Virus record (IMG/VR): IMGVR_UViG_3300030103_001804
Coordinates: 1 to 57,821 of that record
Source: a virus
Direction: 5' to 3' (one strand)
DNA length: 57,821 bases
Below the pieces are notes generated by a model. It saw nothing but the letters and a program-made list of their open reading frames with translations, ran no database searches and had not been told where the DNA came from. The number at the start of each line of letters is the position of its first letter. The stretch's first letter is position 1. Both the position numbers and the translations under genes were made by a program. Below are positions 1 to 57,821 of the stretch, piece after piece.

Positions 1-331
1 CAAAGCTAGTTATAAACTTAGGCTTTGGCGCGGTGTAGCCTTGTGCGCTAGGCTGCCAGTATTTAGCTGGCAAGCCACCATTAACCATAACCCAAAGCAT
101 TTGCCCAAAGTGGCCTATTGCCTTGCCGTTGGCTGGCTGCATAGCACGCCAAAAGTTAGCACCGCCCATAAGCGCATTGGCTTGCACGGCGGCTGGCAAT
201 AGCTGCACGTTAATATTGCCAATGCCATTAGCAGTAATAAACGCCTTAATAGCAAGGCTGCAATAAACGCCTTGGCTACCCAAATTTGCGGCTGTAAAAG
301 CTGCCGCTGCTTGTGTGTTTGTGTTACCCAT
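1..331 (-). CDS. Asp/Glu-free protein of the GA/TC-free segment (partial)
   Basis: Open from an ATG at 331 to the window edge; 110 residues are visible and the C-terminus lies outside. The reading begins MGNTNTQAAAAF and includes GGANFWRAMQP and LPAKYWQPSAQGY. There is no Asp or Glu, Ser uses only AGC, Ile only ATT/ATA, and the only charged residues are a few Lys and one Arg, so it is strongly basic. The leader AAAAAGGGG lies 7 nt before the ATG, a Shine-Dalgarno in which G replaces A and could pair by G:U wobble. The coding frame is clear but I do not recognise the family; it may be an amino-acid-restricted version of a known protein. Two hairpins lie just upstream. Confidence 0.75.
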   Translation of the reverse strand, partial: MGNTNTQAAAAFTAANLGSQGVYCSLAIKAFITANGIGNINVQLLPAAVQANALMGGANFWRAMQPANGKAIGHFGQMLWVMVNGGLPAKYWQPSAQGYTAPKPKFITSF

Positions 332-417
332 TGGTAAACCCCTTTTTAGTTAATGCCGCCGCCCTATGCGGTGGCTACACCTATTTTATGCCATAGGTGG
401 CATATGCTTGTAAACCC
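332..417 (-). promoter_or_regulatory. Two consecutive hairpins in a GA-free leader
   Basis: Upstream of the gene starting at 331 are two inverted repeats. One has arms 355-362 and 368-375 (8 bp with one G:T wobble). The other has arms 378-384 and 393-399 (7 bp, perfect). The copy of GGGGTTTAC at 410-418 (minus strand) touches their left flank. The leader then runs into AAAAAGGGG and the ATG at 331. This could be a structured 5' leader or a terminator-like element after 418-486; no T-run follows the stems. Confidence 0.4.
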
Positions 418-486
418 CTAAAAGCACATTGCTACAAAAATAATTACAAGCACACCTAGCAACCCCATTAGCATTTGTGCCGCCAT
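418..486 (-). CDS. Possible 22-aa membrane micropeptide overlapping the upstream gene
   Basis: An ATG at 486 opens a 22-codon frame ending in TAG at 418-420. The product is almost a single hydrophobic helix (core GLLGVLVIIFVAMCF). An alternative start ATG overlaps the TAA of the upstream gene as TAATG, giving 16 residues and suggesting coupled translation. The frame has no Asp or Glu, as the segment dictates. Its small size makes chance possible. Confidence 0.3.
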   Translation of the reverse strand: MAAQMLMGLLGVLVIIFVAMCF

Positions 487-656
487 GCGCTTAAATAGCC
501 AAAGCCAAACAGCACCGCACCATAAACAAGCATAAAAGCATTTATGTAATGGTGGCTAAAAATAGGTGGCAGTACAAATGCGCCAGTGGCGGCAAACATT
601 AAGGTAACGCCAGCCACCATGCATAAGGTGCAAAAAAACATATATAAATAAACCAT
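468..656 (-). CDS. Small membrane protein lacking Asp/Glu
   Basis: 62 residues, starting MVYLYMFFCT. Two hydrophobic segments (about 3-30 and 38-57) flank an FSHHYIN turn, and the tail is AWRHKC, predicting a two-pass inner-membrane protein with a positive C-terminus. I chose the ATG at 656 rather than 668 because GGGG lies 6 nt upstream and the same GGGGTTTAC leader precedes the next gene. No Asp or Glu codon occurs; the stop is TAA. Family unknown; a holin-like or other membrane role would be a guess. Confidence 0.6.
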   Translation of the reverse strand: MVYLYMFFCTLCMVAGVTLMFAATGAFVLPPIFSHHYINAFMLVYGAVLFGFGYLSAWRHKC

Positions 657-668
657 AGTAAACCCCAT

Positions 669-837
669 TGGTTAGTTGCGTTATGTAAATAGCTAAAAGC
701 TAAACCACGCTCCGGCAAGTGGCAATGTGGTCAAACGCATCGCTGCCAGATTTGTTTATGATATGATATTATATAAGGGATCATCCTAATGATCGGATGG
801 ATAGACAGTCAATCCATCCATCCATCCGTCAGGGTAC
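669..837. other. Right boundary of the GA/TC-free segment and intergenic spacer
   Basis: 669-710 is still GA/TC-free; 711-750 contains only isolated TC/GA; beyond that composition is normal. The stretch 751-777 is AT-rich. At 795-819 an inverted repeat has GGATGGAT and ATCCATCC arms around a 9-nt loop, and the right arm continues as further ATCC repeats to 827. No attachment-site duplication can be recognised because only one boundary is visible. No gene seen. Confidence 0.5.
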
Positions 838-870
838 AAAAAATGGTAGGGCAACCGAAGTCGCCCTACC
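838..870 (-). terminator. Rho-independent terminator with TTCG tetraloop
   Basis: On the minus strand an 11-bp stem (arms at 845-855 and 860-870, one G:T pair) closes a TTCG loop and is followed by ATTTTTT. It lies immediately downstream of the gene ending at 878 and would insulate the GA/TC-free segment from transcription entering from the right. Confidence 0.85.
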
Positions 871-877
871 GCTGGGG

Positions 878-1222
878 TTAGCCTATTTCATGGTACGTCC
901 AATTACCAATAGCCATGTGTGGCATGAGGTCTGGCTCGTCACAGCTGCACCATGCCCAGCCGTCATTAGGCCGCTCCTCAAATTGGCTCCAATTACCACG
1001 GTCATCGTACCAGTAAATTATGCAGTCTTGGTTGCTCCAACTTGGCGCATCGTCCTCGTCAAAGAGCTCCTTATCGCTTTGGTAGTTAATGTACACATTA
1101 CGATAAAACCGTAACCCCACAATAAGGTTGCCGACCTCTTGTATGCTGGCAGTATGCCCTACCGCCAGCCGTGTCGTAAAACTATTGTGGTGGTCAATTA
1201 TATAAACACCATACTTAGCCAT
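878..1222 (-). CDS. Conserved-looking phage protein of unknown function
   Basis: 114 residues, acidic and tryptophan-rich (for example ELFDEDDAPSW and NWTYHEIG at the end), soluble, no recognised motif. The ATG overlaps the TAA of the upstream gene (TAATG), so the two are probably translated together. It is followed by a strong terminator. Its many GA-containing codons contrast with the segment to its left. Confidence 0.6.
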   Translation of the reverse strand: MAKYGVYIIDHHNSFTTRLAVGHTASIQEVGNLIVGLRFYRNVYINYQSDKELFDEDDAPSWSNQDCIIYWYDDRGNWSQFEERPNDGWAWCSCDEPDLMPHMAIGNWTYHEIG

Positions 1223-1434
1223 TACTTGACCTCCTTTTGCTCAAGGTAAAGCATAGCTAGCTTACCTATGACGTCGCCCTTGGGTATGCTTACACTACTA
1301 AGGCCATGCTGCACCATGAGCTCACTTTGCATAATAGCTTGCACCTGTAGCACGAGCTCGTTTTGGCGCACAGTAAGCGCAACGCCTTTGGTAGCCCCTC
1401 GTTTCAAATTACCATTAGGTATTTTATTTGTCAT
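1222..1434 (-). CDS. Small protein of unknown function
   Basis: 70 residues, basic N-terminus (MTNKIPNGNLKRGATKG) followed by a Leu/Gln-rich helical region. Preceded by GAGGTAACA as ribosome-binding site. First gene of a two-gene unit with 878-1222. The family is not recognised; a small DNA-binding or accessory protein is possible. Confidence 0.55.
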   Translation of the reverse strand: MTNKIPNGNLKRGATKGVALTVRQNELVLQVQAIMQSELMVQHGLSSVSIPKGDVIGKLAMLYLEQKEVK

Positions 1435-1572
1435 TGTTACCTCGTTTTGTACCCGTTACCATTATTAGCAACAGTATTAAAGTAACACATGGTGCGTCAC
1501 TGAGTGTCCTACTTGGTCACTCTGACGTCTTAAGATGTCTGGCTCTGATGTCTTTTGAGTTCATTAGTTATT

Positions 1573-1596
1573 GTGTATATGATAGTACATATACAC
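1573..1596. promoter_or_regulatory. Perfect inverted repeat, possible operator
   Basis: Arms GTGTATATG and CATATACAC (9 bp, perfect) flank a 6-nt centre. On the minus strand the centre reads TACTAT, a plausible -10 element, with ATGACG 16 nt upstream as a weak -35. It lies about 140 nt upstream of the 1222-1434 gene in a 241-nt gap. A repressor-controlled promoter is an inference. Confidence 0.4.
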
Positions 1597-1636
1597 GAAG
1601 GATCGTCATCCATCCGTTTCTATCAATCCATCCATC

Positions 1637-1666
1637 CAAAAAAGAAGGGCGACCAATCGGCCGCCC
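1637..1666 (-). terminator. Rho-independent terminator
   Basis: On the minus strand an 8-bp GC-rich stem (arms at 1647-1654 and 1659-1666, one G:T) with a GATT loop is followed by TTCTTTTTT. It lies just downstream of the gene at 1676-2134. Confidence 0.85.
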
Positions 1667-1675
1667 ATCCTGTGA

Positions 1676-2134
1676 TTACTTGGCTGGGATAACGAACAGC
1701 TCAACGAAAGCATTGCCCCATGTCGCCTTGGCTGATGGGGACTGTCCACCATTAAGCGCGTCCAACAAAGCATGGAAGCGACGTGCTTTAATGGCGCGAT
1801 GCGCGTTGTCCACGTCTGTTAAGGTGATCGGGTCCATGTGGGAGTTGATCAACTGCCAGACTACCATGCCGCGGAGCGACATTTTGGGCGACCCGTCAGC
1901 GTCCCATAAGGTTTTCTTCTTTTCCCAAGGGAAGGGGAGCTCCGTAGCAGGGTCAACCTCAACAATGGTGCGGACGCCTACATTGTTTGGATTGCCACCA
2001 GCATGCTGCTGGACAAACGTAAAGATGTCCTCGGCAGTAACGCCTTGGGACTTGCGATCCTCAGGCAACTCATTGATACCACGAAAAACGACTTCTGCCT
2101 CTTGGGACTTTTTAACTACAGCTGATTTAGCCAT
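1676..2134 (-). CDS. Phage protein of unknown function
   Basis: 152 residues, starting MAKSAVVKKS with GTAGAAAGGAGC as ribosome-binding site. It is soluble and mixed alpha/beta, with a Trp/Pro patch (LPFPWEKKKTLWD) and a helical C-terminal half. It is a single-gene unit with its own terminator. Not recognised; its position downstream of the terminase small subunit and nuclease would suit packaging or DNA metabolism, but this is context only. Confidence 0.6.
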   Translation of the reverse strand: MAKSAVVKKSQEAEVVFRGINELPEDRKSQGVTAEDIFTFVQQHAGGNPNNVGVRTIVEVDPATELPFPWEKKKTLWDADGSPKMSLRGMVVWQLINSHMDPITLTDVDNAHRAIKARRFHALLDALNGGQSPSAKATWGNAFVELFVIPAK

Positions 2135-2283
2135 AACGATGCTCCTTTCTACGAGCAGTACCGCGACACCATTGCCGCTTTGGTAAGTATAGAGTAGCGC
2201 AGTTGATGGCTGATGTAAACACTTATTTTATCATTTTGAGTAAAAAAGATGCCGCCATATCTGAGGCCAGATGTCTTTTGATC

Positions 2284-2709
2284 TCAGGAATCATCGCTCT
2301 TCATCAGTCGTCCGAGTACTCTTGCCCATCCATCATGGTCAATCGGCCATTCCATCCGATCATCGTAGACTGGATCTCCATCCATCAATCTCTGGCTCAG
2401 GTGCCGACCATCCAAAAATAATAGCTGGCCTGATGAAGGATGATGAACCAAGTTCCAAACGCATCCACCAACAGAGGTTCTTGAGGTCTGCCATGCTATT
2501 TGATGAGGACGCCACTGTGGGAACTTCTTGTCAGACTTTGTCGTAAGAACCTTTAGCTCAACCCAGAAGTCCTTGCCGTTCAAGCAACCGTTGACGTCAG
2601 GCACTCCTGGACTAGCCCACGACTCCATCCTAGTCCAATGCACCCCGAGGGACTTGGTTCCATCCCGTAGTGATTTCCAAAATTTAGACTCAGGTTTCTT
2701 TGTTGCCAT
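2284..2709 (-). CDS. PD-(D/E)xK family nuclease
   Basis: 141 residues. The core SPGVPDVNGCL, then DFWVELKVL (residues about 35-55), gives the PD...ExK arrangement of metal-dependent nucleases of the VRR-NUC/Holliday-resolvase type. The HQIAWQ helix and GGCVWNLVHH strand that follow are usual in phage members. It could act in recombination or processing of replicating DNA. The start overlaps the end of the small terminase gene by 20 nt. Confidence 0.7.
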   Translation of the reverse strand: MATKKPESKFWKSLRDGTKSLGVHWTRMESWASPGVPDVNGCLNGKDFWVELKVLTTKSDKKFPQWRPHQIAWQTSRTSVGGCVWNLVHHPSSGQLLFLDGRHLSQRLMDGDPVYDDRMEWPIDHDGWARVLGRLMKSDDS

Positions 2710-3244
2710 CAGGTAGAACCTCCAAGTTATCCATGTCTATGACAGGGCTGGTTGCTTCTACCAATGCTGGGAACTCTTGCTGGATACGCTTAATTTCATT
2801 GACCACTTCTTCTTTACTCATTTGGTCAATCTTACCATGCAGTATTTCTTTGCGATCAATGTACAGCCCAGCCGCCTGACCTCTTGACTTTTCAGCTGTG
2901 ACCGCCGCCGCATAGTTTCCATTCTGCAAAGCCACATCACGGAGTTGTGCTAACTTCTGCACATGGCTTTCAAAAGTTACCTCATACTTCTGCTGTAACT
3001 CTTTTTTGATTTCACGCACCCTGTCCAAAACCTGTGGATAGCTACGTCCGTTAAGCATATGACTTGCAATAGAGTGTGCATTAGATTCAGCGTACCCTGC
3101 CCTGATCGCTGCTTCCGTTTGCGTAACCTCTTCTGTAGCATAAATCATTGCAAACTTTTCCTGCATGGGTGTCAGCCCTTTTTCCACCCGAGGGTTAGCT
3201 ACAATGTCCAAACTATTTTTATGAGTGACTTTTGCCTTTGCCAT
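2690..3244 (-). CDS. terS: Terminase small subunit
   Basis: 184 residues. After a basic N-terminus comes LTPMQEKFAMIYA followed by TQTEAAIRAGYAES (about 24-53), the helix-turn-helix signature of the Terminase_2 family that binds the packaging site. A coiled oligomerisation region follows, with an acidic C-terminus. Length suits the family. It lies over 50 kb from the large subunit at the right end of the window, so the two are adjacent only if the genome is circular, and even then with the left genes between them. Confidence 0.8.
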   Translation of the reverse strand: MAKAKVTHKNSLDIVANPRVEKGLTPMQEKFAMIYATEEVTQTEAAIRAGYAESNAHSIASHMLNGRSYPQVLDRVREIKKELQQKYEVTFESHVQKLAQLRDVALQNGNYAAAVTAEKSRGQAAGLYIDRKEILHGKIDQMSKEEVVNEIKRIQQEFPALVEATSPVIDMDNLEVLPDGNKET

Positions 3245-3327
3245 AAAGTCATACTACTTTTCTATAATAGGAAGGTAAATAGAAATCGAGTCATTACAAA
3301 AAACCAACCGCTTCAAGTCGCGTAGCT

Positions 3328-3343
3328 GTCTAAAGTTTTAGAC
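3328..3343. promoter_or_regulatory. 16-bp palindrome, possible operator
   Basis: GTCTAAA and TTTAGAC arms, 7 bp perfect, separated by two bases. It lies about 85 nt upstream of the small terminase gene and downstream of the promoter-like motif at 3445-3467, a position suited to repressor binding. Confidence 0.35.
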
Positions 3344-3444
3344 ATAATATATGATTCAGTAACATAACCCTTTGATATGATTGTATAGCCAGATAACATA
3401 TATTTGAATATCGGATAGAGTACCATACCCCATATTTCATTTCT

Positions 3445-3467
3445 GGTACTATATATAAAAGTGATGC
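3445..3467 (-). promoter_or_regulatory. Recurrent phage promoter-like motif (copy 1)
   Basis: The minus strand reads GCATCACTTTTATATATAG, close to motifs at 4675-4700 and 5134-5160 and the plus-strand copy at 23255-23280. It faces the small terminase gene at 3244. Confidence 0.45.
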
Positions 3468-3580
3468 AATATCAGAGAGCCATGATCCGTAGACCATGAC
3501 CCTTGACCCTTTTGTTGTTTACAGAAGTTGAATTAGCACAGCGATTATTGTTGGCAATGTATCCCAGATCATATCCATAT

Positions 3581-3985
3581 CTACCACCAACAGTGATACA
3601 CGACTTGTGTACCTTCTGCCATTGCTTGCCGAGCGGCTGTTACAAACTGATGGTCATATTCCATATGCTCTTTTACCGACTCCTCTTGGAATTGGTGACC
3701 ATAGAAAAAACCACCTTCACTAATATTTTCGGCGTACCCTGTGAGTACAGCTTTTTCAAGCTGGTCAATATCAGATTCGGTAAGTACCATATCATTGCAG
3801 TTAAGCTCAACGTCTGGTCTGCCAGTTTTTTCAACCCACAGTTTCTCCATAAAATCTTGAAGCCGAGCATGTTTACGCCAGTAAAACTCTTGGTCAGCCA
3901 TTTTTACAGTATACTCTTTACCAGTATCTGTATCGGTGCGTTTTTCGGTTTTAACACCAATCATACCATATTGATCAAGTCCCAT
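3581..3985 (-). CDS. Conserved MGLDQY-type protein of unknown function
   Basis: 134 residues. The N-terminus MGLDQYGM, the EFYWRKHARL motif, the GGFFYG motif and the terminal VVYHCWW match a widespread phage and bacterial family without known function. The start is fixed by GGAGGTTTC six bases before the ATG. It begins a run with 3998-4390 and 4400-4636. Confidence 0.7.
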   Translation of the reverse strand: MGLDQYGMIGVKTEKRTDTDTGKEYTVKMADQEFYWRKHARLQDFMEKLWVEKTGRPDVELNCNDMVLTESDIDQLEKAVLTGYAENISEGGFFYGHQFQEESVKEHMEYDHQFVTAARQAMAEGTQVVYHCWW

Positions 3986-3997
3986 TGAAACCTCCTT

Positions 3998-4390
3998 CTA
4001 ACATTCTGCTTCAAACACGCACTGTCCTTGCTCAGTGATAGACCCTAAAATTTTAGTGCCTAACTCATACCTCGCATACCATTGTAAGATATTCTTAACA
4101 TCTTTTTCAGTAAAACGAGTATCACAATGCTTGTTAAGATATTCCATTAAACGTACATCACTGTAACTATCGTTTGCCTTAAAAAATTCGTCCAAATGAG
4201 ATTTGGCATCGCCTAATTCTTTAAGACATGTTTCCAAGCCAGTACGAACACTAGGTTTATGCTCCTCATAAAACTCATATTCAAGGTGAGCAGGTTGGTA
4301 GCCTTCTACACCAAAAAAATCCGCATCATCAGATGACTGCACGGCAAACCAAAATTTGCCTTCAATATCGCCTTGGTAATATCTTCCCAT
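3998..4390 (-). CDS. Conserved MGRYYQGD-type protein of unknown function
   Basis: 130 residues. The N-terminus MGRYYQGDIEGKFWFAVQSS is characteristic of a conserved family seen in phages and bacteria. The remainder is acidic and helical (for example FTEKDVKNILQWYARY). Strong ribosome-binding site AGGAGGGTAC. No enzymatic motif is visible. Confidence 0.65.
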   Translation of the reverse strand: MGRYYQGDIEGKFWFAVQSSDDADFFGVEGYQPAHLEYEFYEEHKPSVRTGLETCLKELGDAKSHLDEFFKANDSYSDVRLMEYLNKHCDTRFTEKDVKNILQWYARYELGTKILGSITEQGQCVFEAEC

Positions 4391-4399
4391 TGTACCCTC

Positions 4400-4636
4400 C
4401 TATATATCTAATTCTTTGCAACTTGTTTGATAAGCCACATCTTCTTCACAAATAGGACATGGTGTTTTATCCATATCGCTATATACCCGAGCATAATTAT
4501 TGCCGAGCATTGGCATACCGCAAAGAGTGGTATGCGCTCCCGGAACACTGAAGTGCTGTTGGCCGAGTTTTTTAGTCCACTCATGCAAGCCAAGATCACT
4601 AGCAACTTTGGAAACATAATTTATAACTTCACTCAT
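4400..4636 (-). CDS. Small Cys-containing protein, possible zinc binder
   Basis: 78 residues from the ATG at 4636; the upstream in-frame ATG at 4648 lies at the GGAGG itself. The C-terminal half has TLCGMPML and then CPICEEDV, so Cys pairs may hold zinc, with nearby His residues. First gene of the unit driven by the motif at 4675-4700. Family not recognised. Confidence 0.55.
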   Translation of the reverse strand: MSEVINYVSKVASDLGLHEWTKKLGQQHFSVPGAHTTLCGMPMLGNNYARVYSDMDKTPCPICEEDVAYQTSCKELDI

Positions 4637-4674
4637 TGAAACCTCCATTGGTTGAGTCCGTAAGCAACTGCCTA

Positions 4675-4700
4675 CCCCTATATAATAAGGTGTGATGCCC
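4675..4700 (-). promoter_or_regulatory. Recurrent phage promoter-like motif (copy 2)
   Basis: The minus strand reads CATCACACCTTATTATATAG preceded by CTCTTTGG. Nearly the same arrangement is found at 5134-5160. It lies 40 nt upstream of the 4636 start. An adjacent inverted repeat (CCCAAAGAGTA arms, about 4699-4729) may end transcription from the right or act as an operator. Confidence 0.5.
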
Positions 4701-4737
4701 CAAAGAGTATAAGTAATTACTCTTTGGGACTATTTTG

Positions 4738-4800
4738 TTAATCGTATACCCACGCAATGATGAGCAGCATTATCACACCTAAAACGGCAAAGAGTATCAT
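4738..4800 (-). CDS. 20-aa membrane micropeptide
   Basis: The frame begins at the ATG overlapping the TGA of the upstream gene (ATGA) and ends with TAA at 4738-4740. The product is 20 residues, one hydrophobic helix with a Trp-Val-Tyr-Asp end (core FAVLGVIMLLIIAWVYD). The coupled start and clean transmembrane composition argue that it is translated. Confidence 0.45.
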   Translation of the reverse strand: MILFAVLGVIMLLIIAWVYD

Positions 4801-5096
4801 GCCGCCCAACGATCAGCTTGTAAGGCTATAATGTAATCGTAAATAGCCTGTTGCCCTTCTTCATCCTGAGCATAGATTACCTTGCGGCAAGTTTCAAACC
4901 CATGCCCGTCAAACTGCACATTGGTTAAAAGATAATGTGTAACCTGACCAACTTCCTGAGGGATATAAACTGTGGTGATGGCAATAAACTGGTCATCACT
5001 GATATCCACGGTGAGGACATTTTCATTGAGGATAGGGTCGCTGAAAAACTTGCCATCAGCGAGGACTTTTACGCTTTTAAGAAATTGAGTAGCCAT
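4797..5096 (-). CDS. Phage protein of unknown function
   Basis: 99 residues, beginning MATQFLKSVKVLADG, mostly beta-strand with an acidic helical C-terminus. The leader AAAGGAGGTAGC is strong. Followed by the overlapping micropeptide at 4738-4800. Unrecognised. Confidence 0.6.
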   Translation of the reverse strand: MATQFLKSVKVLADGKFFSDPILNENVLTVDISDDQFIAITTVYIPQEVGQVTHYLLTNVQFDGHGFETCRKVIYAQDEEGQQAIYDYIIALQADRWAA

Positions 5097-5133
5097 TGCT
5101 ACCTCCTTTTGTTGATGTAGCCCCTATTGGCTA

Positions 5134-5160
5134 CCATTATATAATAAAGTCTGATGGGCA
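5134..5160 (-). promoter_or_regulatory. Recurrent phage promoter-like motif (copy 3)
   Basis: The minus strand reads CATCAGACTTTATTATATAA after CTCTTTGCC, 40 nt before the gene starting at 5096. It contains a perfect TATAAT. Closely matches copy 2. Confidence 0.55.
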
Positions 5161-5189
5161 AAGAGGTTGTTCTAATAACTCATCATGAA

Positions 5190-5215
5190 TAAAAAGACGG
5201 TCGCCGTAGCGACCG
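5190..5215 (-). terminator. Rho-independent terminator
   Basis: A 7-bp GC-rich stem (arms 5198-5204 and 5209-5215) with a 4-nt loop is followed on the minus strand by TCTTTTTATT. It ends the unit 6338-5238, just before the promoter at 5134-5160. Confidence 0.85.
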
Positions 5216-5237
5216 CCAGTACTCTAAGGGAGGAAGT

Positions 5238-5456
5238 TTATGATTGCTCATCTTTTAACATCGCGCAAGTAGCATCCGCAAGATTCTGTGCGCGGATACC
5301 AGTATGCTCATCTATGAATACTTCTATTTCATCAGGATCCATCAATCCGCATTTATTAAGTTCTTCAGCACAATGCCGTGCATCAATCTCACCATCGATG
5401 AATTGGTTTTGGATATGCTCTGTAACTTCCATCGCCCATGCTTTGACTTTACCCAT
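5238..5456 (-). CDS. Small acidic protein of unknown function
   Basis: 72 residues, helical and acidic (for example LMDPDEIEVFIDEH), no motif recognised. The start at 5456 overlaps the end of the previous gene by a few bases; GGAGG lies upstream. Last gene of its unit before the terminator. Confidence 0.55.
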   Translation of the reverse strand: MGKVKAWAMEVTEHIQNQFIDGEIDARHCAEELNKCGLMDPDEIEVFIDEHTGIRAQNLADATCAMLKDEQS

Positions 5457-5667
5457 CACCCATTACCTCCATTGCTTTTTTTGCTGAAGAAGCCCTCATT
5501 GAAATATCTGGTATCTCCTCATCAAACAACTGAGAGAATGTATCTTCTAATAAATCCCCAACAGTATCTTGATTATCTGTACCGCCATGAACACGTTTAG
5601 TATCTAACAATCCGTTTACTTTCAATGTTTTGTAAACATCTATCAGATTAAAATATACCTCATCCAT
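5449..5667 (-). CDS. Small acidic protein of unknown function
   Basis: 72 residues, acidic, beginning MDEVYFNLIDVYKTLKV. It overlaps both neighbours by a few bases, the pattern of a translationally coupled run. No known domain. Confidence 0.55.
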   Translation of the reverse strand: MDEVYFNLIDVYKTLKVNGLLDTKRVHGGTDNQDTVGDLLEDTFSQLFDEEIPDISMRASSAKKAMEVMGDG

Positions 5668-6053
5668 TAGTACTCTCCTGGAAGCATAAGTACGCCATCC
5701 TGTAAAAAGAAGCGGTAAGGTGTTTCCATCCGTGGTAAATCAGTATACTCAACATGGCGAGTATGCAGGGTTACTGGACCATCACCTTTATCACCATCTG
5801 TAGCTACTATCAATGCACCATTAGCACTATCAATAGTTATACTAATAAAGATAATAGGGTCTTCCTCACTTAATAGTTCAAGGAACTCAGTGGCTATAAT
5901 ATCCATAAGCCAGTAAGCCCCCATCGTATCAGCAAAATGTTTAGCACCCTCAGTAAGTCGCAACTCTGGTGTGAGTGGCAACTTATGTGAATATTGAGTT
6001 AGACCACCAGTAAAGGCATCTAAATCAAATATTAAGTCTCTTGCATTATTCAT
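5667..6053 (-). CDS. DUF6876-like protein
   Basis: 128 residues. GGLTQYSHKL, EGAKHFADTMGAYWLMDII in the middle and the terminal VLMLPGEY resemble the DUF6876 family found in phages, plasmids and bacteria. Function unknown. It lies in a coupled run from 6338 to 5238. Confidence 0.6.
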   Translation of the reverse strand: MNNARDLIFDLDAFTGGLTQYSHKLPLTPELRLTEGAKHFADTMGAYWLMDIIATEFLELLSEEDPIIFISITIDSANGALIVATDGDKGDGPVTLHTRHVEYTDLPRMETPYRFFLQDGVLMLPGEY

Positions 6054-6338
6054 TTAATCCTCCAATCCGTATAAAATGTTATGGATAAAGGCTGGCTTAC
6101 TTTTATCAAGTTTAAGTTTGCCATTCACCCAATCATAATAGCCATATATTCGCGGCTTACGACTGCCTTTCATAACAACAATTTCTTGTATATCCTCGGG
6201 TGAAATATTTAGGGAGCGGTCAAGTAATCTAGCAATATAATTACTGAGATCCTTGAGTGTAGGAACCATAGGAAGTAGTACCTGTCCCCCCTGTTTACTA
6301 CGAAGAATCATTTGGCCGTGATAACTGATTCGTGCCAT
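6054..6338 (-). CDS. Phage protein of unknown function
   Basis: 94 residues, basic, beginning MARISYHGQMILRSKQGG. First gene of the unit, preceded by CAGAAAGGAGTCAGGT and the promoter-like motif at 6363-6390. The YGYYDWVNGKLKL stretch suggests a beta-rich domain; not identified. Confidence 0.55.
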   Translation of the reverse strand: MARISYHGQMILRSKQGGQVLLPMVPTLKDLSNYIARLLDRSLNISPEDIQEIVVMKGSRKPRIYGYYDWVNGKLKLDKSKPAFIHNILYGLED

Positions 6339-6362
6339 ACCTGACTCCTTTCTGCGAGTTAA

Positions 6363-6390
6363 GGTTATAGTTTAATAATAAAGTATGACC
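6363..6390 (-). promoter_or_regulatory. Recurrent phage promoter-like motif (copy 4, divergent)
   Basis: The minus strand reads GGTCATACTTTATTATTAAA, sharing ACTTTATTAT with copies 2 and 3 but lacking the rest, and has TATAAC nearby. It sits about 30 nt upstream of the gene starting at 6338. Confidence 0.35.
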
Positions 6391-6630
6391 CTATGATTAC
6401 AATAATAAAAATATCTAAATAATCGTTTAGGTGTTCCACGGATTGTCTTTCAATGTTTTAAGGTAGAAAAAGATTTACTCATGCCACTCTGCATATTACT
6501 CAGGCGAGGGACAGAATGGTTAGAGATCCGTGGCCTTGTATTTCACAATCCTTAGGAGCATCCATCCAGATTGCAAGGACGACGTCAAACCTAATACACG
6601 CCGCCCATCAGAGGTTAACTTCTACCCCCT
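6391..6630. other. Intergenic stretch without a convincing gene
   Basis: 240 bases between the 6338 promoter and the gene ending at 6631. One ATCCATCC copy lies at about 6560-6567. Only very short frames (about 20 codons) without ribosome-binding sites are present. No tRNA cloverleaf could be drawn. Confidence 0.4.
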
Positions 6631-6894
6631 CTATCTCGGAACAGGATTAGTATCATCCTGTCCATACAAATACTGTAACCCAAAAAACGAAGATACTTGC
6701 TCATCACAATCCATAACACGCAACTCTTCATTATCAATAATCCAAACTTGGTTATCAGGACGAAAGCATATCCTAGCATTTAGGTTATCTTTAATATCAA
6801 AAGCACTGCACTCTGCAACAGTCGGGCTTGCCCAATCAAACGAAACAATTAGTTCCAGATTGCTTGGATCCCTTTCCAAAGCCTTATTATCCAT
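6631..6894 (-). CDS. Small protein of unknown function
   Basis: 87 residues, acidic, with an alternating beta pattern (LELIVSFDWASP, ICFRPDNQVWIIDNEELRVM). Leader AAGGAGGGACCG just before the ATG. Unrecognised. Confidence 0.5.
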   Translation of the reverse strand: MDNKALERDPSNLELIVSFDWASPTVAECSAFDIKDNLNARICFRPDNQVWIIDNEELRVMDCDEQVSSFFGLQYLYGQDDTNPVPR

Positions 6895-6942
6895 CGGTCC
6901 CTCCTTGGGGTAGCTGTTAAAATATGTAGACCAACTAGGTGA

Positions 6943-7140
6943 TTAACCCCAGTCTTTGTGGTCCTCTTGGGCATGAAACGCATCATGATACTCCTTTACT
7001 TGAGCTTCGGTCATTTGTGGTGGCACAATACGCTCACCAACATATGTACCCTCAGGATAGTAATGGGGGGAGTACTTACGTTCATAGTAAGCATCTGCCC
7101 CACCACGATCCGCTGGCGAACCATGCTTATGACACCTCAC
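6943..7140 (-). CDS. Small His-rich protein of unknown function
   Basis: 65 residues if the GTG at 7140 is used, for which AGGGAG lies about 7 nt upstream and the overlap with the previous gene is only 14 nt. The frame is open to 7257, but that would overlap the upstream gene by over 100 nt. Sequence is rich in His, Tyr and Glu (YERKYSPHYYPEGTYV). No known domain. Confidence 0.45.
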   Translation of the reverse strand: MRCHKHGSPADRGGADAYYERKYSPHYYPEGTYVGERIVPPQMTEAQVKEYHDAFHAQEDHKDWG

Positions 7141-7360
7141 GCTCAAGCTCCCTAGCCTCACGGTCTTGAGCAATACGCTCAGCACATAACATAGCTTCTT
7201 TATGCACTTGCGGATACCGTGCCTCAACATAACCTTGATAAGCAAGTAACTCACCATACAAATAAGATAGATGCGTTATTTGCATGGCAGCATCTGCAAT
7301 ATCATGATGAACACGAGTAAACTGCTCAAGATTCTCAATAAAATCTTTATTGGTTGTCAT
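7127..7360 (-). CDS. Small helical protein of unknown function
   Basis: 77 residues beginning MTTNKDFIENLEQF, almost wholly helical, with a C-terminal charged coil (AQDREARELEREVS). The leader GAGAAAGGAGC is strong. Unrecognised. Confidence 0.55.
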   Translation of the reverse strand: MTTNKDFIENLEQFTRVHHDIADAAMQITHLSYLYGELLAYQGYVEARYPQVHKEAMLCAERIAQDREARELEREVS

Positions 7361-7398
7361 GGCTTGCTCCTTTCTCTAACAATATGCCATAATTAAAT

Positions 7399-7725
7399 TT
7401 AAGTATTTACAGCCTCATGTGCAAGCCGTAATTTATCACGCCGATAAATATTATAAATAAACTGTCGGCTTACACCATAATCATTTGCAATACTTTGGAA
7501 AGTCTCACCAGCATCACGTCTATTGCGAATATCAATGCGACGAGCAGTAATCCAATCGGCATCTTGCCGCGTATGTCTAGCATCGGGTATATCTAAATTA
7601 TATTGCATCTTCCATCGAAGAACGGTCGGTGGTGCAATATCAAAATGATCGCGGAACTCTTTATGGCTACCGACGGTAGCTGCTACTTCACGCAATGCTT
7701 CTACATCAATCGGAGTTTTTGGCAT
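7399..7725 (-). CDS. Helix-turn-helix DNA-binding protein
   Basis: 108 residues from the ATG at 7725, chosen because GGAGGAGC precedes it; the frame continues to 7785 inside the upstream gene. Two helix-turn-helix-like units are visible: HKEFRDHFDIAPPTVLRWK and, near the C-terminus, FQSIANDYGVSRQFIYNI. The latter resembles resolvase/homeodomain-like HTH. No catalytic domain accompanies them, so a regulator or recombination accessory factor is likely. Confidence 0.65.
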   Translation of the reverse strand: MPKTPIDVEALREVAATVGSHKEFRDHFDIAPPTVLRWKMQYNLDIPDARHTRQDADWITARRIDIRNRRDAGETFQSIANDYGVSRQFIYNIYRRDKLRLAHEAVNT

Positions 7726-7975
7726 CTTGCTCCTCCCAATATCCATCCGGCCTATCGTACGGATGTTTAGGTGTACTAGAATCACCAGACCGTAGCTTTG
7801 TCACTTTACGATCTGTCAGCACAGGATCTTGATGGTATGATCGTATATAGCGTTGCATTTCAGATAAGGAGAAAAAGAGTAATGGTCGCTGAACCATAGG
7901 TCCATCCAATAACCAGACTTTTTGTCCTGTATCAGTTATATTATCCGCGTGATATATTTCCCATATTGGCTTCAT
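7706..7975 (-). CDS. Small protein of unknown function
   Basis: 89 residues beginning MKPIWEIYHADNITD, probably a beta-rich start followed by a helix (SEMQRYIRSYH) and a polar tail. It overlaps the upstream gene by ATGA and the downstream HTH gene by 20 nt. Unrecognised. Confidence 0.55.
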   Translation of the reverse strand: MKPIWEIYHADNITDTGQKVWLLDGPMVQRPLLFFSLSEMQRYIRSYHQDPVLTDRKVTKLRSGDSSTPKHPYDRPDGYWEEQDAKNSD

Positions 7976-8415
7976 GATGCTAACCTCCTAGCCATTACTG
8001 CATTGTAAGAACGAACACCCTGTGTCGTGATATGATAATAAAAAGGACGCGAACCTTGAAGGCGTTGTAAATCACCACGAGTACAAAGCGTTGATAGTAT
8101 TTTAGAGGGGTCACACTCCTCAGCTAAATCATCAAAGTCATGCACACACATTGTTGCTCGTGTCTGTGCAAATTTAGCAAGTATCTTAGAAGTGTAGTTT
8201 TCATTTGTACGCATGGCAGTTCTTTTAACAGATTTTTTCTTACGCTTTATAGGAGCGGCTGGTATCATAGGTTTGAGATCAGCCAGCATTGGCATTTGTT
8301 TGATTAGCCATTGTATCTGACCACCGATACTACGGCACTCATGCTCGGCTATTTTTGCCAAAATATCGTATGTTTCAATATCAATAGAAACAGATTTAAA
8401 TTTTGTAGTGTCCAT
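7972..8415 (-). CDS. Ribbon-helix-helix plus winged-helix-like protein
   Basis: 147 residues from the ATG at 8415, preceded by AGGAGAAAGAGT; an upstream in-frame ATG at 8433 would overlap the neighbouring gene more. The N-terminus FKSVSIDIETYDILAKIAEH then SIGGQIQWLIKQ fits an Arc/CopG-type ribbon-helix-helix. After a basic linker, the C-terminal part (ILSTLCTRGDLQRLQ, FYYHITTQGVRSY) looks like a winged helix. A transcriptional regulator is likely. Confidence 0.6.
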   Translation of the reverse strand: MDTTKFKSVSIDIETYDILAKIAEHECRSIGGQIQWLIKQMPMLADLKPMIPAAPIKRKKKSVKRTAMRTNENYTSKILAKFAQTRATMCVHDFDDLAEECDPSKILSTLCTRGDLQRLQGSRPFYYHITTQGVRSYNAVMARRLAS

Positions 8416-8425
8416 ACTCTTTCTC

Positions 8426-8899
8426 CTATGCACACAAGTCGGTCATAAATTCAGGGATAGGCCGCTTAGTCCATTTGCAGAACTGATGCTTTTCCCCACG
8501 ATAGTAATCGCGATATGCAACCATAACATCATGATGTTTGTATTCATCAGGCATTGCTTGAGGGAAAGGTGTAAACCCTCGTGCTTTTAATGCTGGAGGC
8601 GCACATCGCACCGCATACAATATTGCTTCGGAGTCATGGACTTTGCCGTAGCGATATGTGTATTCTTTGAATAAGTGATAACCCACACGCCAAGCTAGAC
8701 GGTAATTATCTATTGTCTGGCCTACCCACAGAGTGCAAGGGTGTTTATGATGAACAGGTAAATAAGGTGCTTCATTATTATGATGCCAATGAGTAGTGCA
8801 TAACATTTGCACCATCTCTAATGGCATCTTAACAACATGCTTATCACAGTGCATTTGAGCACACCGCTCTGGGTCTAATGATAACCAAAATATATTCAT
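8426..8899 (-). CDS. Conserved CDKHVVKM-type phage protein
   Basis: 157 residues. MNIFWLSLDPERCAQMHCDK, then HVVKMPLEMVQML, the WVGQTIDNYRLAW region and QAMPDEYKHHDVMVAYRDYY match a family common in phages that is sometimes annotated as a pyrimidine-dimer glycosylase-like protein. Many His and Cys residues are conserved in these motifs. The activity is not established from sequence. Confidence 0.65.
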   Translation of the reverse strand: MNIFWLSLDPERCAQMHCDKHVVKMPLEMVQMLCTTHWHHNNEAPYLPVHHKHPCTLWVGQTIDNYRLAWRVGYHLFKEYTYRYGKVHDSEAILYAVRCAPPALKARGFTPFPQAMPDEYKHHDVMVAYRDYYRGEKHQFCKWTKRPIPEFMTDLCA

Positions 8900-9138
8900 A
8901 GCATACGATCCTTGGGCAGTGGTAAGCTGACAGTAAGCAAGCGGTTAGGAGGCTGGCATACAGCGTACATGAGTACCCTGCGGTGCGGCTCCTCAGCTTT
9001 TAGTTTGCGTATTGCCATACTGCAATCCTGTAAATCATCGTAACGCCATGTGCTGTACTTGGCGCGACCATGAAACTCCGTAATTGTGTAATAGACTACA
9101 TGGCTGAACATGTAGTCTTCATATTGTTGCCAATCCAT
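8896..9138 (-). CDS. Small protein of unknown function
   Basis: 80 residues from the ATG at 9138, with TAGAAAGG upstream; the frame also has a TTG two codons earlier. It ends in ATGA overlap with the next gene. Contains FHGRAKYSTWRYDDL; unrecognised. Confidence 0.5.
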   Translation of the reverse strand: MDWQQYEDYMFSHVVYYTITEFHGRAKYSTWRYDDLQDCSMAIRKLKAEEPHRRVLMYAVCQPPNRLLTVSLPLPKDRML

Positions 9139-9164
9139 AAGCAAACCTTTCTACGTTTAGCTTA

Positions 9165-9170
9165 ATTATA
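9165..9170 (-). promoter_or_regulatory. Perfect -10 box (TATAAT)
   Basis: The minus strand carries TATAAT about 27 nt before the 9138 start, in the 82-nt gap between genes. No good -35 was found at 17 nt. Confidence 0.4.
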
Positions 9171-9207
9171 GTAACATAACTATTTACAGGATTGCACTCT
9201 TGGCACT

Positions 9208-9225
9208 AAAAAAGTTATCTTTTTT
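9208..9225. terminator. Weak AT-rich terminator-like hairpin
   Basis: AAAAAAG and CTTTTTT arms around a 4-nt loop, directly after the stop of the HD nucleotidase gene. The stem is nearly all A:T, so it may end transcription poorly. Confidence 0.4.
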
Positions 9226-9226
9226 A

Positions 9227-9754
9227 TCAAACGCTTAAATTATAATGGGTTAGGACTTTATTTACTGGCTCAAAATCATCTAAATCACTAAATTTTTTGT
9301 ACAGATAATTGATGCCTGTATGCATTATCACTTTCATCTGGTCACTTTGATTTGAATGACGATGGGAATAGAGCACGAGCTCAAGCATATCTGCCATTTT
9401 TAATCTATTCTTTTCTTCTGGCGATAAAACAAAAGTCAGTCCAAGGTCATCCATCACTTTCTTTTCTGCTCTTTCAAATGCTTTTTGCACTTCAGGATAA
9501 GACCATTTAGCTGTAGCTGGTATATCCCCTAGTATCAACTCTGGAACATCATGGTACAAAGAAGCCATGATTAGTTGTTTTGTACTATCAGGCCAAAGCT
9601 GGTCAATCAATATACTTACTGCGTATGAATGTGCTCCCACTGTCTGTCTCTCTGCTTGCATTGCTACTGTGTGGAAGCGCAATAGAAATTGAGCATCCCA
9701 CGCTGTTGTCAAAGTTTTAATGTTCGGTATTATCTTGCATTGGCGTCCCGCCAT
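9227..9754 (-). CDS. HD-domain 5'-deoxynucleotidase (YfbR-like)
   Basis: 175 residues. H42, then H68-D69 and E72 within SLYHDVPELILGDIPATAKW give the HD metal-binding pattern; the RFHTVAMQAERQTVGAHSYA region matches the YfbR family, which removes phosphate from deoxynucleoside monophosphates. In phages this can shape the nucleotide pool during synthesis of modified DNA. The ATG at 9754 has GAGGGG 8 nt upstream and lies inside the end of the polymerase gene (about 38 nt overlap). Confidence 0.8.
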   Translation of the reverse strand: MAGRQCKIIPNIKTLTTAWDAQFLLRFHTVAMQAERQTVGAHSYAVSILIDQLWPDSTKQLIMASLYHDVPELILGDIPATAKWSYPEVQKAFERAEKKVMDDLGLTFVLSPEEKNRLKMADMLELVLYSHRHSNQSDQMKVIMHTGINYLYKKFSDLDDFEPVNKVLTHYNLSV

Positions 9755-11636
9755 CACTTACCCCTCTTGTCCACGGCTTATCACTAAATGTCTTTTTAGC
9801 TTCACCCCAACTTGGACCGAACTCTGCATCTACTACACTTGGTATTTGCATATCAACACAATCCTGCATTATTTCTTTTATTTTCAAACCTACATCGGGT
9901 TCAGCCACAGATATATCTAATTCATCATGCACTTGTATGAGCGGCACTATCCCTTCTTTATGCAAAGCTACCATCGCAGCTTTAGTTTGGTCAGCCGCGC
10001 TACCCTGTATCAATCTATTAAGTGCTTTATATGTAAAGGAACGTTTGATAGCTGGACCATGTTCAGCGTATGCATCCTCATAACTCATGGGTTTAGCTGT
10101 CCCATAAGCATTCGGTTCCCATTTATTAAACCTACATTTCCTACCGAGCAGTGTGCGTATCACACCTTTATTAGAGGCACGGTTGACTACATAATCTGCA
10201 AGCTGTTGAACAAAAGGAACTTTACCATGATACTCGGCAAATAAATCCTTTGCATCACTAAACTCTAATCCTAATTGTTCAGCCAATTTGTTTTTACCCA
10301 TCCCATAGAATAAACCAAGGTTTATATCTTTAGCTTGTTTACGAGGCACTCCTACAATATCGGCAGCCATTTGATGGAAGTCTGTATTAGCATCTACATT
10401 GTACTGGTCAGCAAACTCTTGTGCGCCTGTCAGTTTTAGTAAACTAGCATAATGAACAACGAGCCGTGGTTCTTGGCTACTATAATCAAAAGCACCCCAT
10501 AGCTCACCCTCTTCAGGTAAAAATAATCCGCGTATCATTGGACCTATCTCAGCATTCCGTGCTGGCACTTGTTGTAGATTAGGATTGCTGTAACTAAACC
10601 TACCTGTCACTGTGCCACCATCATCACTTCGTAAGCTATGCGCTTCAGCATGGATGCGACCATTGTGCTGATGCTTTAGTATAGTATCGATAAAGGTGGT
10701 TCTAGCTTTATTCAGCTCACGAGCTCGAACCACAGCCTGAGGAAGTGCATGGGCATGGTTGGCTAGAAAGTTTTTAGTAAAGCTGGGTTGTCCTGATTTA
10801 GGAGTTTTAGGGTATCGCAACCCTTGTGCATCAAATGCTTTTGCGATACTTGCCGCTGCCCATATATCAATATCCTGACCGCCAGCATCATGTAAAACCT
10901 TTTCCTCTTCTTTTTGCAGATATACTTTTAACTCTTCTGCCTTACCTAAATCAACACGCACACCCTTCTTACGCATCTCAAATACAACTTTGAGTACATT
11001 TAGTTCTAAATCAAATATATCTGCCACATCTTCTTTGAGTATGAGACCCTTGAAGAACTGCCATAATTTCAGTGTAAGTGCTGCATCCTGTTCTGCATAC
11101 GCACCGACAAAATGCGCTGGTAATTTGTACATCTCACTCTTAGCATTTACACCAAATGATTGTGCGGCTTCGTACAAATCACGCTCACTCTTGCGTTCAT
11201 TAAGATAATCTCTACCGAGTGCATTGAGTGCATAACTAAATCTGTTTTCATCCAGTAGTGCGGCTACAATCATTGTATCCACTATTCGGCCTTTTACTTC
11301 TATACCTTCAGCCCACAGCCATCCAAGATCATACATAGCATTGTGCATAATGTAATCACGCTCAACAGAACATACTTCTGCCAACCATCGCATGGTTTGT
11401 TTTGGATCAAGGTTACTACCATTATCATGTCGTATAGGAAAATACCAAGCTGTACCCTCTACTGCTACGGCTACCCCAATGATGTAACCATCCTTACGAG
11501 GCCATCCGCTACCACGAGATGTGAGATTAGGGTCGCATGTTTCTAAATCAATAGATACTTCCCTAGCTTCTGACAGGTCGGGATAACCATCGGGCATAAC
11601 CCACTCAGTCGGCGGTGTGAACAAGGGGAACTGCAT
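9717..11636 (-). CDS. polA: DNA polymerase, family A with 3'-5' exonuclease
   Basis: 639 residues. The 3'-5' exonuclease domain is intact: D30 and E32 in SIDLETCDP, and YAEQDAALTL as the ExoIII-type motif. Polymerase motif A is FDYSSQEPRL (about 382), motif B RKQAKDINLGLFYG (about 434) and motif C QVHDELD (about 567). There is no 5'-3' exonuclease domain. In motif B, the residue equivalent to E. coli Phe762 is Leu (IN-L-G). Leu at this position has been linked to slow, accurate synthesis and to temperate phages. It is the replicative polymerase of this phage. Confidence 0.95.
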   Translation of the reverse strand: MQFPLFTPPTEWVMPDGYPDLSEAREVSIDLETCDPNLTSRGSGWPRKDGYIIGVAVAVEGTAWYFPIRHDNGSNLDPKQTMRWLAEVCSVERDYIMHNAMYDLGWLWAEGIEVKGRIVDTMIVAALLDENRFSYALNALGRDYLNERKSERDLYEAAQSFGVNAKSEMYKLPAHFVGAYAEQDAALTLKLWQFFKGLILKEDVADIFDLELNVLKVVFEMRKKGVRVDLGKAEELKVYLQKEEEKVLHDAGGQDIDIWAAASIAKAFDAQGLRYPKTPKSGQPSFTKNFLANHAHALPQAVVRARELNKARTTFIDTILKHQHNGRIHAEAHSLRSDDGGTVTGRFSYSNPNLQQVPARNAEIGPMIRGLFLPEEGELWGAFDYSSQEPRLVVHYASLLKLTGAQEFADQYNVDANTDFHQMAADIVGVPRKQAKDINLGLFYGMGKNKLAEQLGLEFSDAKDLFAEYHGKVPFVQQLADYVVNRASNKGVIRTLLGRKCRFNKWEPNAYGTAKPMSYEDAYAEHGPAIKRSFTYKALNRLIQGSAADQTKAAMVALHKEGIVPLIQVHDELDISVAEPDVGLKIKEIMQDCVDMQIPSVVDAEFGPSWGEAKKTFSDKPWTRGVSDGGTPMQDNTEH

Positions 11637-11778
11637 CTCTTACCTTTATTTTCATAGGTTGATTACATTTAGAACAATGAGGCCATTTATTTTTTAGAGC
11701 ACGGAAGGTCATAACTCTGCTATCCCTTCCACACTCACACTCAGCCAATACTTCTTTATCTAGCTTTTCGTTTACCAT
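11605..11778 (-). CDS. 57-aa zinc-ribbon-like protein between the polymerase and the upstream gene
   Basis: The frame begins at an ATG at 11778, inside the end of the upstream gene, and ends at TGA 11605-11607, inside the start of the polymerase. The product has C14-x-C16 (AECECGRDS) and C35-x2-C38 (HCSKCNQ), a zinc-ribbon spacing with Trp32 close by. It fills the 119-nt gap between the neighbours. The overlap at both ends fits the compact style of this genome. Confidence 0.6.
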   Translation of the reverse strand: MVNEKLDKEVLAECECGRDSRVMTFRALKNKWPHCSKCNQPMKIKVRDAVPLVHTAD

Positions 11779-12169
11779 TTTGTCTCATGTATACTTCAGC
11801 TTCCACTAGAAACAGATAACGCCGTAAGTCTCTTATATCATCCAATACGCCTTCCTCACGATCATCATAAGTTATAGCTTGAAATATATCATAACCCTGC
11901 TCGGTTACTTGTTTTTCAAGCCGATCCCATTTACGAGCCAGCATCATAAATGCACCGACACCGCCACGTTGTTTCCAACTATCACCGTAAGATTGCTCAG
12001 CTTCTTCTAACTTTACATGATCTATTACGGTGAGCTTACCAACTTGTTTTATAATAGGGCTTTGTTCTTTTGGTTGTGGTTCTTTATCTTTTACCATTAC
12101 ATCATATTCCTTCCAATCCAGCTCACGCATACGGCGAATCATGTATTGTTCGTAACTTTCTCGTCCCAT
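11756..12169 (-). CDS. Protein with a YGDSW motif, possible nucleotide-modification-associated or MazG-like domain
   Basis: 137 residues. YGDSWKQRGGVGAFMMLARK followed by DDIRDLRRYLFLVEAEVY resembles small helical families annotated as nucleotide modification associated domain or dNTP pyrophosphohydrolase-like. Its place beside the thymidylate-synthase-family gene and polymerase supports nucleotide metabolism. The family assignment is from motif memory and is not certain. Confidence 0.45.
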   Translation of the reverse strand: MGRESYEQYMIRRMRELDWKEYDVMVKDKEPQPKEQSPIIKQVGKLTVIDHVKLEEAEQSYGDSWKQRGGVGAFMMLARKWDRLEKQVTEQGYDIFQAITYDDREEGVLDDIRDLRRYLFLVEAEVYMRQNGKRKAR

Positions 12170-13167
12170 TTTTCTCTCCTACGCTCAAGCCATTCCCAAG
12201 TGGCTAAATGCCAATCGTCAGGCTTTATGTCTGCACAATGGTCAAAAGCTAAAGCTAATTCTTTAGCTTTCCATGCTTGCCAGACTTTGTGCATAGGTTG
12301 TGCCAAATCAGAAAAAGTGGAGTTAATATATGGTCTTGGCCTTTCAGGGTCTTCAATAAACCAACTAAGCTCTTCATCAAATGATTCTATATTATTTACA
12401 AGAGCATCTGGCCTGATCATGCGCGTATTATAGGCTTCATAATCAGGCAGCATACCATCTAGCTTTTTTAATACTTCTGTATAAGCATGAAGATTATTAC
12501 TAAACTGTGTGTATATACCAACACTCGCGCCGATACGTGAGGCTATATACTCTTGAAGAATGGACATATGGACAGCATTAGCTCCTAATGCACCCCAGAT
12601 CATATCATTACTGCGGTTGCATACTGTCATATCAAGTATATTGTCGCGCACATTAAAATAAATATGAGTATTACAAGGATGGTCTTTACAGCTATTACTC
12701 ATTCGTAAATCACCTTCGGCATCCCACATTGCAAGCACCGCTCGTCTATCATTTGTATGCGTCATCAATCTATGAACGATTACATCAATTTGGTCACGAT
12801 GGAAGTAATTACGCCAACGATATCCATAAGCTCCCTGTAATACTTTACCATCATCACTATACTCACTCATCCGTGCATTATAACGCTGTATCCATGCAAG
12901 GTCATTACGCCCTGCTAACATCCACAGGCTTTCCATAAAATGAAATATAGGATTAGCATCACGCTCAGGATAAAACAGTACACGCTCGCGTGGGCTGTTG
13001 TAGACAATGGCACATGGCTCACGGAACTCAATCGCTTTACCATTACGCGTCTCTACTTCTACACCATCTGCTTCTAATGCTTGCTTCACAACATACAGTG
13101 CTTCGCTTACATTTGTGACTGTGAAAGTATGTACACCCCTCATAGGTGCTTTACCAAATAATGCCAT
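12139..13167 (-). CDS. Thymidylate synthase superfamily enzyme (TS or deoxypyrimidine hydroxymethylase)
   Basis: 342 residues. QGAYGYRWRNY (about 113), catalytic Cys within CKDHPCNTHIYF, and CNRSNDMIWGALGANAVHMS followed by LQEYIASRIG are the TS-fold motifs. Ordinary TS has PFN before the helix, where an Asn binds the uracil. Here the equivalent stretch reads AVH, a variant typical of a phage branch that may hydroxymethylate rather than methylate dUMP or dCMP. Neighbouring radical SAM, glycosyltransferase-like and HMUDK-like genes favour 5-hydroxymethylpyrimidine synthesis. The precise reaction is undecided. Confidence 0.8.
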   Translation of the reverse strand: MALFGKAPMRGVHTFTVTNVSEALYVVKQALEADGVEVETRNGKAIEFREPCAIVYNSPRERVLFYPERDANPIFHFMESLWMLAGRNDLAWIQRYNARMSEYSDDGKVLQGAYGYRWRNYFHRDQIDVIVHRLMTHTNDRRAVLAMWDAEGDLRMSNSCKDHPCNTHIYFNVRDNILDMTVCNRSNDMIWGALGANAVHMSILQEYIASRIGASVGIYTQFSNNLHAYTEVLKKLDGMLPDYEAYNTRMIRPDALVNNIESFDEELSWFIEDPERPRPYINSTFSDLAQPMHKVWQAWKAKELALAFDHCADIKPDDWHLATWEWLERRREKWDEKVTNNT

Positions 13168-13196
13168 ATTAAACCGCCTTTCTATGGGGTTATAAA

Positions 13197-13210
13197 GCCG
13201 CTCGAGCGGC
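13197..13210. promoter_or_regulatory. GC-rich perfect palindrome
   Basis: A 14-bp palindrome (GCCGCTCGAGCGGC) followed on the minus strand by TTTATAA. It lies 30 nt before the TS-family gene and after the radical SAM gene. A short terminator or operator is possible. Confidence 0.35.
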
Positions 13211-13250
13211 CTGAATTAACTTGCCCTAACCTACTACTAAAAGCAACCCT

Positions 13251-14270
13251 CTAGCTGTCTGAGTAGCCCTTAATAAAGTCATAATGTTTCTTTACTCTTT
13301 TGGTGTATGTGCCTCCAGCCAATGCTTCTTTAATTGCAGTATTTGTTTCCTCCGTAGGCTCGGGTAACGTCTTACGTCCCATACGGTCAGGTAACAATCC
13401 ATTACGAAGAGTGGTATTGTCACAGCCATTGCAAGGACCGAATTTACGGTCTCCGTTATACAACTTTTGCCGCGCTGCATGAAAAGCCTTCCCCTGCCAT
13501 ACTTCTTCTATAGGTGTATCAATTACATTGCCACACTTGTACCATCCTACCCAATCATTACAGCATATAGCAACATTACCATCCCAGCGTATAGACATCT
13601 CACGGAAAGGTTTTGCACAACGCTTACCATCTTGTTCATGGTTTAAAGGGAAAGAGTTACCAGCGTGGTTACTGACTTGTGCGTGGGTTCCGCTAGTAGC
13701 GAGCGTAAGATCAAGTCCAACAACGATATGATGTTCTGTAACCTTTCTTCGTCGGTGGGGGTTGGCGTCACGTTCAGCGGGATATTCAAATACGGGATAT
13801 GGACCATTGTATCTCTCCTTTATTTTGTCCACTATTTTTATGCGATCATAATTGTCAAGGAATAAAACATTTAGCCCTGCTTCCATCAACATATTTACAC
13901 TTTTCTGTGTATCTCTTAATAAACCACCACCATTACTGGTCATCATCAAAGGTGTTTTAGGTAACTCCTGTCGGAACAGCCGTATCATATCAATAAAGAA
14001 GGGGTGCATGGTTGGCTCACCATGCATGGCAAACTCTAATCGTGGGTTCCATTTAGCTTCTTTAATGCGGCTGCAGATAGCCCTAGCCCTTTCTATTGTT
14101 AAATATCTATAAGGGGCAGAAGCCTTACCATGAATATTCAGTGGACCGTGGGCTTTATTATCACGTATCGCTTGTATACCGCAAAAAGAACAAGCAAGGT
14201 TACATCCCTCAGTTAATTCTATTTGTATAGAATTAGGTGGGTCTTGATAATGGTTAGATACAGTTGCCAT
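13251..14270 (-). CDS. Radical SAM protein (SPASM-like)
   Basis: 339 residues from the ATG at 14270, preceded by GAAAGG. C23-x3-C27-x2-C30 in GCNLACSFCGIQ binds the catalytic 4Fe-4S cluster; AMHGEPTMHPFF and LMMTSNGGGLL are SAM-binding elements. The C-terminal region (KRCAKPF, AICCNDWVGWYKCGN, FGPCNGCDNT) carries further Cys typical of auxiliary clusters. The substrate cannot be read. Its position beside DNA-modification genes suggests work on a nucleobase or its precursor. Confidence 0.85.
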   Translation of the reverse strand: MATVSNHYQDPPNSIQIELTEGCNLACSFCGIQAIRDNKAHGPLNIHGKASAPYRYLTIERARAICSRIKEAKWNPRLEFAMHGEPTMHPFFIDMIRLFRQELPKTPLMMTSNGGGLLRDTQKSVNMLMEAGLNVLFLDNYDRIKIVDKIKERYNGPYPVFEYPAERDANPHRRRKVTEHHIVVGLDLTLATSGTHAQVSNHAGNSFPLNHEQDGKRCAKPFREMSIRWDGNVAICCNDWVGWYKCGNVIDTPIEEVWQGKAFHAARQKLYNGDRKFGPCNGCDNTTLRNGLLPDRMGRKTLPEPTEETNTAIKEALAGGTYTKRVKKHYDFIKGYSDS

Positions 14271-15039
14271 CTTTAGCAGCCTTTCGCCATTGTACGCGAA
14301 CATCCCAACGTGTTTTCATACCCTCCCAACCTGTTTTAGTTTCTTTCTGTACAGCTTTTACATAATCAGGAAACTTTTCAGCAAGGGCAAGGCTCGCACG
14401 TTCTTGTAACTCTGCATTGCGGTATGAACTACAGCCACCAGCAGCACCTGAAGCACCACGCTGATCCCATGTCCAATCAACAATTACAGCATTACCATGA
14501 CCATGCTTAAATAACTCAAGTGTAACGTAATAATCTTCCATAAGCTCCATAGTATCATAACGTATGCCCAACCCATGAATAATTTCAGGACGTATGGCGT
14601 GAACAGCATTTTGTCGCATACCATACTTAACTGTATCAGGGAAGTGCTTATCATTCATTTGCCTTGGGCTAAGTCCCACATGAGTAAAGTTATTCAACAA
14701 CCACTCCATGCGCTCCCATAACTCATGCATCTCTTCTTGATTTGTTTTTCTTAAGTTGGGAGCCAGCCCATGTATGCGGCGACCAAATATAAGATCATCA
14801 TCCAGAATAATAATTTTATCATGCTTCTGCTCCACGGCATGTTCTAATATGAACTGCCTTACATTATTGATACCTTTTAAATCACCACGATTTAAACAAT
14901 ACCGACCCTGTCTTGTATGCCAGTTTACTTCATCTTGTGGGCATACAAGAACAGCATGCTCTCTGCCCTCCGGACCAATGCTTTGCCAAGTAACTTGGTT
15001 ATTCATCCTGCCCCTAGTTGGAATATATATTGGTATCAT
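14254..15039 (-). CDS. GT-A-type glycosyltransferase, TAGT-like
   Basis: 261 residues. The N-terminus MIPIYIPTRGRMNNQVTW, the GINNVRQFILEHA helix and KIIILDDDLIFGRRI with its acidic metal-binding triad resemble the TET-associated glycosyltransferase (TAGT) family. Iyer and Aravind linked TAGT to glycosylation of hydroxymethylated bases in phages. The MELMEDYYVTLELFKHG stretch is a second typical motif. The start overlaps the TGA of the previous gene (ATGA). The specific acceptor is inferred only from neighbours. Confidence 0.7.
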   Translation of the reverse strand: MIPIYIPTRGRMNNQVTWQSIGPEGREHAVLVCPQDEVNWHTRQGRYCLNRGDLKGINNVRQFILEHAVEQKHDKIIILDDDLIFGRRIHGLAPNLRKTNQEEMHELWERMEWLLNNFTHVGLSPRQMNDKHFPDTVKYGMRQNAVHAIRPEIIHGLGIRYDTMELMEDYYVTLELFKHGHGNAVIVDWTWDQRGASGAAGGCSSYRNAELQERASLALAEKFPDYVKAVQKETKTGWEGMKTRWDVRVQWRKAAKDGNCI

Positions 15040-15335
15040 ATCTCATCCTCATCAAACCTTACTTGCCCTTCAAGCACTGCCCTTTCTAATTCTTCATCAC
15101 TCATGTAATCGAGCTCAAACATCGTTTGTTTTCTTTTTGGTTTTAACACTCGTTTTCTGGTTTTGGGTTTTGGCTCTGCTTTCGGCTTCGGCTTCGGCGG
15201 CTCTTGCGGCTCTAATAGTTCCAATGTCCGATAATTGTATTTGCATTTCGGACAGTTCCTCTTCCTCCGTATTGTGCCTTGATAAGGACGACTGTCTACG
15301 ACCTCGGATTTGCCATTGCATTTTGGACACAACAT
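15036..15335 (-). CDS. NrdR-type zinc-ribbon protein without the ATP-cone
   Basis: 99 residues. C3-x2-C6 (LCPKCNGKSEVVDSRP) and C28-x2-C31 (RRKRNCPKCKYNYRTLE) match the zinc ribbon of the NrdR repressor of ribonucleotide reductase. The ATP-cone that follows in true NrdR is missing, replaced by a Lys/Pro-rich linker and an acidic end. It may be a DNA-binding subdomain reused by the phage. It is coupled to the glycosyltransferase gene. Confidence 0.65.
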   Translation of the reverse strand: MLCPKCNGKSEVVDSRPYQGTIRRKRNCPKCKYNYRTLELLEPQEPPKPKPKAEPKPKTRKRVLKPKRKQTMFELDYMSDEELERAVLEGQVRFDEDEI

Positions 15336-15337
15336 AA

Positions 15338-16234
15338 TTACGCCACCGTCCCAATCGGAGCCTCCAGCACTGAACTCTGTAGTCCATTATACTTACTACG
15401 CGGAGTGCCTTGACCAAGCCTAACGCGCTCATATTTATCCCACTCGCATAAGCTATGTTCAATACAGCGCATATCCACCGCCAAAGTCGGGATGTGTTTG
15501 CCAAGATAACGGTGTGAATCTTCGAGTAAATCTTGCATCTCCCTATTGCTTTGATAAGCACCTAATGCTTTTGTGAGCGGCCTATCGTGGATCCTGTTGA
15601 GGCCACGCTTTGCTCCCGGACCAGCGTTTGCCCATTTGTATTTGTCTTCGGCTTTGGCAAGGACTGGTGTGTAGTTGAGGTCGGTAACAACCTCGTATGA
15701 CATAAAACCTCCCCCTCCCCATCCTTTATATGCCGCCAACGCTTTGTGTACTTCTTCCAACGACTGTGTTTCGGTGGCAATCTGCGCCAACGCTTCTTTG
15801 TTTTCCCATATTGGCGAAAGGAAATGGTCAACAACTACCTCCGATTTAGGTGCTTTGAGTCCTTGGTTAGTGATTATATATGCACCAGTAAAAGTCCGTA
15901 AACCCTGCTTCAACCTTTCTTCAATCAAAGACTTAGTATGCTCAGGATTAAACTCTTCTACCCAACCATGCGCTTCAGCAAACTCACTAGTTCCAACCAT
16001 ACGAAACATACAACAGTTAAATATCATCTCACCATGTGGGCGGTTATCATTTGGCTTTGTCCAGTTTTGCCGCATCCAAACAGTTACCCTATCATTCTCA
16101 CGGAAAGGATTTGTGAATTTATATTGTTGTAAGATAGTGTCTTCTGTCCAAGGGGCAGGAAGCCCCTTGGCTCTTTTTTGATAAATGGCATGACGCTCAT
16201 TAATCCAGTAGCAGAACCTTTCTATGTTCTCCAT
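15338..16234 (-). CDS. HMUDK helical / aGPT-Pplase-like domain protein
   Basis: 298 residues. The N-terminal region FCYWINERHAIYQKRAKG, then LPAPWTEDTILQQYKF, then PFRENDRVTVWMRQNW matches, from memory, the helical domain associated with 5-hydroxymethyluracil DNA kinases and alpha-glutamyl/putrescinyl-thymine pyrophosphorylases. These act in phage thymine hypermodification. GYKGW- and GGGG-rich motif AAYKGWGGGGFMSYE and the DMRCIEHSLCEWDKYERVR motif near the end are also typical. No P-loop kinase domain is present. Confidence that it belongs to this broader family is good; the reaction is less clear. Confidence 0.65.
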   Translation of the reverse strand: MENIERFCYWINERHAIYQKRAKGLPAPWTEDTILQQYKFTNPFRENDRVTVWMRQNWTKPNDNRPHGEMIFNCCMFRMVGTSEFAEAHGWVEEFNPEHTKSLIEERLKQGLRTFTGAYIITNQGLKAPKSEVVVDHFLSPIWENKEALAQIATETQSLEEVHKALAAYKGWGGGGFMSYEVVTDLNYTPVLAKAEDKYKWANAGPGAKRGLNRIHDRPLTKALGAYQSNREMQDLLEDSHRYLGKHIPTLAVDMRCIEHSLCEWDKYERVRLGQGTPRSKYNGLQSSVLEAPIGTVA

Positions 16235-16236
16235 AA

Positions 16237-16854
16237 TTATTCTCCTAGCTTGATAGCACCTTTTTCAATAGCAAGGCGAATATCAACACTATTGCCTCCT
16301 GGACTTAACTTTTTCATAGCGGCAAGAGCCTCGCCCACTGTATCAGATCTGGTTAAGGCTTCAAAATTATGCCACCGATTACTATTTTTACGATATGGAT
16401 TAACGAACATGCCCATTGATCCTGTAGGCAAAAGTATTTTAGCATTTTCATCATACTTAGATTTTGCCACACGCTTTGGTTTTTCTGTGGCAACAGACGC
16501 AATACCCTGTGGCTCCGGCGTAATATCTACTATTTCAGCAGTCATTTGTTTCTCCTTTAAAACAGGTTTATATTTTTTAGCTCGTTCATGTACAAACTCT
16601 GCAAAGTTTTTATGAAAGCTAGGGAAATTTGGTAAGGCACACTCACCAACTGTAGCGGCAACTACACTCCGCAACTCTTCCTCACTATAGGTATCCTGTA
16701 ACTGTTGAACTTCAGCAAACACAATACTATGCTCGTTTAGTTCTTTACACGCCTTTAACTCACGCAAGGATTTGAATACAAAGTAAGAGTAGGCATCGTT
16801 ACGATTACTGGTATTATCATTTTCTAACACCGCATAAGTTTTGATAGCTGCCAT
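16237..16854 (-). CDS. Phage protein of unknown function
   Basis: 205 residues. The N-terminal half is helical and acidic. A Lys-rich linker (EKPKRVAKSKYDENAK) leads to a C-terminal domain with RKNSNRWHNFEALTRSDTV and AAMKKLSPGGNSVDIRLAI, which looks like a small DNA-associated fold. Leader AGAAAGGAGGCACTC is strong. First gene of the run through the modification cluster. Confidence 0.55.
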   Translation of the reverse strand: MAAIKTYAVLENDNTSNRNDAYSYFVFKSLRELKACKELNEHSIVFAEVQQLQDTYSEEELRSVVAATVGECALPNFPSFHKNFAEFVHERAKKYKPVLKEKQMTAEIVDITPEPQGIASVATEKPKRVAKSKYDENAKILLPTGSMGMFVNPYRKNSNRWHNFEALTRSDTVGEALAAMKKLSPGGNSVDIRLAIEKGAIKLGE

Positions 16855-16930
16855 GAGTGCCTCCTTTCTATGGGGCTAATATAAAAACTCTAACTACATA
16901 TAGGGAATCAAGCAAGCATTAAATACTCCA

Positions 16931-16990
16931 ATGCCCCACTAAAAGTTCTCTCTTAGCAGGGCATCAGGCGAGAGGTGGGCTTCTGCCCAC
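16931..16990 (-). terminator. Two hairpins after the DUF932 gene
   Basis: 16975-16990 forms a 6-bp GC hairpin (GTGGGC arms). 16931-16964 forms a 12-bp stem with two wobble pairs and a 10-nt loop. Neither is followed by a clear T-run, so they may process or stabilise the transcript rather than end it. A weaker promoter-like AGTTTTTATATTAG lies next to the following gene. Confidence 0.4.
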
Positions 16991-16999
16991 CCCCACATC

Positions 17000-18025
17000 T
17001 TATGCGGCGTACTCAAGTGCCTTGGTCATAGCCTTACGTTTAGTAGTAGCGGCTGAACCAAACCATGCAGAGTTTAATGCATGGTCACGAGTCTTGGCTC
17101 GCTTTTGGTGATCCATAACATATGTCACACCATTGAGTGCTCCCCACCAAGTTCCTTTAGCAGATTTAAGGTCATGTCCTGGAGATGTTTCAATAGCCTC
17201 CAGTATTGACTGTGATGTTTTGCTAAACTCCTCATGTAATGGTGGTAAGTCAGACTCTTTAGACTTAGCACGTTCAATAAGTAATTTAGGCTGGAACAAC
17301 TCAGCAATATAGTTATCTATCTGCTCTTTAGTGGCTCGCTTACTGGCAAGGAACTCTGACTGTTCTTGGAACTTAGCCATTTGCTCACCACTAATACCAA
17401 GTGCAGTCTCAGCGGCTTGCATAATTTCCTCATCAAACATTTGCAAATGTAATACACGGAACTTACCAGTCGTACCCTCTTGGTTGAGAGCCAAGGTAAT
17501 CGTATTATTGCATACTACGCGGATGGGTGTGAACATTACCGTCATAGCTGTGCCAACTTTGTGACTGTTAGCCATAAGTAAGTAACCTTCAATATCATCA
17601 CCGCCAGCTAGTTTGAAGCCCTTCTTGATTTTAGCCAAGCCCCAGACACGCTCGCCATCACTTAGGCTACCAGCAGTATCCATCTCCATATGCCCTGCCT
17701 CAGTAAACTTTTTAAAGAAGGACATTGTTTCATGGTTTTGGAAAGGTATGAACCCCTCACCACAGTGGGATAATACGCGGTTATCTGTATCACGAACAAC
17801 CACATAATGTTCATTAGCGCGAAGCAAATCTGCTTCACCGCGTGGGTCATTAAGATCCCATGTATTTGGTTTATCAGCATAATAAACGGGACGTTTACTT
17901 ACTGTCCAATCAAGCCCTGCGGCTTTGAGCATCTCTTCAGGTGTAAGATTATGCTCAACTTTTTCACCAAGCCCATGCCAAGGAACCTGTCCTGCATAAG
18001 CCATTGTTTCTACCATATGTGCCAT
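17000..18025 (-). CDS. DUF932 (phage/plasmid-like TIGR03299) protein
   Basis: 341 residues. MAYAGQVPWHGLGEKVEHNL at the N-terminus, with EHYVVVRDTDNRVLSHCGEG and later TPIRVVCNNTITLAL, are the family signatures. Length is normal. Family members occur in phages and plasmids, often near replication genes; their function is unknown. Leader TAGAAAGGAG. Confidence 0.85.
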   Translation of the reverse strand: MAHMVETMAYAGQVPWHGLGEKVEHNLTPEEMLKAAGLDWTVSKRPVYYADKPNTWDLNDPRGEADLLRANEHYVVVRDTDNRVLSHCGEGFIPFQNHETMSFFKKFTEAGHMEMDTAGSLSDGERVWGLAKIKKGFKLAGGDDIEGYLLMANSHKVGTAMTVMFTPIRVVCNNTITLALNQEGTTGKFRVLHLQMFDEEIMQAAETALGISGEQMAKFQEQSEFLASKRATKEQIDNYIAELFQPKLLIERAKSKESDLPPLHEEFSKTSQSILEAIETSPGHDLKSAKGTWWGALNGVTYVMDHQKRAKTRDHALNSAWFGSAATTKRKAMTKALEYAA

Positions 18026-18049
18026 AATATATCTCCTTTCTACAAGATG

Positions 18050-18313
18050 TTAAGCACTGGTGTCGACCGTTGGCAATACATCAAAGTCGGACAAAGTAAT
18101 GTCCAACCAGCATGTGCTACCCTCGGAACTGGTTGCGATGTGGCAACGCATCTCCACATCATTATGTAGCAGTGTTTCAATAATCGGAAACTTTAAGCCC
18201 TCTGACAAATTGTCAATAAACTTAGGCTTGACCGTGCGGTTAGCACTACGCTTGATAGCGCGGTTGTTAAGCCGCTGGAACTGCTCTTTGGTAAGGTATT
18301 TTACTTCTGACAT
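18050..18313 (-). CDS. Small protein of unknown function
   Basis: 87 residues, basic N-terminal half (FQRLNNRAIKRSANRTVKPK) and neutral beta-rich C-terminal half. It lies between the DUF932 and helicase genes. Unrecognised. Confidence 0.5.
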   Translation of the reverse strand: MSEVKYLTKEQFQRLNNRAIKRSANRTVKPKFIDNLSEGLKFPIIETLLHNDVEMRCHIATSSEGSTCWLDITLSDFDVLPTVDTSA

Positions 18314-18405
18314 AATAATAAGCCCCTTCTATGGCTGTTTTGGTTATGCCTTTATTTAATAGGTGCAGCTTTTGGAGCGCAACCATAAACAAGTCGCTTT
18401 GACAA

Positions 18406-19923
18406 TTATGCTGGGATTTGATAACCTCTACTGTGCATAGGATGTATCAAATGAAGATGTTGTAAAGCGCGAGTAAGACCCACATAAAACACGCGAGCTT
18501 CATCCAAATGTTCGTTTTCAAACTTACGCCACATAGAATAGGAACGACGCATAGTATCAGTGAGAAGCATAACATTATCTGCCTGTGCGCCTTTAGCTGA
18601 ATGAATAGTAGAGATCCGTATACGAGGTTCCTCTGTTAAAGATTCTCCTTTACGCAGACAAGCCTTTATGTAACGCTTATCTGTTTCAGATATCTTACCT
18701 AATCCTTCATCCCACGGCAAAGTATGTAGCAGACCATAAAAATCTTGTAGGTCTTGCATACTATATCTTTGGTCTGATTGTCCTTTATTAAAGGTCTTGT
18801 GTCCGTACTCTACTTGGCTACCTAACAGCATCTGACTGTACACGATACGCACTTGTTCTGCTGTGAGGGTACTACCATTACGCATATTTTCCCAAAGCCT
18901 CACAGCTTCAAGAACTTTACCATCAATAGATTTACTGCCATTGTAGACATATAGATGACCTCGTCGGCGTACTTCTTCTTCTATTTGCTTTGCACCTCTT
19001 GTTGTACGGCTAAGTAAGAGCCATTCGCCACTGGACATATCAACTTGTTCGGAGTGTCTGTGCCAATGGACAGCACCTACCTCATTCCTAGGATTGAACT
19101 CTTTGGGTCTACGGTCGACGACGCGTTGGATAACTTTTTGACTAAGTGTGTGATGGAGGGATGGAATCCTATAACTTTGGTCGAGCACAGTTACACTACC
19201 TTCGAGTCCTATAAAGTAATCTACATCTGCTCCCGCATAACGGAATATGGCTTGATCATCATCGCCAGCCACGAACATCTCTTTAGAATTGGCCTCTAAT
19301 AAATGTACCATCCTCCATTGTAAAGGTGATAGATCTTGTGCCTCATCAATAAATACTACCTCTAATCTTGGTGCTAACTCTCTGTGACAGAACTGCTCTA
19401 ACATATCAGTATAGTCAAATAACTGATATCTATCCTTCCACATTCTTAGACCCCTATCAACATAATCAACTCTTGCCCAATCTGTTTTTAGAGGCACAGT
19501 AGATTCATTATAGGCTTTGCGTAAAGGCTGTTGCAGTATCCTAGATATATTTATTATCTCTAAAAATTTATCACCATAACCAAAATCTTTATACGGACCT
19601 TGGTCTGTCAGCCCTGAATTAAAAAACCCACCGATCTTTAACCACTCACCAATCTCAGGGAACTTATCAGCAGTCATAATCTGATTATGGTTAATGCCCA
19701 TTTGCATAAATGCCAAGCTATGAAGGGTACGAAAAAAAGGTAAGTCACGTCTATGAAGTTTAAATTTTTCACAAGCACGATCAATAGCTTCACTTGCTGC
19801 ACGGCGAGTAAAACCAAAATAACCTATACGATCTGGTGGGATACCCTTTTGTAAATACTCTTCGACCTTGTTTAGTAGATAAGTTGTTTTACCTGTCCCT
19901 GGAGGTCCGAGTATTATATTCAT
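18406..19923 (-). CDS. UvrD/Rep-like superfamily 1 DNA helicase
   Basis: 505 residues. GPPGTGKT (residues 6-13) is Walker A, VVFIDEAQDLSP motif II, VAGDDDQAIFRYAGA motif III, STIHSAKGAQADNVML motif V, and VFYVGLTRALQHLHL motif VI. Shorter than full UvrD. The most likely replicative or repair helicase of this phage, since no DnaB-type helicase is seen. Starts by TGATG overlap with the primase gene. Confidence 0.9.
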   Translation of the reverse strand: MNIILGPPGTGKTTYLLNKVEEYLQKGIPPDRIGYFGFTRRAASEAIDRACEKFKLHRRDLPFFRTLHSLAFMQMGINHNQIMTADKFPEIGEWLKIGGFFNSGLTDQGPYKDFGYGDKFLEIINISRILQQPLRKAYNESTVPLKTDWARVDYVDRGLRMWKDRYQLFDYTDMLEQFCHRELAPRLEVVFIDEAQDLSPLQWRMVHLLEANSKEMFVAGDDDQAIFRYAGADVDYFIGLEGSVTVLDQSYRIPSLHHTLSQKVIQRVVDRRPKEFNPRNEVGAVHWHRHSEQVDMSSGEWLLLSRTTRGAKQIEEEVRRRGHLYVYNGSKSIDGKVLEAVRLWENMRNGSTLTAEQVRIVYSQMLLGSQVEYGHKTFNKGQSDQRYSMQDLQDFYGLLHTLPWDEGLGKISETDKRYIKACLRKGESLTEEPRIRISTIHSAKGAQADNVMLLTDTMRRSYSMWRKFENEHLDEARVFYVGLTRALQHLHLIHPMHSRGYQIPA

Positions 19924-21437
19924 CAGAGTATTTCTTCTTGCTCGGGTAAGTCTGGTAACTCCAATGGTTCTTGGCTATCCGCAAAATAACCTTGTGGCAA
20001 TGACCATACATGCACACCTTTATTTTTCACACGCCAAAACATTTTTTCTGCTTCCAACCCTTGAAGTCTTAATGTTATTTTGTTTGAGGTATAATGGTTA
20101 AAATCATTTACTGTAAGATGCTTTTTAATATCTTTAACTTGAAAAAATACTTTTTCATCAAGCCATACAGCAACGCCTTGTAGTACATCTTCACGCTCTG
20201 TGCCTTTAGCTCTATCAGTACAAAACTGTGATAGTAAATCCTCAAACTCACCTTTTATTGTAGCGTCAGGTGGTACTTCTACAATAGTTAAGTTATCTAA
20301 CAATAGCTGTATTCTGGTCTGCCATGCTCTTTGGCTAACAGCTATCGGTAATTTATTTATTTGTGCCACACAATCTTTTTGAAACCTTGTCTGGCTAATC
20401 AAACCATCTGTACTGAGTTCTACACGCTGACCATCTACATCAAGAATCCATATAGGTGGATCCCCATCTATTTTGGTAAGGCTAGACATCTGGTTTTGCA
20501 CACCAGCTGGACCGACACCAAATTTACGAGTAACGCATATATCCTTATTACAAAAAGGTTTGATGGGTTGGTCTTCACATTTATAGTAATAGTCTTTACG
20601 TTGTAGCTGTTTGATTACTGCTCCAACTTCAGTATGACTAAGTGGAGGATGTAAATAATCTACATTGTATCGCTGCACTAATGCCTCCCAATTATCAGAG
20701 TCAAACATTCGTGCGTACACACCTAAGTTGAAGAGAGCATTATTGCGTGAGCCTTCACCAAACCCTTGCTCACAAAGCGCATTCAAACAGGGTGGACCAT
20801 CCTTTAACTTTGGTTCTGGTTTAGATATACGATACTTTTCAAAATCCTCAGGCGTTATTAAGTATCTTGCAGCTTTATTTACAAAATCCTTTGGCGACAT
20901 AAGCTCGCCCTTAAAATCATAAACAGAACGTGTGCTTAAATCACCTTTGAAGTACGGCATATTTAAACCATTACCAGTATCACCACGGTCAACTAATATA
21001 GTTGTCTGTTTGGGGAATATCTCACCTTCAGCATGGCCTAATGATGCAGCTAACTCAGTGAGTTTAGATTGCACAAACTCAGCTTTCAGCGCATCTTTAA
21101 AGAAAAAATAAATATGAGCACCGCCACTTTTACTGCGACCCACCCAACCAACTATCTTAGCTTCCTTTAATTTATTAACTAATGATTTATGATCTACATC
21201 ATACGTATCAATATCAATCGCACCCCATTTACATAAGCTATCATCTCGTATGGGTATAATGCCAAGTCCTTGCTTACCATCTAAATGCTGTTGCCAAAGT
21301 TCTTCTGTGGGTGATTCTTTAATTATTTTATATACGCCTAGACGTTTACCATCACCACGTTGTTCATCAGGATTAAACACACCATGAGCACGTTTATTAC
21401 CATCAAACAGCTTTAAAAATTGTTCAGCTAATGTCAT
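19923..21437 (-). CDS. Archaeo-eukaryotic-type primase, TOTE-like
   Basis: 504 residues from the ATG at 21437 (GGAGAAAGC upstream). KWGAIDIDTYD is the AEP metal-binding motif, SKSGGAHIYFFF motif II (with His) and EIFPKQTTILVD motif III, as in TOTE-type primases. A middle region with CLNALCEQGFGEGSRNNALF and YYYKCEDQPIKPFCNKDIC provides Cys that may bind zinc or a cluster. The C-terminal part has no helicase ATPase, consistent with separate helicases nearby. Confidence 0.8.
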   Translation of the reverse strand: MTLAEQFLKLFDGNKRAHGVFNPDEQRGDGKRLGVYKIIKESPTEELWQQHLDGKQGLGIIPIRDDSLCKWGAIDIDTYDVDHKSLVNKLKEAKIVGWVGRSKSGGAHIYFFFKDALKAEFVQSKLTELAASLGHAEGEIFPKQTTILVDRGDTGNGLNMPYFKGDLSTRSVYDFKGELMSPKDFVNKAARYLITPEDFEKYRISKPEPKLKDGPPCLNALCEQGFGEGSRNNALFNLGVYARMFDSDNWEALVQRYNVDYLHPPLSHTEVGAVIKQLQRKDYYYKCEDQPIKPFCNKDICVTRKFGVGPAGVQNQMSSLTKIDGDPPIWILDVDGQRVELSTDGLISQTRFQKDCVAQINKLPIAVSQRAWQTRIQLLLDNLTIVEVPPDATIKGEFEDLLSQFCTDRAKGTEREDVLQGVAVWLDEKVFFQVKDIKKHLTVNDFNHYTSNKITLRLQGLEAEKMFWRVKNKGVHVWSLPQGYFADSQEPLELPDLPEQEEIL

Positions 21438-21459
21438 TGCTTTCTCCAATGAAAAAGGT

Positions 21460-21499
21460 GGGAGAGTAATGTTAGTTGATACCTAGACACTACCCTCCC
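21460..21499 (-). promoter_or_regulatory. Strong intergenic hairpin
   Basis: Arms at 21460-21471 and 21488-21499 form a 12-bp stem with two wobble pairs. It lies between the SSB-like and primase genes with no T-run after it. It may be an attenuator or RNA-processing site lowering primase relative to SSB. Confidence 0.4.
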
Positions 21500-21535
21500 G
21501 AGCAACTACAGGGCGATCAACCCCTGCGGTCGTAC

Positions 21536-22339
21536 TTAAAACGGCATATCATCGTCACCGTCTTTATCTTGTTGAGGAGTGCTTGTTTCAGGTGCAGTTT
21601 CCTTTACCTCAACTTCACCAGCCTTTACTGATTTAGCAAAGGCAACAGCCATCTCAAAAACATTAGCTTCCTCAGCATCACCAAGGCTAATCGGACCGAT
21701 CTTAGCAATATCCCAACCAAACCAATTACCTTTATCATTGCTCTCAGCAACAGTGGTCATTTGGTATTTATGGGACATCATAGGTAAAGTGTACGGACCG
21801 TTCTTACCTTGAGCAGTGAGTGCTTGCATTTGTGTCACCCACTTACGAGCCTTCTTTAACTGTGTGCTAGACATAGTAATTAGGCAACGCTGTGGACCAT
21901 CACTATCCAGTAGGATTACAAAAAACTGCGCTGTATTTGTAAGAATATTACCATTAGGCAGTATATCCTCACCGCGCTCATTTTTAGTAGTCGTATTGAC
22001 AATAGGGTCATCAGGATTGTATGAACCAAAATATCCACCACCTTTTTCCCGAGGAGCCCACTCAACATACCGACGGTTATAATAGCATGGCACAACAGTC
22101 ACACCCTTTTCACCATCGTATACTTTATTAGCTACTGTGTTGAACATCATGCCAGCTTCAGCACCCTCTACATACGCACCATCGCGTTTGTTTACCTGAG
22201 GACTTAACTGTGCCAGTATCCGTAGAAACGGTACTGCCATATCTTGGGATGTGGTTTCTTCAAAACCCAACCCACCAATATCTTCAAACTGTGCAACTGC
22301 TACAGCAGAAGACTCTTTCTTAGCTACTTCTGTTGCCAT
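21536..22339 (-). CDS. Single-stranded DNA-binding-like protein
   Basis: 267 residues. The C-terminus ends DKDGDDDMPF, an acidic tail with terminal Phe typical of SSB proteins and used to recruit replication partners. The core has an OB-like alternation (VTVVPCYYNRRYVEW, AQFFVILLDSDGPQRCLITM). Placed directly beside primase and helicase genes. The fold is inferred from the tail and context. Confidence 0.6.
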   Translation of the reverse strand: MATEVAKKESSAVAVAQFEDIGGLGFEETTSQDMAVPFLRILAQLSPQVNKRDGAYVEGAEAGMMFNTVANKVYDGEKGVTVVPCYYNRRYVEWAPREKGGGYFGSYNPDDPIVNTTTKNERGEDILPNGNILTNTAQFFVILLDSDGPQRCLITMSSTQLKKARKWVTQMQALTAQGKNGPYTLPMMSHKYQMTTVAESNDKGNWFGWDIAKIGPISLGDAEEANVFEMAVAFAKSVKAGEVEVKETAPETSTPQQDKDGDDDMPF

Positions 22340-22341
22340 AT

Positions 22342-22884
22342 CTACCTCCGTATTTTGGCTCGCTGCCCCACGAATATACCCAACAGGTCATACGGCAAAT
22401 TTTCACCCTTTTCTACCTGTTCCTTTACAAAAGACTTGAGTGTCATGGGTTCAACCCAAGTTTTTGTCTGCGTTTGCATACCGCGCTGTCCTAGCTCGGC
22501 AAGCAAATCTTTGGCAAGGTTATCCTCACCGCGACCAAAAGCCGCTGTAACATGATTCTTGATTAGCGAACCATGCCCTGCCGCAGTAAGCCACTGAAAG
22601 GCTTCCTCAGCTCGGTCTTTGGCAATGCTGGCACTATAATAAGGTGCAACACTAATTTCACTGCCATCGTCCATTTTGAGTTCAGTAACACCATGCTCTT
22701 GTAGCGCAGCCGGAAGTAAATCTTCCGATACTTTACGCAACTCACGCTTGGCTTCCTTTAACTCTAACTCAAGATCAGCGACACGTTGTTCTAACGTAAT
22801 CTGTTGCTTACATAGGTTACTAACAGTGCTGATACCTGATTGATTTATGCTGGTTAGGTCTCCAGCTACACTTTCAAAGTCCAT
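22342..22884 (-). CDS. Coiled-coil phage protein of unknown function
   Basis: 180 residues. A heptad-rich coil (EQRVADLELELKEAKRELRK) is followed by a conserved stretch with LKMDDGSEISVAPYYSASI. Neighbouring replication genes suggest a replication or recombination role, but no motif proves it. Confidence 0.6.
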   Translation of the reverse strand: MDFESVAGDLTSINQSGISTVSNLCKQQITLEQRVADLELELKEAKRELRKVSEDLLPAALQEHGVTELKMDDGSEISVAPYYSASIAKDRAEEAFQWLTAAGHGSLIKNHVTAAFGRGEDNLAKDLLAELGQRGMQTQTKTWVEPMTLKSFVKEQVEKGENLPYDLLGIFVGQRAKIRR

Positions 22885-23206
22885 TACTAGACTCCTTCCT
22901 ATGGTATAGATCTACTTCCAATGGGTAATAGCGTTCCTCTAGCCTGTCCCACTTTAATGCTTTGAACTTACCCATATTCAGGCGAGCTGCTTCTGCACAA
23001 GCAATGCCTATGCATAATGGGTCTCCTGATAGTAATAGGTAGTCATCATCATTAAAGTTACGAAGGCCACGAGCAATCCTACGAACCGTTGGCTGAGTGC
23101 TGAATGAAACCTGTTCCTTGGCTGGAACAAGTATCTGCAAATCACCAAAGGCAACTGCATCTGTGATATCTCTACCACGCACTTCTTGTGTTATGTAGAC
23201 TGTCAC
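22874..23206 (-). CDS. Phage protein of unknown function
   Basis: 110 residues starting from GTG at 23206 with GCGGAGTAG upstream. Contains GDPLCIGIACAEAARLNMGK and a preceding beta-strand-rich domain. It is the first gene of the replication unit on the minus strand. Not recognised. Confidence 0.55.
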   Translation of the reverse strand: MTVYITQEVRGRDITDAVAFGDLQILVPAKEQVSFSTQPTVRRIARGLRNFNDDDYLLLSGDPLCIGIACAEAARLNMGKFKALKWDRLEERYYPLEVDLYHRKESSNGL

Positions 23207-23254
23207 GGCTTTCTACTCCGCTTGCTTTCTAGTCTGGTGTTATTACCAAACAAT

Positions 23255-23280
23255 GCCACCTTACACTTTTATATATAGGG
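23255..23280 (+). promoter_or_regulatory. Recurrent phage promoter-like motif (copy 5)
   Basis: The plus strand reads TTACACTTTTATATATAGGG, matching copies 1 and 2 but inverted relative to the genome. It points at the only plus-strand gene, about 190 nt downstream, which supports a promoter function for the motif. Confidence 0.5.
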
Positions 23281-23322
23281 TTAAAACAAAAAAGTTATCT
23301 TTGTGATCCATCCGATATTTTA

Positions 23323-23343
23323 ATATCTGATATCTGATATCTG
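23323..23343. repeat. Three perfect ATATCTG tandem repeats
   Basis: The heptamer ATATCTG occurs three times in a row (23323, 23330, 23337) in the gap between the divergent genes at 23206 and 23467. A single similar ATATC word lies just to the left. They look like binding sites for a regulator or an initiator. Confidence 0.55.
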
Positions 23344-23430
23344 GGTTTTATTCTTTTACAAATACTTACTTTGAGCCCCTACGCGAGATACAACAAGAAC
23401 ATAAAACGGTATACAGGATTTTGTTTCTTG

Positions 23431-23439
23431 TGCTATTAT
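23431..23439 (+). promoter_or_regulatory. Extended -10 promoter
   Basis: TGCTATTAT is an extended -10 box ending 27 nt before the chosen start of the SNF2-like gene. It argues for ATG 23467 as start rather than the TTG at 23371. Confidence 0.45.
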
Positions 23440-23466
23440 ACAAAGTACCCAATAGAAAGCGGTGTC

Positions 23467-24903
23467 ATGCGTTACAAATTTAAATACCAGCCATATGAGC
23501 ATCAGCTCGAGGCTTTGAAAATGTCTTGGAACAAGAAAGAATTTGCTTACTTCATGGATATGGGGACAGGCAAATCAAAAGTTCTTATTGATAATATGTG
23601 TGTCCTCTACGACCGTGGAGAGATTACTGGTGCATTGATCGTTGCCCCTAAAGGTGTGTACCGGAACTGGGAGCAAGGCGAACTGCCCACGCATATTCCT
23701 GAACATGTTATGTACGATACTGTATTGTGGAATCCTAGCCAGACAAAAACACAGCTAGAAAAACAAAAAATGTTATATCAGGTAGATGATAATCTTAAAA
23801 TATTTGTTATGAATGTAGAAGCCTTTAGCACTAAGAAAGGTTGTGGTGAGGCTGAGCGTTTTTTAAATGCACATCAATCACTTATGGCTATTGATGAAAG
23901 CACTACCATAAAAAATAAAGATGCTAAACGCACTAAGAGTATTGTTAAGATAGGTAAATCTGCTCACTACAAACGTATACTCACAGGCTCACCAGTAACT
24001 AAAAGCCCTATGGATCTGTACACTCAAGCAGAGTTCCTTGATGAATGGTTATTGGGACATAGTAGTTACTTCAGTTTCCAGTATGAATATGCCATTGTGC
24101 AACGTCGTAGCATGGGAGCGCACAGTTTTAATCAAGTAGTGGGTTATCGTAATCTGGATAAGCTAAACGGCATACTTGAGAACTTTAGTTTTAGAGTTAA
24201 AAAGGAGGATTGTTTGGATTTACCAGATAAAGTTTATATCAAGCGTAGTGTAGAACTTACTGATGAACAAAAGTCTGTTTACAGTAGTTTAAAGACATTT
24301 GCTTTAGCAATGCTTGAAGAAGGCTCTGTAACCACAGATACTATCCTTACACAATTACTCAGGCTACAACAGGTATGCTCAGGTCATGTAAAACTTGATG
24401 ATGGTGAGATGAAAACATTCAACTCTGCTAAATTACCAGAACTTATGTCGGTGCTTGAGGAAGTAGATGGTAAGGTAATTATCTGGGCTAACTTTACGCA
24501 TGATATAAAAACTATTCAACAAGAAATATCAAAAGTGTATGGCGCAGATTCTGTAGCTACATATTATGGTGAAACAGAGAGTGATGATCGGCAAGCTATC
24601 GTCAACCGTTTCCAAGATCCTAATGACCCACTTATGTATTTTGTAGGACAACCACGGACAGGTGGCTATGGTTTAACACTTACAGAAGCTAAGACAGTGG
24701 TGTACTACAGTAATAATTTTGACCTTGAAATACGATTGCAAAGTGAGGATAGAGCACACCGTATCGGGCAAACAAGTAAAGTTACTTATATAGATATTGT
24801 AGCAGATAAAACTGTAGATGAACGTATTCTCAAAGCCTTACGGAATAAAATTAATATAGCGAGCCAAGTGCTTGCAGAAGATTTTAGAGAATGGATAGTG
24901 TAG
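23467..24903 (+). CDS. SNF2-like superfamily 2 helicase/ATPase
   Basis: 478 residues from the ATG at 23467; the frame is open from TTG 23371. DMGTGKSKVLID is the Walker A motif, AIDESTTIKN the DEST-type motif II, ILTGSPVTKSPMDLYTQAEF motif III, and QSEDRAHRIGQTSKVTYIDI the SNF2 motif VI. It lacks extra domains. It is the only convincing plus-strand gene in the window, with its own promoters. Such proteins may remodel DNA during replication or recombination. Confidence 0.9.
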   Translation: MRYKFKYQPYEHQLEALKMSWNKKEFAYFMDMGTGKSKVLIDNMCVLYDRGEITGALIVAPKGVYRNWEQGELPTHIPEHVMYDTVLWNPSQTKTQLEKQKMLYQVDDNLKIFVMNVEAFSTKKGCGEAERFLNAHQSLMAIDESTTIKNKDAKRTKSIVKIGKSAHYKRILTGSPVTKSPMDLYTQAEFLDEWLLGHSSYFSFQYEYAIVQRRSMGAHSFNQVVGYRNLDKLNGILENFSFRVKKEDCLDLPDKVYIKRSVELTDEQKSVYSSLKTFALAMLEEGSVTTDTILTQLLRLQQVCSGHVKLDDGEMKTFNSAKLPELMSVLEEVDGKVIIWANFTHDIKTIQQEISKVYGADSVATYYGETESDDRQAIVNRFQDPNDPLMYFVGQPRTGGYGLTLTEAKTVVYYSNNFDLEIRLQSEDRAHRIGQTSKVTYIDIVADKTVDERILKALRNKINIASQVLAEDFREWIV

Positions 24904-25387
24904 CTCTCGCAATAGTTGCAAATAAAAACATGAATAAACCAAGCACGGCTAAAATTACACCAGCCACCATGAAAGCATTTTTTACATTTTCTTCAAACTC
25001 TTTTTGTTTTTGTCTGGCTGCTTTTCTAGCAGCAGCTTGAGCTTCCTTAGCTTCTCGTATACGTTTAGCTCTTTCATCTACTATGCTTCGCCAAGTACCA
25101 TGACCAAAACGCATATCCACCATACTAGCTATTTCTTGCATTTGTTCTTTTGCTAATTTGGCATCAATTATTTCTTGCGCTACTGTTTTTATACCAAATT
25201 GATCGCCGACTGATTGTCCAGACTTTTGGTTACGACGTTGTTGGACTTGTTTTTCCCCTTCAAAGAGGTTGTCCAAATAACCAGCAATCTCTCCAACATC
25301 ATTAGCTGTGCTTATCGCACCCTTAATACCATCGACCGCGCTTTTAAATAACGCGATACCAGCTAGAGCCGTAGATATGGGTTCCAT
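24884..25387 (-). CDS. Membrane-anchored phage protein near lysozyme
   Basis: 167 residues from the ATG at 25387. The N-terminus MEPISTALAGIALFKSAVDG is mildly hydrophobic. A long charged helix (residues about 95-140) precedes one transmembrane helix near the C-terminus (AFMVAGVILAVLGLFMFLFA). The family is known in marine phages but lacks a function. Location downstream of lysozyme suggests a holin-like or virion-membrane role. Its 3' end overlaps the convergent SNF2-like gene by 20 nt. Confidence 0.65.
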   Translation of the reverse strand: MEPISTALAGIALFKSAVDGIKGAISTANDVGEIAGYLDNLFEGEKQVQQRRNQKSGQSVGDQFGIKTVAQEIIDAKLAKEQMQEIASMVDMRFGHGTWRSIVDERAKRIREAKEAQAAARKAARQKQKEFEENVKNAFMVAGVILAVLGLFMFLFATIARATLSIL

Positions 25388-25388
25388 A

Positions 25389-25829
25389 TCAGACCTCCCG
25401 CATACGGGAGACCAACCGTTCTGCACGATTAGTTACTTGTCTGTACCATTTAGAATCGACCATCTCATCTGCTGCCTGTTGCCAATCACGTGCATCGACA
25501 CCAGCTTTCATGCCTTTGAATTTACTCAAACGCGGATAGCCCATATTGAACATCATATTTGCTATTATTAGTTGCACTTCTTCTGGTAAGGAATCAAAGT
25601 CGGCGTACAATTTTTCACAGTCTTCGAGGACTGTTCCAACGTCTTTATTAAAGCACTCTGCGACTCTATCTGCTGTGATAGTTGTTCCGACTGGTTGGTT
25701 ATATTCTTCGTCAGCTTCAGTGACCAAGTGACCAATCCCAAAAGTAGGCAGACCCAAATGATCCAAGTATATTTCATACTTACACCCCTCATCTGCTTCT
25801 ATTTGTTCTCGTAATACTGCAAGATCCAT
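25389..25829 (-). CDS. Endolysin, T4-lysozyme-like (GH24)
   Basis: 146 residues. Catalytic triad E14, D23 and T29 (DEGCKYEIYLDHLGLPTFGI) keeps the spacing of T4 lysozyme E11/D20/T26. FGIGHL is the family signature. It cleaves the glycan strands of peptidoglycan. No signal peptide or anchor helix is seen, so it depends on a holin for release. Placed at the end of the virion operon. Confidence 0.9.
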   Translation of the reverse strand: MDLAVLREQIEADEGCKYEIYLDHLGLPTFGIGHLVTEADEEYNQPVGTTITADRVAECFNKDVGTVLEDCEKLYADFDSLPEEVQLIIANMMFNMGYPRLSKFKGMKAGVDARDWQQAADEMVDSKWYRQVTNRAERLVSRMREV

Positions 25830-28800
25830 TACACTAAACCTCGGATACCTTGGTTACGACGATTTGCTATAGCACCCCCCAACTCATCTTGTGGGAATAA
25901 ATTAGCAAAATTAGTAATGCCTGTCCCTGCTGATGGGCTTGGTGATGGTTGTATCTGTGGCAAAGTAGGTGATAATGATGCCATAGGACCCATATCTACT
26001 GTACCAGTGCGCTCACGTTCCTCTGTAGGAGTTTCTTGTCCTGGTGCGACTTTTGGTGCAGTAATATCTGGCGGCACTAAATCTACTTCAAAATTTAAAG
26101 TATCTAACATATTTTCTAATAAAGCGATGCTTGCCCTAACTCCTCCCGCGCCACTTTTAATTTTTATAGCTCTTTCAAGCTGTTCAACTGAGGGTTCTGC
26201 GGCAAATACTTTTGATATATATTTATTAGTAAATAAATGTTTTAGAGCACCAACCGATTTTGCCGTACCTACATCTAACAACGAAGCACGGATATTACCT
26301 GTTGAAAACGCACCGCCAATGTCGGGTGTATTCCCTAAAAATGCAGCATAAATTTTAAAATTTTGCAACATATCTAATTCAGATGTGCCAGTAAAAGTCA
26401 TATCATCATTTTGTTTGATTTGTTTATTTACAAAATTACCAGCTTGATCAACCTCACCAAATAAAGGTTTAAAAGCTCTGTATTCCCCTTGGAAAGTCTG
26501 AAACTTTCTCATCTCTTCTGCTAGTTGTATGGGGTTAATTACAGTTTCACTAAAAGATTTTGCTGCCCCCTCTCTTTGTACTTGGGAAACTTTTTCAACA
26601 ATATCATCTAAAATAGCAGCTCTTATTTGTTTTGCTCTATCTCCACTCACACCGCCATTAGCATTAATGAATTTTGCCACGGCTGCATCTTGACCTTTAG
26701 CGTATTGAGCAGCAACATAGATTTTTGCGGTAGCACCGTTCGTTGTGAAACCGTCCATTCCTGCTTGGACAGGATCACTAGCCAATCGCTTTCCAGTTAT
26801 TTCCCAAGCATTTAAAGCATCTTTAGTGGGCTTATCAAATAAAGTATTGAACAGTCGTAAATCACGTTTTTTCAAATCAGATATGCGTTTAAATCCCTCA
26901 TCAGGATTATGAATCAGTAAACTCGCAAAAGTATCACCAATATTTTTTATAAAAGCCTGACCAGCTTCTTTTTCTGTTGCGTTCAAAGCAGAGGTATTAG
27001 CCATACGTTTAATTATGCCTAATGTCTCAAAAGTAATACTGCCATCTAATAGATTTTGTGCAACTTCAACAGGAGTGACTTCGCCTTTCCTACCAAATAG
27101 CTGACCCACTCTTGTAAAATTTTTAGCATCTATACGTTGTTTAACAAGTTCACCTGCTTCTGTGTATGCTTTTCGCCATGCGTCAGAGCCACCTGTAACT
27201 TTTCCATTTTCAATACCGTTAAGTATTAAATTGTCTATCTGTTTAATAAGGTCTGTAGCACCCTTAGAAGCCTCACCCCCAGCACCATCATTTATTAAAT
27301 CACTTAATTGATCGCGTATATCTTTTAACTGCCTAAAAGAACTTATTAGTTCTGGCTCACCAGAACCTTTTACAGCTTTAAGATTTTTTATTTTAGGATC
27401 AAAAACATTTATAAGTTTATTAGTGATATTAGCTAGGTCACCACCAAAATCTCTGGTGCGGACAGTTTGTTCAGGTGCAAATTTTTTATCTTTATCTAGA
27501 GCTTTACCTGTTGCTGTACGACCTCCTGCTGGTTGTTTAGTAATAGGTATGCCAGCTTTTACACGTTGTGCTTCTGCTACAAGATCAGATATATCAAATA
27601 CAACATCATCTATTCCTGCAACTGTGAAGGCTTCTGTATATTTACGGTCTATAGCATTTTTTATACCATCATCAAATTTTCTTGCACTTGCACTTAAAGC
27701 AGCAGCCGCATCATCTATCTCAGGCAATAAATCTTTTCCACCTGAGTTTAATCTAAATGCATTAAAAACATCATCTGCTAACTGTTTGTTTGTCAGCGCA
27801 ATATAGTTGTAAAGTTCATCTTGACTTAATTGTTCATAATTACCGCCTAGTTTTTGCACTTTTGCATTTAAGGCTTGTAAAAGTTTTGATTGTTGATTAG
27901 ATAAATTTTTAGGCAAAGTATCAGCAGTACCCGATACTTGACTTGCAATGCCTCGCATGACTTGACTGCTGCTTAATTGTGATATATTTAAAGCAGGGAG
28001 TTTAACGCCTGTCTCTCTTGCTATGGTTTGTGCTGCTTTTTGTGCATCAACCGCTTTTGGCACTGTGCTAAAAACACCAAGCTCATACAATAGACTTGTG
28101 TTTGGCTGTCCTTCAAAAATAAGGCCTTCACCTTCTTTAGCGAATCTACGCTCAAGAGATGACAGACCTTGCTTCACCATATGTTTACCAGCGCGTCCAG
28201 CTCCTGGGAGAACTTTGGTTAGTGTTGCATCGATAAGTGATAAAGCTACGCGGTCACCCGATAAAAACTTCATTTTAAAGTCTTTTTCATCACTAAAATA
28301 TTCGCCATCAGGGGTAGCTAAAAAATTAGCAATCGCATCATCTATAGTATTACCTACATAAGCTCCGCTTAGAGTTCCTAAAAAAGGACTGTAAATAGAA
28401 CCTAGAACTGATCCTGCAGTAGTGAAATTAGCAAAAGCTCCTGTGCCACCACCAATATCAGCAAAAGAAAATACATCATCAGATACACGATATGCTTTAC
28501 CATTTGGTGATGTTTTGTACATTTCTACAAGGTTGCCATCACCTGTATCCACTCTGAACAGCTCTCCTCTAGGAAATTTATTTTTGAAATAACTTTGTCT
28601 TTGCTCAAATCTCGGCATACGGGATAAACTATCCCTATCCCCAAAACTTAATACTTTAGGATCAACATTAGAACCTTGGTAATCTGGCACTAAATCAAAT
28701 AATACATTTTCTACACGCTCTGCATCTAATACAGATGCTTGTTCGGCAGCATTAATTGTTTCTTGTGAAAGCATATCAGATAAAGATAATGAAAGAGGAG

Positions 28801-29041
28801 CATCGGGCGCGGGCAAAATAAAACCATTAGCTTCTAAATCATTAACTAAATTTACCCCTGCTGCAAAATCGTCTTCAGCAGCTTGTCTGTCTACTGTTGG
28901 GTCTGGCTCTGTAAATGTATCTTGCACTGTGATGGGTGTTAATGACACACCTCCAGGAGTTGTAGGAGGTTGCAAATCAGAAAAGTCCAGACTTGTACCA
29001 CCAGCTTTCCCACCACCAATATCAGTAAAATCTAAACTCAT
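25829..29041 (-). CDS. Very large virion protein, probably internal/ejection protein
   Basis: 1070 residues. The N-terminus has a repeated SLDF(T/S)D motif with a Gly/Pro linker (MSLDFTDIGGG, TSLDFSDLQPP), and another FADIGGGTG at about 190. A hydrophobic Gly-rich stretch (TAGSVLGSIYSPFLGTLSGA) follows. The remainder is helical with many Asn/Ala. No enzyme motif is visible. Position and size suit the inner-core or ejection proteins of podoviruses. Three consecutive large genes follow this pattern. Confidence 0.6.
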   Translation of the reverse strand: MSLDFTDIGGGKAGGTSLDFSDLQPPTTPGGVSLTPITVQDTFTEPDPTVDRQAAEDDFAAGVNLVNDLEANGFILPAPDAPLSLSLSDMLSQETINAAEQASVLDAERVENVLFDLVPDYQGSNVDPKVLSFGDRDSLSRMPRFEQRQSYFKNKFPRGELFRVDTGDGNLVEMYKTSPNGKAYRVSDDVFSFADIGGGTGAFANFTTAGSVLGSIYSPFLGTLSGAYVGNTIDDAIANFLATPDGEYFSDEKDFKMKFLSGDRVALSLIDATLTKVLPGAGRAGKHMVKQGLSSLERRFAKEGEGLIFEGQPNTSLLYELGVFSTVPKAVDAQKAAQTIARETGVKLPALNISQLSSSQVMRGIASQVSGTADTLPKNLSNQQSKLLQALNAKVQKLGGNYEQLSQDELYNYIALTNKQLADDVFNAFRLNSGGKDLLPEIDDAAAALSASARKFDDGIKNAIDRKYTEAFTVAGIDDVVFDISDLVAEAQRVKAGIPITKQPAGGRTATGKALDKDKKFAPEQTVRTRDFGGDLANITNKLINVFDPKIKNLKAVKGSGEPELISSFRQLKDIRDQLSDLINDGAGGEASKGATDLIKQIDNLILNGIENGKVTGGSDAWRKAYTEAGELVKQRIDAKNFTRVGQLFGRKGEVTPVEVAQNLLDGSITFETLGIIKRMANTSALNATEKEAGQAFIKNIGDTFASLLIHNPDEGFKRISDLKKRDLRLFNTLFDKPTKDALNAWEITGKRLASDPVQAGMDGFTTNGATAKIYVAAQYAKGQDAAVAKFINANGGVSGDRAKQIRAAILDDIVEKVSQVQREGAAKSFSETVINPIQLAEEMRKFQTFQGEYRAFKPLFGEVDQAGNFVNKQIKQNDDMTFTGTSELDMLQNFKIYAAFLGNTPDIGGAFSTGNIRASLLDVGTAKSVGALKHLFTNKYISKVFAAEPSVEQLERAIKIKSGAGGVRASIALLENMLDTLNFEVDLVPPDITAPKVAPGQETPTEERERTGTVDMGPMASLSPTLPQIQPSPSPSAGTGITNFANLFPQDELGGAIANRRNQGIRGLV

Positions 29042-31801
29042 TTATCGACCTATGAAATCTAAAGCTCGTTCCAGAGCTGCTTGTCTATTTGGACCACGAG
29101 CAGGCAAAGTAGGGAAAATATTAGGATATCTATTCATGAGATTTTGATAATCTGCTTCTAACGCAGCAGTATCAGGGTAAGTACCTGCTAATCCAGATAT
29201 ATCATCAGTGCGGTCGGATAAAGCATCTGCACGTTCTCTCAAATTTTGCAATACTGAATTTGTTTCAGGATCTGCATACTTAGCATCTAACTTTGACTTC
29301 TCAATATCATAAGCTAATTTAAGCTCAAATGAATCTGCACCGCCCTCACGTTTACCTGAAATAAAGGTATTCAATTCTTGTGCAACTTTAGTTTGTCTTT
29401 CTGATATAGCCGTTAAGGTATCTGCTAATAGTTTATTCGCTCCTGGAGTTTTACCGATACCCAACGCAGCTGATTTAAGAATATCAATTTCTGTTTGATT
29501 GAGGTTTCCTGGGAATGCACCAGCCATTGATACAACCATTGCCTCACCAAGTGCTTCTTGCACTCTACCCACATCAGGATTGCCACCAAAGAAGTCTTCT
29601 AATGTTCCATCATCAATACCTAATTGTTTCTCAAGAAGGTTTTCTATACCCATCTCTTTAGCTAAATTAAGCACTGTCAATCTTGCAGAACCAAGTTGAC
29701 CACCACGGAATCCTTGATCACCACTTAATTCTGCTACAACCTGTGCTTGACTTGCAAGATTTGCGGCTACCTGTGCTGTTTCATTTACACCATCTATAGC
29801 TTTGAGTAATGATGTGGATGCAGCTTTTTTCAGGCTCTGCTCTGGATCGTATTGTCCTCCAGGTTTCGTTGTTTTAGCTTGTATATACTCATACAACATA
29901 AGTTGTCGTACTTCATTAGCTCTAGCAGTAGCGTAGGCTTCATCTGTGCCTTCGCCCATAGCATCAATTATACTTGTTTTATAGCCTGTTATGTATTGAT
30001 CAACAGCAGCTTCAAATTCTGTTTTATCTTCCGCTGGTATGAGGGCTTTTGTAAGCACCTCTAATTCACCTGTTTCTGCTATAGTCATTGTTCCAGCTTT
30101 TGCCGCCGCTTGCAACTCACCAAACCTTCGCGCTTCCTTCATTCTTTCTGTCAGGTCTCCAGGAGGTGTATATCCAGCTACATTTACTTGTGATATTACA
30201 CCGTCTTTGAGACGGAAAAATCCATCTTTAGCATCGCCAAGTATTTGTCCACCGCCCTCACTTATTACTTGATAATTTGATGGGCGATTTGCATCTACAA
30301 AAATAATATCACCATCCTGAGTTGTTATTTCTTTCCAAGTTGTTTTTTGGTCACCACCTACTGTGCTTGCACCAGTATTCTTATCTGTTGTTACCCATTG
30401 AGTATCACTAAGTCTAGTGACTTGGAAATTAGGGGCGAGTTTCCCATCTACAGTAAGAGGTTGATATTTCGTACCAGCAGCATTAGCAGCCCTTAATGCA
30501 TCTTCATCAATAACAACTACTTGATTACCTATTGTCTGTGTGGTTATTTTACCCTTTTCAAACATTTTCGGTATAGCGGCTGTGGTGTACGCTTGAATAG
30601 ATTTCTTATAATCAGATGATTCTGTAGCTGCACGTTCCATCGCAGCTTTCTTAGCTAATAGATCACCCTGACCTCTAGCTTGTGCCATCTGCAAGATAGG
30701 ATCACTTACTGCTTTTATTGTTTCAGGTGCTAAAATAGAGCTAATTAATTCCCCTTCAGGTGCATTAGCAACAGCAGCAGCAAGATTAAGACCTGCTATG
30801 TATGGGTTTAACTCATATGCTTTTGCTGAATCTTTATAAAGTTCTTGATACTGAGGTAGCAATTCAGCAGATGTTTTAGGTTGTGGTAAGCCTTGTACTA
30901 GAGCACTTAATAATTGTTGTTGACTCGTCCCAGTTTGTGTGGGCGCAAATGCTACAGGGTCTCCTGGGAAAGACATTGCAGCTTGTGCATCATTTTGTAA
31001 GCCACCCTTAAACATTTTTACAGGTTGCTCACCCATCTCCATACGAGCCAAAGCCTCACCTTGCTCACCAGCTTTACCTAATGCAGATAATATATCCTCA
31101 TCCATAACAGGTTCAGGGGCATCTGGAGAGCCTTGGTCAGTGGCTTCTAGTAAAGTAAGCGAGGGCTGTATAAGTGTAAGCGCAGATTCAGGTGTTTTTT
31201 CAGCATCTGATTTACCAATCAATTGTGCTAACTCACCACGACGCTGGTCTATACTTTGTTCATCACCACGGATAGCATTCATAATACCAGCATAATCACT
31301 AGCATTATCAATACCCTCAGCCATACTTTGCATCATACCTGACATATCACCCATAACTTCTTCCATTTGGGCTTCTTGTTCTGGTGATGTTTCAAGTCCA
31401 GATGTTATACCTTGTCCATCTGCTTTAGGTGCTTGACCACTAAACATAGTTCTTTGTAGTACAGGATCACTATAGGTTTCATTAGGTCGTAACATCGTAG
31501 CCTCCGGACCTGCCATATTACCTGAAGGCACAACCATACCAGCAACAGCTCCTGCTGGACCAGCAAAACGTCCCAAAGTTGATAAACCACCACGCCCTGC
31601 CGCTGGAGTTGCTTGTCCAAACCTAGCATCTAATTTTGCTTTTCTAGCAGCTTGCCTATTTGCTAACTCATTTGCTTTTGATTTTTTATCAAGCGACCCT
31701 TTTATTGCGCTCGCTACAAATGGCGCAGCACCTACCGCTGTCCCTCCACCGAGTAACAGAGCTCTAAGTCTTGGATCTTGTACTTCGCCTGGACCAGCCA
31801 T
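29042..31801 (-). CDS. Very large virion protein, probably internal/ejection protein
   Basis: 919 residues, abutting the previous gene. Ala/Gly-rich N-terminus with a membrane-like Gly zone (VGAAPFVASAIKGSLDKKS), then long helical stretches with many Gln, Ala and Glu. The C-terminus (ALERALDFIGR) is a short helix. No recognised domain; role inferred from position and the adjoining proteins. Confidence 0.55.
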   Translation of the reverse strand: MAGPGEVQDPRLRALLLGGGTAVGAAPFVASAIKGSLDKKSKANELANRQAARKAKLDARFGQATPAAGRGGLSTLGRFAGPAGAVAGMVVPSGNMAGPEATMLRPNETYSDPVLQRTMFSGQAPKADGQGITSGLETSPEQEAQMEEVMGDMSGMMQSMAEGIDNASDYAGIMNAIRGDEQSIDQRRGELAQLIGKSDAEKTPESALTLIQPSLTLLEATDQGSPDAPEPVMDEDILSALGKAGEQGEALARMEMGEQPVKMFKGGLQNDAQAAMSFPGDPVAFAPTQTGTSQQQLLSALVQGLPQPKTSAELLPQYQELYKDSAKAYELNPYIAGLNLAAAVANAPEGELISSILAPETIKAVSDPILQMAQARGQGDLLAKKAAMERAATESSDYKKSIQAYTTAAIPKMFEKGKITTQTIGNQVVVIDEDALRAANAAGTKYQPLTVDGKLAPNFQVTRLSDTQWVTTDKNTGASTVGGDQKTTWKEITTQDGDIIFVDANRPSNYQVISEGGGQILGDAKDGFFRLKDGVISQVNVAGYTPPGDLTERMKEARRFGELQAAAKAGTMTIAETGELEVLTKALIPAEDKTEFEAAVDQYITGYKTSIIDAMGEGTDEAYATARANEVRQLMLYEYIQAKTTKPGGQYDPEQSLKKAASTSLLKAIDGVNETAQVAANLASQAQVVAELSGDQGFRGGQLGSARLTVLNLAKEMGIENLLEKQLGIDDGTLEDFFGGNPDVGRVQEALGEAMVVSMAGAFPGNLNQTEIDILKSAALGIGKTPGANKLLADTLTAISERQTKVAQELNTFISGKREGGADSFELKLAYDIEKSKLDAKYADPETNSVLQNLRERADALSDRTDDISGLAGTYPDTAALEADYQNLMNRYPNIFPTLPARGPNRQAALERALDFIGR

Positions 31802-32745
31802 TAACTAAATGCCTTCTGTGCTGCACCATATAGGCTAAGACCACCAATACCAGCACCTAATAATTGATTTAAAACACTAGGCTGTGGAGCCGCACCTGTC
31901 GTAATAACAGATTGACTTGTTGGAGCACCACGCAATATATCACTGTAGAAACCAAGTCGTTGATATGGTTCATAGATTTGTTGCATTTGTGTTTGTCTTG
32001 CCGCTTCATCTTGTGCTTGCAATATACCACGCTCTTGTTCACCAAGTGCCGCCAGATTAGCCGTATCTGCAATATTAAGTTTAGTAGCAAGCTCGCCCAG
32101 ACCAGCCTGTTGTAATCCTAATGCACCAATGCCTTGTGCTAACTGTCCTTGTGTTGCCCCTAATTGGCCTAACCCTTGAGCAGCTTGTAATGAACGTTGC
32201 ATTTCATTTTGTGCAGCTTGCTGAGCTTGCAAAAAGTTTTGCGCTTGTGATTGAGCTAACGCCTGAGCACGATTACGACCTATTTCAGCTTGTTGTATTG
32301 CACCTCTACTACCACCAAATGCACCAGCTCCTGCAGCAGTCAAACCAGCTTGTGCTGATTGTTGATCAAAAGAACGATTAATTTCATCTTGTATAGCTTG
32401 CTGATACGGATTCATATAGGCATCCATTTGCGCCTGTGTTGGCGCACCTGTACCCATACCATAAGTCGCTTGTGCTTGTCCTAGGGCTGCTTGTCCAGCC
32501 TGAAAAGTAGGTAATGCTGCACCCATAGTAGTTGAGCCAGCCTGTAAATAAGGTTGATATGCCCCTAATCCTGTTTGAGCAGCAGTAAGCGCATCTTGCC
32601 CTGCTTGCGTCATACCTTGTGATGTTATTCCAGGAAGACCACCTGTGGGCGGTGCTGAAGTCAGAGCTTTAGCTTGCTCCATAAGCCCAATTTTATAGGC
32701 TTCAATATCAGGAGCTTCTCTGGTAATTACCTCTTCGACAGCCAT
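31801..32745 (-). CDS. Ala/Gln-rich structural protein
   Basis: 314 residues, extremely rich in Ala, Gln and Gly (for example LTAAGAGAFGGSRGAIQQAE). Predicted as long amphipathic helices; typical of virion core or tail-tube-plug proteins in marine phages. The C-terminus LLGAGIGGLSLYGAAQKAF may insert in membranes. Overlaps its neighbours by one base. Confidence 0.55.
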   Translation of the reverse strand: MAVEEVITREAPDIEAYKIGLMEQAKALTSAPPTGGLPGITSQGMTQAGQDALTAAQTGLGAYQPYLQAGSTTMGAALPTFQAGQAALGQAQATYGMGTGAPTQAQMDAYMNPYQQAIQDEINRSFDQQSAQAGLTAAGAGAFGGSRGAIQQAEIGRNRAQALAQSQAQNFLQAQQAAQNEMQRSLQAAQGLGQLGATQGQLAQGIGALGLQQAGLGELATKLNIADTANLAALGEQERGILQAQDEAARQTQMQQIYEPYQRLGFYSDILRGAPTSQSVITTGAAPQPSVLNQLLGAGIGGLSLYGAAQKAFS

Positions 32746-34241
32746 TATGCCATCCTTTCAAACTTACGCATCATATCATACATGCGTTTTGCACCAGCTC
32801 TACGGTCGCCATCACCTGCGCCACGAACAGCTTTTGCATTCATAACAAATTCACCATCACTCAACATAGCTGGTATAGAATCACTGGTAGAGGTTCCTGG
32901 ACCATTTATTTCACCACCGCCTCTAGCAAACAATGCTCCAGGAGTAAAAGTAGAATCTTGGTAATAAGGGTTATCACCGTAAAAATCCCTGCCATAACCA
33001 TATTTTTCTGGCTGGTCTTTATAAAGCATCACACCTGTTGTATCATGATATCCATCTTGATCTTCATCATCAGGGTTATCATCAGGAAATAATTGTGCGA
33101 TACCATAGGCTCCTGCAGCAGTTCCTGCTGCACCTAAAGCAGGACCATACGCTGTAAAGAAACCAGCATCAGTAGCTGCGGTGCTAGCTTTTGTTACAGC
33201 ATCTGTTACTAAGTTTTGAGCTGCTTGCTTACTTAATGCTGGTTGACCTGCTGCGGCTAATGCTTTATTCGTTTCTGCTATTGTACTTGCTGCTTGAGCA
33301 CCAGCTTCTGAACCAGCAAGTACAGGGTCTAGACTACTTCTACTAGGGCTAAATATACCCTCTAATGTACCTTCACCAGTAATTTGCCCTGAAGCAGCAT
33401 CAAATTGTGCTGGTTTTGGATCATATATGTACTTCTCAATAAAGGTTTTTTCTGGAGTACTTGATGTTATTACTTCAGAAGTGCCACTACCAGAACCGAC
33501 TTCTGGGATACTGGCTACCCTATCAGATATAGGTTCCGCACCTGTTGTTGTGGGTGTTGATGTGGGACCTATCACATTACTATCTGTTAATTGCGCGTCG
33601 GTCATTTGTGGTGTTTTAAACCTATCAAACATACTACTAAATGCTTCTCTTTGTGCGGCTGCTGCTTCTAAAGGATTAAATGCAGCTTTTTGGATACCCT
33701 CAAAAAATCCACCACCACCTACTTTACTACCAATGCCAGCACCTAATGCACCAAGACCACCTGATATCAACGCAGATTTAGCAGCATCTTTTATATTGCC
33801 ACCTTGTAATAAAGTAGTAATACCAGAGCCTAATGCTGCACCATATATTGGACCAGCAATAAAGGACAACGCTATAGGTAAGACGGCAGGGGCTACCTTT
33901 TTAGCAATCTTCTTAATGCCTCTGAACAGCTTTTTAAAGAAAAACTCAGGCTGACCAGTTACAGGATTTAAACTGTTAAACTCACTGCCAACTACATAAC
34001 GCTCAGGCTCTAATCCCATATCTTCCATTTGTTGGAAAAGCATATGCTTCATGCGAGGGTTAGCTTCTAATACCTCAAGTGGTATAACTGTTTCACCCTC
34101 AGCAGCATGTACAATATATGTATCACCCTCACGGCCAAAATCAGCCAACATTTTTGCGGCTGATTGCATTGTTTCTAAACCACCGACAGGGATCATCGGT
34201 CTCATTTGTACTTCGTAGGGTAAAGTGGCTATACCTTGCAT
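32745..34241 (-). CDS. Large virion protein with tape-measure-like C-terminus
   Basis: 498 residues. FFKKLFRGIKKIAKKVAPAV then a Gly-zipper region (GAGIGSKVGGGGFFEGI) suggests membrane interaction. The end GPGTSTSDSIPAMLSDGEFV then MNAKAVRGAGDGDRR is a motif found at the C-termini of phage tail or tape-measure-like proteins, and the N-terminal part ETVIPLEVLEANPRMKHML has a similar motif. Probably part of the ejection or tail complex. Confidence 0.6.
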   Translation of the reverse strand: MQGIATLPYEVQMRPMIPVGGLETMQSAAKMLADFGREGDTYIVHAAEGETVIPLEVLEANPRMKHMLFQQMEDMGLEPERYVVGSEFNSLNPVTGQPEFFFKKLFRGIKKIAKKVAPAVLPIALSFIAGPIYGAALGSGITTLLQGGNIKDAAKSALISGGLGALGAGIGSKVGGGGFFEGIQKAAFNPLEAAAAQREAFSSMFDRFKTPQMTDAQLTDSNVIGPTSTPTTTGAEPISDRVASIPEVGSGSGTSEVITSSTPEKTFIEKYIYDPKPAQFDAASGQITGEGTLEGIFSPSRSSLDPVLAGSEAGAQAASTIAETNKALAAAGQPALSKQAAQNLVTDAVTKASTAATDAGFFTAYGPALGAAGTAAGAYGIAQLFPDDNPDDEDQDGYHDTTGVMLYKDQPEKYGYGRDFYGDNPYYQDSTFTPGALFARGGGEINGPGTSTSDSIPAMLSDGEFVMNAKAVRGAGDGDRRAGAKRMYDMMRKFERMA

Positions 34242-34329
34242 CTTACTTTCCTTATAAAATGAGATGCAGGGTAGCTAATCCTGAAACTTGCTGCTTGCAT
34301 CATAAACCTAATATCCGCACTATGCAACC

Positions 34330-34620
34330 TTATGAAACAGATACTGTTACACTTCCTAAAGAACCAGTGGCTTCAAAACTACCACTAAATATTTCTGTTT
34401 TTCCAATTATTTTCAAAAACCCACCATCGGCTATATAAATATCCCCTTGTTCTAACAAATTATTATTACCACTTGTAGGAACCTCTTGAAAATTAAGCTG
34501 AGGATTTTGCATTTGCCGCAAAAATATTTCTAATGCTCTGATTAAATCTGTTATATATTTTTCATCTATTTGTTTCCCAGGAGTCGGTAATCTAGGAAAA
34601 GGTGTAACATTAGTAGCCAT
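34330..34620 (-). CDS. Small virion protein with beta-repeat C-terminus
   Basis: 96 residues. A helical N-terminal half is followed by NLLEQGDIYIADGGFLKII. Its last residues SFEATGSLGSVTVSVS closely match the end of the zinc-ribbon protein at 44176-44490 (SFEATANVGTVTVSVS). The gap 34242-34329 to the next gene holds no gene. Confidence 0.55.
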   Translation of the reverse strand: MATNVTPFPRLPTPGKQIDEKYITDLIRALEIFLRQMQNPQLNFQEVPTSGNNNLLEQGDIYIADGGFLKIIGKTEIFSGSFEATGSLGSVTVSVS

Positions 34621-36506
34621 TACCTTCTCCCATCTTGTCTCATATCAACTCGTGGGCTACCTAACCGCCATCTTGTACCTACAGATGATGAGTCTACTTT
34701 TATACTAAATGCTCTACCTCTTAACCTAACATCAGCTTTATCTGTAAATTTTTCAAAAGGCACTGTTGTAGAAGTAGCTGTTCTATCTACTTGCGCTACC
34801 TCACTTTGCAAATAATTACCTCCCGGAAAATTATTGGATTGCAATGTGACATTTACAGTAGGGTCTGTATTAGTAGAACCTATGAATGTAAAATCAGGTA
34901 TAATTCTGCGTATAAAAGTAAATTGATCGCCCTCACCCATATCAATCGGGCTAGATTCAATACTTGCTACTAATGCTGCGCCATCATCTGTATACCCCGA
35001 CTCATGGTTGTATAGGTAATTGTCTGCTGCCCCTATTGGAAAATCTCTTATACCTCTATCAATAAATGCTGTTCTGCCTAAATCACCATAATACCAAATG
35101 TTTTCTGAGTAATTGTAAATGACATATCTATCATTTTCACCTGTCCCACCATTAGCTAATGAGTTTGTATTAGAAGGATAAAACCAAATAACTTCACTAA
35201 ACTCTGATATAATACCAGCGTACACTTTTTCAAACTGATCAAAATCAAAATCAAAAAACACATGCTCAGTTACACTACATGGTAATTGTTGTGTTTTACC
35301 ATCATACAGATAAAAGTTTTGTTTTCCCATCCAAAACACAGCATCTTCTACAGCAACTGCTGCATTTGGACCCATGATGGTAATATTAGAAGCAAGAGGT
35401 TGTATACCAAAAGTAAACGGACTACCAATAAACTGCATAGAGTGTATGGAACTATTTGTGAAAATAACTATTTCACGTTTAGTTTCTATAGCTTTTACAA
35501 ATTGTGAACCTGTGCCTATGCGTAAGTCGCCAGCAGTATTAGTTGCAGTTGGTTCCCAATCAAGAACATTTTCTTGGTCTGAAAAACGTATTAAAAGAGG
35601 GTCTTGTGTAGAACTACCCACAGGATTTGTCCCAAATGCAATTACATGTCTATCAACATCTGAGACTAATATTTGTTTTGCTATGATAGGAGTTTCATTA
35701 GCCCCACCTATTGCACCAATTTCAACTGCTCTTGTTGAAAAACCATCACCTTTGATCCAGTAATATATAGCACCATCACGCGGATTAATAATTAAGTTTT
35801 CACCAAAATTATCATGACTCCACAACCTTAATTGTGTTGTTACGCCTACAGTAGCAGCAGATCCCCAAGTACCTCTGCCCCATGTTCCCGCACCCCAACC
35901 TGTGCCACCGACTCCATTTGCTAGGCCTGAATTAATTTGATAAACACCATCAACTCCAGAACCACCATTCCCACTATCACTAGCATTTGCTGTAACTGTT
36001 GCGCCTGATGTATCTTTGGCTTCAAATGTATAAGTATTAGCGGTAGGGATACTTGTTATCTGATATTCTTGATTTAACACGGCTGCTGTAACATTTCCAC
36101 CTAAACTAACAGCTCCTGATATTGTTACAAAATCAGCTACCACCGCCCCATGATTACTATCTGTAGCTGTTATTGTAGAGCTACCATTTGTAGCAGCAAA
36201 TGTGATACTGTTTGTGGAAGTTTTTCTAATAGGGGTTACATCATAAAATTGTTGGCCTTCTTCTATATAGTATTTGACTTCCGTGCCTAACCCTAGTAAA
36301 TTACTGCCATCTAAAGCAGCCCAATTAAATAAACCCCTAGCTGTGCCAAGATATGTTTCATCAGTATACTTTTCCCAGCCACCTATAATTTCAGGATAAC
36401 CCAAACGAAACCGCACTCGATCACAATCAACCCAACCACCTTCATTAGAAAAAGATGTTATATCTCTATTGATCCCAGGACGGAATTGTAGTTTTGTTAA
36501 AGGCAC
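34620..36506 (-). CDS. P22 gp10-like tail hub / stabilisation protein
   Basis: 628 residues. The N-terminus MPLTKLQFRPGINRDITSFS followed by GGWVDCDRVRFRLGYPEIIG is typical of phage stabilisation proteins, with a beta-propeller-like body (SIHSMQFIGSPFTFGIQPLA). A GWGAGTWGRGTWG insertion at about 210 also appears in the 41091-41906 protein. It forms the tail hub that plugs the head in P22-like phages. Confidence 0.65.
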   Translation of the reverse strand: MPLTKLQFRPGINRDITSFSNEGGWVDCDRVRFRLGYPEIIGGWEKYTDETYLGTARGLFNWAALDGSNLLGLGTEVKYYIEEGQQFYDVTPIRKTSTNSITFAATNGSSTITATDSNHGAVVADFVTISGAVSLGGNVTAAVLNQEYQITSIPTANTYTFEAKDTSGATVTANASDSGNGGSGVDGVYQINSGLANGVGGTGWGAGTWGRGTWGSAATVGVTTQLRLWSHDNFGENLIINPRDGAIYYWIKGDGFSTRAVEIGAIGGANETPIIAKQILVSDVDRHVIAFGTNPVGSSTQDPLLIRFSDQENVLDWEPTATNTAGDLRIGTGSQFVKAIETKREIVIFTNSSIHSMQFIGSPFTFGIQPLASNITIMGPNAAVAVEDAVFWMGKQNFYLYDGKTQQLPCSVTEHVFFDFDFDQFEKVYAGIISEFSEVIWFYPSNTNSLANGGTGENDRYVIYNYSENIWYYGDLGRTAFIDRGIRDFPIGAADNYLYNHESGYTDDGAALVASIESSPIDMGEGDQFTFIRRIIPDFTFIGSTNTDPTVNVTLQSNNFPGGNYLQSEVAQVDRTATSTTVPFEKFTDKADVRLRGRAFSIKVDSSSVGTRWRLGSPRVDMRQDGRR

Positions 36507-36509
36507 AGT

Positions 36510-37079
36510 TTAAATCTCATCAGGCCAATCATTAATTTTTGCAATAGTTTTTAACGTACCATCTGCATTATGCTCATCTTGAAACAAAGCCATAAATGCC
36601 GCTAAATCTGATGCACCATTTAAAGCTGTTTCTATTTCTCCACATTTAGTGCGAACGGCATCTCTATATGTAGTGACTGAACTAGGTATGGCTGTAGACT
36701 TTTCCGCTTTACGAGTAATATACCAATCATGAACTGCCAATTTACTATTTGCCGTTTCTTTTGTCTGTGCGACCCAAATAGATTTAAGACCAAGCTGAAC
36801 CATTTGCTGACCAGTCTTGGGGTCATTAACAGCTTTTCCATCGTCATCAACCACATTTATATCTGTAAGGCTTTTAGGTATTAACGTACCATCACTCTGT
36901 CTACCATGATAAAATTTACCATCATACGGAGCGAATGATGCTGGTGGGTCTTCCCATGTTAAACCATATTGTTTTTTCAAATCATCGCTATATCGCATCC
37001 AGGTTTTTGGGTGTTGGATGTTATTATGAACCCAAGCACGACCCTCATCAACGATATTACCATTGAGTTTCCACGGCAT
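36510..37079 (-). CDS. Tail-fibre assembly-like / virion protein
   Basis: 189 residues beginning MPWKLNGNIVDEGRAWVHNN, with HPKTWMRYSDDL and a helical C-terminus. The start resembles phage tail-fibre accessory families. It sits directly after the tail-fibre gene. The call is tentative. Confidence 0.45.
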   Translation of the reverse strand: MPWKLNGNIVDEGRAWVHNNIQHPKTWMRYSDDLKKQYGLTWEDPPASFAPYDGKFYHGRQSDGTLIPKSLTDINVVDDDGKAVNDPKTGQQMVQLGLKSIWVAQTKETANSKLAVHDWYITRKAEKSTAIPSSVTTYRDAVRTKCGEIETALNGASDLAAFMALFQDEHNADGTLKTIAKINDWPDEI

Positions 37080-37090
37080 TTTATATTCTC

Positions 37091-39697
37091 CTATCTCGCG
37101 TTCGCAAATTTGAATGGCAAATCTGCAATGGCTAAAAAGATAAATTGATGGGCGGTATTAAAAGATGCAGATGCACGTCTACATTTAAATCCATTACTTA
37201 AAAAATCTATATCGTTATCAGTTCCTTCATCTGCCGTAGTATCTGCCATCAGGTGGTCATTAACAATGTTGTGAACACCCCCTTCTCTAGTACTATCAAA
37301 AATGATCCAAGAACCAGAAGAATCTACGTTTTTGATTATAACGTAAGCAGGTCTAAATCCTGTGTAGACGTAGGTTCCATCATCCGCCCCATTTCCCTTA
37401 TGAGTTCCTACCATACTGTAGCCCTCAACAGAAAAGAATAGGTACATTATATATTTATCACCACTTTCGGTCATAGTGTTAGCAGAGCCGTTAGTGCGAA
37501 ATTTTACGAGTGCATCAGTGTGCGCGGACTTGAACGTGCCATAACCATCACCTTCAGTAGCTGATGCTCCAGAGCCACTAAGATAAATATAATCAGTGCT
37601 AATATCTTTATGCCAACCATGAAACTGGTTGTTGTTAGAATTGGTATCCCTGTCTTTTAACCAGATTAATTCTGGTGTAGTCCCCAACCCATGAGCAATA
37701 TCCATCTCACTTTGACCAACACCAGTGTATCCTATAATACCAAATCCTGCTGCTTGATTTACTGACCCTGCACTATCAACATTACCTACACTTGTTGAAG
37801 ATGCGTCATTGCTAAACGATGTACCAGCTTTCCAACACCACCCGACATATGTCTGACCGCTTGCGTTGCCGCCTATTGATCCGCTTGTGTGGGTAAAACC
37901 ATCACTGCCAAATGCTGATAATGAACCCGTATCTTCAGCATTTGGAGAGTCTGGGTAAATTCTTTTGTTTACTCCTCTAACACTGTCATATGATTCGTGA
38001 TTATAGGTATTAGTTCTACTTTTCACCCAAACCCAATCAGGTTGGAAACCAAGCCCTGTAATGGCATTTGTTCCACTGTTGCCACTGTAAAGCACTGTGC
38101 CAAAAACGTCAGACGCTAAAGTGCTTTGTCCGGGACCGATTGTTACGTCTGGAAAATTGGAAGTGCAAAGAGCCTTAAACCCTGTTGGCACGGCATAATA
38201 AAACTCACCATTACCATCACCATCTGAAGCAGCCGCAGACCCACTTGTTTTATTTCCAGCAAAACTATCATCTTGACCAAAATTAAAAACAAATGAGGAT
38301 GTGCCATAACCCATTAACCACGGAAACTTATGATTAGCATCAGGTGCTTCAGATGCAGTGTATGTAGAGTTTGCATTTGCGCCTGTTGACGGGTTACTTG
38401 TGCCTGATCCTGAATTTATGTATTCACCATTAATGTGCCAATAAAGTTTTCTATTATCAAAATCTGCGGCAACACCAATTATATCTCCTGTTGTTGGAGC
38501 ATCTCCAGCACTATGTGCGCCACTGTGTGCAAACTGTTGTGTGGCTATACCATTACTTGTGTCTCCCCAATCAGAGATATAAAGATTGCTACTTGTAAAA
38601 TAACCAAAACCTGTGAATGAGGCTTGTTCTGCATCAGCCGCGCCAGCATTAGTTGGGAACTCAACATTTCTAAGTCCATTCATGCCAGCAACCATCCAAC
38701 CGATCATCCAAGATGGATACCCAGCCTCAGTAATATAACACTCATAATAGTATTTTCCTGTCGTAACACCCTGAGTTGCTATTGCTTGAGAGTAATTACT
38801 GGCTGTATTTCTAACTTTTAAAGCACCTTCAGTAAAAGCCCCAAAAATAGACTGACCCTTGCCAACAGTGACTAAATTATTCATCGTTGGGAAATTATTA
38901 GTCGGGCTATCTTTCACAACATCGGTTGCGGCTAAATTTGTAACTGTATCAAACGAGTGAGAGTTTCCTGATGAATCAGCACCAATAGAAGAACTATCAG
39001 AAAAAGTAAGGTGATAGCCCGTTGTACCAAAGCTACCAGAATATTCTTTTGGAATCCACACCCCGTCCTTTGTCTCCCCGAATTCAGTCGGTGCAAGCTG
39101 TGCATTATCAACATTGTAAATGTCGGCTAAGTAGCCATCCATGTAATCAAATCCCGGAGTAAAACCTATTAAGGGTTCATTTCCAGATGTTGAGTCTTGA
39201 AACAAAGTGTCATAATCTTCGCTAGGGTATGAAGCTGTATCAAAATCTGTTAACTGAGTTCCATTTACATACATTTTCACCCTATTGGCTGCGGTGCTTT
39301 GCTCAGTGTCAACAGCGACTACAAAATGATACCAAGAAGACACATCACGAAATTTAGCCGTAGTAATCACATCACTCGTATAACTTGGGTGTCTGTAATC
39401 TTTATAAGTGAGCCGTTGGTTATGAAAACCTATCATAGCACTTGGATAAGAAGCTGAACCGCCAGCACCAATAACAACATCATAAAGTTCTGTGGCTTTG
39501 GCAAATTTAATCCAAAAAGAAAAGGTAAACTTTCTTCTATTACCGTCACTTGAAACGGATGAATCTATCAATCTAGGGCTGTCAGCTTTGTTCATACGCA
39601 AAGACTGACCTATAGTTGTACTATAAAACGAACCTAGCGCACCTCCAGAATCGCCTGACCCACCAAGACCTGAACCTACTCCATGTAATAGACTCAT
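37091..39697 (-). CDS. Large receptor-binding/tail-fibre protein with LamG-like and SPRY-like domains
   Basis: 868 residues. Residues about 50-230 show a concanavalin/LamG-like pattern (FTFSFWIKFAKATELYD, SSWYHFVVAVDT, MYVNGTQLTDF). About 300-490 resemble a SPRY domain (YYECYITEAGYPSWMIGW, IIGVAADFDNRKLYWHINGE). The second half repeats WVKSRTN/WLKDRDTN motifs and has a Gly/Ser-rich tail. It is probably the host-recognition fibre or spike. Confidence 0.65.
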   Translation of the reverse strand: MSLLHGVGSGLGGSGDSGGALGSFYSTTIGQSLRMNKADSPRLIDSSVSSDGNRRKFTFSFWIKFAKATELYDVVIGAGGSASYPSAMIGFHNQRLTYKDYRHPSYTSDVITTAKFRDVSSWYHFVVAVDTEQSTAANRVKMYVNGTQLTDFDTASYPSEDYDTLFQDSTSGNEPLIGFTPGFDYMDGYLADIYNVDNAQLAPTEFGETKDGVWIPKEYSGSFGTTGYHLTFSDSSSIGADSSGNSHSFDTVTNLAATDVVKDSPTNNFPTMNNLVTVGKGQSIFGAFTEGALKVRNTASNYSQAIATQGVTTGKYYYECYITEAGYPSWMIGWMVAGMNGLRNVEFPTNAGAADAEQASFTGFGYFTSSNLYISDWGDTSNGIATQQFAHSGAHSAGDAPTTGDIIGVAADFDNRKLYWHINGEYINSGSGTSNPSTGANANSTYTASEAPDANHKFPWLMGYGTSSFVFNFGQDDSFAGNKTSGSAAASDGDGNGEFYYAVPTGFKALCTSNFPDVTIGPGQSTLASDVFGTVLYSGNSGTNAITGLGFQPDWVWVKSRTNTYNHESYDSVRGVNKRIYPDSPNAEDTGSLSAFGSDGFTHTSGSIGGNASGQTYVGWCWKAGTSFSNDASSTSVGNVDSAGSVNQAAGFGIIGYTGVGQSEMDIAHGLGTTPELIWLKDRDTNSNNNQFHGWHKDISTDYIYLSGSGASATEGDGYGTFKSAHTDALVKFRTNGSANTMTESGDKYIMYLFFSVEGYSMVGTHKGNGADDGTYVYTGFRPAYVIIKNVDSSGSWIIFDSTREGGVHNIVNDHLMADTTADEGTDNDIDFLSNGFKCRRASASFNTAHQFIFLAIADLPFKFANAR

Positions 39698-39709
39698 GCG
39701 TAACTACCC

Positions 39710-41080
39710 CTATCCGTCTGCGGTCAGCGCACCTGATACAGAAACTAAAATGCTTCCTGTGCCTGACGCAGCCTTTACCATATATGTTAAAAGATAAACC
39801 CCAGAAGTAGATAAGGCTGCTTGTGAAGATGCGTTTATAGCTATTATCGTATTAAAACTCACGGCACTTGAGCTAGTTTTATCTAAGAAAATACACCCTG
39901 TTTGCCCTACAGTTTGATTGCTAAAAGTCAATGTGGTGGTATGGCCTATACTTACTTCAAAGTTATTGTGATCTGCTAAATTCATGGTGATTGTACCACC
40001 ATCACCAGAGCTTGCTTGATCAGCATCTTGGCTACCAACTGCTCGGCCTGTAACTGCAATATCATCAGATATCGTAAAAATAGTTGTTCCTGTGGCTATT
40101 GAAGCAACAGTTGCATCAGCGTCATTTTTGATTGTTACATCGGAAGTAGAACCTTGGCCTGTAAGTATCAAACCTTCTGCTGCTGTAGAACCTATGGCAG
40201 CCGAGTCTCCCGCTGCTGTATCTCCAGCTACACTTAGTTTACCCTGTATGGTCACATTTTGTGTGCCTGTAGGTATTTCTAACACATCTTGGTCAGCATC
40301 ATTTTTGATAGTTACATCATTAGTGCTGCCTTGTCCAGTTATGATTATACCTTCCGCAGCAGTAAAACCGATAGCAGCATTATCGCCACTAGATGTGTCA
40401 CCATCAGGCTCAAATGTTGCGGCTGTGGCAACCCCAACAATATTCACATTGGTTGTACCTGTTGGTATTCCTATAACTTCAGTATCAGCATCATTTTTGA
40501 TAGTCACATCATTAGTGCTACCTTGACCTGTAATAATTATACCTTCGCTTGCTGTAAATCCTATTGCTGCTGTATCACCCGAGGAAGTATCGCCTGTAGC
40601 ACCTAATGTGCCACTTGATGTTATATCACCTGCAAGCAGAGGATTAGTAAGAGCATTTACAACTGCCGCACCACTACCAGCACCGTCAAGATAAACCATA
40701 GCTACTTGACCGTTCGGTATAGTCACATTTGCACCCGAACCTTGGCTTATTATAATACTGTACGGACCAGAGCTGCCGCTATCGGTGGTGGCATTTTCAA
40801 TCAAATGCACACGACTCATAGTATTTGGAGTAATAGTGATAGTGCAATTTGAGTCTAACGCACCTGTGTATTTTATATACATATTTCGGACAGGATCAGC
40901 AGCCCCATCTGCAACCACACTTGAGTGTGTATCTGCATTGGTAGTTATAGCTTCTGTGCCGAAACCAAATGCTTCTGCAATCAGTTCAAGGTTAGTATTA
41001 GTTGTAGTTCCCCAAGTACCAGAACCATCGCCAGTACCCAGCTCATTAAGTCTAAGATCGTTTACATAGGTACTCGCCAT
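39710..41080 (-). CDS. Tail fibre with three tandem beta-repeats
   Basis: 456 residues. After an N-terminal anchoring domain (MASTYVNDLRLNELGTGDGS) there are three imperfect repeats of about 61 residues (residues about 160-345), each with GDTSSGDTAAIGFTASEG-like, IIITGQGSTNDVTIKNDAD and IPTGT motifs. Consistent with a trimeric beta-helical fibre shaft. The C-terminal region is a beta-rich cap. Confidence 0.65.
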   Translation of the reverse strand: MASTYVNDLRLNELGTGDGSGTWGTTTNTNLELIAEAFGFGTEAITTNADTHSSVVADGAADPVRNMYIKYTGALDSNCTITITPNTMSRVHLIENATTDSGSSGPYSIIISQGSGANVTIPNGQVAMVYLDGAGSGAAVVNALTNPLLAGDITSSGTLGATGDTSSGDTAAIGFTASEGIIITGQGSTNDVTIKNDADTEVIGIPTGTTNVNIVGVATAATFEPDGDTSSGDNAAIGFTAAEGIIITGQGSTNDVTIKNDADQDVLEIPTGTQNVTIQGKLSVAGDTAAGDSAAIGSTAAEGLILTGQGSTSDVTIKNDADATVASIATGTTIFTISDDIAVTGRAVGSQDADQASSGDGGTITMNLADHNNFEVSIGHTTTLTFSNQTVGQTGCIFLDKTSSSAVSFNTIIAINASSQAALSTSGVYLLTYMVKAASGTGSILVSVSGALTADG

Positions 41081-41090
41081 TTTTCCGTCC

Positions 41091-41906
41091 TTACGCTGCT
41101 ATAGTTGTCCAGTTTGGCACTTGTGTTGGAATAATTTCTCTATAAAGAATTTCCTCTCCAACTCGCCCTGTTGCTGATACACCAGTGGGGGAAACCCCTA
41201 TAGAAGCGATAGGTGCGCTTGTCCCTGTACCAGCCGCTCCTGTTGCAGCCACGCCTGTGGGCTGTATTATTGTCCCTGCAAAAAGGGAGACGTTTCCTAC
41301 TGCCGTTGTACCTACCACTCCTGTAGGCACTTGTGCAAACTCTAAAATGCTCGGGGTGTTTGCTTGCCAACCCATAGCACTATGATTTGTGCAATAATAA
41401 TATAAAGTAGGCGCACCCACGGCAACTGTAATTTGAGTATATGCTCCGGAACTTCCTGGAGTGCCGTTTGTTGTCACACCAGTGGTGTACTGAGAACCAC
41501 CGCCATGTGTGCCATTTGCCGTTGTGCTAAATCTTAATGGGTGTCCTGAGTTAGATGAATCACTTTGATCAAACTTATAAGTATTGCCTTCTACTAAATC
41601 TAGAGTGACATCTGCTGTGGCTGTAGAACCATTTATAGCGTATTTATTAGTAGAACCAACATTATAATATGGGTGATTACTAGGATTACCACTGACTACT
41701 GTTACAGTTTTTGTGATAATATCGGGACTAAATTGACTTAAACTGGCTGTAGAAGATACACCAGTTACACCAAATACTATGCCTGTGTCAGATGCGGCTG
41801 TTCCTAAAGTAGCTGTGGCTGATACACCAGTGACTTCAACAGGTATAGGATTACTCCAAGTACCCTGACCCCAAGTGCCTCTACCCCATCCTGTAATATT
41901 TGACAC
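41091..41906 (-). CDS. Virion protein with cupredoxin-like domain
   Basis: 271 residues. N-terminus ITGWGRGTWGQGTW shares a motif with the gp10-like protein. The middle (about 90-185) has a cupredoxin-like pattern: GHPLRFSTTANG, then GAYTQITVAVG and LYYYCTNHSAMGW. It carries the His...Cys-x2-His-x2-Met set that binds type-1 copper in plastocyanin-like proteins. Ig-like repeats of the form PTGV-ATG surround it. A metal-binding function is inference. Confidence 0.6.
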   Translation of the reverse strand: MSNITGWGRGTWGQGTWSNPIPVEVTGVSATATLGTAASDTGIVFGVTGVSSTASLSQFSPDIITKTVTVVSGNPSNHPYYNVGSTNKYAINGSTATADVTLDLVEGNTYKFDQSDSSNSGHPLRFSTTANGTHGGGSQYTTGVTTNGTPGSSGAYTQITVAVGAPTLYYYCTNHSAMGWQANTPSILEFAQVPTGVVGTTAVGNVSLFAGTIIQPTGVAATGAAGTGTSAPIASIGVSPTGVSATGRVGEEILYREIIPTQVPNWTTIAA

Positions 41907-41918
41907 AGTGTTACTCCA

Positions 41919-42371
41919 TTAAGCTATTCGTATAATGGCATTACTCGCATCTGCTGTAGGGAACTGTATAGTAAAAGTACCAGATGTAGATGTTTTATTA
42001 GAGCTAAAATCCAACACAGCCACCGCTTTATTACTATTTGTGCTATTGTAGATTAAAGCACCCATAGCTGTAATTGTAGCTGTAGTAAAACTCAAATCAG
42101 CAAAATCAGTAAGTGCCGTTGTGCCTGAGGTGCTTGGTGCAACTTTAGTCAACGTGCCTCCACCAGTGGCATATGTCCCACTAGAAGCCACCTCACCAGT
42201 AGTAGTAAACGCTGTGGTTGTAGCTCCTAAAGTAGCTGTAGTGCTTGATTTACCACCACTACCTTCTGCGTATAGAGCGAGTTTAAATGCGTTACCATTT
42301 GTTGCAAAATTGTGTGTACCTAGCAGCAACTCTTGTTTGAACGCTGTACACATTGCTTGTGCGATTGCCAT
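41919..42371 (-). CDS. Structural virion protein
   Basis: 150 residues beginning MAIAQAMCTAFKQELLLGTH. Ser/Thr/Ala-rich, with a beta-sandwich-like pattern (GTFTIQFPTADASNAIIRI). A common marine phage protein whose exact role is unclear; it lies between connector-type and tail genes. Confidence 0.6.
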   Translation of the reverse strand: MAIAQAMCTAFKQELLLGTHNFATNGNAFKLALYAEGSGGKSSTTATLGATTTAFTTTGEVASSGTYATGGGTLTKVAPSTSGTTALTDFADLSFTTATITAMGALIYNSTNSNKAVAVLDFSSNKTSTSGTFTIQFPTADASNAIIRIA

Positions 42372-42658
42372 TACAGTCTCCCGATAGCTTTTGCCAGTTC
42401 CAATTGACCAGCCTCACGAACTTTGTCGCAAATACTAGCACGTTCTTCTTTTCTCGCCAACTCTATATAGTGTTGTGCAAGATTCCTTACTCTATCTCTA
42501 AATGCTTCTGCTTGCAAGCGGATAGGCTCCGGAGCATCATTGGAAATATAAATTAACTTAGTAGCAAGCATTTCTGCTATTTGGTCATTAGATAAACCAC
42601 CTTTATCCGATGTCACAACATTAACTGCTCCAATACTTCCTGCCCCTAAATCAAACAT
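42371..42658 (-). CDS. Small helical protein in the tail region
   Basis: 95 residues from the ATG at 42658 (GGGAGA 7 nt upstream); the frame begins at TTG 42673. Helical C-terminal half (QAEAFRDRVRNLAQHYIELA). Overlaps the upstream gene by 8 nt. Unrecognised. Confidence 0.5.
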   Translation of the reverse strand: MFDLGAGSIGAVNVVTSDKGGLSNDQIAEMLATKLIYISNDAPEPIRLQAEAFRDRVRNLAQHYIELARKEERASICDKVREAGQLELAKAIGRL

Positions 42659-43328
42659 TATCATGTCTCCCAAATATTATTGGCTCATTATCGACTGGTT
42701 CCGGTGGTTTTATTTCAGATTGTTTTGTTATTAACAAACCACCATTCTGTACAGTTTGCACTAAAGGGTCATCTAATCTGTGATAACCATACAGTTTTTC
42801 ATCATCTGGGACATTTGTATCTAATAAACTAGATCTGTGTGCCACTTCTAATTTTATGCCTTTGGTAGCAGCTATGGCGCACCAAAACTCTACACAAGCT
42901 CTACCTGATTCAGCCATGCTTACATTTTTATAAGTATAATCAATGCCGTACAAACTAATTTGTTTGACTTTTTTCCATATTGCATACGCCATTGCATAGG
43001 CAACTGTATTGTTGAAATAACAATAGCCAAGCTCCAAAGCTACTTCTTTTAAAGGAAAAAGCTCTAGATGCTTTACTCTTTTATCTAATGCACATGTTAG
43101 TATAGGTTTTTTATTTGTTTTCAAAAATTGACGAGCTACCCCCGTCTGAGTTCCTGCATTGTTTGTGTCTAAAAATCTAGACACGGGATCCATCATAAAT
43201 GTTTTATCCACATGAATGATTGCCCCTATGCAATTTATACCCCAGACCTCGTCAAATTCTTGTGAAGCCACCCTTGCGGCTATGTAATCTGCGTAGCTCC
43301 CACCGAGACCTACGATAGCTATTTTCAT
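42651..43328 (-). CDS. Rossmann-like protein, DUF115/MptE-like
   Basis: 225 residues. MKIAIVGLGGSYADYIAA gives a glycine-rich nucleotide-binding turn, and the later KQISLYGIDYTYKN motif resembles DUF115/MptE-like or phage-encoded sugar-related domains. It lies in the virion block, where such genes are often present. Its role is not known. Confidence 0.5.
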   Translation of the reverse strand: MKIAIVGLGGSYADYIAARVASQEFDEVWGINCIGAIIHVDKTFMMDPVSRFLDTNNAGTQTGVARQFLKTNKKPILTCALDKRVKHLELFPLKEVALELGYCYFNNTVAYAMAYAIWKKVKQISLYGIDYTYKNVSMAESGRACVEFWCAIAATKGIKLEVAHRSSLLDTNVPDDEKLYGYHRLDDPLVQTVQNGGLLITKQSEIKPPEPVDNEPIIFGRHDNV

Positions 43329-44179
43329 GTTCTTGCCTGACTTGGTAGCCCTTTTCTATACGCATCTGTGTTTTCACGAGCTTCTGCTAAATCTTTGATG
43401 CGTCCTAACGATTCACCAAACCGACCGTTATAAAGTTGTAATAAATCTGGCTCACCCTTCATGTATGTATACGCTTCTACTAAACATGCGTACAGTAAAG
43501 CATTAGTGGCATTTTCGCTCAACCATGTGGTAGTTGTATCAGCACTTGTAGATGCAACTATGCCAGTCGCGCCACTGACACTACCTGTAACAGTCTCACC
43601 CACAGTAAATGTCCCTGTTGGTATGCCGATCGTAAATTCAGTAGCTGAAACTAAAGTAGATATATCACTGGTTTGCCCACTGGTAGCTCCTGTAATCACA
43701 TCTCCCAAAGCAAACGTACCTACTACGTTATTTACAGTAATATTAAATTTACTAGCTGATAAGCTAGCTGGTCTATGATAATAAGCTATTTCGACTGTAT
43801 ATGAAGAGTTTGGTGTTGGAGCTATCAAAAAGTTAGTAACATCGTAATGAGCGTAATATTTTGGAACGCCTGTTACAGTAGAGTCCGGATAAGATTCTGC
43901 TAAATAATTCATATCTTTTTGTAACAAAAAAGATTTAGAACCGGAGTTTGTTATAGATAAACTAAAAGATGCTAGATAATCTGTTGGTGTGGCTAAAAAT
44001 TGATTGCCTGAAGTCATAGCTCCGCTTGCGTTTTTGCGAAAAAACTCTAAATCTACTGTCGTAAAAATTCTTTGCTCAGCATTTTTAATAAAACGATCTA
44101 AATTAGCTACAAATGTAGTCTCGTTATTATCCGTGTAATTTTGTATGGCATCTTTTAGTTGGGTATATGTGTAACTCAT
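43325..44179 (-). CDS. Head-tail adaptor protein (SU10-like) with inserted beta-domain
   Basis: 284 residues. The start SYTYTQLKDAIQNYTDN and the FIKNAEQRIFTTVDLEFFRK stretch match adaptor proteins of the SU10 type at the portal-tail interface. Residues about 145-215 form an inserted beta-rich unit (GTFALGDVITGATSGQTSDI). The core resumes with WLSENATNALLYACLVEAYT. The insertion may project outward and decorate the connector. Confidence 0.65.
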   Translation of the reverse strand: MSYTYTQLKDAIQNYTDNNETTFVANLDRFIKNAEQRIFTTVDLEFFRKNASGAMTSGNQFLATPTDYLASFSLSITNSGSKSFLLQKDMNYLAESYPDSTVTGVPKYYAHYDVTNFLIAPTPNSSYTVEIAYYHRPASLSASKFNITVNNVVGTFALGDVITGATSGQTSDISTLVSATEFTIGIPTGTFTVGETVTGSVSGATGIVASTSADTTTTWLSENATNALLYACLVEAYTYMKGEPDLLQLYNGRFGESLGRIKDLAEARENTDAYRKGLPSQART

Positions 44180-44490
44180 GATACGCTCACTGTAACTGTG
44201 CCGACGTTTGCTGTCGCCTCAAAAGAAGTTAATTCTGAGCCGAGTATACCTAATCCTACATTGGTATAAACTATAAATTTATTATTATCTTCTTTGACAT
44301 CTGGTCTTGGTTGGAACAACGCTTCTGCATCTGAGCCTGTTTGTGTAGGTTCTAGTTGCCTAGCTTTTGGCTCATAACACTCAGGGCAAACTTTGAAATT
44401 ATTCCACTCCTCACGTAAATCAAGATATGGATATCTAAACCCACATCTATCACAAATACCGTTAGAGTATTTTCCTAATGCATAAGCCAT
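44176..44490 (-). CDS. Zinc-ribbon virion protein
   Basis: 104 residues from the ATG at 44490. C13-x2-C16 (ICDRCGFRYPY) and C35-x2-C38 (VCPECYEPK) form a zinc ribbon common in marine phage connector loci. The C-terminal tail SFEATANVGTVTVSVS matches that of the protein at 34330-34620. Overlaps both neighbours. Confidence 0.65.
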   Translation of the reverse strand: MAYALGKYSNGICDRCGFRYPYLDLREEWNNFKVCPECYEPKARQLEPTQTGSDAEALFQPRPDVKEDNNKFIVYTNVGLGILGSELTSFEATANVGTVTVSVS

Positions 44491-45167
44491 CAACCAAATC
44501 CATAGTAATCTCTACGCGGTACAAGACTAAGATTTGCACGATCTACATCTTCATATGCTGCTCTAGCAAACTCTTCATCATACATAGCTTTGAGTGTAGG
44601 AACACGCTCTGGTGCTTTTTTCATAGCTATGTAATAGGCTAATCCTGCTGCCAAACATGGGTAAAACCTAAATGGAACATCAAGTGTGTTCACAGAGGCA
44701 TCTGCGTCTTCGATACGAGTTAAACGATCATAAACAAGCGTGTACGTTTTGTCAGGTGTAGGCCAGACTTTAATTTGTGGAACAATTTGTCTATCAACAT
44801 ACCACTGTGAAGGCTGTGCTTCTGTGTTTTTGCTCGGTATGTTTATATACACATCTCTACTAATTCTAGTGATTTGTGTATCCGATTGACTTGTGCCTGT
44901 TCCTGTTCTTATCACAGCACTTAAAACATCAACAGTATCTGTAGGTAAAGTATAAACAGCGGTACTTGCAGATAAAGTTAAAGTGCTTTGATCTATAGTC
45001 CATCTATTCAAACCTCTATTTGCCCAGTCAGCAAACATAAGATTTAAAGATCTACGAGCAGTACGCACATCATAACCAGTGCGGACTTCTAGGCCACAGC
45101 GTTCAAAAGCCTCCTCAATGTAATCATTTACATCAAGCTCGAAATCTGTTGACCCAGAAGTTGCCAT
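44490..45167 (-). CDS. P22 gp4-like head-tail connector
   Basis: 225 residues. DFELDVNDYIEEAFERCGLE followed by RTARRSLNLMFADWANRGLN, and later PFRFYPCLAAGLAYYIAMKK, match P22 tail accessory factor gp4-like proteins. They bind below the portal. The alpha-helical bundle order supports this. Confidence 0.75.
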   Translation of the reverse strand: MATSGSTDFELDVNDYIEEAFERCGLEVRTGYDVRTARRSLNLMFADWANRGLNRWTIDQSTLTLSASTAVYTLPTDTVDVLSAVIRTGTGTSQSDTQITRISRDVYINIPSKNTEAQPSQWYVDRQIVPQIKVWPTPDKTYTLVYDRLTRIEDADASVNTLDVPFRFYPCLAAGLAYYIAMKKAPERVPTLKAMYDEEFARAAYEDVDRANLSLVPRRDYYGFG

Positions 45168-45409
45168 TAGCTATACGGACCTGCGACACGTTTTGGATTA
45201 GCGTTCTTTTTACGAGAACCACCTTTTGCCATGCCGCCTACGGACATTTTCATAGGCTTTTTGACCATACCACCTTTAGCCATTTTGGTCTTTTTGACCA
45301 TACCGCCTTTAGCCATTTTGGTCTTTTTTACTGCGCCGCCTTTAGCCATTTTGGTCTTTTTTACTGCGCCGCCTTTTGCGTACATTTTTTTCTTCATCTT
45401 TTTTGCCAT
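45167..45409 (-). CDS. Lys-rich repeat protein (KTKMAKGG repeats)
   Basis: 80 residues if the ATG at 45409 is used; the frame is open to 45442 and other Met codons exist. Four repeats of the type KKTKMAKGGAV make it very basic (about a third Lys). Its first part overlaps the acidic end of the upstream gene in another frame. Possibly it binds DNA or the capsid interior. Start uncertain. Confidence 0.55.
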   Translation of the reverse strand: MAKKMKKKMYAKGGAVKKTKMAKGGAVKKTKMAKGGMVKKTKMAKGGMVKKPMKMSVGGMAKGGSRKKNANPKRVAGPYS

Positions 45410-46091
45410 CTTCTTCATCCTCTTCTGCATAAAGATTATCAAAGATCCGATTTACATCCATTGTATAGTCTAAATCAGATTTTGAATAGTGAATGTGTTG
45501 TGAAGGCTTAAACTTAGGAGCACCCTCACCTGTTACATACCAAGCAGGATGTGTAACCCTCACACGATTATTAGGCAAAGCCACAATGTTGCCTGTCCAT
45601 TTACCAGCATCAAGCAACTCTAACACATGGCTTTGTTTGTGTTGAGCTGGATCATCTGCCACTTCACTATCTGTATAGTCAACAGTGAAAAAATATTTAG
45701 CTGGGTAAAATTCCCCTTCTATTTTTGCAAGCCACGGACATGGCTGTGCTCTGTTTAAACTATACACAGAGTGTGTATGAGACATACAATCCCAAGGCTG
45801 TGCTTGGTATACATCCATCGGCTCAGGCCAGCCCTCAAACGCTGTATCACCGACTAAAGCTGTTATTGGCATCCTTGCCCACATAGCACCACCATGAACG
45901 TTTTCTTCACCAGTTATATCGCTTTCACAACCAGTGAACAAAACTTGAAAACTCAAGCACCTATTTGGCATAGTCGTTACGGCTATTGCCATTGCATGAA
46001 GGAACTCTCCATGGAAGTCTTCGTGATTGCAAGTATACTCCCTTCTTACCCAACATTTGAAGTATGGGACATTACTTGTTAAAAAACTCAT
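45342..46091 (-). CDS. Conserved virion-region protein
   Basis: 249 residues. MSFLTSNVPYFKCWVRREYT, then CNHEDFHGEFLHAMAIAV and ARMPITALVGDTAFEGWP recur in marine phages without a known function. The last 30 residues are highly charged (EEDEEDGKKDEEKNVRKRRR) and coded by DNA that overlaps the next gene. Probably structural or host-interaction related. Confidence 0.6.
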   Translation of the reverse strand: MSFLTSNVPYFKCWVRREYTCNHEDFHGEFLHAMAIAVTTMPNRCLSFQVLFTGCESDITGEENVHGGAMWARMPITALVGDTAFEGWPEPMDVYQAQPWDCMSHTHSVYSLNRAQPCPWLAKIEGEFYPAKYFFTVDYTDSEVADDPAQHKQSHVLELLDAGKWTGNIVALPNNRVRVTHPAWYVTGEGAPKFKPSQHIHYSKSDLDYTMDVNRIFDNLYAEEDEEDGKKDEEKNVRKRRRSKKDQNG

Positions 46092-46360
46092 TTTTTCTTT
46101 TTAGCCTCCTTTTTGGGCTTTTTACCTTTGCCAAAAATATGTGCGTCCACCTTGGCTGCTTTGCCACCAGTCAAGACACTATTTACCCTAGCCATTGCCC
46201 ACTGACTAGGTGTTGCTCCAGGACGATGTCCTGTTCTGTATGCAGCTAGACCTTTATTGTAAACTCTTGCGAGTTGTCCAGCCGTAACCTTTTTACCTTT
46301 TTTGCGAGCCGCTTCAGCTTTTTTTGCGAGCGACTTTTTTGTTCCCGCGCTTAGTGCCAT
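46088..46360 (-). CDS. DUF5824-like small basic protein
   Basis: 90 residues from the ATG at 46360 (AAGGAAAATC upstream). A Lys-rich first half precedes GHRPGATPSQWAMARVNSVL, a motif like that of DUF5824. The tail is Lys-rich. Overlaps the previous gene by four bases. Confidence 0.6.
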   Translation of the reverse strand: MALSAGTKKSLAKKAEAARKKGKKVTAGQLARVYNKGLAAYRTGHRPGATPSQWAMARVNSVLTGGKAAKVDAHIFGKGKKPKKEAKKKK

Positions 46361-46472
46361 TAGATTTTCCTTTTGTTTTAGCCGCAGTAATGATATCCGC
46401 ACGAGTAATCTTGTTTCGTGGCGGTGCAAAAGCCGCTAACTTTTTTTGCTTTGCAGATAATTTTTTTGCCAT
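46314..46472 (-). CDS. 52-aa basic phage protein
   Basis: An open frame from the ATG at 46472 to TGA 46314-46316, not previously obvious because of its length. It begins MAKKLSAKQKKLAAFAPPRN followed by KITRADIITAA, a pattern common to small proteins in marine phages. The last third is Lys/Arg/Gly-rich. Its final 47 nt overlap the 46088-46360 gene in a different frame. Confidence 0.6.
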   Translation of the reverse strand: MAKKLSAKQKKLAAFAPPRNKITRADIITAAKTKGKSNGTKRGNKKVARKKS

Positions 46473-46474
46473 AA

Positions 46475-46738
46475 CTATTTCTTTTTACCTCCAAACATCT
46501 TACGGAACTTTTTGGTATGCACAGATTCTTTTGTTTTCCTTCTAACTCCTGACTTATTAGTATCACTTGGGAAAACATAAGCTGAAGGATCCTTTGATGA
46601 TTTACGAGCATTACGTTGTATTTCTTTACGACGTTTAGCCTTATCTTCTGAACTGAGTCCAGCTAAGTATTTAGCTGGTATTTTACGTTTTTTCTTTTTC
46701 TTACGGCTGGCAGGGGCTTTTTTGATTTGTTTCGCCAT
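46475..46738 (-). CDS. Small basic phage protein
   Basis: 87 residues from the ATG at 46738; the frame is open to 46813 but that would overlap the upstream gene. It begins MAKQIKKAPASRKKKKKRKI, with SSEDKAKRRKEIQRNARKSS and SAYVFPSD. A conserved virion-region family in marine phages, very basic. Confidence 0.6.
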   Translation of the reverse strand: MAKQIKKAPASRKKKKKRKIPAKYLAGLSSEDKAKRRKEIQRNARKSSKDPSAYVFPSDTNKSGVRRKTKESVHTKKFRKMFGGKKK

Positions 46739-46758
46739 ATTGCCACGCATCATTGCCA

Positions 46759-46917
46759 TTACATCAACCTCGGCACAGCCGCAGCAGCTATGATCAATAC
46801 CGCTATGCCCCACAATCTCATATCTAATTTATCAAGTTGTTTTTGTATTTGGGCATATCGCTCAGTGCAATCTGCTTCGTGTTTTTCCAACAACTTTAAA
46901 ACATCATCTGCTTTCAT
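46759..46917 (-). CDS. 52-aa coiled-coil/transmembrane protein, XhlA- or holin-like
   Basis: An ATG at 46917 overlaps the TAA of the upstream gene (TAATG); ends at TAA 46759-46761. A charged helix (KHEADCTERYAQIQKQLDKL) is followed by a transmembrane helix (LWGIAVLIIAAAAVPRL). This order is found in XhlA-type hemolysins and some small holins. Possibly a lysis or virion-membrane protein. Confidence 0.55.
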   Translation of the reverse strand: MKADDVLKLLEKHEADCTERYAQIQKQLDKLDMRLWGIAVLIIAAAAVPRLM

Positions 46918-47201
46918 TACCAAGCCTTGCATGACCAATATCGAGCACTAAACTTATCTTTAGCACTAGCACAATTATGTCTAGCCCTAAAAGATTTACG
47001 TCTTGCTGGTTGATCTTTCTTAATACTCATATTAGGATCACCAAAACGCACTAACTTTATTTGGTCACCTTTTTTAGCTAAAACCGCAGATTTTTTCTTA
47101 GCTCCTGGAGTGCGTTTGGGTTTATTATATCCAGGAAAAGTTTCCCCCCGATAAGTCAACTTACCGGAGGGTGTGCGTTTCACATCTTTAGTGGAAGCCA
47201 T
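46917..47201 (-). CDS. Conserved basic protein (DUF6321-like)
   Basis: 94 residues. IKLVRFGDPNMSIKKDQPAR then RKSFRARHNCASAKDKFSAR and the end YWSCKAW match a conserved domain in many phages (DUF6321-like). Conserved Cys and basic residues suggest nucleic acid or zinc binding. Coupled to the neighbours by TAATG. Confidence 0.7.
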   Translation of the reverse strand: MASTKDVKRTPSGKLTYRGETFPGYNKPKRTPGAKKKSAVLAKKGDQIKLVRFGDPNMSIKKDQPARRKSFRARHNCASAKDKFSARYWSCKAW

Positions 47202-47605
47202 TATGCGTATTCCTTACGGACTTGTAGTATAATAGTGTAACTATCCGCAGAGCTATGACCAACAGTTGTGAACATAATATCACCTGTTTTGCCACCCCCA
47301 GCATTGTTAGCTATCCCACCAAAAGAACTATAATCATGGTATCCGCTTTGGTTTTCGCCTAATTCAATAGCAATAACATCCGATGAAGCATCAAAAAGTA
47401 TTTGTACTTTCATGCCATTGCACTGCCACCAGATTTTTTCTATTGAGCATCCCGTACACGTTTGTTTATTACCACTGGTAGATAATGCACTTACGTCTAC
47501 TTTTTTTACGGCACTCTCTCCAGAGCCGTCAGAGATGTTAGTAAACTTTAATACGGCGGTGCGTTCACCATCTATTAAAGTTTGTGAAGTGACTGCATCA
47601 GCCAT
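47201..47605 (-). CDS. Structural virion protein
   Basis: 134 residues, beta-rich (TAVLKFTNISDGSGESAVKK, MKVQILFDASSDVIAIEL). Conserved in marine podovirus-type loci after the capsid genes; may be a head or tail decoration protein. Confidence 0.6.
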   Translation of the reverse strand: MADAVTSQTLIDGERTAVLKFTNISDGSGESAVKKVDVSALSTSGNKQTCTGCSIEKIWWQCNGMKVQILFDASSDVIAIELGENQSGYHDYSSFGGIANNAGGGKTGDIMFTTVGHSSADSYTIILQVRKEYA

Positions 47606-47617
47606 AACATTCTCCTA

Positions 47618-48238
47618 TTAGTAAACTGAGTATTCTAGCTCCACAGTAAATCTGCCAGCCGTAATATCAGCATTTACAGTAGTTGTGGCTCTTGCATATA
47701 GATGCACATTTGCGACAGCCGCCGTAATGTTTGGCACGAAAATATGGTAATTACCTGCTGTATCATTAAAGTTTACATCAATCTCAGTAATAGATTGAGT
47801 TGCGCTCAATTGCTCATTAAAAGAGGTAACACCAGCACCAACAATTTCAGTACCTGAAACAGCAGCATTAGTGGCTGTACCGCTTGTAGAACTCAAAGCA
47901 AGGTTTCCAGCAAGAGTTTGACCAGCGGCAGTTGTGATGCCAATTAATGCACGATGAATAAATATTTTACTTGGTGTTACTAAATCATCTGGCGCGTCTA
48001 CATTAAGTGTGCCTAACTCTACAAGACAATCACCATCTGCATAAGCAGTTGCGGCTGCATTTGTAGAAGCAAGAGTGCCAGCAAAAGATTGTATTTTGCG
48101 AGTACCCATAGAAATAAGTTGGCCTGTAGCATTAACAGAAAAACCTGTTTGCGTAACTGCACCAGTTGTGCTGCTTTCATTGATTACATTAAAACCGCCC
48201 TTTGAACGGACTGGTCCCGAAAAGGTAGTAGTAGCCAT
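47618..48238 (-). CDS. Structural virion protein, possible capsid decoration
   Basis: 206 residues beginning MATTTFSGPVRSKGGFNVIN, rich in Ala, Thr and Ser, with beta-sandwich pattern. MATTTFSGPVRSKGGF is a shared opening in marine phage structural proteins. Lies just after the major capsid gene and its terminator. Confidence 0.6.
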   Translation of the reverse strand: MATTTFSGPVRSKGGFNVINESSTTGAVTQTGFSVNATGQLISMGTRKIQSFAGTLASTNAAATAYADGDCLVELGTLNVDAPDDLVTPSKIFIHRALIGITTAAGQTLAGNLALSSTSGTATNAAVSGTEIVGAGVTSFNEQLSATQSITEIDVNFNDTAGNYHIFVPNITAAVANVHLYARATTTVNADITAGRFTVELEYSVY

Positions 48239-48261
48239 GTCAATCTCCTGTCTTGGCTAAT

Positions 48262-48284
48262 GTCAGCCACCCAATGTGGCTGTC
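48262..48284 (-). promoter_or_regulatory. Hairpin before the 47618-48238 gene
   Basis: Arms GTCAGCCAC and GTGGCTG(T)C form a near-perfect stem just before the ribosome-binding site of the downstream gene. It may stabilise the downstream transcript after termination. Confidence 0.3.
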
Positions 48285-48303
48285 AGGATTCAAAAACTAT
48301 AAA

Positions 48304-48334
48304 CAAAAAAAGGGCGGCTCGCAAGCCGCCCTTT
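48304..48334 (-). terminator. Rho-independent terminator after the major capsid gene
   Basis: A 9-bp GC-rich stem (arms 48311-48319 and about 48323-48331) is flanked by A-runs and T-runs, so it can act in both directions. It directly follows the capsid stop and would leave capsid mRNA in excess. Confidence 0.85.
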
Positions 48335-48347
48335 TGAATATTTTGTG

Positions 48348-49256
48348 TTACGCTCCAGGAGAGCCAAATACACAACGAGGGTCAGATACGCCGAAGCTAT
48401 AACGCTCACGAGCTTTGTACCGCACGTTACCTGTATCAAAATCGCCTTCCATAGCAGTTTGCATAGGTGTACGAACAAAATGCTTGAAGCCGTTTGGTGC
48501 ATCCGTTTTAATGAAGAACGCGTCTGTATCGGTTAGGAAGTGGTTGACCACATAACCCTCAGGCAGCATACCCATGTTACGGACAGCATTGACATCATTA
48601 TCTGCTGATCCTGGACGCAGATTACTTGCCATCAACCGCTCTGCCACAAATTGCAATGCTGGTGGGATAATCATTTTCATACCACGAAGCGCAATTTTTA
48701 AGCCACGCTCGTCAATGAAAGCTGAAATATCAATCAGTGATTGCTCAAGTGACGTTTCATTCAAGTCAGCCGCAGTTGACAACTCATTACGGAAATTGCC
48801 ACCAGCAGTGGTTGGATGATCTGTTGCACACAATTCCTTACCATCGCCAAATGTAAAGCTAGAATCAAAGGCATTATTCAGCGTTGCTGCTGCCTTGACT
48901 TGCTTAGTGTTAGCCATGGAACGAGCCAATGCACGAGTGTAACGAGAGCTGAGCTTGTCGTAGAGGTTATCCTCAACGGCTTCTTCAGTAATCGAAAACG
49001 CGAGTGCGATTGTTTCATGTGTGTAACGAGCAGTAAATGACTCATTAGCCATATCAAATGATACCGCAGCACCTTCTTGTTTGATGGGTGCAGCACCAAA
49101 GCCAGCGAGCATTACCTCTTCTTCGAACGCACGATCTGAATTTTCTGATTCGTAAATCTCAGCATGTTCATTTTCGTAACGGTCGTACTCCATACCAAAC
49201 AGAGCGTTTAGTCCAGGCTCTAGTTCTTTAAGGAGTTGGGATCTTGCAATAGCCAT
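48348..49256 (-). CDS. Major capsid protein (Mu gpT-like, HK97 fold)
   Basis: 302 residues. The N-terminal region RAFEEEVMLAGFGAAPIKQE, with FTARYTHETIALAFSITEEA (about 73-93) and VKMIIPPALQ-type motifs (GMKMIIPPALQFVAERLMAS), matches Mu gpT-like major head proteins. C-terminus ERYSFGVSDPRCVFGSPGA is conserved. Flanked by scaffold-like and decoration genes and followed by a terminator, as expected for the most abundant protein. Confidence 0.8.
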   Translation of the reverse strand: MAIARSQLLKELEPGLNALFGMEYDRYENEHAEIYESENSDRAFEEEVMLAGFGAAPIKQEGAAVSFDMANESFTARYTHETIALAFSITEEAVEDNLYDKLSSRYTRALARSMANTKQVKAAATLNNAFDSSFTFGDGKELCATDHPTTAGGNFRNELSTAADLNETSLEQSLIDISAFIDERGLKIALRGMKMIIPPALQFVAERLMASNLRPGSADNDVNAVRNMGMLPEGYVVNHFLTDTDAFFIKTDAPNGFKHFVRTPMQTAMEGDFDTGNVRYKARERYSFGVSDPRCVFGSPGA

Positions 49257-49269
49257 ATCTAATTACTCC

Positions 49270-49893
49270 TTATAGACCAGTGGTTGCAGTATGGAATGGA
49301 AGATTCAGTTTAACAAGTAATGTTACACCAGCAGATGCAACATCAATCTCATCAAATGGATCTTTAATACCAACAATACGGAAGTTATCCGTTGCTGTAG
49401 TTGCGCCAGCAGTAGACACAGAAACTTCACCGATAGAAATACCAGTAGAACCATTCTGTGATCCAAAGTTGACACCCTCTGCATTAGAGTGGATCAACGC
49501 GGTTGCTGTAGCAATATTAGTCAACGAAGCATCAGCTTTAACTTCATAAACTTGGTGAGGGTTATCGTAAACAAAAACCCTTGCCTCGCTATTAGATTTT
49601 AAAGAAGATGTTCCGGGATAGTTGTTTGTAAACACTGTTTCACCATCGGTGTTTACAAATTGACATCCGGCCATAACGCCTAGGATAGCAACACTACCAC
49701 CATCTGCCGCACTCACGTCTACAAGTCCATTAGTAAGAGGAATCACCATATCGCCTTGATAAATAGCAGATGATGATCCAGCCGTTCCATTAACTTGTAC
49801 GAGATAAGACGTCAAACCTGTGGAGTTCGCTGCGCCACCTAGAAGATTGTATGGACGCAAGCCAAATGGGGCATCAAGATTTGTACCAGCCAT
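49270..49893 (-). CDS. Capsid decoration or minor head protein
   Basis: 207 residues beginning MAGTNLDAPFGLRPYNLLGG, a start seen in marine phage head proteins. Ser/Thr/Ala-rich beta-sandwich; no catalytic motif. Located directly upstream of the major capsid gene in transcript order. Confidence 0.65.
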   Translation of the reverse strand: MAGTNLDAPFGLRPYNLLGGAANSTGLTSYLVQVNGTAGSSSAIYQGDMVIPLTNGLVDVSAADGGSVAILGVMAGCQFVNTDGETVFTNNYPGTSSLKSNSEARVFVYDNPHQVYEVKADASLTNIATATALIHSNAEGVNFGSQNGSTGISIGEVSVSTAGATTATDNFRIVGIKDPFDEIDVASAGVTLLVKLNLPFHTATTGL

Positions 49894-49907
49894 TATTCAG
49901 TCCTCTT

Positions 49908-50363
49908 CTAATTATCGGAGCCACCTTTAGCTCCGAAGGTTACACGAGATTGCCGATCATTATGTATCGGCATCGAACTATGTTGTTCCCTCATAAGATC
50001 ATTATCTACAGCTTTCATTTGATCTGCTGTTTTTTCGCGATAAAAATTATCACGCTCGACTTTTGACTCTATAGGGAATCTTGCTAAAATGAGTCCCCCG
50101 ACACCGATAACTCCAGCGTGTTTACCATCTTGTACAGTAGGAGCAGCAAAGTCAGGATACTCTTCGGCGCGAACTAATTCAAAGCCTTCGCGTAAGCGAG
50201 CTGCAAGGTTTTTATTATCGTCAAAACCCATAACGGATTCACGGATCCAACGATGTGTATAACCTTCAGGGGGTGGTGGTGCGTCTAATGAAGACGGAGG
50301 AGTCCAAGGTTTACGGCGAGATTCTTTTTCTCGAGTGGCAGTATTGCGTGGGGTACGATCCAT
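49908..50363 (-). CDS. Conserved head-region protein
   Basis: 151 residues. The N-terminal KPWTPPSSLDAPPPPEGYTH then RWIRESVMGFDDNKNLAARL recur in marine phages next to scaffolds. Charged C-terminal part. Probably a head assembly or minor head protein. Confidence 0.6.
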   Translation of the reverse strand: MDRTPRNTATREKESRRKPWTPPSSLDAPPPPEGYTHRWIRESVMGFDDNKNLAARLREGFELVRAEEYPDFAAPTVQDGKHAGVIGVGGLILARFPIESKVERDNFYREKTADQMKAVDNDLMREQHSSMPIHNDRQSRVTFGAKGGSDN

Positions 50364-50374
50364 GATCTATTCCT

Positions 50375-51268
50375 TCACGATTGTAAGCGAGCTAGTTGCT
50401 TCGCATATTGTTCATAAGATACACCTAATTTATCTGCGATTGCAACCTGAGAAGGTGTTAATTTGATTTTTTTATTAGTGGACTTACCTGATGACCTTGA
50501 AGCACCAGCTACAGGAGCACGAGTATTTGATCTACTTCCCTGTTGAAATTTATGGGGAAATTCATCACGCATACGTTTATCTAACTCATCATAGTAGTCA
50601 TCAGAGGAAGGATCAAAATATTCTTCCTCTATGAGTTTTTTATGTATGCTAAATGCCGTAAGTGTCATAGGCTCATCTTGCCCGAACCAAGTATTACGTT
50701 CTGCCCAAGATCTAGCTTTCGGATCTGGCTGATTATTTGGCTGTTGCTGCGGAGCTGTTTGTGGTTGCTGTTGTGGAGCTGCTTTACGTTGCTCTAATTG
50801 TTGTTTAGCTACGTTTAAACGCTCAGTTTCAATTGCTAATTTAGCAATCGATTTTTGCGCTTCTATTTGTGCATCAACATCACCAACATTAATAGCCTCA
50901 CTAAGTTGTTTTTTGAGCACATCTTCCTGTGATGTTACTCTTTGATCGTACTCACTTATATACGATTCATCAATTTGAGAACTGCGTTTTTGAAGCTGCT
51001 CATTTTGCTCTTGAACAGATCTAGCATACTCAGTAGCTGCTTTTTCACGTCGCTCAGCTTCACGCATTTTGTAGGTGAGTTTTTCAATGCGCTTTTTGAC
51101 TTTGTCGCTGTAACCTTCAAGGTCTTCGTCTGAGGTTTCTTCGCTCGCACTGACTTTTTCTGAGCTTTCTTCTTCGGCAGCTTCTTGGCTGCTTTCTTGG
51201 TTTTCTTCTGTGTCATTTTCCAATTCCACTTCTACAACTTCATCTTCAACTTGTTTAGCTTCGGGCAT
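50375..51268 (-). CDS. Scaffold-like capsid assembly protein
   Basis: 297 residues from the ATG at 51268. The first 55 residues are highly acidic (EEESSEKVSASEETSDEDLE), then a long coiled coil (residues about 60-150), a Gln/Pro linker (QQQPQTAPQQQPNNQPDPK) and a C-terminal domain with LTPSQVAIADKLGVSYEQYA. Acid start, coil and basic end are typical of phage scaffolds. Next to the capsid genes. Confidence 0.7.
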   Translation of the reverse strand: MPEAKQVEDEVVEVELENDTEENQESSQEAAEEESSEKVSASEETSDEDLEGYSDKVKKRIEKLTYKMREAERREKAATEYARSVQEQNEQLQKRSSQIDESYISEYDQRVTSQEDVLKKQLSEAINVGDVDAQIEAQKSIAKLAIETERLNVAKQQLEQRKAAPQQQPQTAPQQQPNNQPDPKARSWAERNTWFGQDEPMTLTAFSIHKKLIEEEYFDPSSDDYYDELDKRMRDEFPHKFQQGSRSNTRAPVAGASRSSGKSTNKKIKLTPSQVAIADKLGVSYEQYAKQLARLQS

Positions 51269-51279
51269 AAGAATCACTC

Positions 51280-51726
51280 CTATGTGTGGATTATATCTTC
51301 AGGATTATTAATTGTGGCTAGTATTTCATCATCATTTAATAAACGAACCTCACCACCATCTATTTTAAATCTGCTACCAGCATAACGACCAAAAATTACC
51401 CAATCACCTTCTTTACACCACGGTTTCCAATTTTCATTAGGGTCATTCGGGTTGCCAAATTTGTTGGGGTCTTTATATGCAAGAGGACCCATTTTGACCA
51501 CATAACCACAAACAGTAGCTAACGCTTCACGGTCTACATGTTGATCTGGTAGATACACACCGCCCTCAGTTTTACCTTTTCCACGGTAAGGCAGAATCAA
51601 AATACGCCAACCAGAAGGCTGCGGTAGTTTTTCTTTTGCCGTTATATTTTCAGGGGATGTTGCTTTTTTATTACTTTGTGCAGCGACTTTTGCATATCGC
51701 TCTGGAACAAATAGAGTTTTACTCAT
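51280..51726 (-). CDS. groES: GroES-like co-chaperonin
   Basis: 148 residues. Residues about 35-140 match the Cpn10 fold: WRILILPYRGKGKTEGGVYL, VCGYVVKMGPLAY, and FGRYAGSRFKIDGGEVRLLN followed by DDEIL. A longer N-terminal extension and a KDPNKFGNPNDPNEN insertion, compared with the usual 97 residues. The mobile loop GKGKTEGGVYLPD is present. It probably helps fold the capsid protein through the host GroEL, as T4 gp31 does. Confidence 0.8.
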   Translation of the reverse strand: MSKTLFVPERYAKVAAQSNKKATSPENITAKEKLPQPSGWRILILPYRGKGKTEGGVYLPDQHVDREALATVCGYVVKMGPLAYKDPNKFGNPNDPNENWKPWCKEGDWVIFGRYAGSRFKIDGGEVRLLNDDEILATINNPEDIIHT

Positions 51727-51910
51727 GTTCTATCCTTTTGAGCAGGAGGTCAAGCTCCTGTTTAATTGTTGCAAGTTCTACAAGCCTAGCTCGTAGTTCC
51801 TTGAATGCAGTAATATCATCTACTGAACCATGTATTAGTTGTTCAGTAATCATATTTTCTCGTTCAACGATTATATTACGGAGTTTTTCATGGATGTAAA
51901 GGGTAGACAT
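51719..51910 (-). CDS. Small coiled-coil protein
   Basis: 63 residues, wholly helical (LRARLVELATIKQELDLLLK). Overlaps the GroES-like gene by 8 nt. Widespread in marine phages as a small unknown. Confidence 0.5.
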   Translation of the reverse strand: MSTLYIHEKLRNIIVERENMITEQLIHGSVDDITAFKELRARLVELATIKQELDLLLKRIEHE

Positions 51911-52054
51911 CTATGTTTTACGAACTTTCTTACGTTTTTTAGCAGTTTTAGCTGCATTTTTAAAATCAGCAGCTGATGGTGCGCCTTTTTGTCCAGCTTT
52001 ACGCATTGGCTTACCACTAGCTCTACGCTTTGCTATGTTCCTATATAAACTCAT
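51911..52054 (-). CDS. 47-aa basic protein
   Basis: Frame from the ATG at 52054 (ATGA overlap with the previous gene) to TAG 51911-51913. It begins MSLYRNIAKRRASGKPMRKA and ends in Lys/Arg. Matches small basic proteins next to marine phage capsid genes. Too short for most gene-callers. Confidence 0.6.
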   Translation of the reverse strand: MSLYRNIAKRRASGKPMRKAGQKGAPSAADFKNAAKTAKKRKKVRKT

Positions 52055-52428
52055 TTTTTAAATCCTTTAATACCCCTTATTCCAAAACTTGCTCCAATAG
52101 AAGCGTACATCGCCCATTGAAACCATTCAGGTGTGCGGGATAAGGCCGCAAACCCTGCATCTACATATGGTTGTGTGAACGGAATAAAACACATAGCTAT
52201 AATGATAATAAACAATATTGTCCATGCCTCATCCTTCCAACTATTGTCAGAGGCTTGCGCCATAATTTTTTCCCACCCTGCTTCGTGGGTGGCAGCTACT
52301 TTCATAACTTCTGCTTCTGCCTCTGCTTTAGCTTGAGCAACTCTACCTTTGGCTTTAGTCTGCTCTATTTTAGACTCCATAAAAGAGCCAGCTAAATTAG
52401 CGATTGGTCCAATCAATGCTTGTATCAT
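52051..52428 (-). CDS. Holin-like protein
   Basis: 125 residues. Amphipathic N-terminus (MIQALIGPIANLAGSFMESK), a charged coil (QAKAEAEAEVMKVAATHEAG), then SWKDEAWTILFIIIIAMCFI and a second transmembrane stretch (WFQWAMYASIGASFGIRGIK). Resembles holins of the gene-transfer-agent type. May form membrane lesions for lysozyme release. Confidence 0.6.
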   Translation of the reverse strand: MIQALIGPIANLAGSFMESKIEQTKAKGRVAQAKAEAEAEVMKVAATHEAGWEKIMAQASDNSWKDEAWTILFIIIIAMCFIPFTQPYVDAGFAALSRTPEWFQWAMYASIGASFGIRGIKGFKK

Positions 52429-52637
52429 TCGTCCTCCAAGATTTCTAAAATCTCACCAGCCTCAAGCCTAACCTTCAGCTGCTTACATGACCACTTCTTA
52501 TCAAAGTCAGTCGTATGCCCAACATTACGTTTTATCTTACGGCGTATGTTCAAACACTCAGACAGATTCTTGTAAGGCGTATATTCAATACGCTCTTCCC
52601 CAATCATCAACAGTAAAACAAACGTCATCTCAATCAT
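52425..52637 (-). CDS. Small protein with N-terminal hydrophobic segment
   Basis: 70 residues. MIEMTFVLLLMIGEERIEYT may act as a signal or anchor; the rest has two Cys (SECLN, WSCKQL) that could form a disulfide. Possible spanin or periplasmic role by location only. Confidence 0.5.
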   Translation of the reverse strand: MIEMTFVLLLMIGEERIEYTPYKNLSECLNIRRKIKRNVGHTTDFDKKWSCKQLKVRLEAGEILEILEDE

Positions 52638-53023
52638 TTGTTAGTCAACTTTTCTATATTGTCCTCAATCTTTGTAAGCCGCCTGTCATAAAACTCCAAA
52701 ACCAGTTTCTGCTGCTGGTCATGTGGAGCATTTCCTGATTCTATATTTTCTGCTAGTTTTTCTAGTTCACTAGCCAAATGCTCGATCATCATAAATTGTT
52801 CTGAGTCGGCTGGCAAGCTACCCATCTCGCCTCGAGGCCATTTAATACGAAACTCAGTGTTCATTCCCAAATCTGTTTCCATCAAAATCAACTTGTTCTC
52901 GGTGGTGTTAAGACGTTCGATAACTCCAAAGTAAGCCCATGTGCCAACAGTTGCAGCTATGAGCAACGCAATCAAATTGCGAATTGGCATACTCAGTTCA
53001 GTGTTTTCATTCAGTTTTGGCAT
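52634..53023 (-). CDS. Single-pass membrane coiled-coil protein
   Basis: 129 residues. A transmembrane helix at about 14-32 (LIALLIAATVGTWAYFGVIE), a coil, KWPRGEMGSLPADSEQFMMI and a second coil at the C-terminus. Conserved in marine phage lysis blocks. Possible inner-membrane spanin. Confidence 0.55.
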   Translation of the reverse strand: MPKLNENTELSMPIRNLIALLIAATVGTWAYFGVIERLNTTENKLILMETDLGMNTEFRIKWPRGEMGSLPADSEQFMMIEHLASELEKLAENIESGNAPHDQQQKLVLEFYDRRLTKIEDNIEKLTNK

Positions 53024-53265
53024 TAATCACACTTGTCCTTTCCTGCACACTCAGTAGGAAAACAATGTGCCATCATGCGATAATATTCATTTTTGTAAGT
53101 GGCTTGCCACATGTCTTCAGCTATCAGATATTCACACTGAGACTCGGTCATGGGTTGTTGCAGAGCAACTTGATTACCAATGTACTGCCACTCATTACCA
53201 TTAAAACCCCACATACTTATGACAAGTATGAACAATGGTTCAACAGTATGATGGGCGTTAATCAT
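53023..53265 (-). CDS. Small secreted-like protein
   Basis: 80 residues with a hydrophobic N-terminal stretch (PLFILVISMWGFNGNEWQYI) and four Cys in the C-terminal part (QCEYL, HCFPTECAGKDKCD), suggesting disulfide bonds in the periplasm. Possibly the outer-membrane partner of the coiled-coil protein next to it. Confidence 0.5.
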   Translation of the reverse strand: MINAHHTVEPLFILVISMWGFNGNEWQYIGNQVALQQPMTESQCEYLIAEDMWQATYKNEYYRMMAHCFPTECAGKDKCD

Positions 53266-53603
53266 TCTTTAGCTTTTTTGTCTGCGTAAGCATTTGCTCC
53301 GAAATAAGCTGCAACGAGTGCGCTGTTTGCCACAAAATAAGTAGGAGCAATATCAGTAATCATAGTTGCAGCATTATCATATCCGAGCATGGCAGTAATC
53401 AATATAGCGGCTGGGTAGTTTAACGTCCCAAACAAGGCAAACCATGTCATATATCTCATGCTATCTCGCCTAGCATCAGCATCTTCTAGTTCTCTACGTT
53501 TGAACTCCAAGGCCATAGCAATCTCATCATCACACAAAATGTCATCATTGTTTTTATCCATGTGAGAGTAAGCACTATCTTTTTGTAGTTTTTTCTGTGG
53601 CAT
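53262..53603 (-). CDS. EF-hand, two-transmembrane protein
   Basis: 113 residues. Residues 16-27 (DKNNDDILCDDE) form a standard EF-hand loop with Asp at 1 and 5, Asn at 3, Ile at 7 and Glu at 12. A helical stretch (IAMALEFKRRELEDADARR) and two transmembrane helices (MTWFALFGTLNYPAAILITA; FVANSALVAAYFGANAYA) follow. Similar proteins exist in marine phages. Calcium binding is predicted, not proven. Confidence 0.65.
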   Translation of the reverse strand: MPQKKLQKDSAYSHMDKNNDDILCDDEIAMALEFKRRELEDADARRDSMRYMTWFALFGTLNYPAAILITAMLGYDNAATMITDIAPTYFVANSALVAAYFGANAYADKKAKE

Positions 53604-53604
53604 A

Positions 53605-53841
53605 TTACCTTACGCCTCTAAATTTTGTACCTTGCACTGCAGAACGACCACCGCGTGATTTACGCATCATTGCCCTTTCACCTTGAGGTGGTGACCCATC
53701 CGCACGTCTACCAATACCTCTAGCTTTAAATTCTTCGAATGACATAGTCTCATCATAGTTACCATCAAAGAACATTTCCCTTAGTTCTTGGTCAGGATCC
53801 ATTGGTATTTCTTTTACATCAACATCTTTATCTTTTGCCAT
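53605..53841 (-). CDS. Small structural-region protein
   Basis: 78 residues. Acidic N-terminal half (DVDVKEIPMDPDQELREMFF) and basic C-terminus (RKSRGGRSAVQGTKFRGVR). No motif. Lies between membrane-protein and 53851-54837 genes. Confidence 0.5.
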   Translation of the reverse strand: MAKDKDVDVKEIPMDPDQELREMFFDGNYDETMSFEEFKARGIGRRADGSPPQGERAMMRKSRGGRSAVQGTKFRGVR

Positions 53842-53850
53842 TATCGTCTC

Positions 53851-54837
53851 CTAACTACCAAATAAATTTTGTTGTAAAGCCTCAAGACTGAACGGTGTCA
53901 CACTTTGTTTTTTTGTACCAGTAAACGTTCTTGCTGGTGCATTTCTTTGGTAATCACCTGAAAATGTCCTACCTGTTTTTGTATCCATGTAACCGCCAGG
54001 AATTGATACAATATTATCAGCTAATTTTTGCAATCCTGACTGAACTTGGCTTAAATAACCTGTATCGGCTATTTGGTAAGCGGCATCAGGCAAAGGTGTT
54101 CCAGTCCCCTTTGTAAGAGCTTCCATGACACGATCTTGATCTAAGGTATTTTTAGGAGTAGAAAGATTACTTTGCGATTGTTGATTTATCATATCATTAA
54201 TAGCATCGATAGCCTGTTGCTGTTGTGATGGTTCGGGTGCGGGTGCTAGTCTGTCTCTTATATCTTGCCTTGTTTCTTGAACAGGCACACCGCTCGCTAT
54301 ACCTGTCTGCGGCATATTTCCTAACTCTCCCACAATACTATCTTTACCGATAATAGACTCTGATAAAGCAGTTTCAGTTGGTGCTTTAGGTTGATTCATT
54401 TGCTTACCAACTATTGTGTTAGCAATACCAAGTGCTACTTGTTGTGGGATTGAAAGTCCTTTAACGAAAGCTGTTCCAATACCTAACGGAGTATTTCGTC
54501 CTGGGACGACCATATCGATTACATTATCGAAAAAACTTTTTTTCTCATCGTATCCGATAACACCTAAAATACCTTTCTGGTCTTGCAATATACCATCTCT
54601 ATAATCGTCTGATGTAAAAACACCTAGACTTTTGCCTGACTTTTTGGCTGCATTTATCGCAGCCTGTACCTCTTGATAGCTAGGACCATCATCCGTTCCA
54701 AATCCAGCAGCTTTAGATTCAGCAAGAGCATCGCCCACTTCATCTGCGTCAGAGCCACCGACGTTGCCTCCCGTTTTGCCAGTAGGACCAAAATCTTTAT
54801 CGCCTACATTGGCTCCCATATCTGGACCACGACGCAT
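53851..54837 (-). CDS. Virion-region protein, Gly/Asp-rich start
   Basis: 328 residues. Start MRRGPDMGANVGDKDFGPTG, a PSYQEVQAAINAAKKSGKSL helix, a hydrophobic stretch at about 115-145 (PLGIGTAFVKGLSIPQQVAL), and a Gln/Ser-rich linker. The C-terminus FSGDYQRNAPARTFTGTKKQ is conserved among marine podoviruses. Function unknown. Confidence 0.55.
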   Translation of the reverse strand: MRRGPDMGANVGDKDFGPTGKTGGNVGGSDADEVGDALAESKAAGFGTDDGPSYQEVQAAINAAKKSGKSLGVFTSDDYRDGILQDQKGILGVIGYDEKKSFFDNVIDMVVPGRNTPLGIGTAFVKGLSIPQQVALGIANTIVGKQMNQPKAPTETALSESIIGKDSIVGELGNMPQTGIASGVPVQETRQDIRDRLAPAPEPSQQQQAIDAINDMINQQSQSNLSTPKNTLDQDRVMEALTKGTGTPLPDAAYQIADTGYLSQVQSGLQKLADNIVSIPGGYMDTKTGRTFSGDYQRNAPARTFTGTKKQSVTPFSLEALQQNLFGS

Positions 54838-57236
54838 TATCCCCTCCTATTAGCTGTACGTTCTAGGGCTATCTGTGCTCGCATAGCTGCGATATCTTCT
54901 GTACTACCAATACGCTCACGTTGGATAGCAGCTTGTTCATTAGCTTTCTGTTTATTAAACTCAAGCTCCATTTGATCTTGACGAGCATCTTGCATTTGGT
55001 CTTGTTGCCGTAGTGCAAGCTCTTGTTGCTTCAGTTCTACAAGCGGATCTTTTTGTTGCGCGGCTAATAATTGTGCTTCTTGTTGTAAATACTCTGTTAC
55101 TAACTGTGCTTCAACTTGATCTATCATATTTTGCATAGCTTCAGGTGGCATTTGCTGACCTGAGTTTTGCATATTCATGATTTGTTGCTGTGCAACCATC
55201 TGTGCCTTTAATGTCAGATGTTCAAAAATATGCGTCTGTAAAATCTGCATCGCAGCAGGATTACCTTTCACGACTATACTATTCATAAAGGCTAAATGTG
55301 ATTGTATATGAGCATCATGGTTTTGTTGTGGGAATGCCTTTAATTGTTGCTTCCCAGCTAACGCCATTTGTAATTGACCATTCTCGGTAATAGCATTGGT
55401 CGGCTGTGGTTGTTGTGGTGGCGTTAATATTTGTTCAATATTATCTACACCTAACGCACTATACATTCTGCGATATGCTTCATAAACATTGTGCATTTGT
55501 GGATTAGCTTGTGCCAATTTTAATTGCTCACTGGCTAAACTTACACGCTGTGACATACTAAATATATTAGGATTAGCTACAGGAACAATATCGACTCGAC
55601 CATCAAAATCACTAGCTTTTAATCCAGGCTGATTACCTGTGACATTGTATGAATAATCACTGCCATCTGTACCAATAATTTCTGCAAGCAATTTAAATTC
55701 TTGCTTCATAGCGTTGTATAAACGCTTATGGACAGCAGACATAATACGGCTACCACGTTCCATCAATGCAACTGTTGTCCCCACAGGCATTTCGGTATTC
55801 TGTATGTTACCTGTACCTATATCTGTTGTGCCTACAAATTTTTGCGCTGCCTGAACTACAAAACCAAGCAGCTGGAACAGAGTCGCGCTCGGCTCTTTGT
55901 AGGGCAAAGGTAAGAGTGAGCCGCGTAGCTCCGTTCCAACAACATCGACATCTCGCCACTCTCCAGGTTGTAGTGGCTGGTCATCATCTCGGATACGCAA
56001 ACCTCTAGCTTTAAATCCTGCTGGCATATTTGATAAAGTACCAGCATCTATAAGCTGTCGTAGGTTAGCTGTAGCTGTACGCGATAAATTACCTAGTAAG
56101 TGAATTAAGCCATTGCCATAAAAACCTAATCCTGGAGTGAACATATAATGAATAAAGAACTGTTTTTTACGCTTCATCGGGTCTGTTTCCGTATAATTAC
56201 GATAAATAGACAAAACTTCGCCAGAATCAGCTGAAACTGTAACAATATACGGTAATTTTATACCTGTTTCCTCACCATCTGCATCTTTATCAGCAAAATC
56301 TGCCAAATCCAAGAAGCAATGGCACTCATATAACGTAATTTCTTCATAAGTACCCTGCTTTTCTACACCAGCAAGCTCTTCTTTAGTCTCTTTCAGCTCA
56401 TCATACTCACCTTCACCAGCAGAAATCTCAAGATCGCGGTAAAAACCATTAACTTGCTGCTTGCGTAACTCATTTTCGGTCATGCGGATGATGTGAGTAG
56501 CACGTTCTGCACTTGCAAGATCAGTTGCACTGTACGGCACAAGCAAATCTTCGGCTTGTACAAACTTACTTACCTGTCTGCCAAGCTGCGGATCAGGATA
56601 AATTTTCTTAAATGCACTACCACATAGCCCTAAGTAGTATAACATCTGGTCAAACTCAGAATCATACTCCTCCATAATGTGCAGTATTTGATAATTCATC
56701 TCTTGTTTAATACGTTCTGACTGTTTTTCCAGTTCAGCAGTTGTATCACCCAAGACTTGTGTGCGGACAGGACCGCTCGGCGGTAATAATTCTTTATATG
56801 CTTGTGCTTGGAACTGGCTAACAGCCTCATTCAACATAGGGTGTATTACACCTGTAGCCCCTTGAAAGGGTTCTGTACGGTTATCATACTTTATACCAAG
56901 TAGATTTAAACCTTTTGTATATGTACTCAACCATTCACTGCGCGATGCTTTATCTTCATCTACTTTTTCCAGCACCATACTAGATATACCTGTAAGTTCA
57001 TCCTCATCAATAAACTCAGCAAGGTTATCCATAAATTTTGCCTCACCTTTATCTTCACCTTCAGGTTCAGCAAACTCTACAGAGCCATCTTCTAATGTAG
57101 ACATTTCCATACCATCGAATGATGGTTCGGGGGCAGCGGTGGGTAGTTCTATTTCTAACTCATCATCTGGCAAAGGATTACCAACCAATGTCATTTCGCG
57201 TTCAATATTATTAAAGGGATTCTTTTTTACTGCCAC
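54837..57236 (-). CDS. Portal protein
   Basis: 799 residues. The acidic N-terminus is followed by EWLSTYTKGLNLLGIKYDNR then TEPFQGATGVIHPMLNEAVS, and GLGFYGNGLIHLLGNLSRTA. These are motifs of P22-like portals. LIDAGTLSNMPAGFKARGLR is also characteristic. A long Gln-rich coiled C-terminal region (residues about 610-799) may form the barrel. It is large but normal for this branch. Confidence 0.85.
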   Translation of the reverse strand: MAVKKNPFNNIEREMTLVGNPLPDDELEIELPTAAPEPSFDGMEMSTLEDGSVEFAEPEGEDKGEAKFMDNLAEFIDEDELTGISSMVLEKVDEDKASRSEWLSTYTKGLNLLGIKYDNRTEPFQGATGVIHPMLNEAVSQFQAQAYKELLPPSGPVRTQVLGDTTAELEKQSERIKQEMNYQILHIMEEYDSEFDQMLYYLGLCGSAFKKIYPDPQLGRQVSKFVQAEDLLVPYSATDLASAERATHIIRMTENELRKQQVNGFYRDLEISAGEGEYDELKETKEELAGVEKQGTYEEITLYECHCFLDLADFADKDADGEETGIKLPYIVTVSADSGEVLSIYRNYTETDPMKRKKQFFIHYMFTPGLGFYGNGLIHLLGNLSRTATANLRQLIDAGTLSNMPAGFKARGLRIRDDDQPLQPGEWRDVDVVGTELRGSLLPLPYKEPSATLFQLLGFVVQAAQKFVGTTDIGTGNIQNTEMPVGTTVALMERGSRIMSAVHKRLYNAMKQEFKLLAEIIGTDGSDYSYNVTGNQPGLKASDFDGRVDIVPVANPNIFSMSQRVSLASEQLKLAQANPQMHNVYEAYRRMYSALGVDNIEQILTPPQQPQPTNAITENGQLQMALAGKQQLKAFPQQNHDAHIQSHLAFMNSIVVKGNPAAMQILQTHIFEHLTLKAQMVAQQQIMNMQNSGQQMPPEAMQNMIDQVEAQLVTEYLQQEAQLLAAQQKDPLVELKQQELALRQQDQMQDARQDQMELEFNKQKANEQAAIQRERIGSTEDIAAMRAQIALERTANRRG

Positions 57237-57348
57237 TTGACTTACCTCCCTGTATCAAACGCAATTTAGGCCGATCTACTTTTTTTACCTCATCAAGAAC
57301 TTCTTGTATCAGCTGCTTTAACTCTTCTACCCTAGCCGTAATAGGCAT
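57211..57348 (-). CDS. Small coiled protein between terminase and portal
   Basis: About 45 residues if the ATG at 57348 is used; another ATG at 57372 would give 53. Helical and charged (VEELKQLIQEVLDEVKKVDR) with a Gly/Lys-rich tail that overlaps the portal start. The start is uncertain because no clear ribosome-binding site is seen. Confidence 0.45.
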   Translation of the reverse strand: MPITARVEELKQLIQEVLDEVKKVDRPKLRLIQGGKSSGSKKESL

Positions 57349-57821
57349 TACTTCTTGGTGGTGAATCGACATAATCGTTATAATCCTCTGGGTGCTGTAT
57401 AAACCCACCTTCGCGGAAACGTCGGAGAGCCTGTGTTACTGTATCAACAAAATCATCATTTTCGCCAACCGGAAATGATGCACACTCCTCTATCACTTCC
57501 TCTGCCCATCTAGTATCTGGAGCCCATACTAAACCACTTTCTAGGATTGGCGCAATGGAGTTCACTCGAGTAAATTTATCATTACCTCTGCTTGGTGAAT
57601 AATTCTGCACTGGAATACCCATACTACGCAGTTCTTGCGTCAGCGGCATACCACTGGCTTTTGCTTCAATAATCACACATTCTGGCTCCCAATAATCATA
57701 TTCTTCTTTTGCTATACGTTTTAACTCTGGAAAATCCCATCGGCCACGCCGCGCATCACATAGAATAATGTTTGGTGGTTCTCCCTCCACAGGATAAAAT
57801 ACACCCCATGTAGTTATCGCA
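57332..57821 (-). CDS. terL: Terminase large subunit, C-terminal nuclease domain (partial)
   Basis: The open frame runs through the right edge; 162 residues are visible and the ATPase part is outside. TTWGVFYPVEGEPP and NIILCDARRGRWDFPELKRI begin the RNase-H-like nuclease; VIIEAKASGMPLTQELRSMG, NDKFTRVNSIAPILESGLVW and FPVGENDDFVDTVTQALRRF are the family signatures with the catalytic acids (Glu in IIEAK, Asp in DDFVD). It cuts concatemers during packaging. Confidence 0.85.
   Translation of the reverse strand, partial: AITTWGVFYPVEGEPPNIILCDARRGRWDFPELKRIAKEEYDYWEPECVIIEAKASGMPLTQELRSMGIPVQNYSPSRGNDKFTRVNSIAPILESGLVWAPDTRWAEEVIEECASFPVGENDDFVDTVTQALRRFREGGFIQHPEDYNDYVDSPPRSNAYYG

Follow-up and report, generated by a model that had tools for sequence, protein, structure and literature searches.

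The DNA analysed here (the window, 57,821 bp, G000:C1:1-57821) belongs to an IMG/VR record of an uncultured phage that is 59,603 bp in full. Between the genes for the small and large terminase subunits lies an island in which the dinucleotides GA and TC do not occur. It holds one copy (A) of a gene of which an ordinary paralog (B) lies about 1 kb away. The features of this part of the window are the following.

1..710, no strand: GA/TC-free island, continuing as record 58945-59603, which overlaps 1-370 (dinucleotide count, end overlap).
2..331, minus strand: open reading frame, the 5' part of the A copy (the acid-free gene of the island); the whole gene (176 aa, record 59034-59564) encodes no Asp or Glu.
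335..345, minus strand: ribosome-binding stretch AAAAAGGGG, free of GA; the paralog has GAAAGGAG.
381..414, minus strand: consensus match to a promoter, TTTACA ... TAAAAT, ahead of the A gene.
468..668, minus strand: 66-aa open reading frame within the upstream section of the island; conservation extends to most, not all, close relatives.
1676..2134, minus strand: ordinary paralog (B copy), 152 aa, with 18 Asp plus Glu and 52 GA/TC (sequence; modelled fold, pLDDT 89.6).
2186..2219, minus strand: consensus match to a promoter, TTTACA-N17-TACTCT, ahead of the B gene.
2690..3244, minus strand: terminase small subunit (PF03592, E = 7e-10).
57332..57820, minus strand: terminase large subunit (terL), C-terminal part; the N-terminal part is at record 57757-58799.

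The terL frame is interrupted in the record by 10 N (record 57832-57841) and forms one open reading frame of about 490 aa in relatives.

Counting dinucleotides over positions 1-710 gives zero GA and zero TC, as an earlier note on this DNA had stated; its expectation of about 89 assumed equal base frequencies and becomes about 72 when the window's actual frequency (5,875 per 57,821 bp) is used. The second-longest GA/TC-free stretch in the window is 65 bp. The right end of the record (58945-59603) is likewise free of both dinucleotides; its final 370 bp are 96% identical to window 1-370, and none of the mismatches introduces a GA or TC. Since the record ends overlap and both are GA/TC-free, the island spans the closure point and measures about 1.0 kb, more than the note had seen. 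Of the two genes placed there by the note, one (2-331) covers the 5' part of the A gene, which crosses the record ends, and the other is the 66-aa frame. The remark that the rest of the window is not depleted is nearly right, apart from a mild genome-wide under-representation (TC/GA odds ratio 0.85). Contigs end in or near the island in several cases (both ends of this record, L005, L009, L013, L020, L027 and L069), possibly reflecting a strain mixture or true genome ends.

In place of the lost TC and GA it is chiefly GC that is enriched (odds ratio 1.6-2.3), rather than TT or AA; the borders of the island are sharp, and the neighbouring sequence and the paralog are full of GA/TC. The last observation disagrees with the note's suggestion of a copying enzyme unable to make GA/TC. 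Removal of the dinucleotide by mutation, for instance through a TC-specific deaminase, could account for the complete loss of one dinucleotide pair, but the replacement by GC, the sharp borders and the untouched paralog make it barely credible.

Each of the pure islands examined holds an open reading frame of one protein family, about 140-225 aa long and in terL orientation. Because the A gene is spelled without GA or TC its product has no acidic amino acids, and A proteins from pure islands contain neither Asp nor Glu; the stop codons are TAA or TAG. Upstream of the A frames, GGGGTTTACA is common, with TATAAT or TAAAAT 16-20 bp further on, the signal being weaker in some lineages; the spacer in the window is 20, which is long for sigma70. 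The ribosome-binding site is AAAGG or AAAAGGGG across lineages, signals that contain GA are avoided, among them TTGACA (the -35 consensus) and GGAGG (the customary form), and in 30 of 32 instances a terminator-type hairpin lies directly 3' of the stop codon, mostly still inside the island. Purifying selection acts on the A gene (dN/dS about 0.1). In the different lineages the island amounts to one monocistronic cassette, usually comprising a sigma70-like promoter, a GA-free ribosome-binding site, the open reading frame and a terminator hairpin.

The B copy is laid out like the A copy and spelled differently, with -10 TACTCT as opposed to TATAAT or TAAAAT, GAAAGGAG as opposed to AAAAGGGG, and 8-19 acidic residues as opposed to none. 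The element TTTACA-N17-TACTCT ahead of B, with TC inside its -10, is conserved in many relatives. Nearly every near-complete genome of the clade has a B copy with 8-19 Asp plus Glu and ordinary GA/TC content; a single member of the A/B family was found in G068 and a few fragments. Neither A nor B has a significant match in Pfam or PHROGs, no relatives of the A protein were found among bacterial and archaeal genomes, and a fold search with the B model against the PDB and BFVD gave no match; the predicted A model has lower confidence (72). A and B represent an undescribed protein family.

The paralogy of A and B, with exemption limited to A, would suit a self-exemption in which the A/B protein or a partner binds, silences or nicks DNA containing GA/TC and the A gene, lacking the target, escapes; a protein with an unmatched modelled fold could bind DNA. 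However, nearly every genome retains B, which has no such exemption, and several lineages have lost the avoidance while both proteins persist, which renders this explanation unlikely.

The island accompanies eleven relatives of its gene in IMG/VR. One contig (L015) stops inside it; the other ten (independent contigs L005-L014) hold it whole, and their maximum run without GA/TC measures 909-1026 bp. A wider survey covered 80 IMG/VR terminase relatives, in 35 of which at least one 600-bp window contains three GA/TC or fewer (roughly 50-80 is normal), while about ten more show partial depletion. The low windows mostly lie no more than 1.2 kb upstream of terL, the islands of L065 and L067 being 3-5 kb from it. 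When ten close relatives are aligned, their 129-307 substitutions prove to have created no GA or TC, compared with 38-81 expected at random. Both dinucleotides are missing from coding and noncoding parts, including the part upstream of the promoter, and the extension of the GA/TC-free zone beyond the transcribed part argues for selection on DNA. The note's proposals of strong selection on the dinucleotide and of a protected locus are supported by these results, the selection acting on double-stranded DNA, whereas a mobile element or satellite is at odds with the constant place by terL in most relatives and the low dN/dS. A chimeric assembly or artificial sequence is ruled out by the presence of the island in dozens of independent contigs from many metagenomes. 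The avoidance is complete and conserved, and the island fits one gene cassette.

A longer hidden motif was considered and rejected: residual TC in partly eroded islands has no fixed context, and GTCA is slightly over-represented. No other avoided motif was found in the avoidance-free relatives, and comparison of genomes with and without the island gave no single gene that separates them.

Phages avoid restriction sites, and some toxin-resistant mRNAs avoid a motif, so that a nuclease or restriction system recognizing GA/TC, or an RNase acting on mRNA, has to be weighed. The likeness to restriction-site avoidance lies in selection against a short motif, but that avoidance is genome-wide and partial, whereas the present one is local, complete and bounded by a gene. 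About 5,900 GA/TC are left in the rest of the genome, and selection by an RNase would be confined to one strand, whereas both dinucleotides are missing, also from the untranscribed upstream part; avoidance of this kind is very improbable.

The position between the terminase genes could instead indicate a packaging (pac) or replication-origin site that needs unmodified DNA for the terminase or initiator, and DNA modification can affect terminase cutting, as for P1 pac and Dam. A pac site should nevertheless not require an entire gene complete with its own promoter and terminator, and the gene is retained in lineages without avoidance. Two islands (L065 and L067) lie away from terL, and the GC-skew extremes do not coincide consistently with the island. 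A pac or origin function is distinctly unlikely to be the cause.

A second group of genes in the window, which adjoin polA, is related to DNA modification.

12139..13167, minus strand: thymidylate-synthase-family (ThyA) protein, likely a dUMP hydroxymethylase (PF00303, E = 2.5e-20; 42% identity to the M6 homolog).
13251..14303, minus strand: radical SAM/SPASM protein, part of the modification module.
14254..15039, minus strand: TET-associated glycosyltransferase (TAGT; PF20691).
15338..16234, minus strand: HMUDK_hel, a homolog of M6 gp55 (PF18723, E = 5e-52).

The P-loop 5hmdU DNA kinase (PF18748) was not found in this genome, in which a divergent kinase could be missed; a Walker A scan (G....GK[ST]) returned a UvrD-like helicase only. 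As this kinase was not found, the phages are not classed as M6-type. A GA-motif 7-deazaguanine was rejected as a candidate, there being no queuosine-type gene among the module proteins scanned. The interval between the ThyA-family gene and HMUDK_hel (window 13251-15039) is swapped among the relatives compared (G024, G046, G059 and G067), with radical SAM and TAGT genes in one subclade, glycosyltransferase-like proteins elsewhere and nothing in G074 and G070.

HMUDK_hel and a ThyA-like gene are present in 24 of 24 near-complete A/B-bearing genomes compared. Neither was detected in four IMG relatives (three being fragments of 31-39 kb) or in the isolates HTVC023P, HTVC027P, 023Pt_psg01 and DSL-LC04 (50 kb of each examined), and the A/B family and the island are likewise absent there. 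The genome-wide TC/GA odds ratio is 0.73-0.94 with HMUDK_hel and, without it, 0.98-1.08 in the four IMG relatives and 0.92-1.00 in the four isolates, the ranges touching at 023Pt_psg01 (0.92). The TC odds ratio correlates weakly with island purity (Spearman 0.41, p = 0.054).

The HTVC023P-type pelagiphages resemble these phages in terL (57-65% identical), in a related polA (found in the four isolates) and in gene order, and a subset of their clades carries ThyA and aG/PT-PPlase1 (PMC9599517). ThyA-family and HMUDK_hel homologs beside polA are shared with M6, ViI and phiW-14, in which hypermodified thymidine occurs in TG/TC contexts (PMC6449724). M6 and Sonora differ in having the PF18748 kinase, and a search of both found no member of the A/B family; the module described here has glycosyltransferases, in some phages radical SAM and TAGT genes. 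M6 and ViI, unlike these phages, lack a motif-free island. Reduced in vitro transcription of DNA containing phosphorylated 5hmdU has been reported, according to a citation in PMC7653180.

The avoidance at the level of double-stranded DNA, the match of the island to a cassette, the ordinary paralog and the co-occurrence with modification genes favour an explanation to which a probability of about 0.5 is assigned, namely hypermodification of the genome at TC, with an island spelled so as to stay unmodified and hence transcribable from modified DNA. The phage's own hypermodification system would alter the genome at TC, and the island, lacking TC on both strands, would escape modification. Modification would hinder transcription elsewhere, and the unmodified A gene would be transcribed, probably by the host RNA polymerase, from otherwise hypermodified DNA, perhaps directly after injection. 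If TC is the modification site, the phage would for this reason keep the whole A transcription unit free of TC and GA. Against this explanation, terminators are also common after B copies (28 of 42), no comparable island is present in M6, Sonora, ViI or Knedl, the search for the M6 kinase was negative, and the TC odds ratio follows island purity only loosely.

Knedl (L281) merits separate comparison. GA-motif dPreQ0 phages of the Queuovirinae, of which it is an example, are said to have a GA-specific base modification, reportedly described by Olsen and co-workers in 2023. Its genome shares the general under-representation of GA/TC (odds ratio 0.81) but has guanine chemistry (Que genes), and its longest GA/TC-free stretches (171-181 bp; positions 39477 and 42901) encode Pro/Gln/Ala-rich low-complexity linkers. 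No precedent for such a dinucleotide-free gene region was found in the literature, where a mention in Lee 2018, Lee 2022 or Olsen 2023 is possible.

In a terL tree, all A/B-bearing phages, which are marine and for the most part have base-modification genes, fall in one supported clade (98/90), within which pure, partial and absent avoidance are interleaved, the pure state requiring at least ten changes. Both paralogs are kept in four phages in which avoidance is absent (G046, G059, G022 and L040), the first three of which also retain the HMUDK_hel and ThyA-like genes. An ancestral pure state would mean that the constraint was released on several occasions. These released lineages are the main difficulty for any explanation; they may have changed the modification site or the way of transcription. 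As all avoiders belong to one clade, the tie to the modification genes may amount to a single evolutionary event.

Hypermodification at TC would, more tentatively, make the base modification a gene-level switch with a sequence-encoded exemption, in which respelling without the motif bars Asp and Glu from the A protein and the ordinary paralog stays modifiable. If this is true, a whole gene sacrifices two amino acids and one dinucleotide to a constraint at the DNA level. The target dinucleotide of an uncharacterized base modification would be indicated from sequence alone, and the first transcription of hypermodified phage DNA would become a directly testable question.
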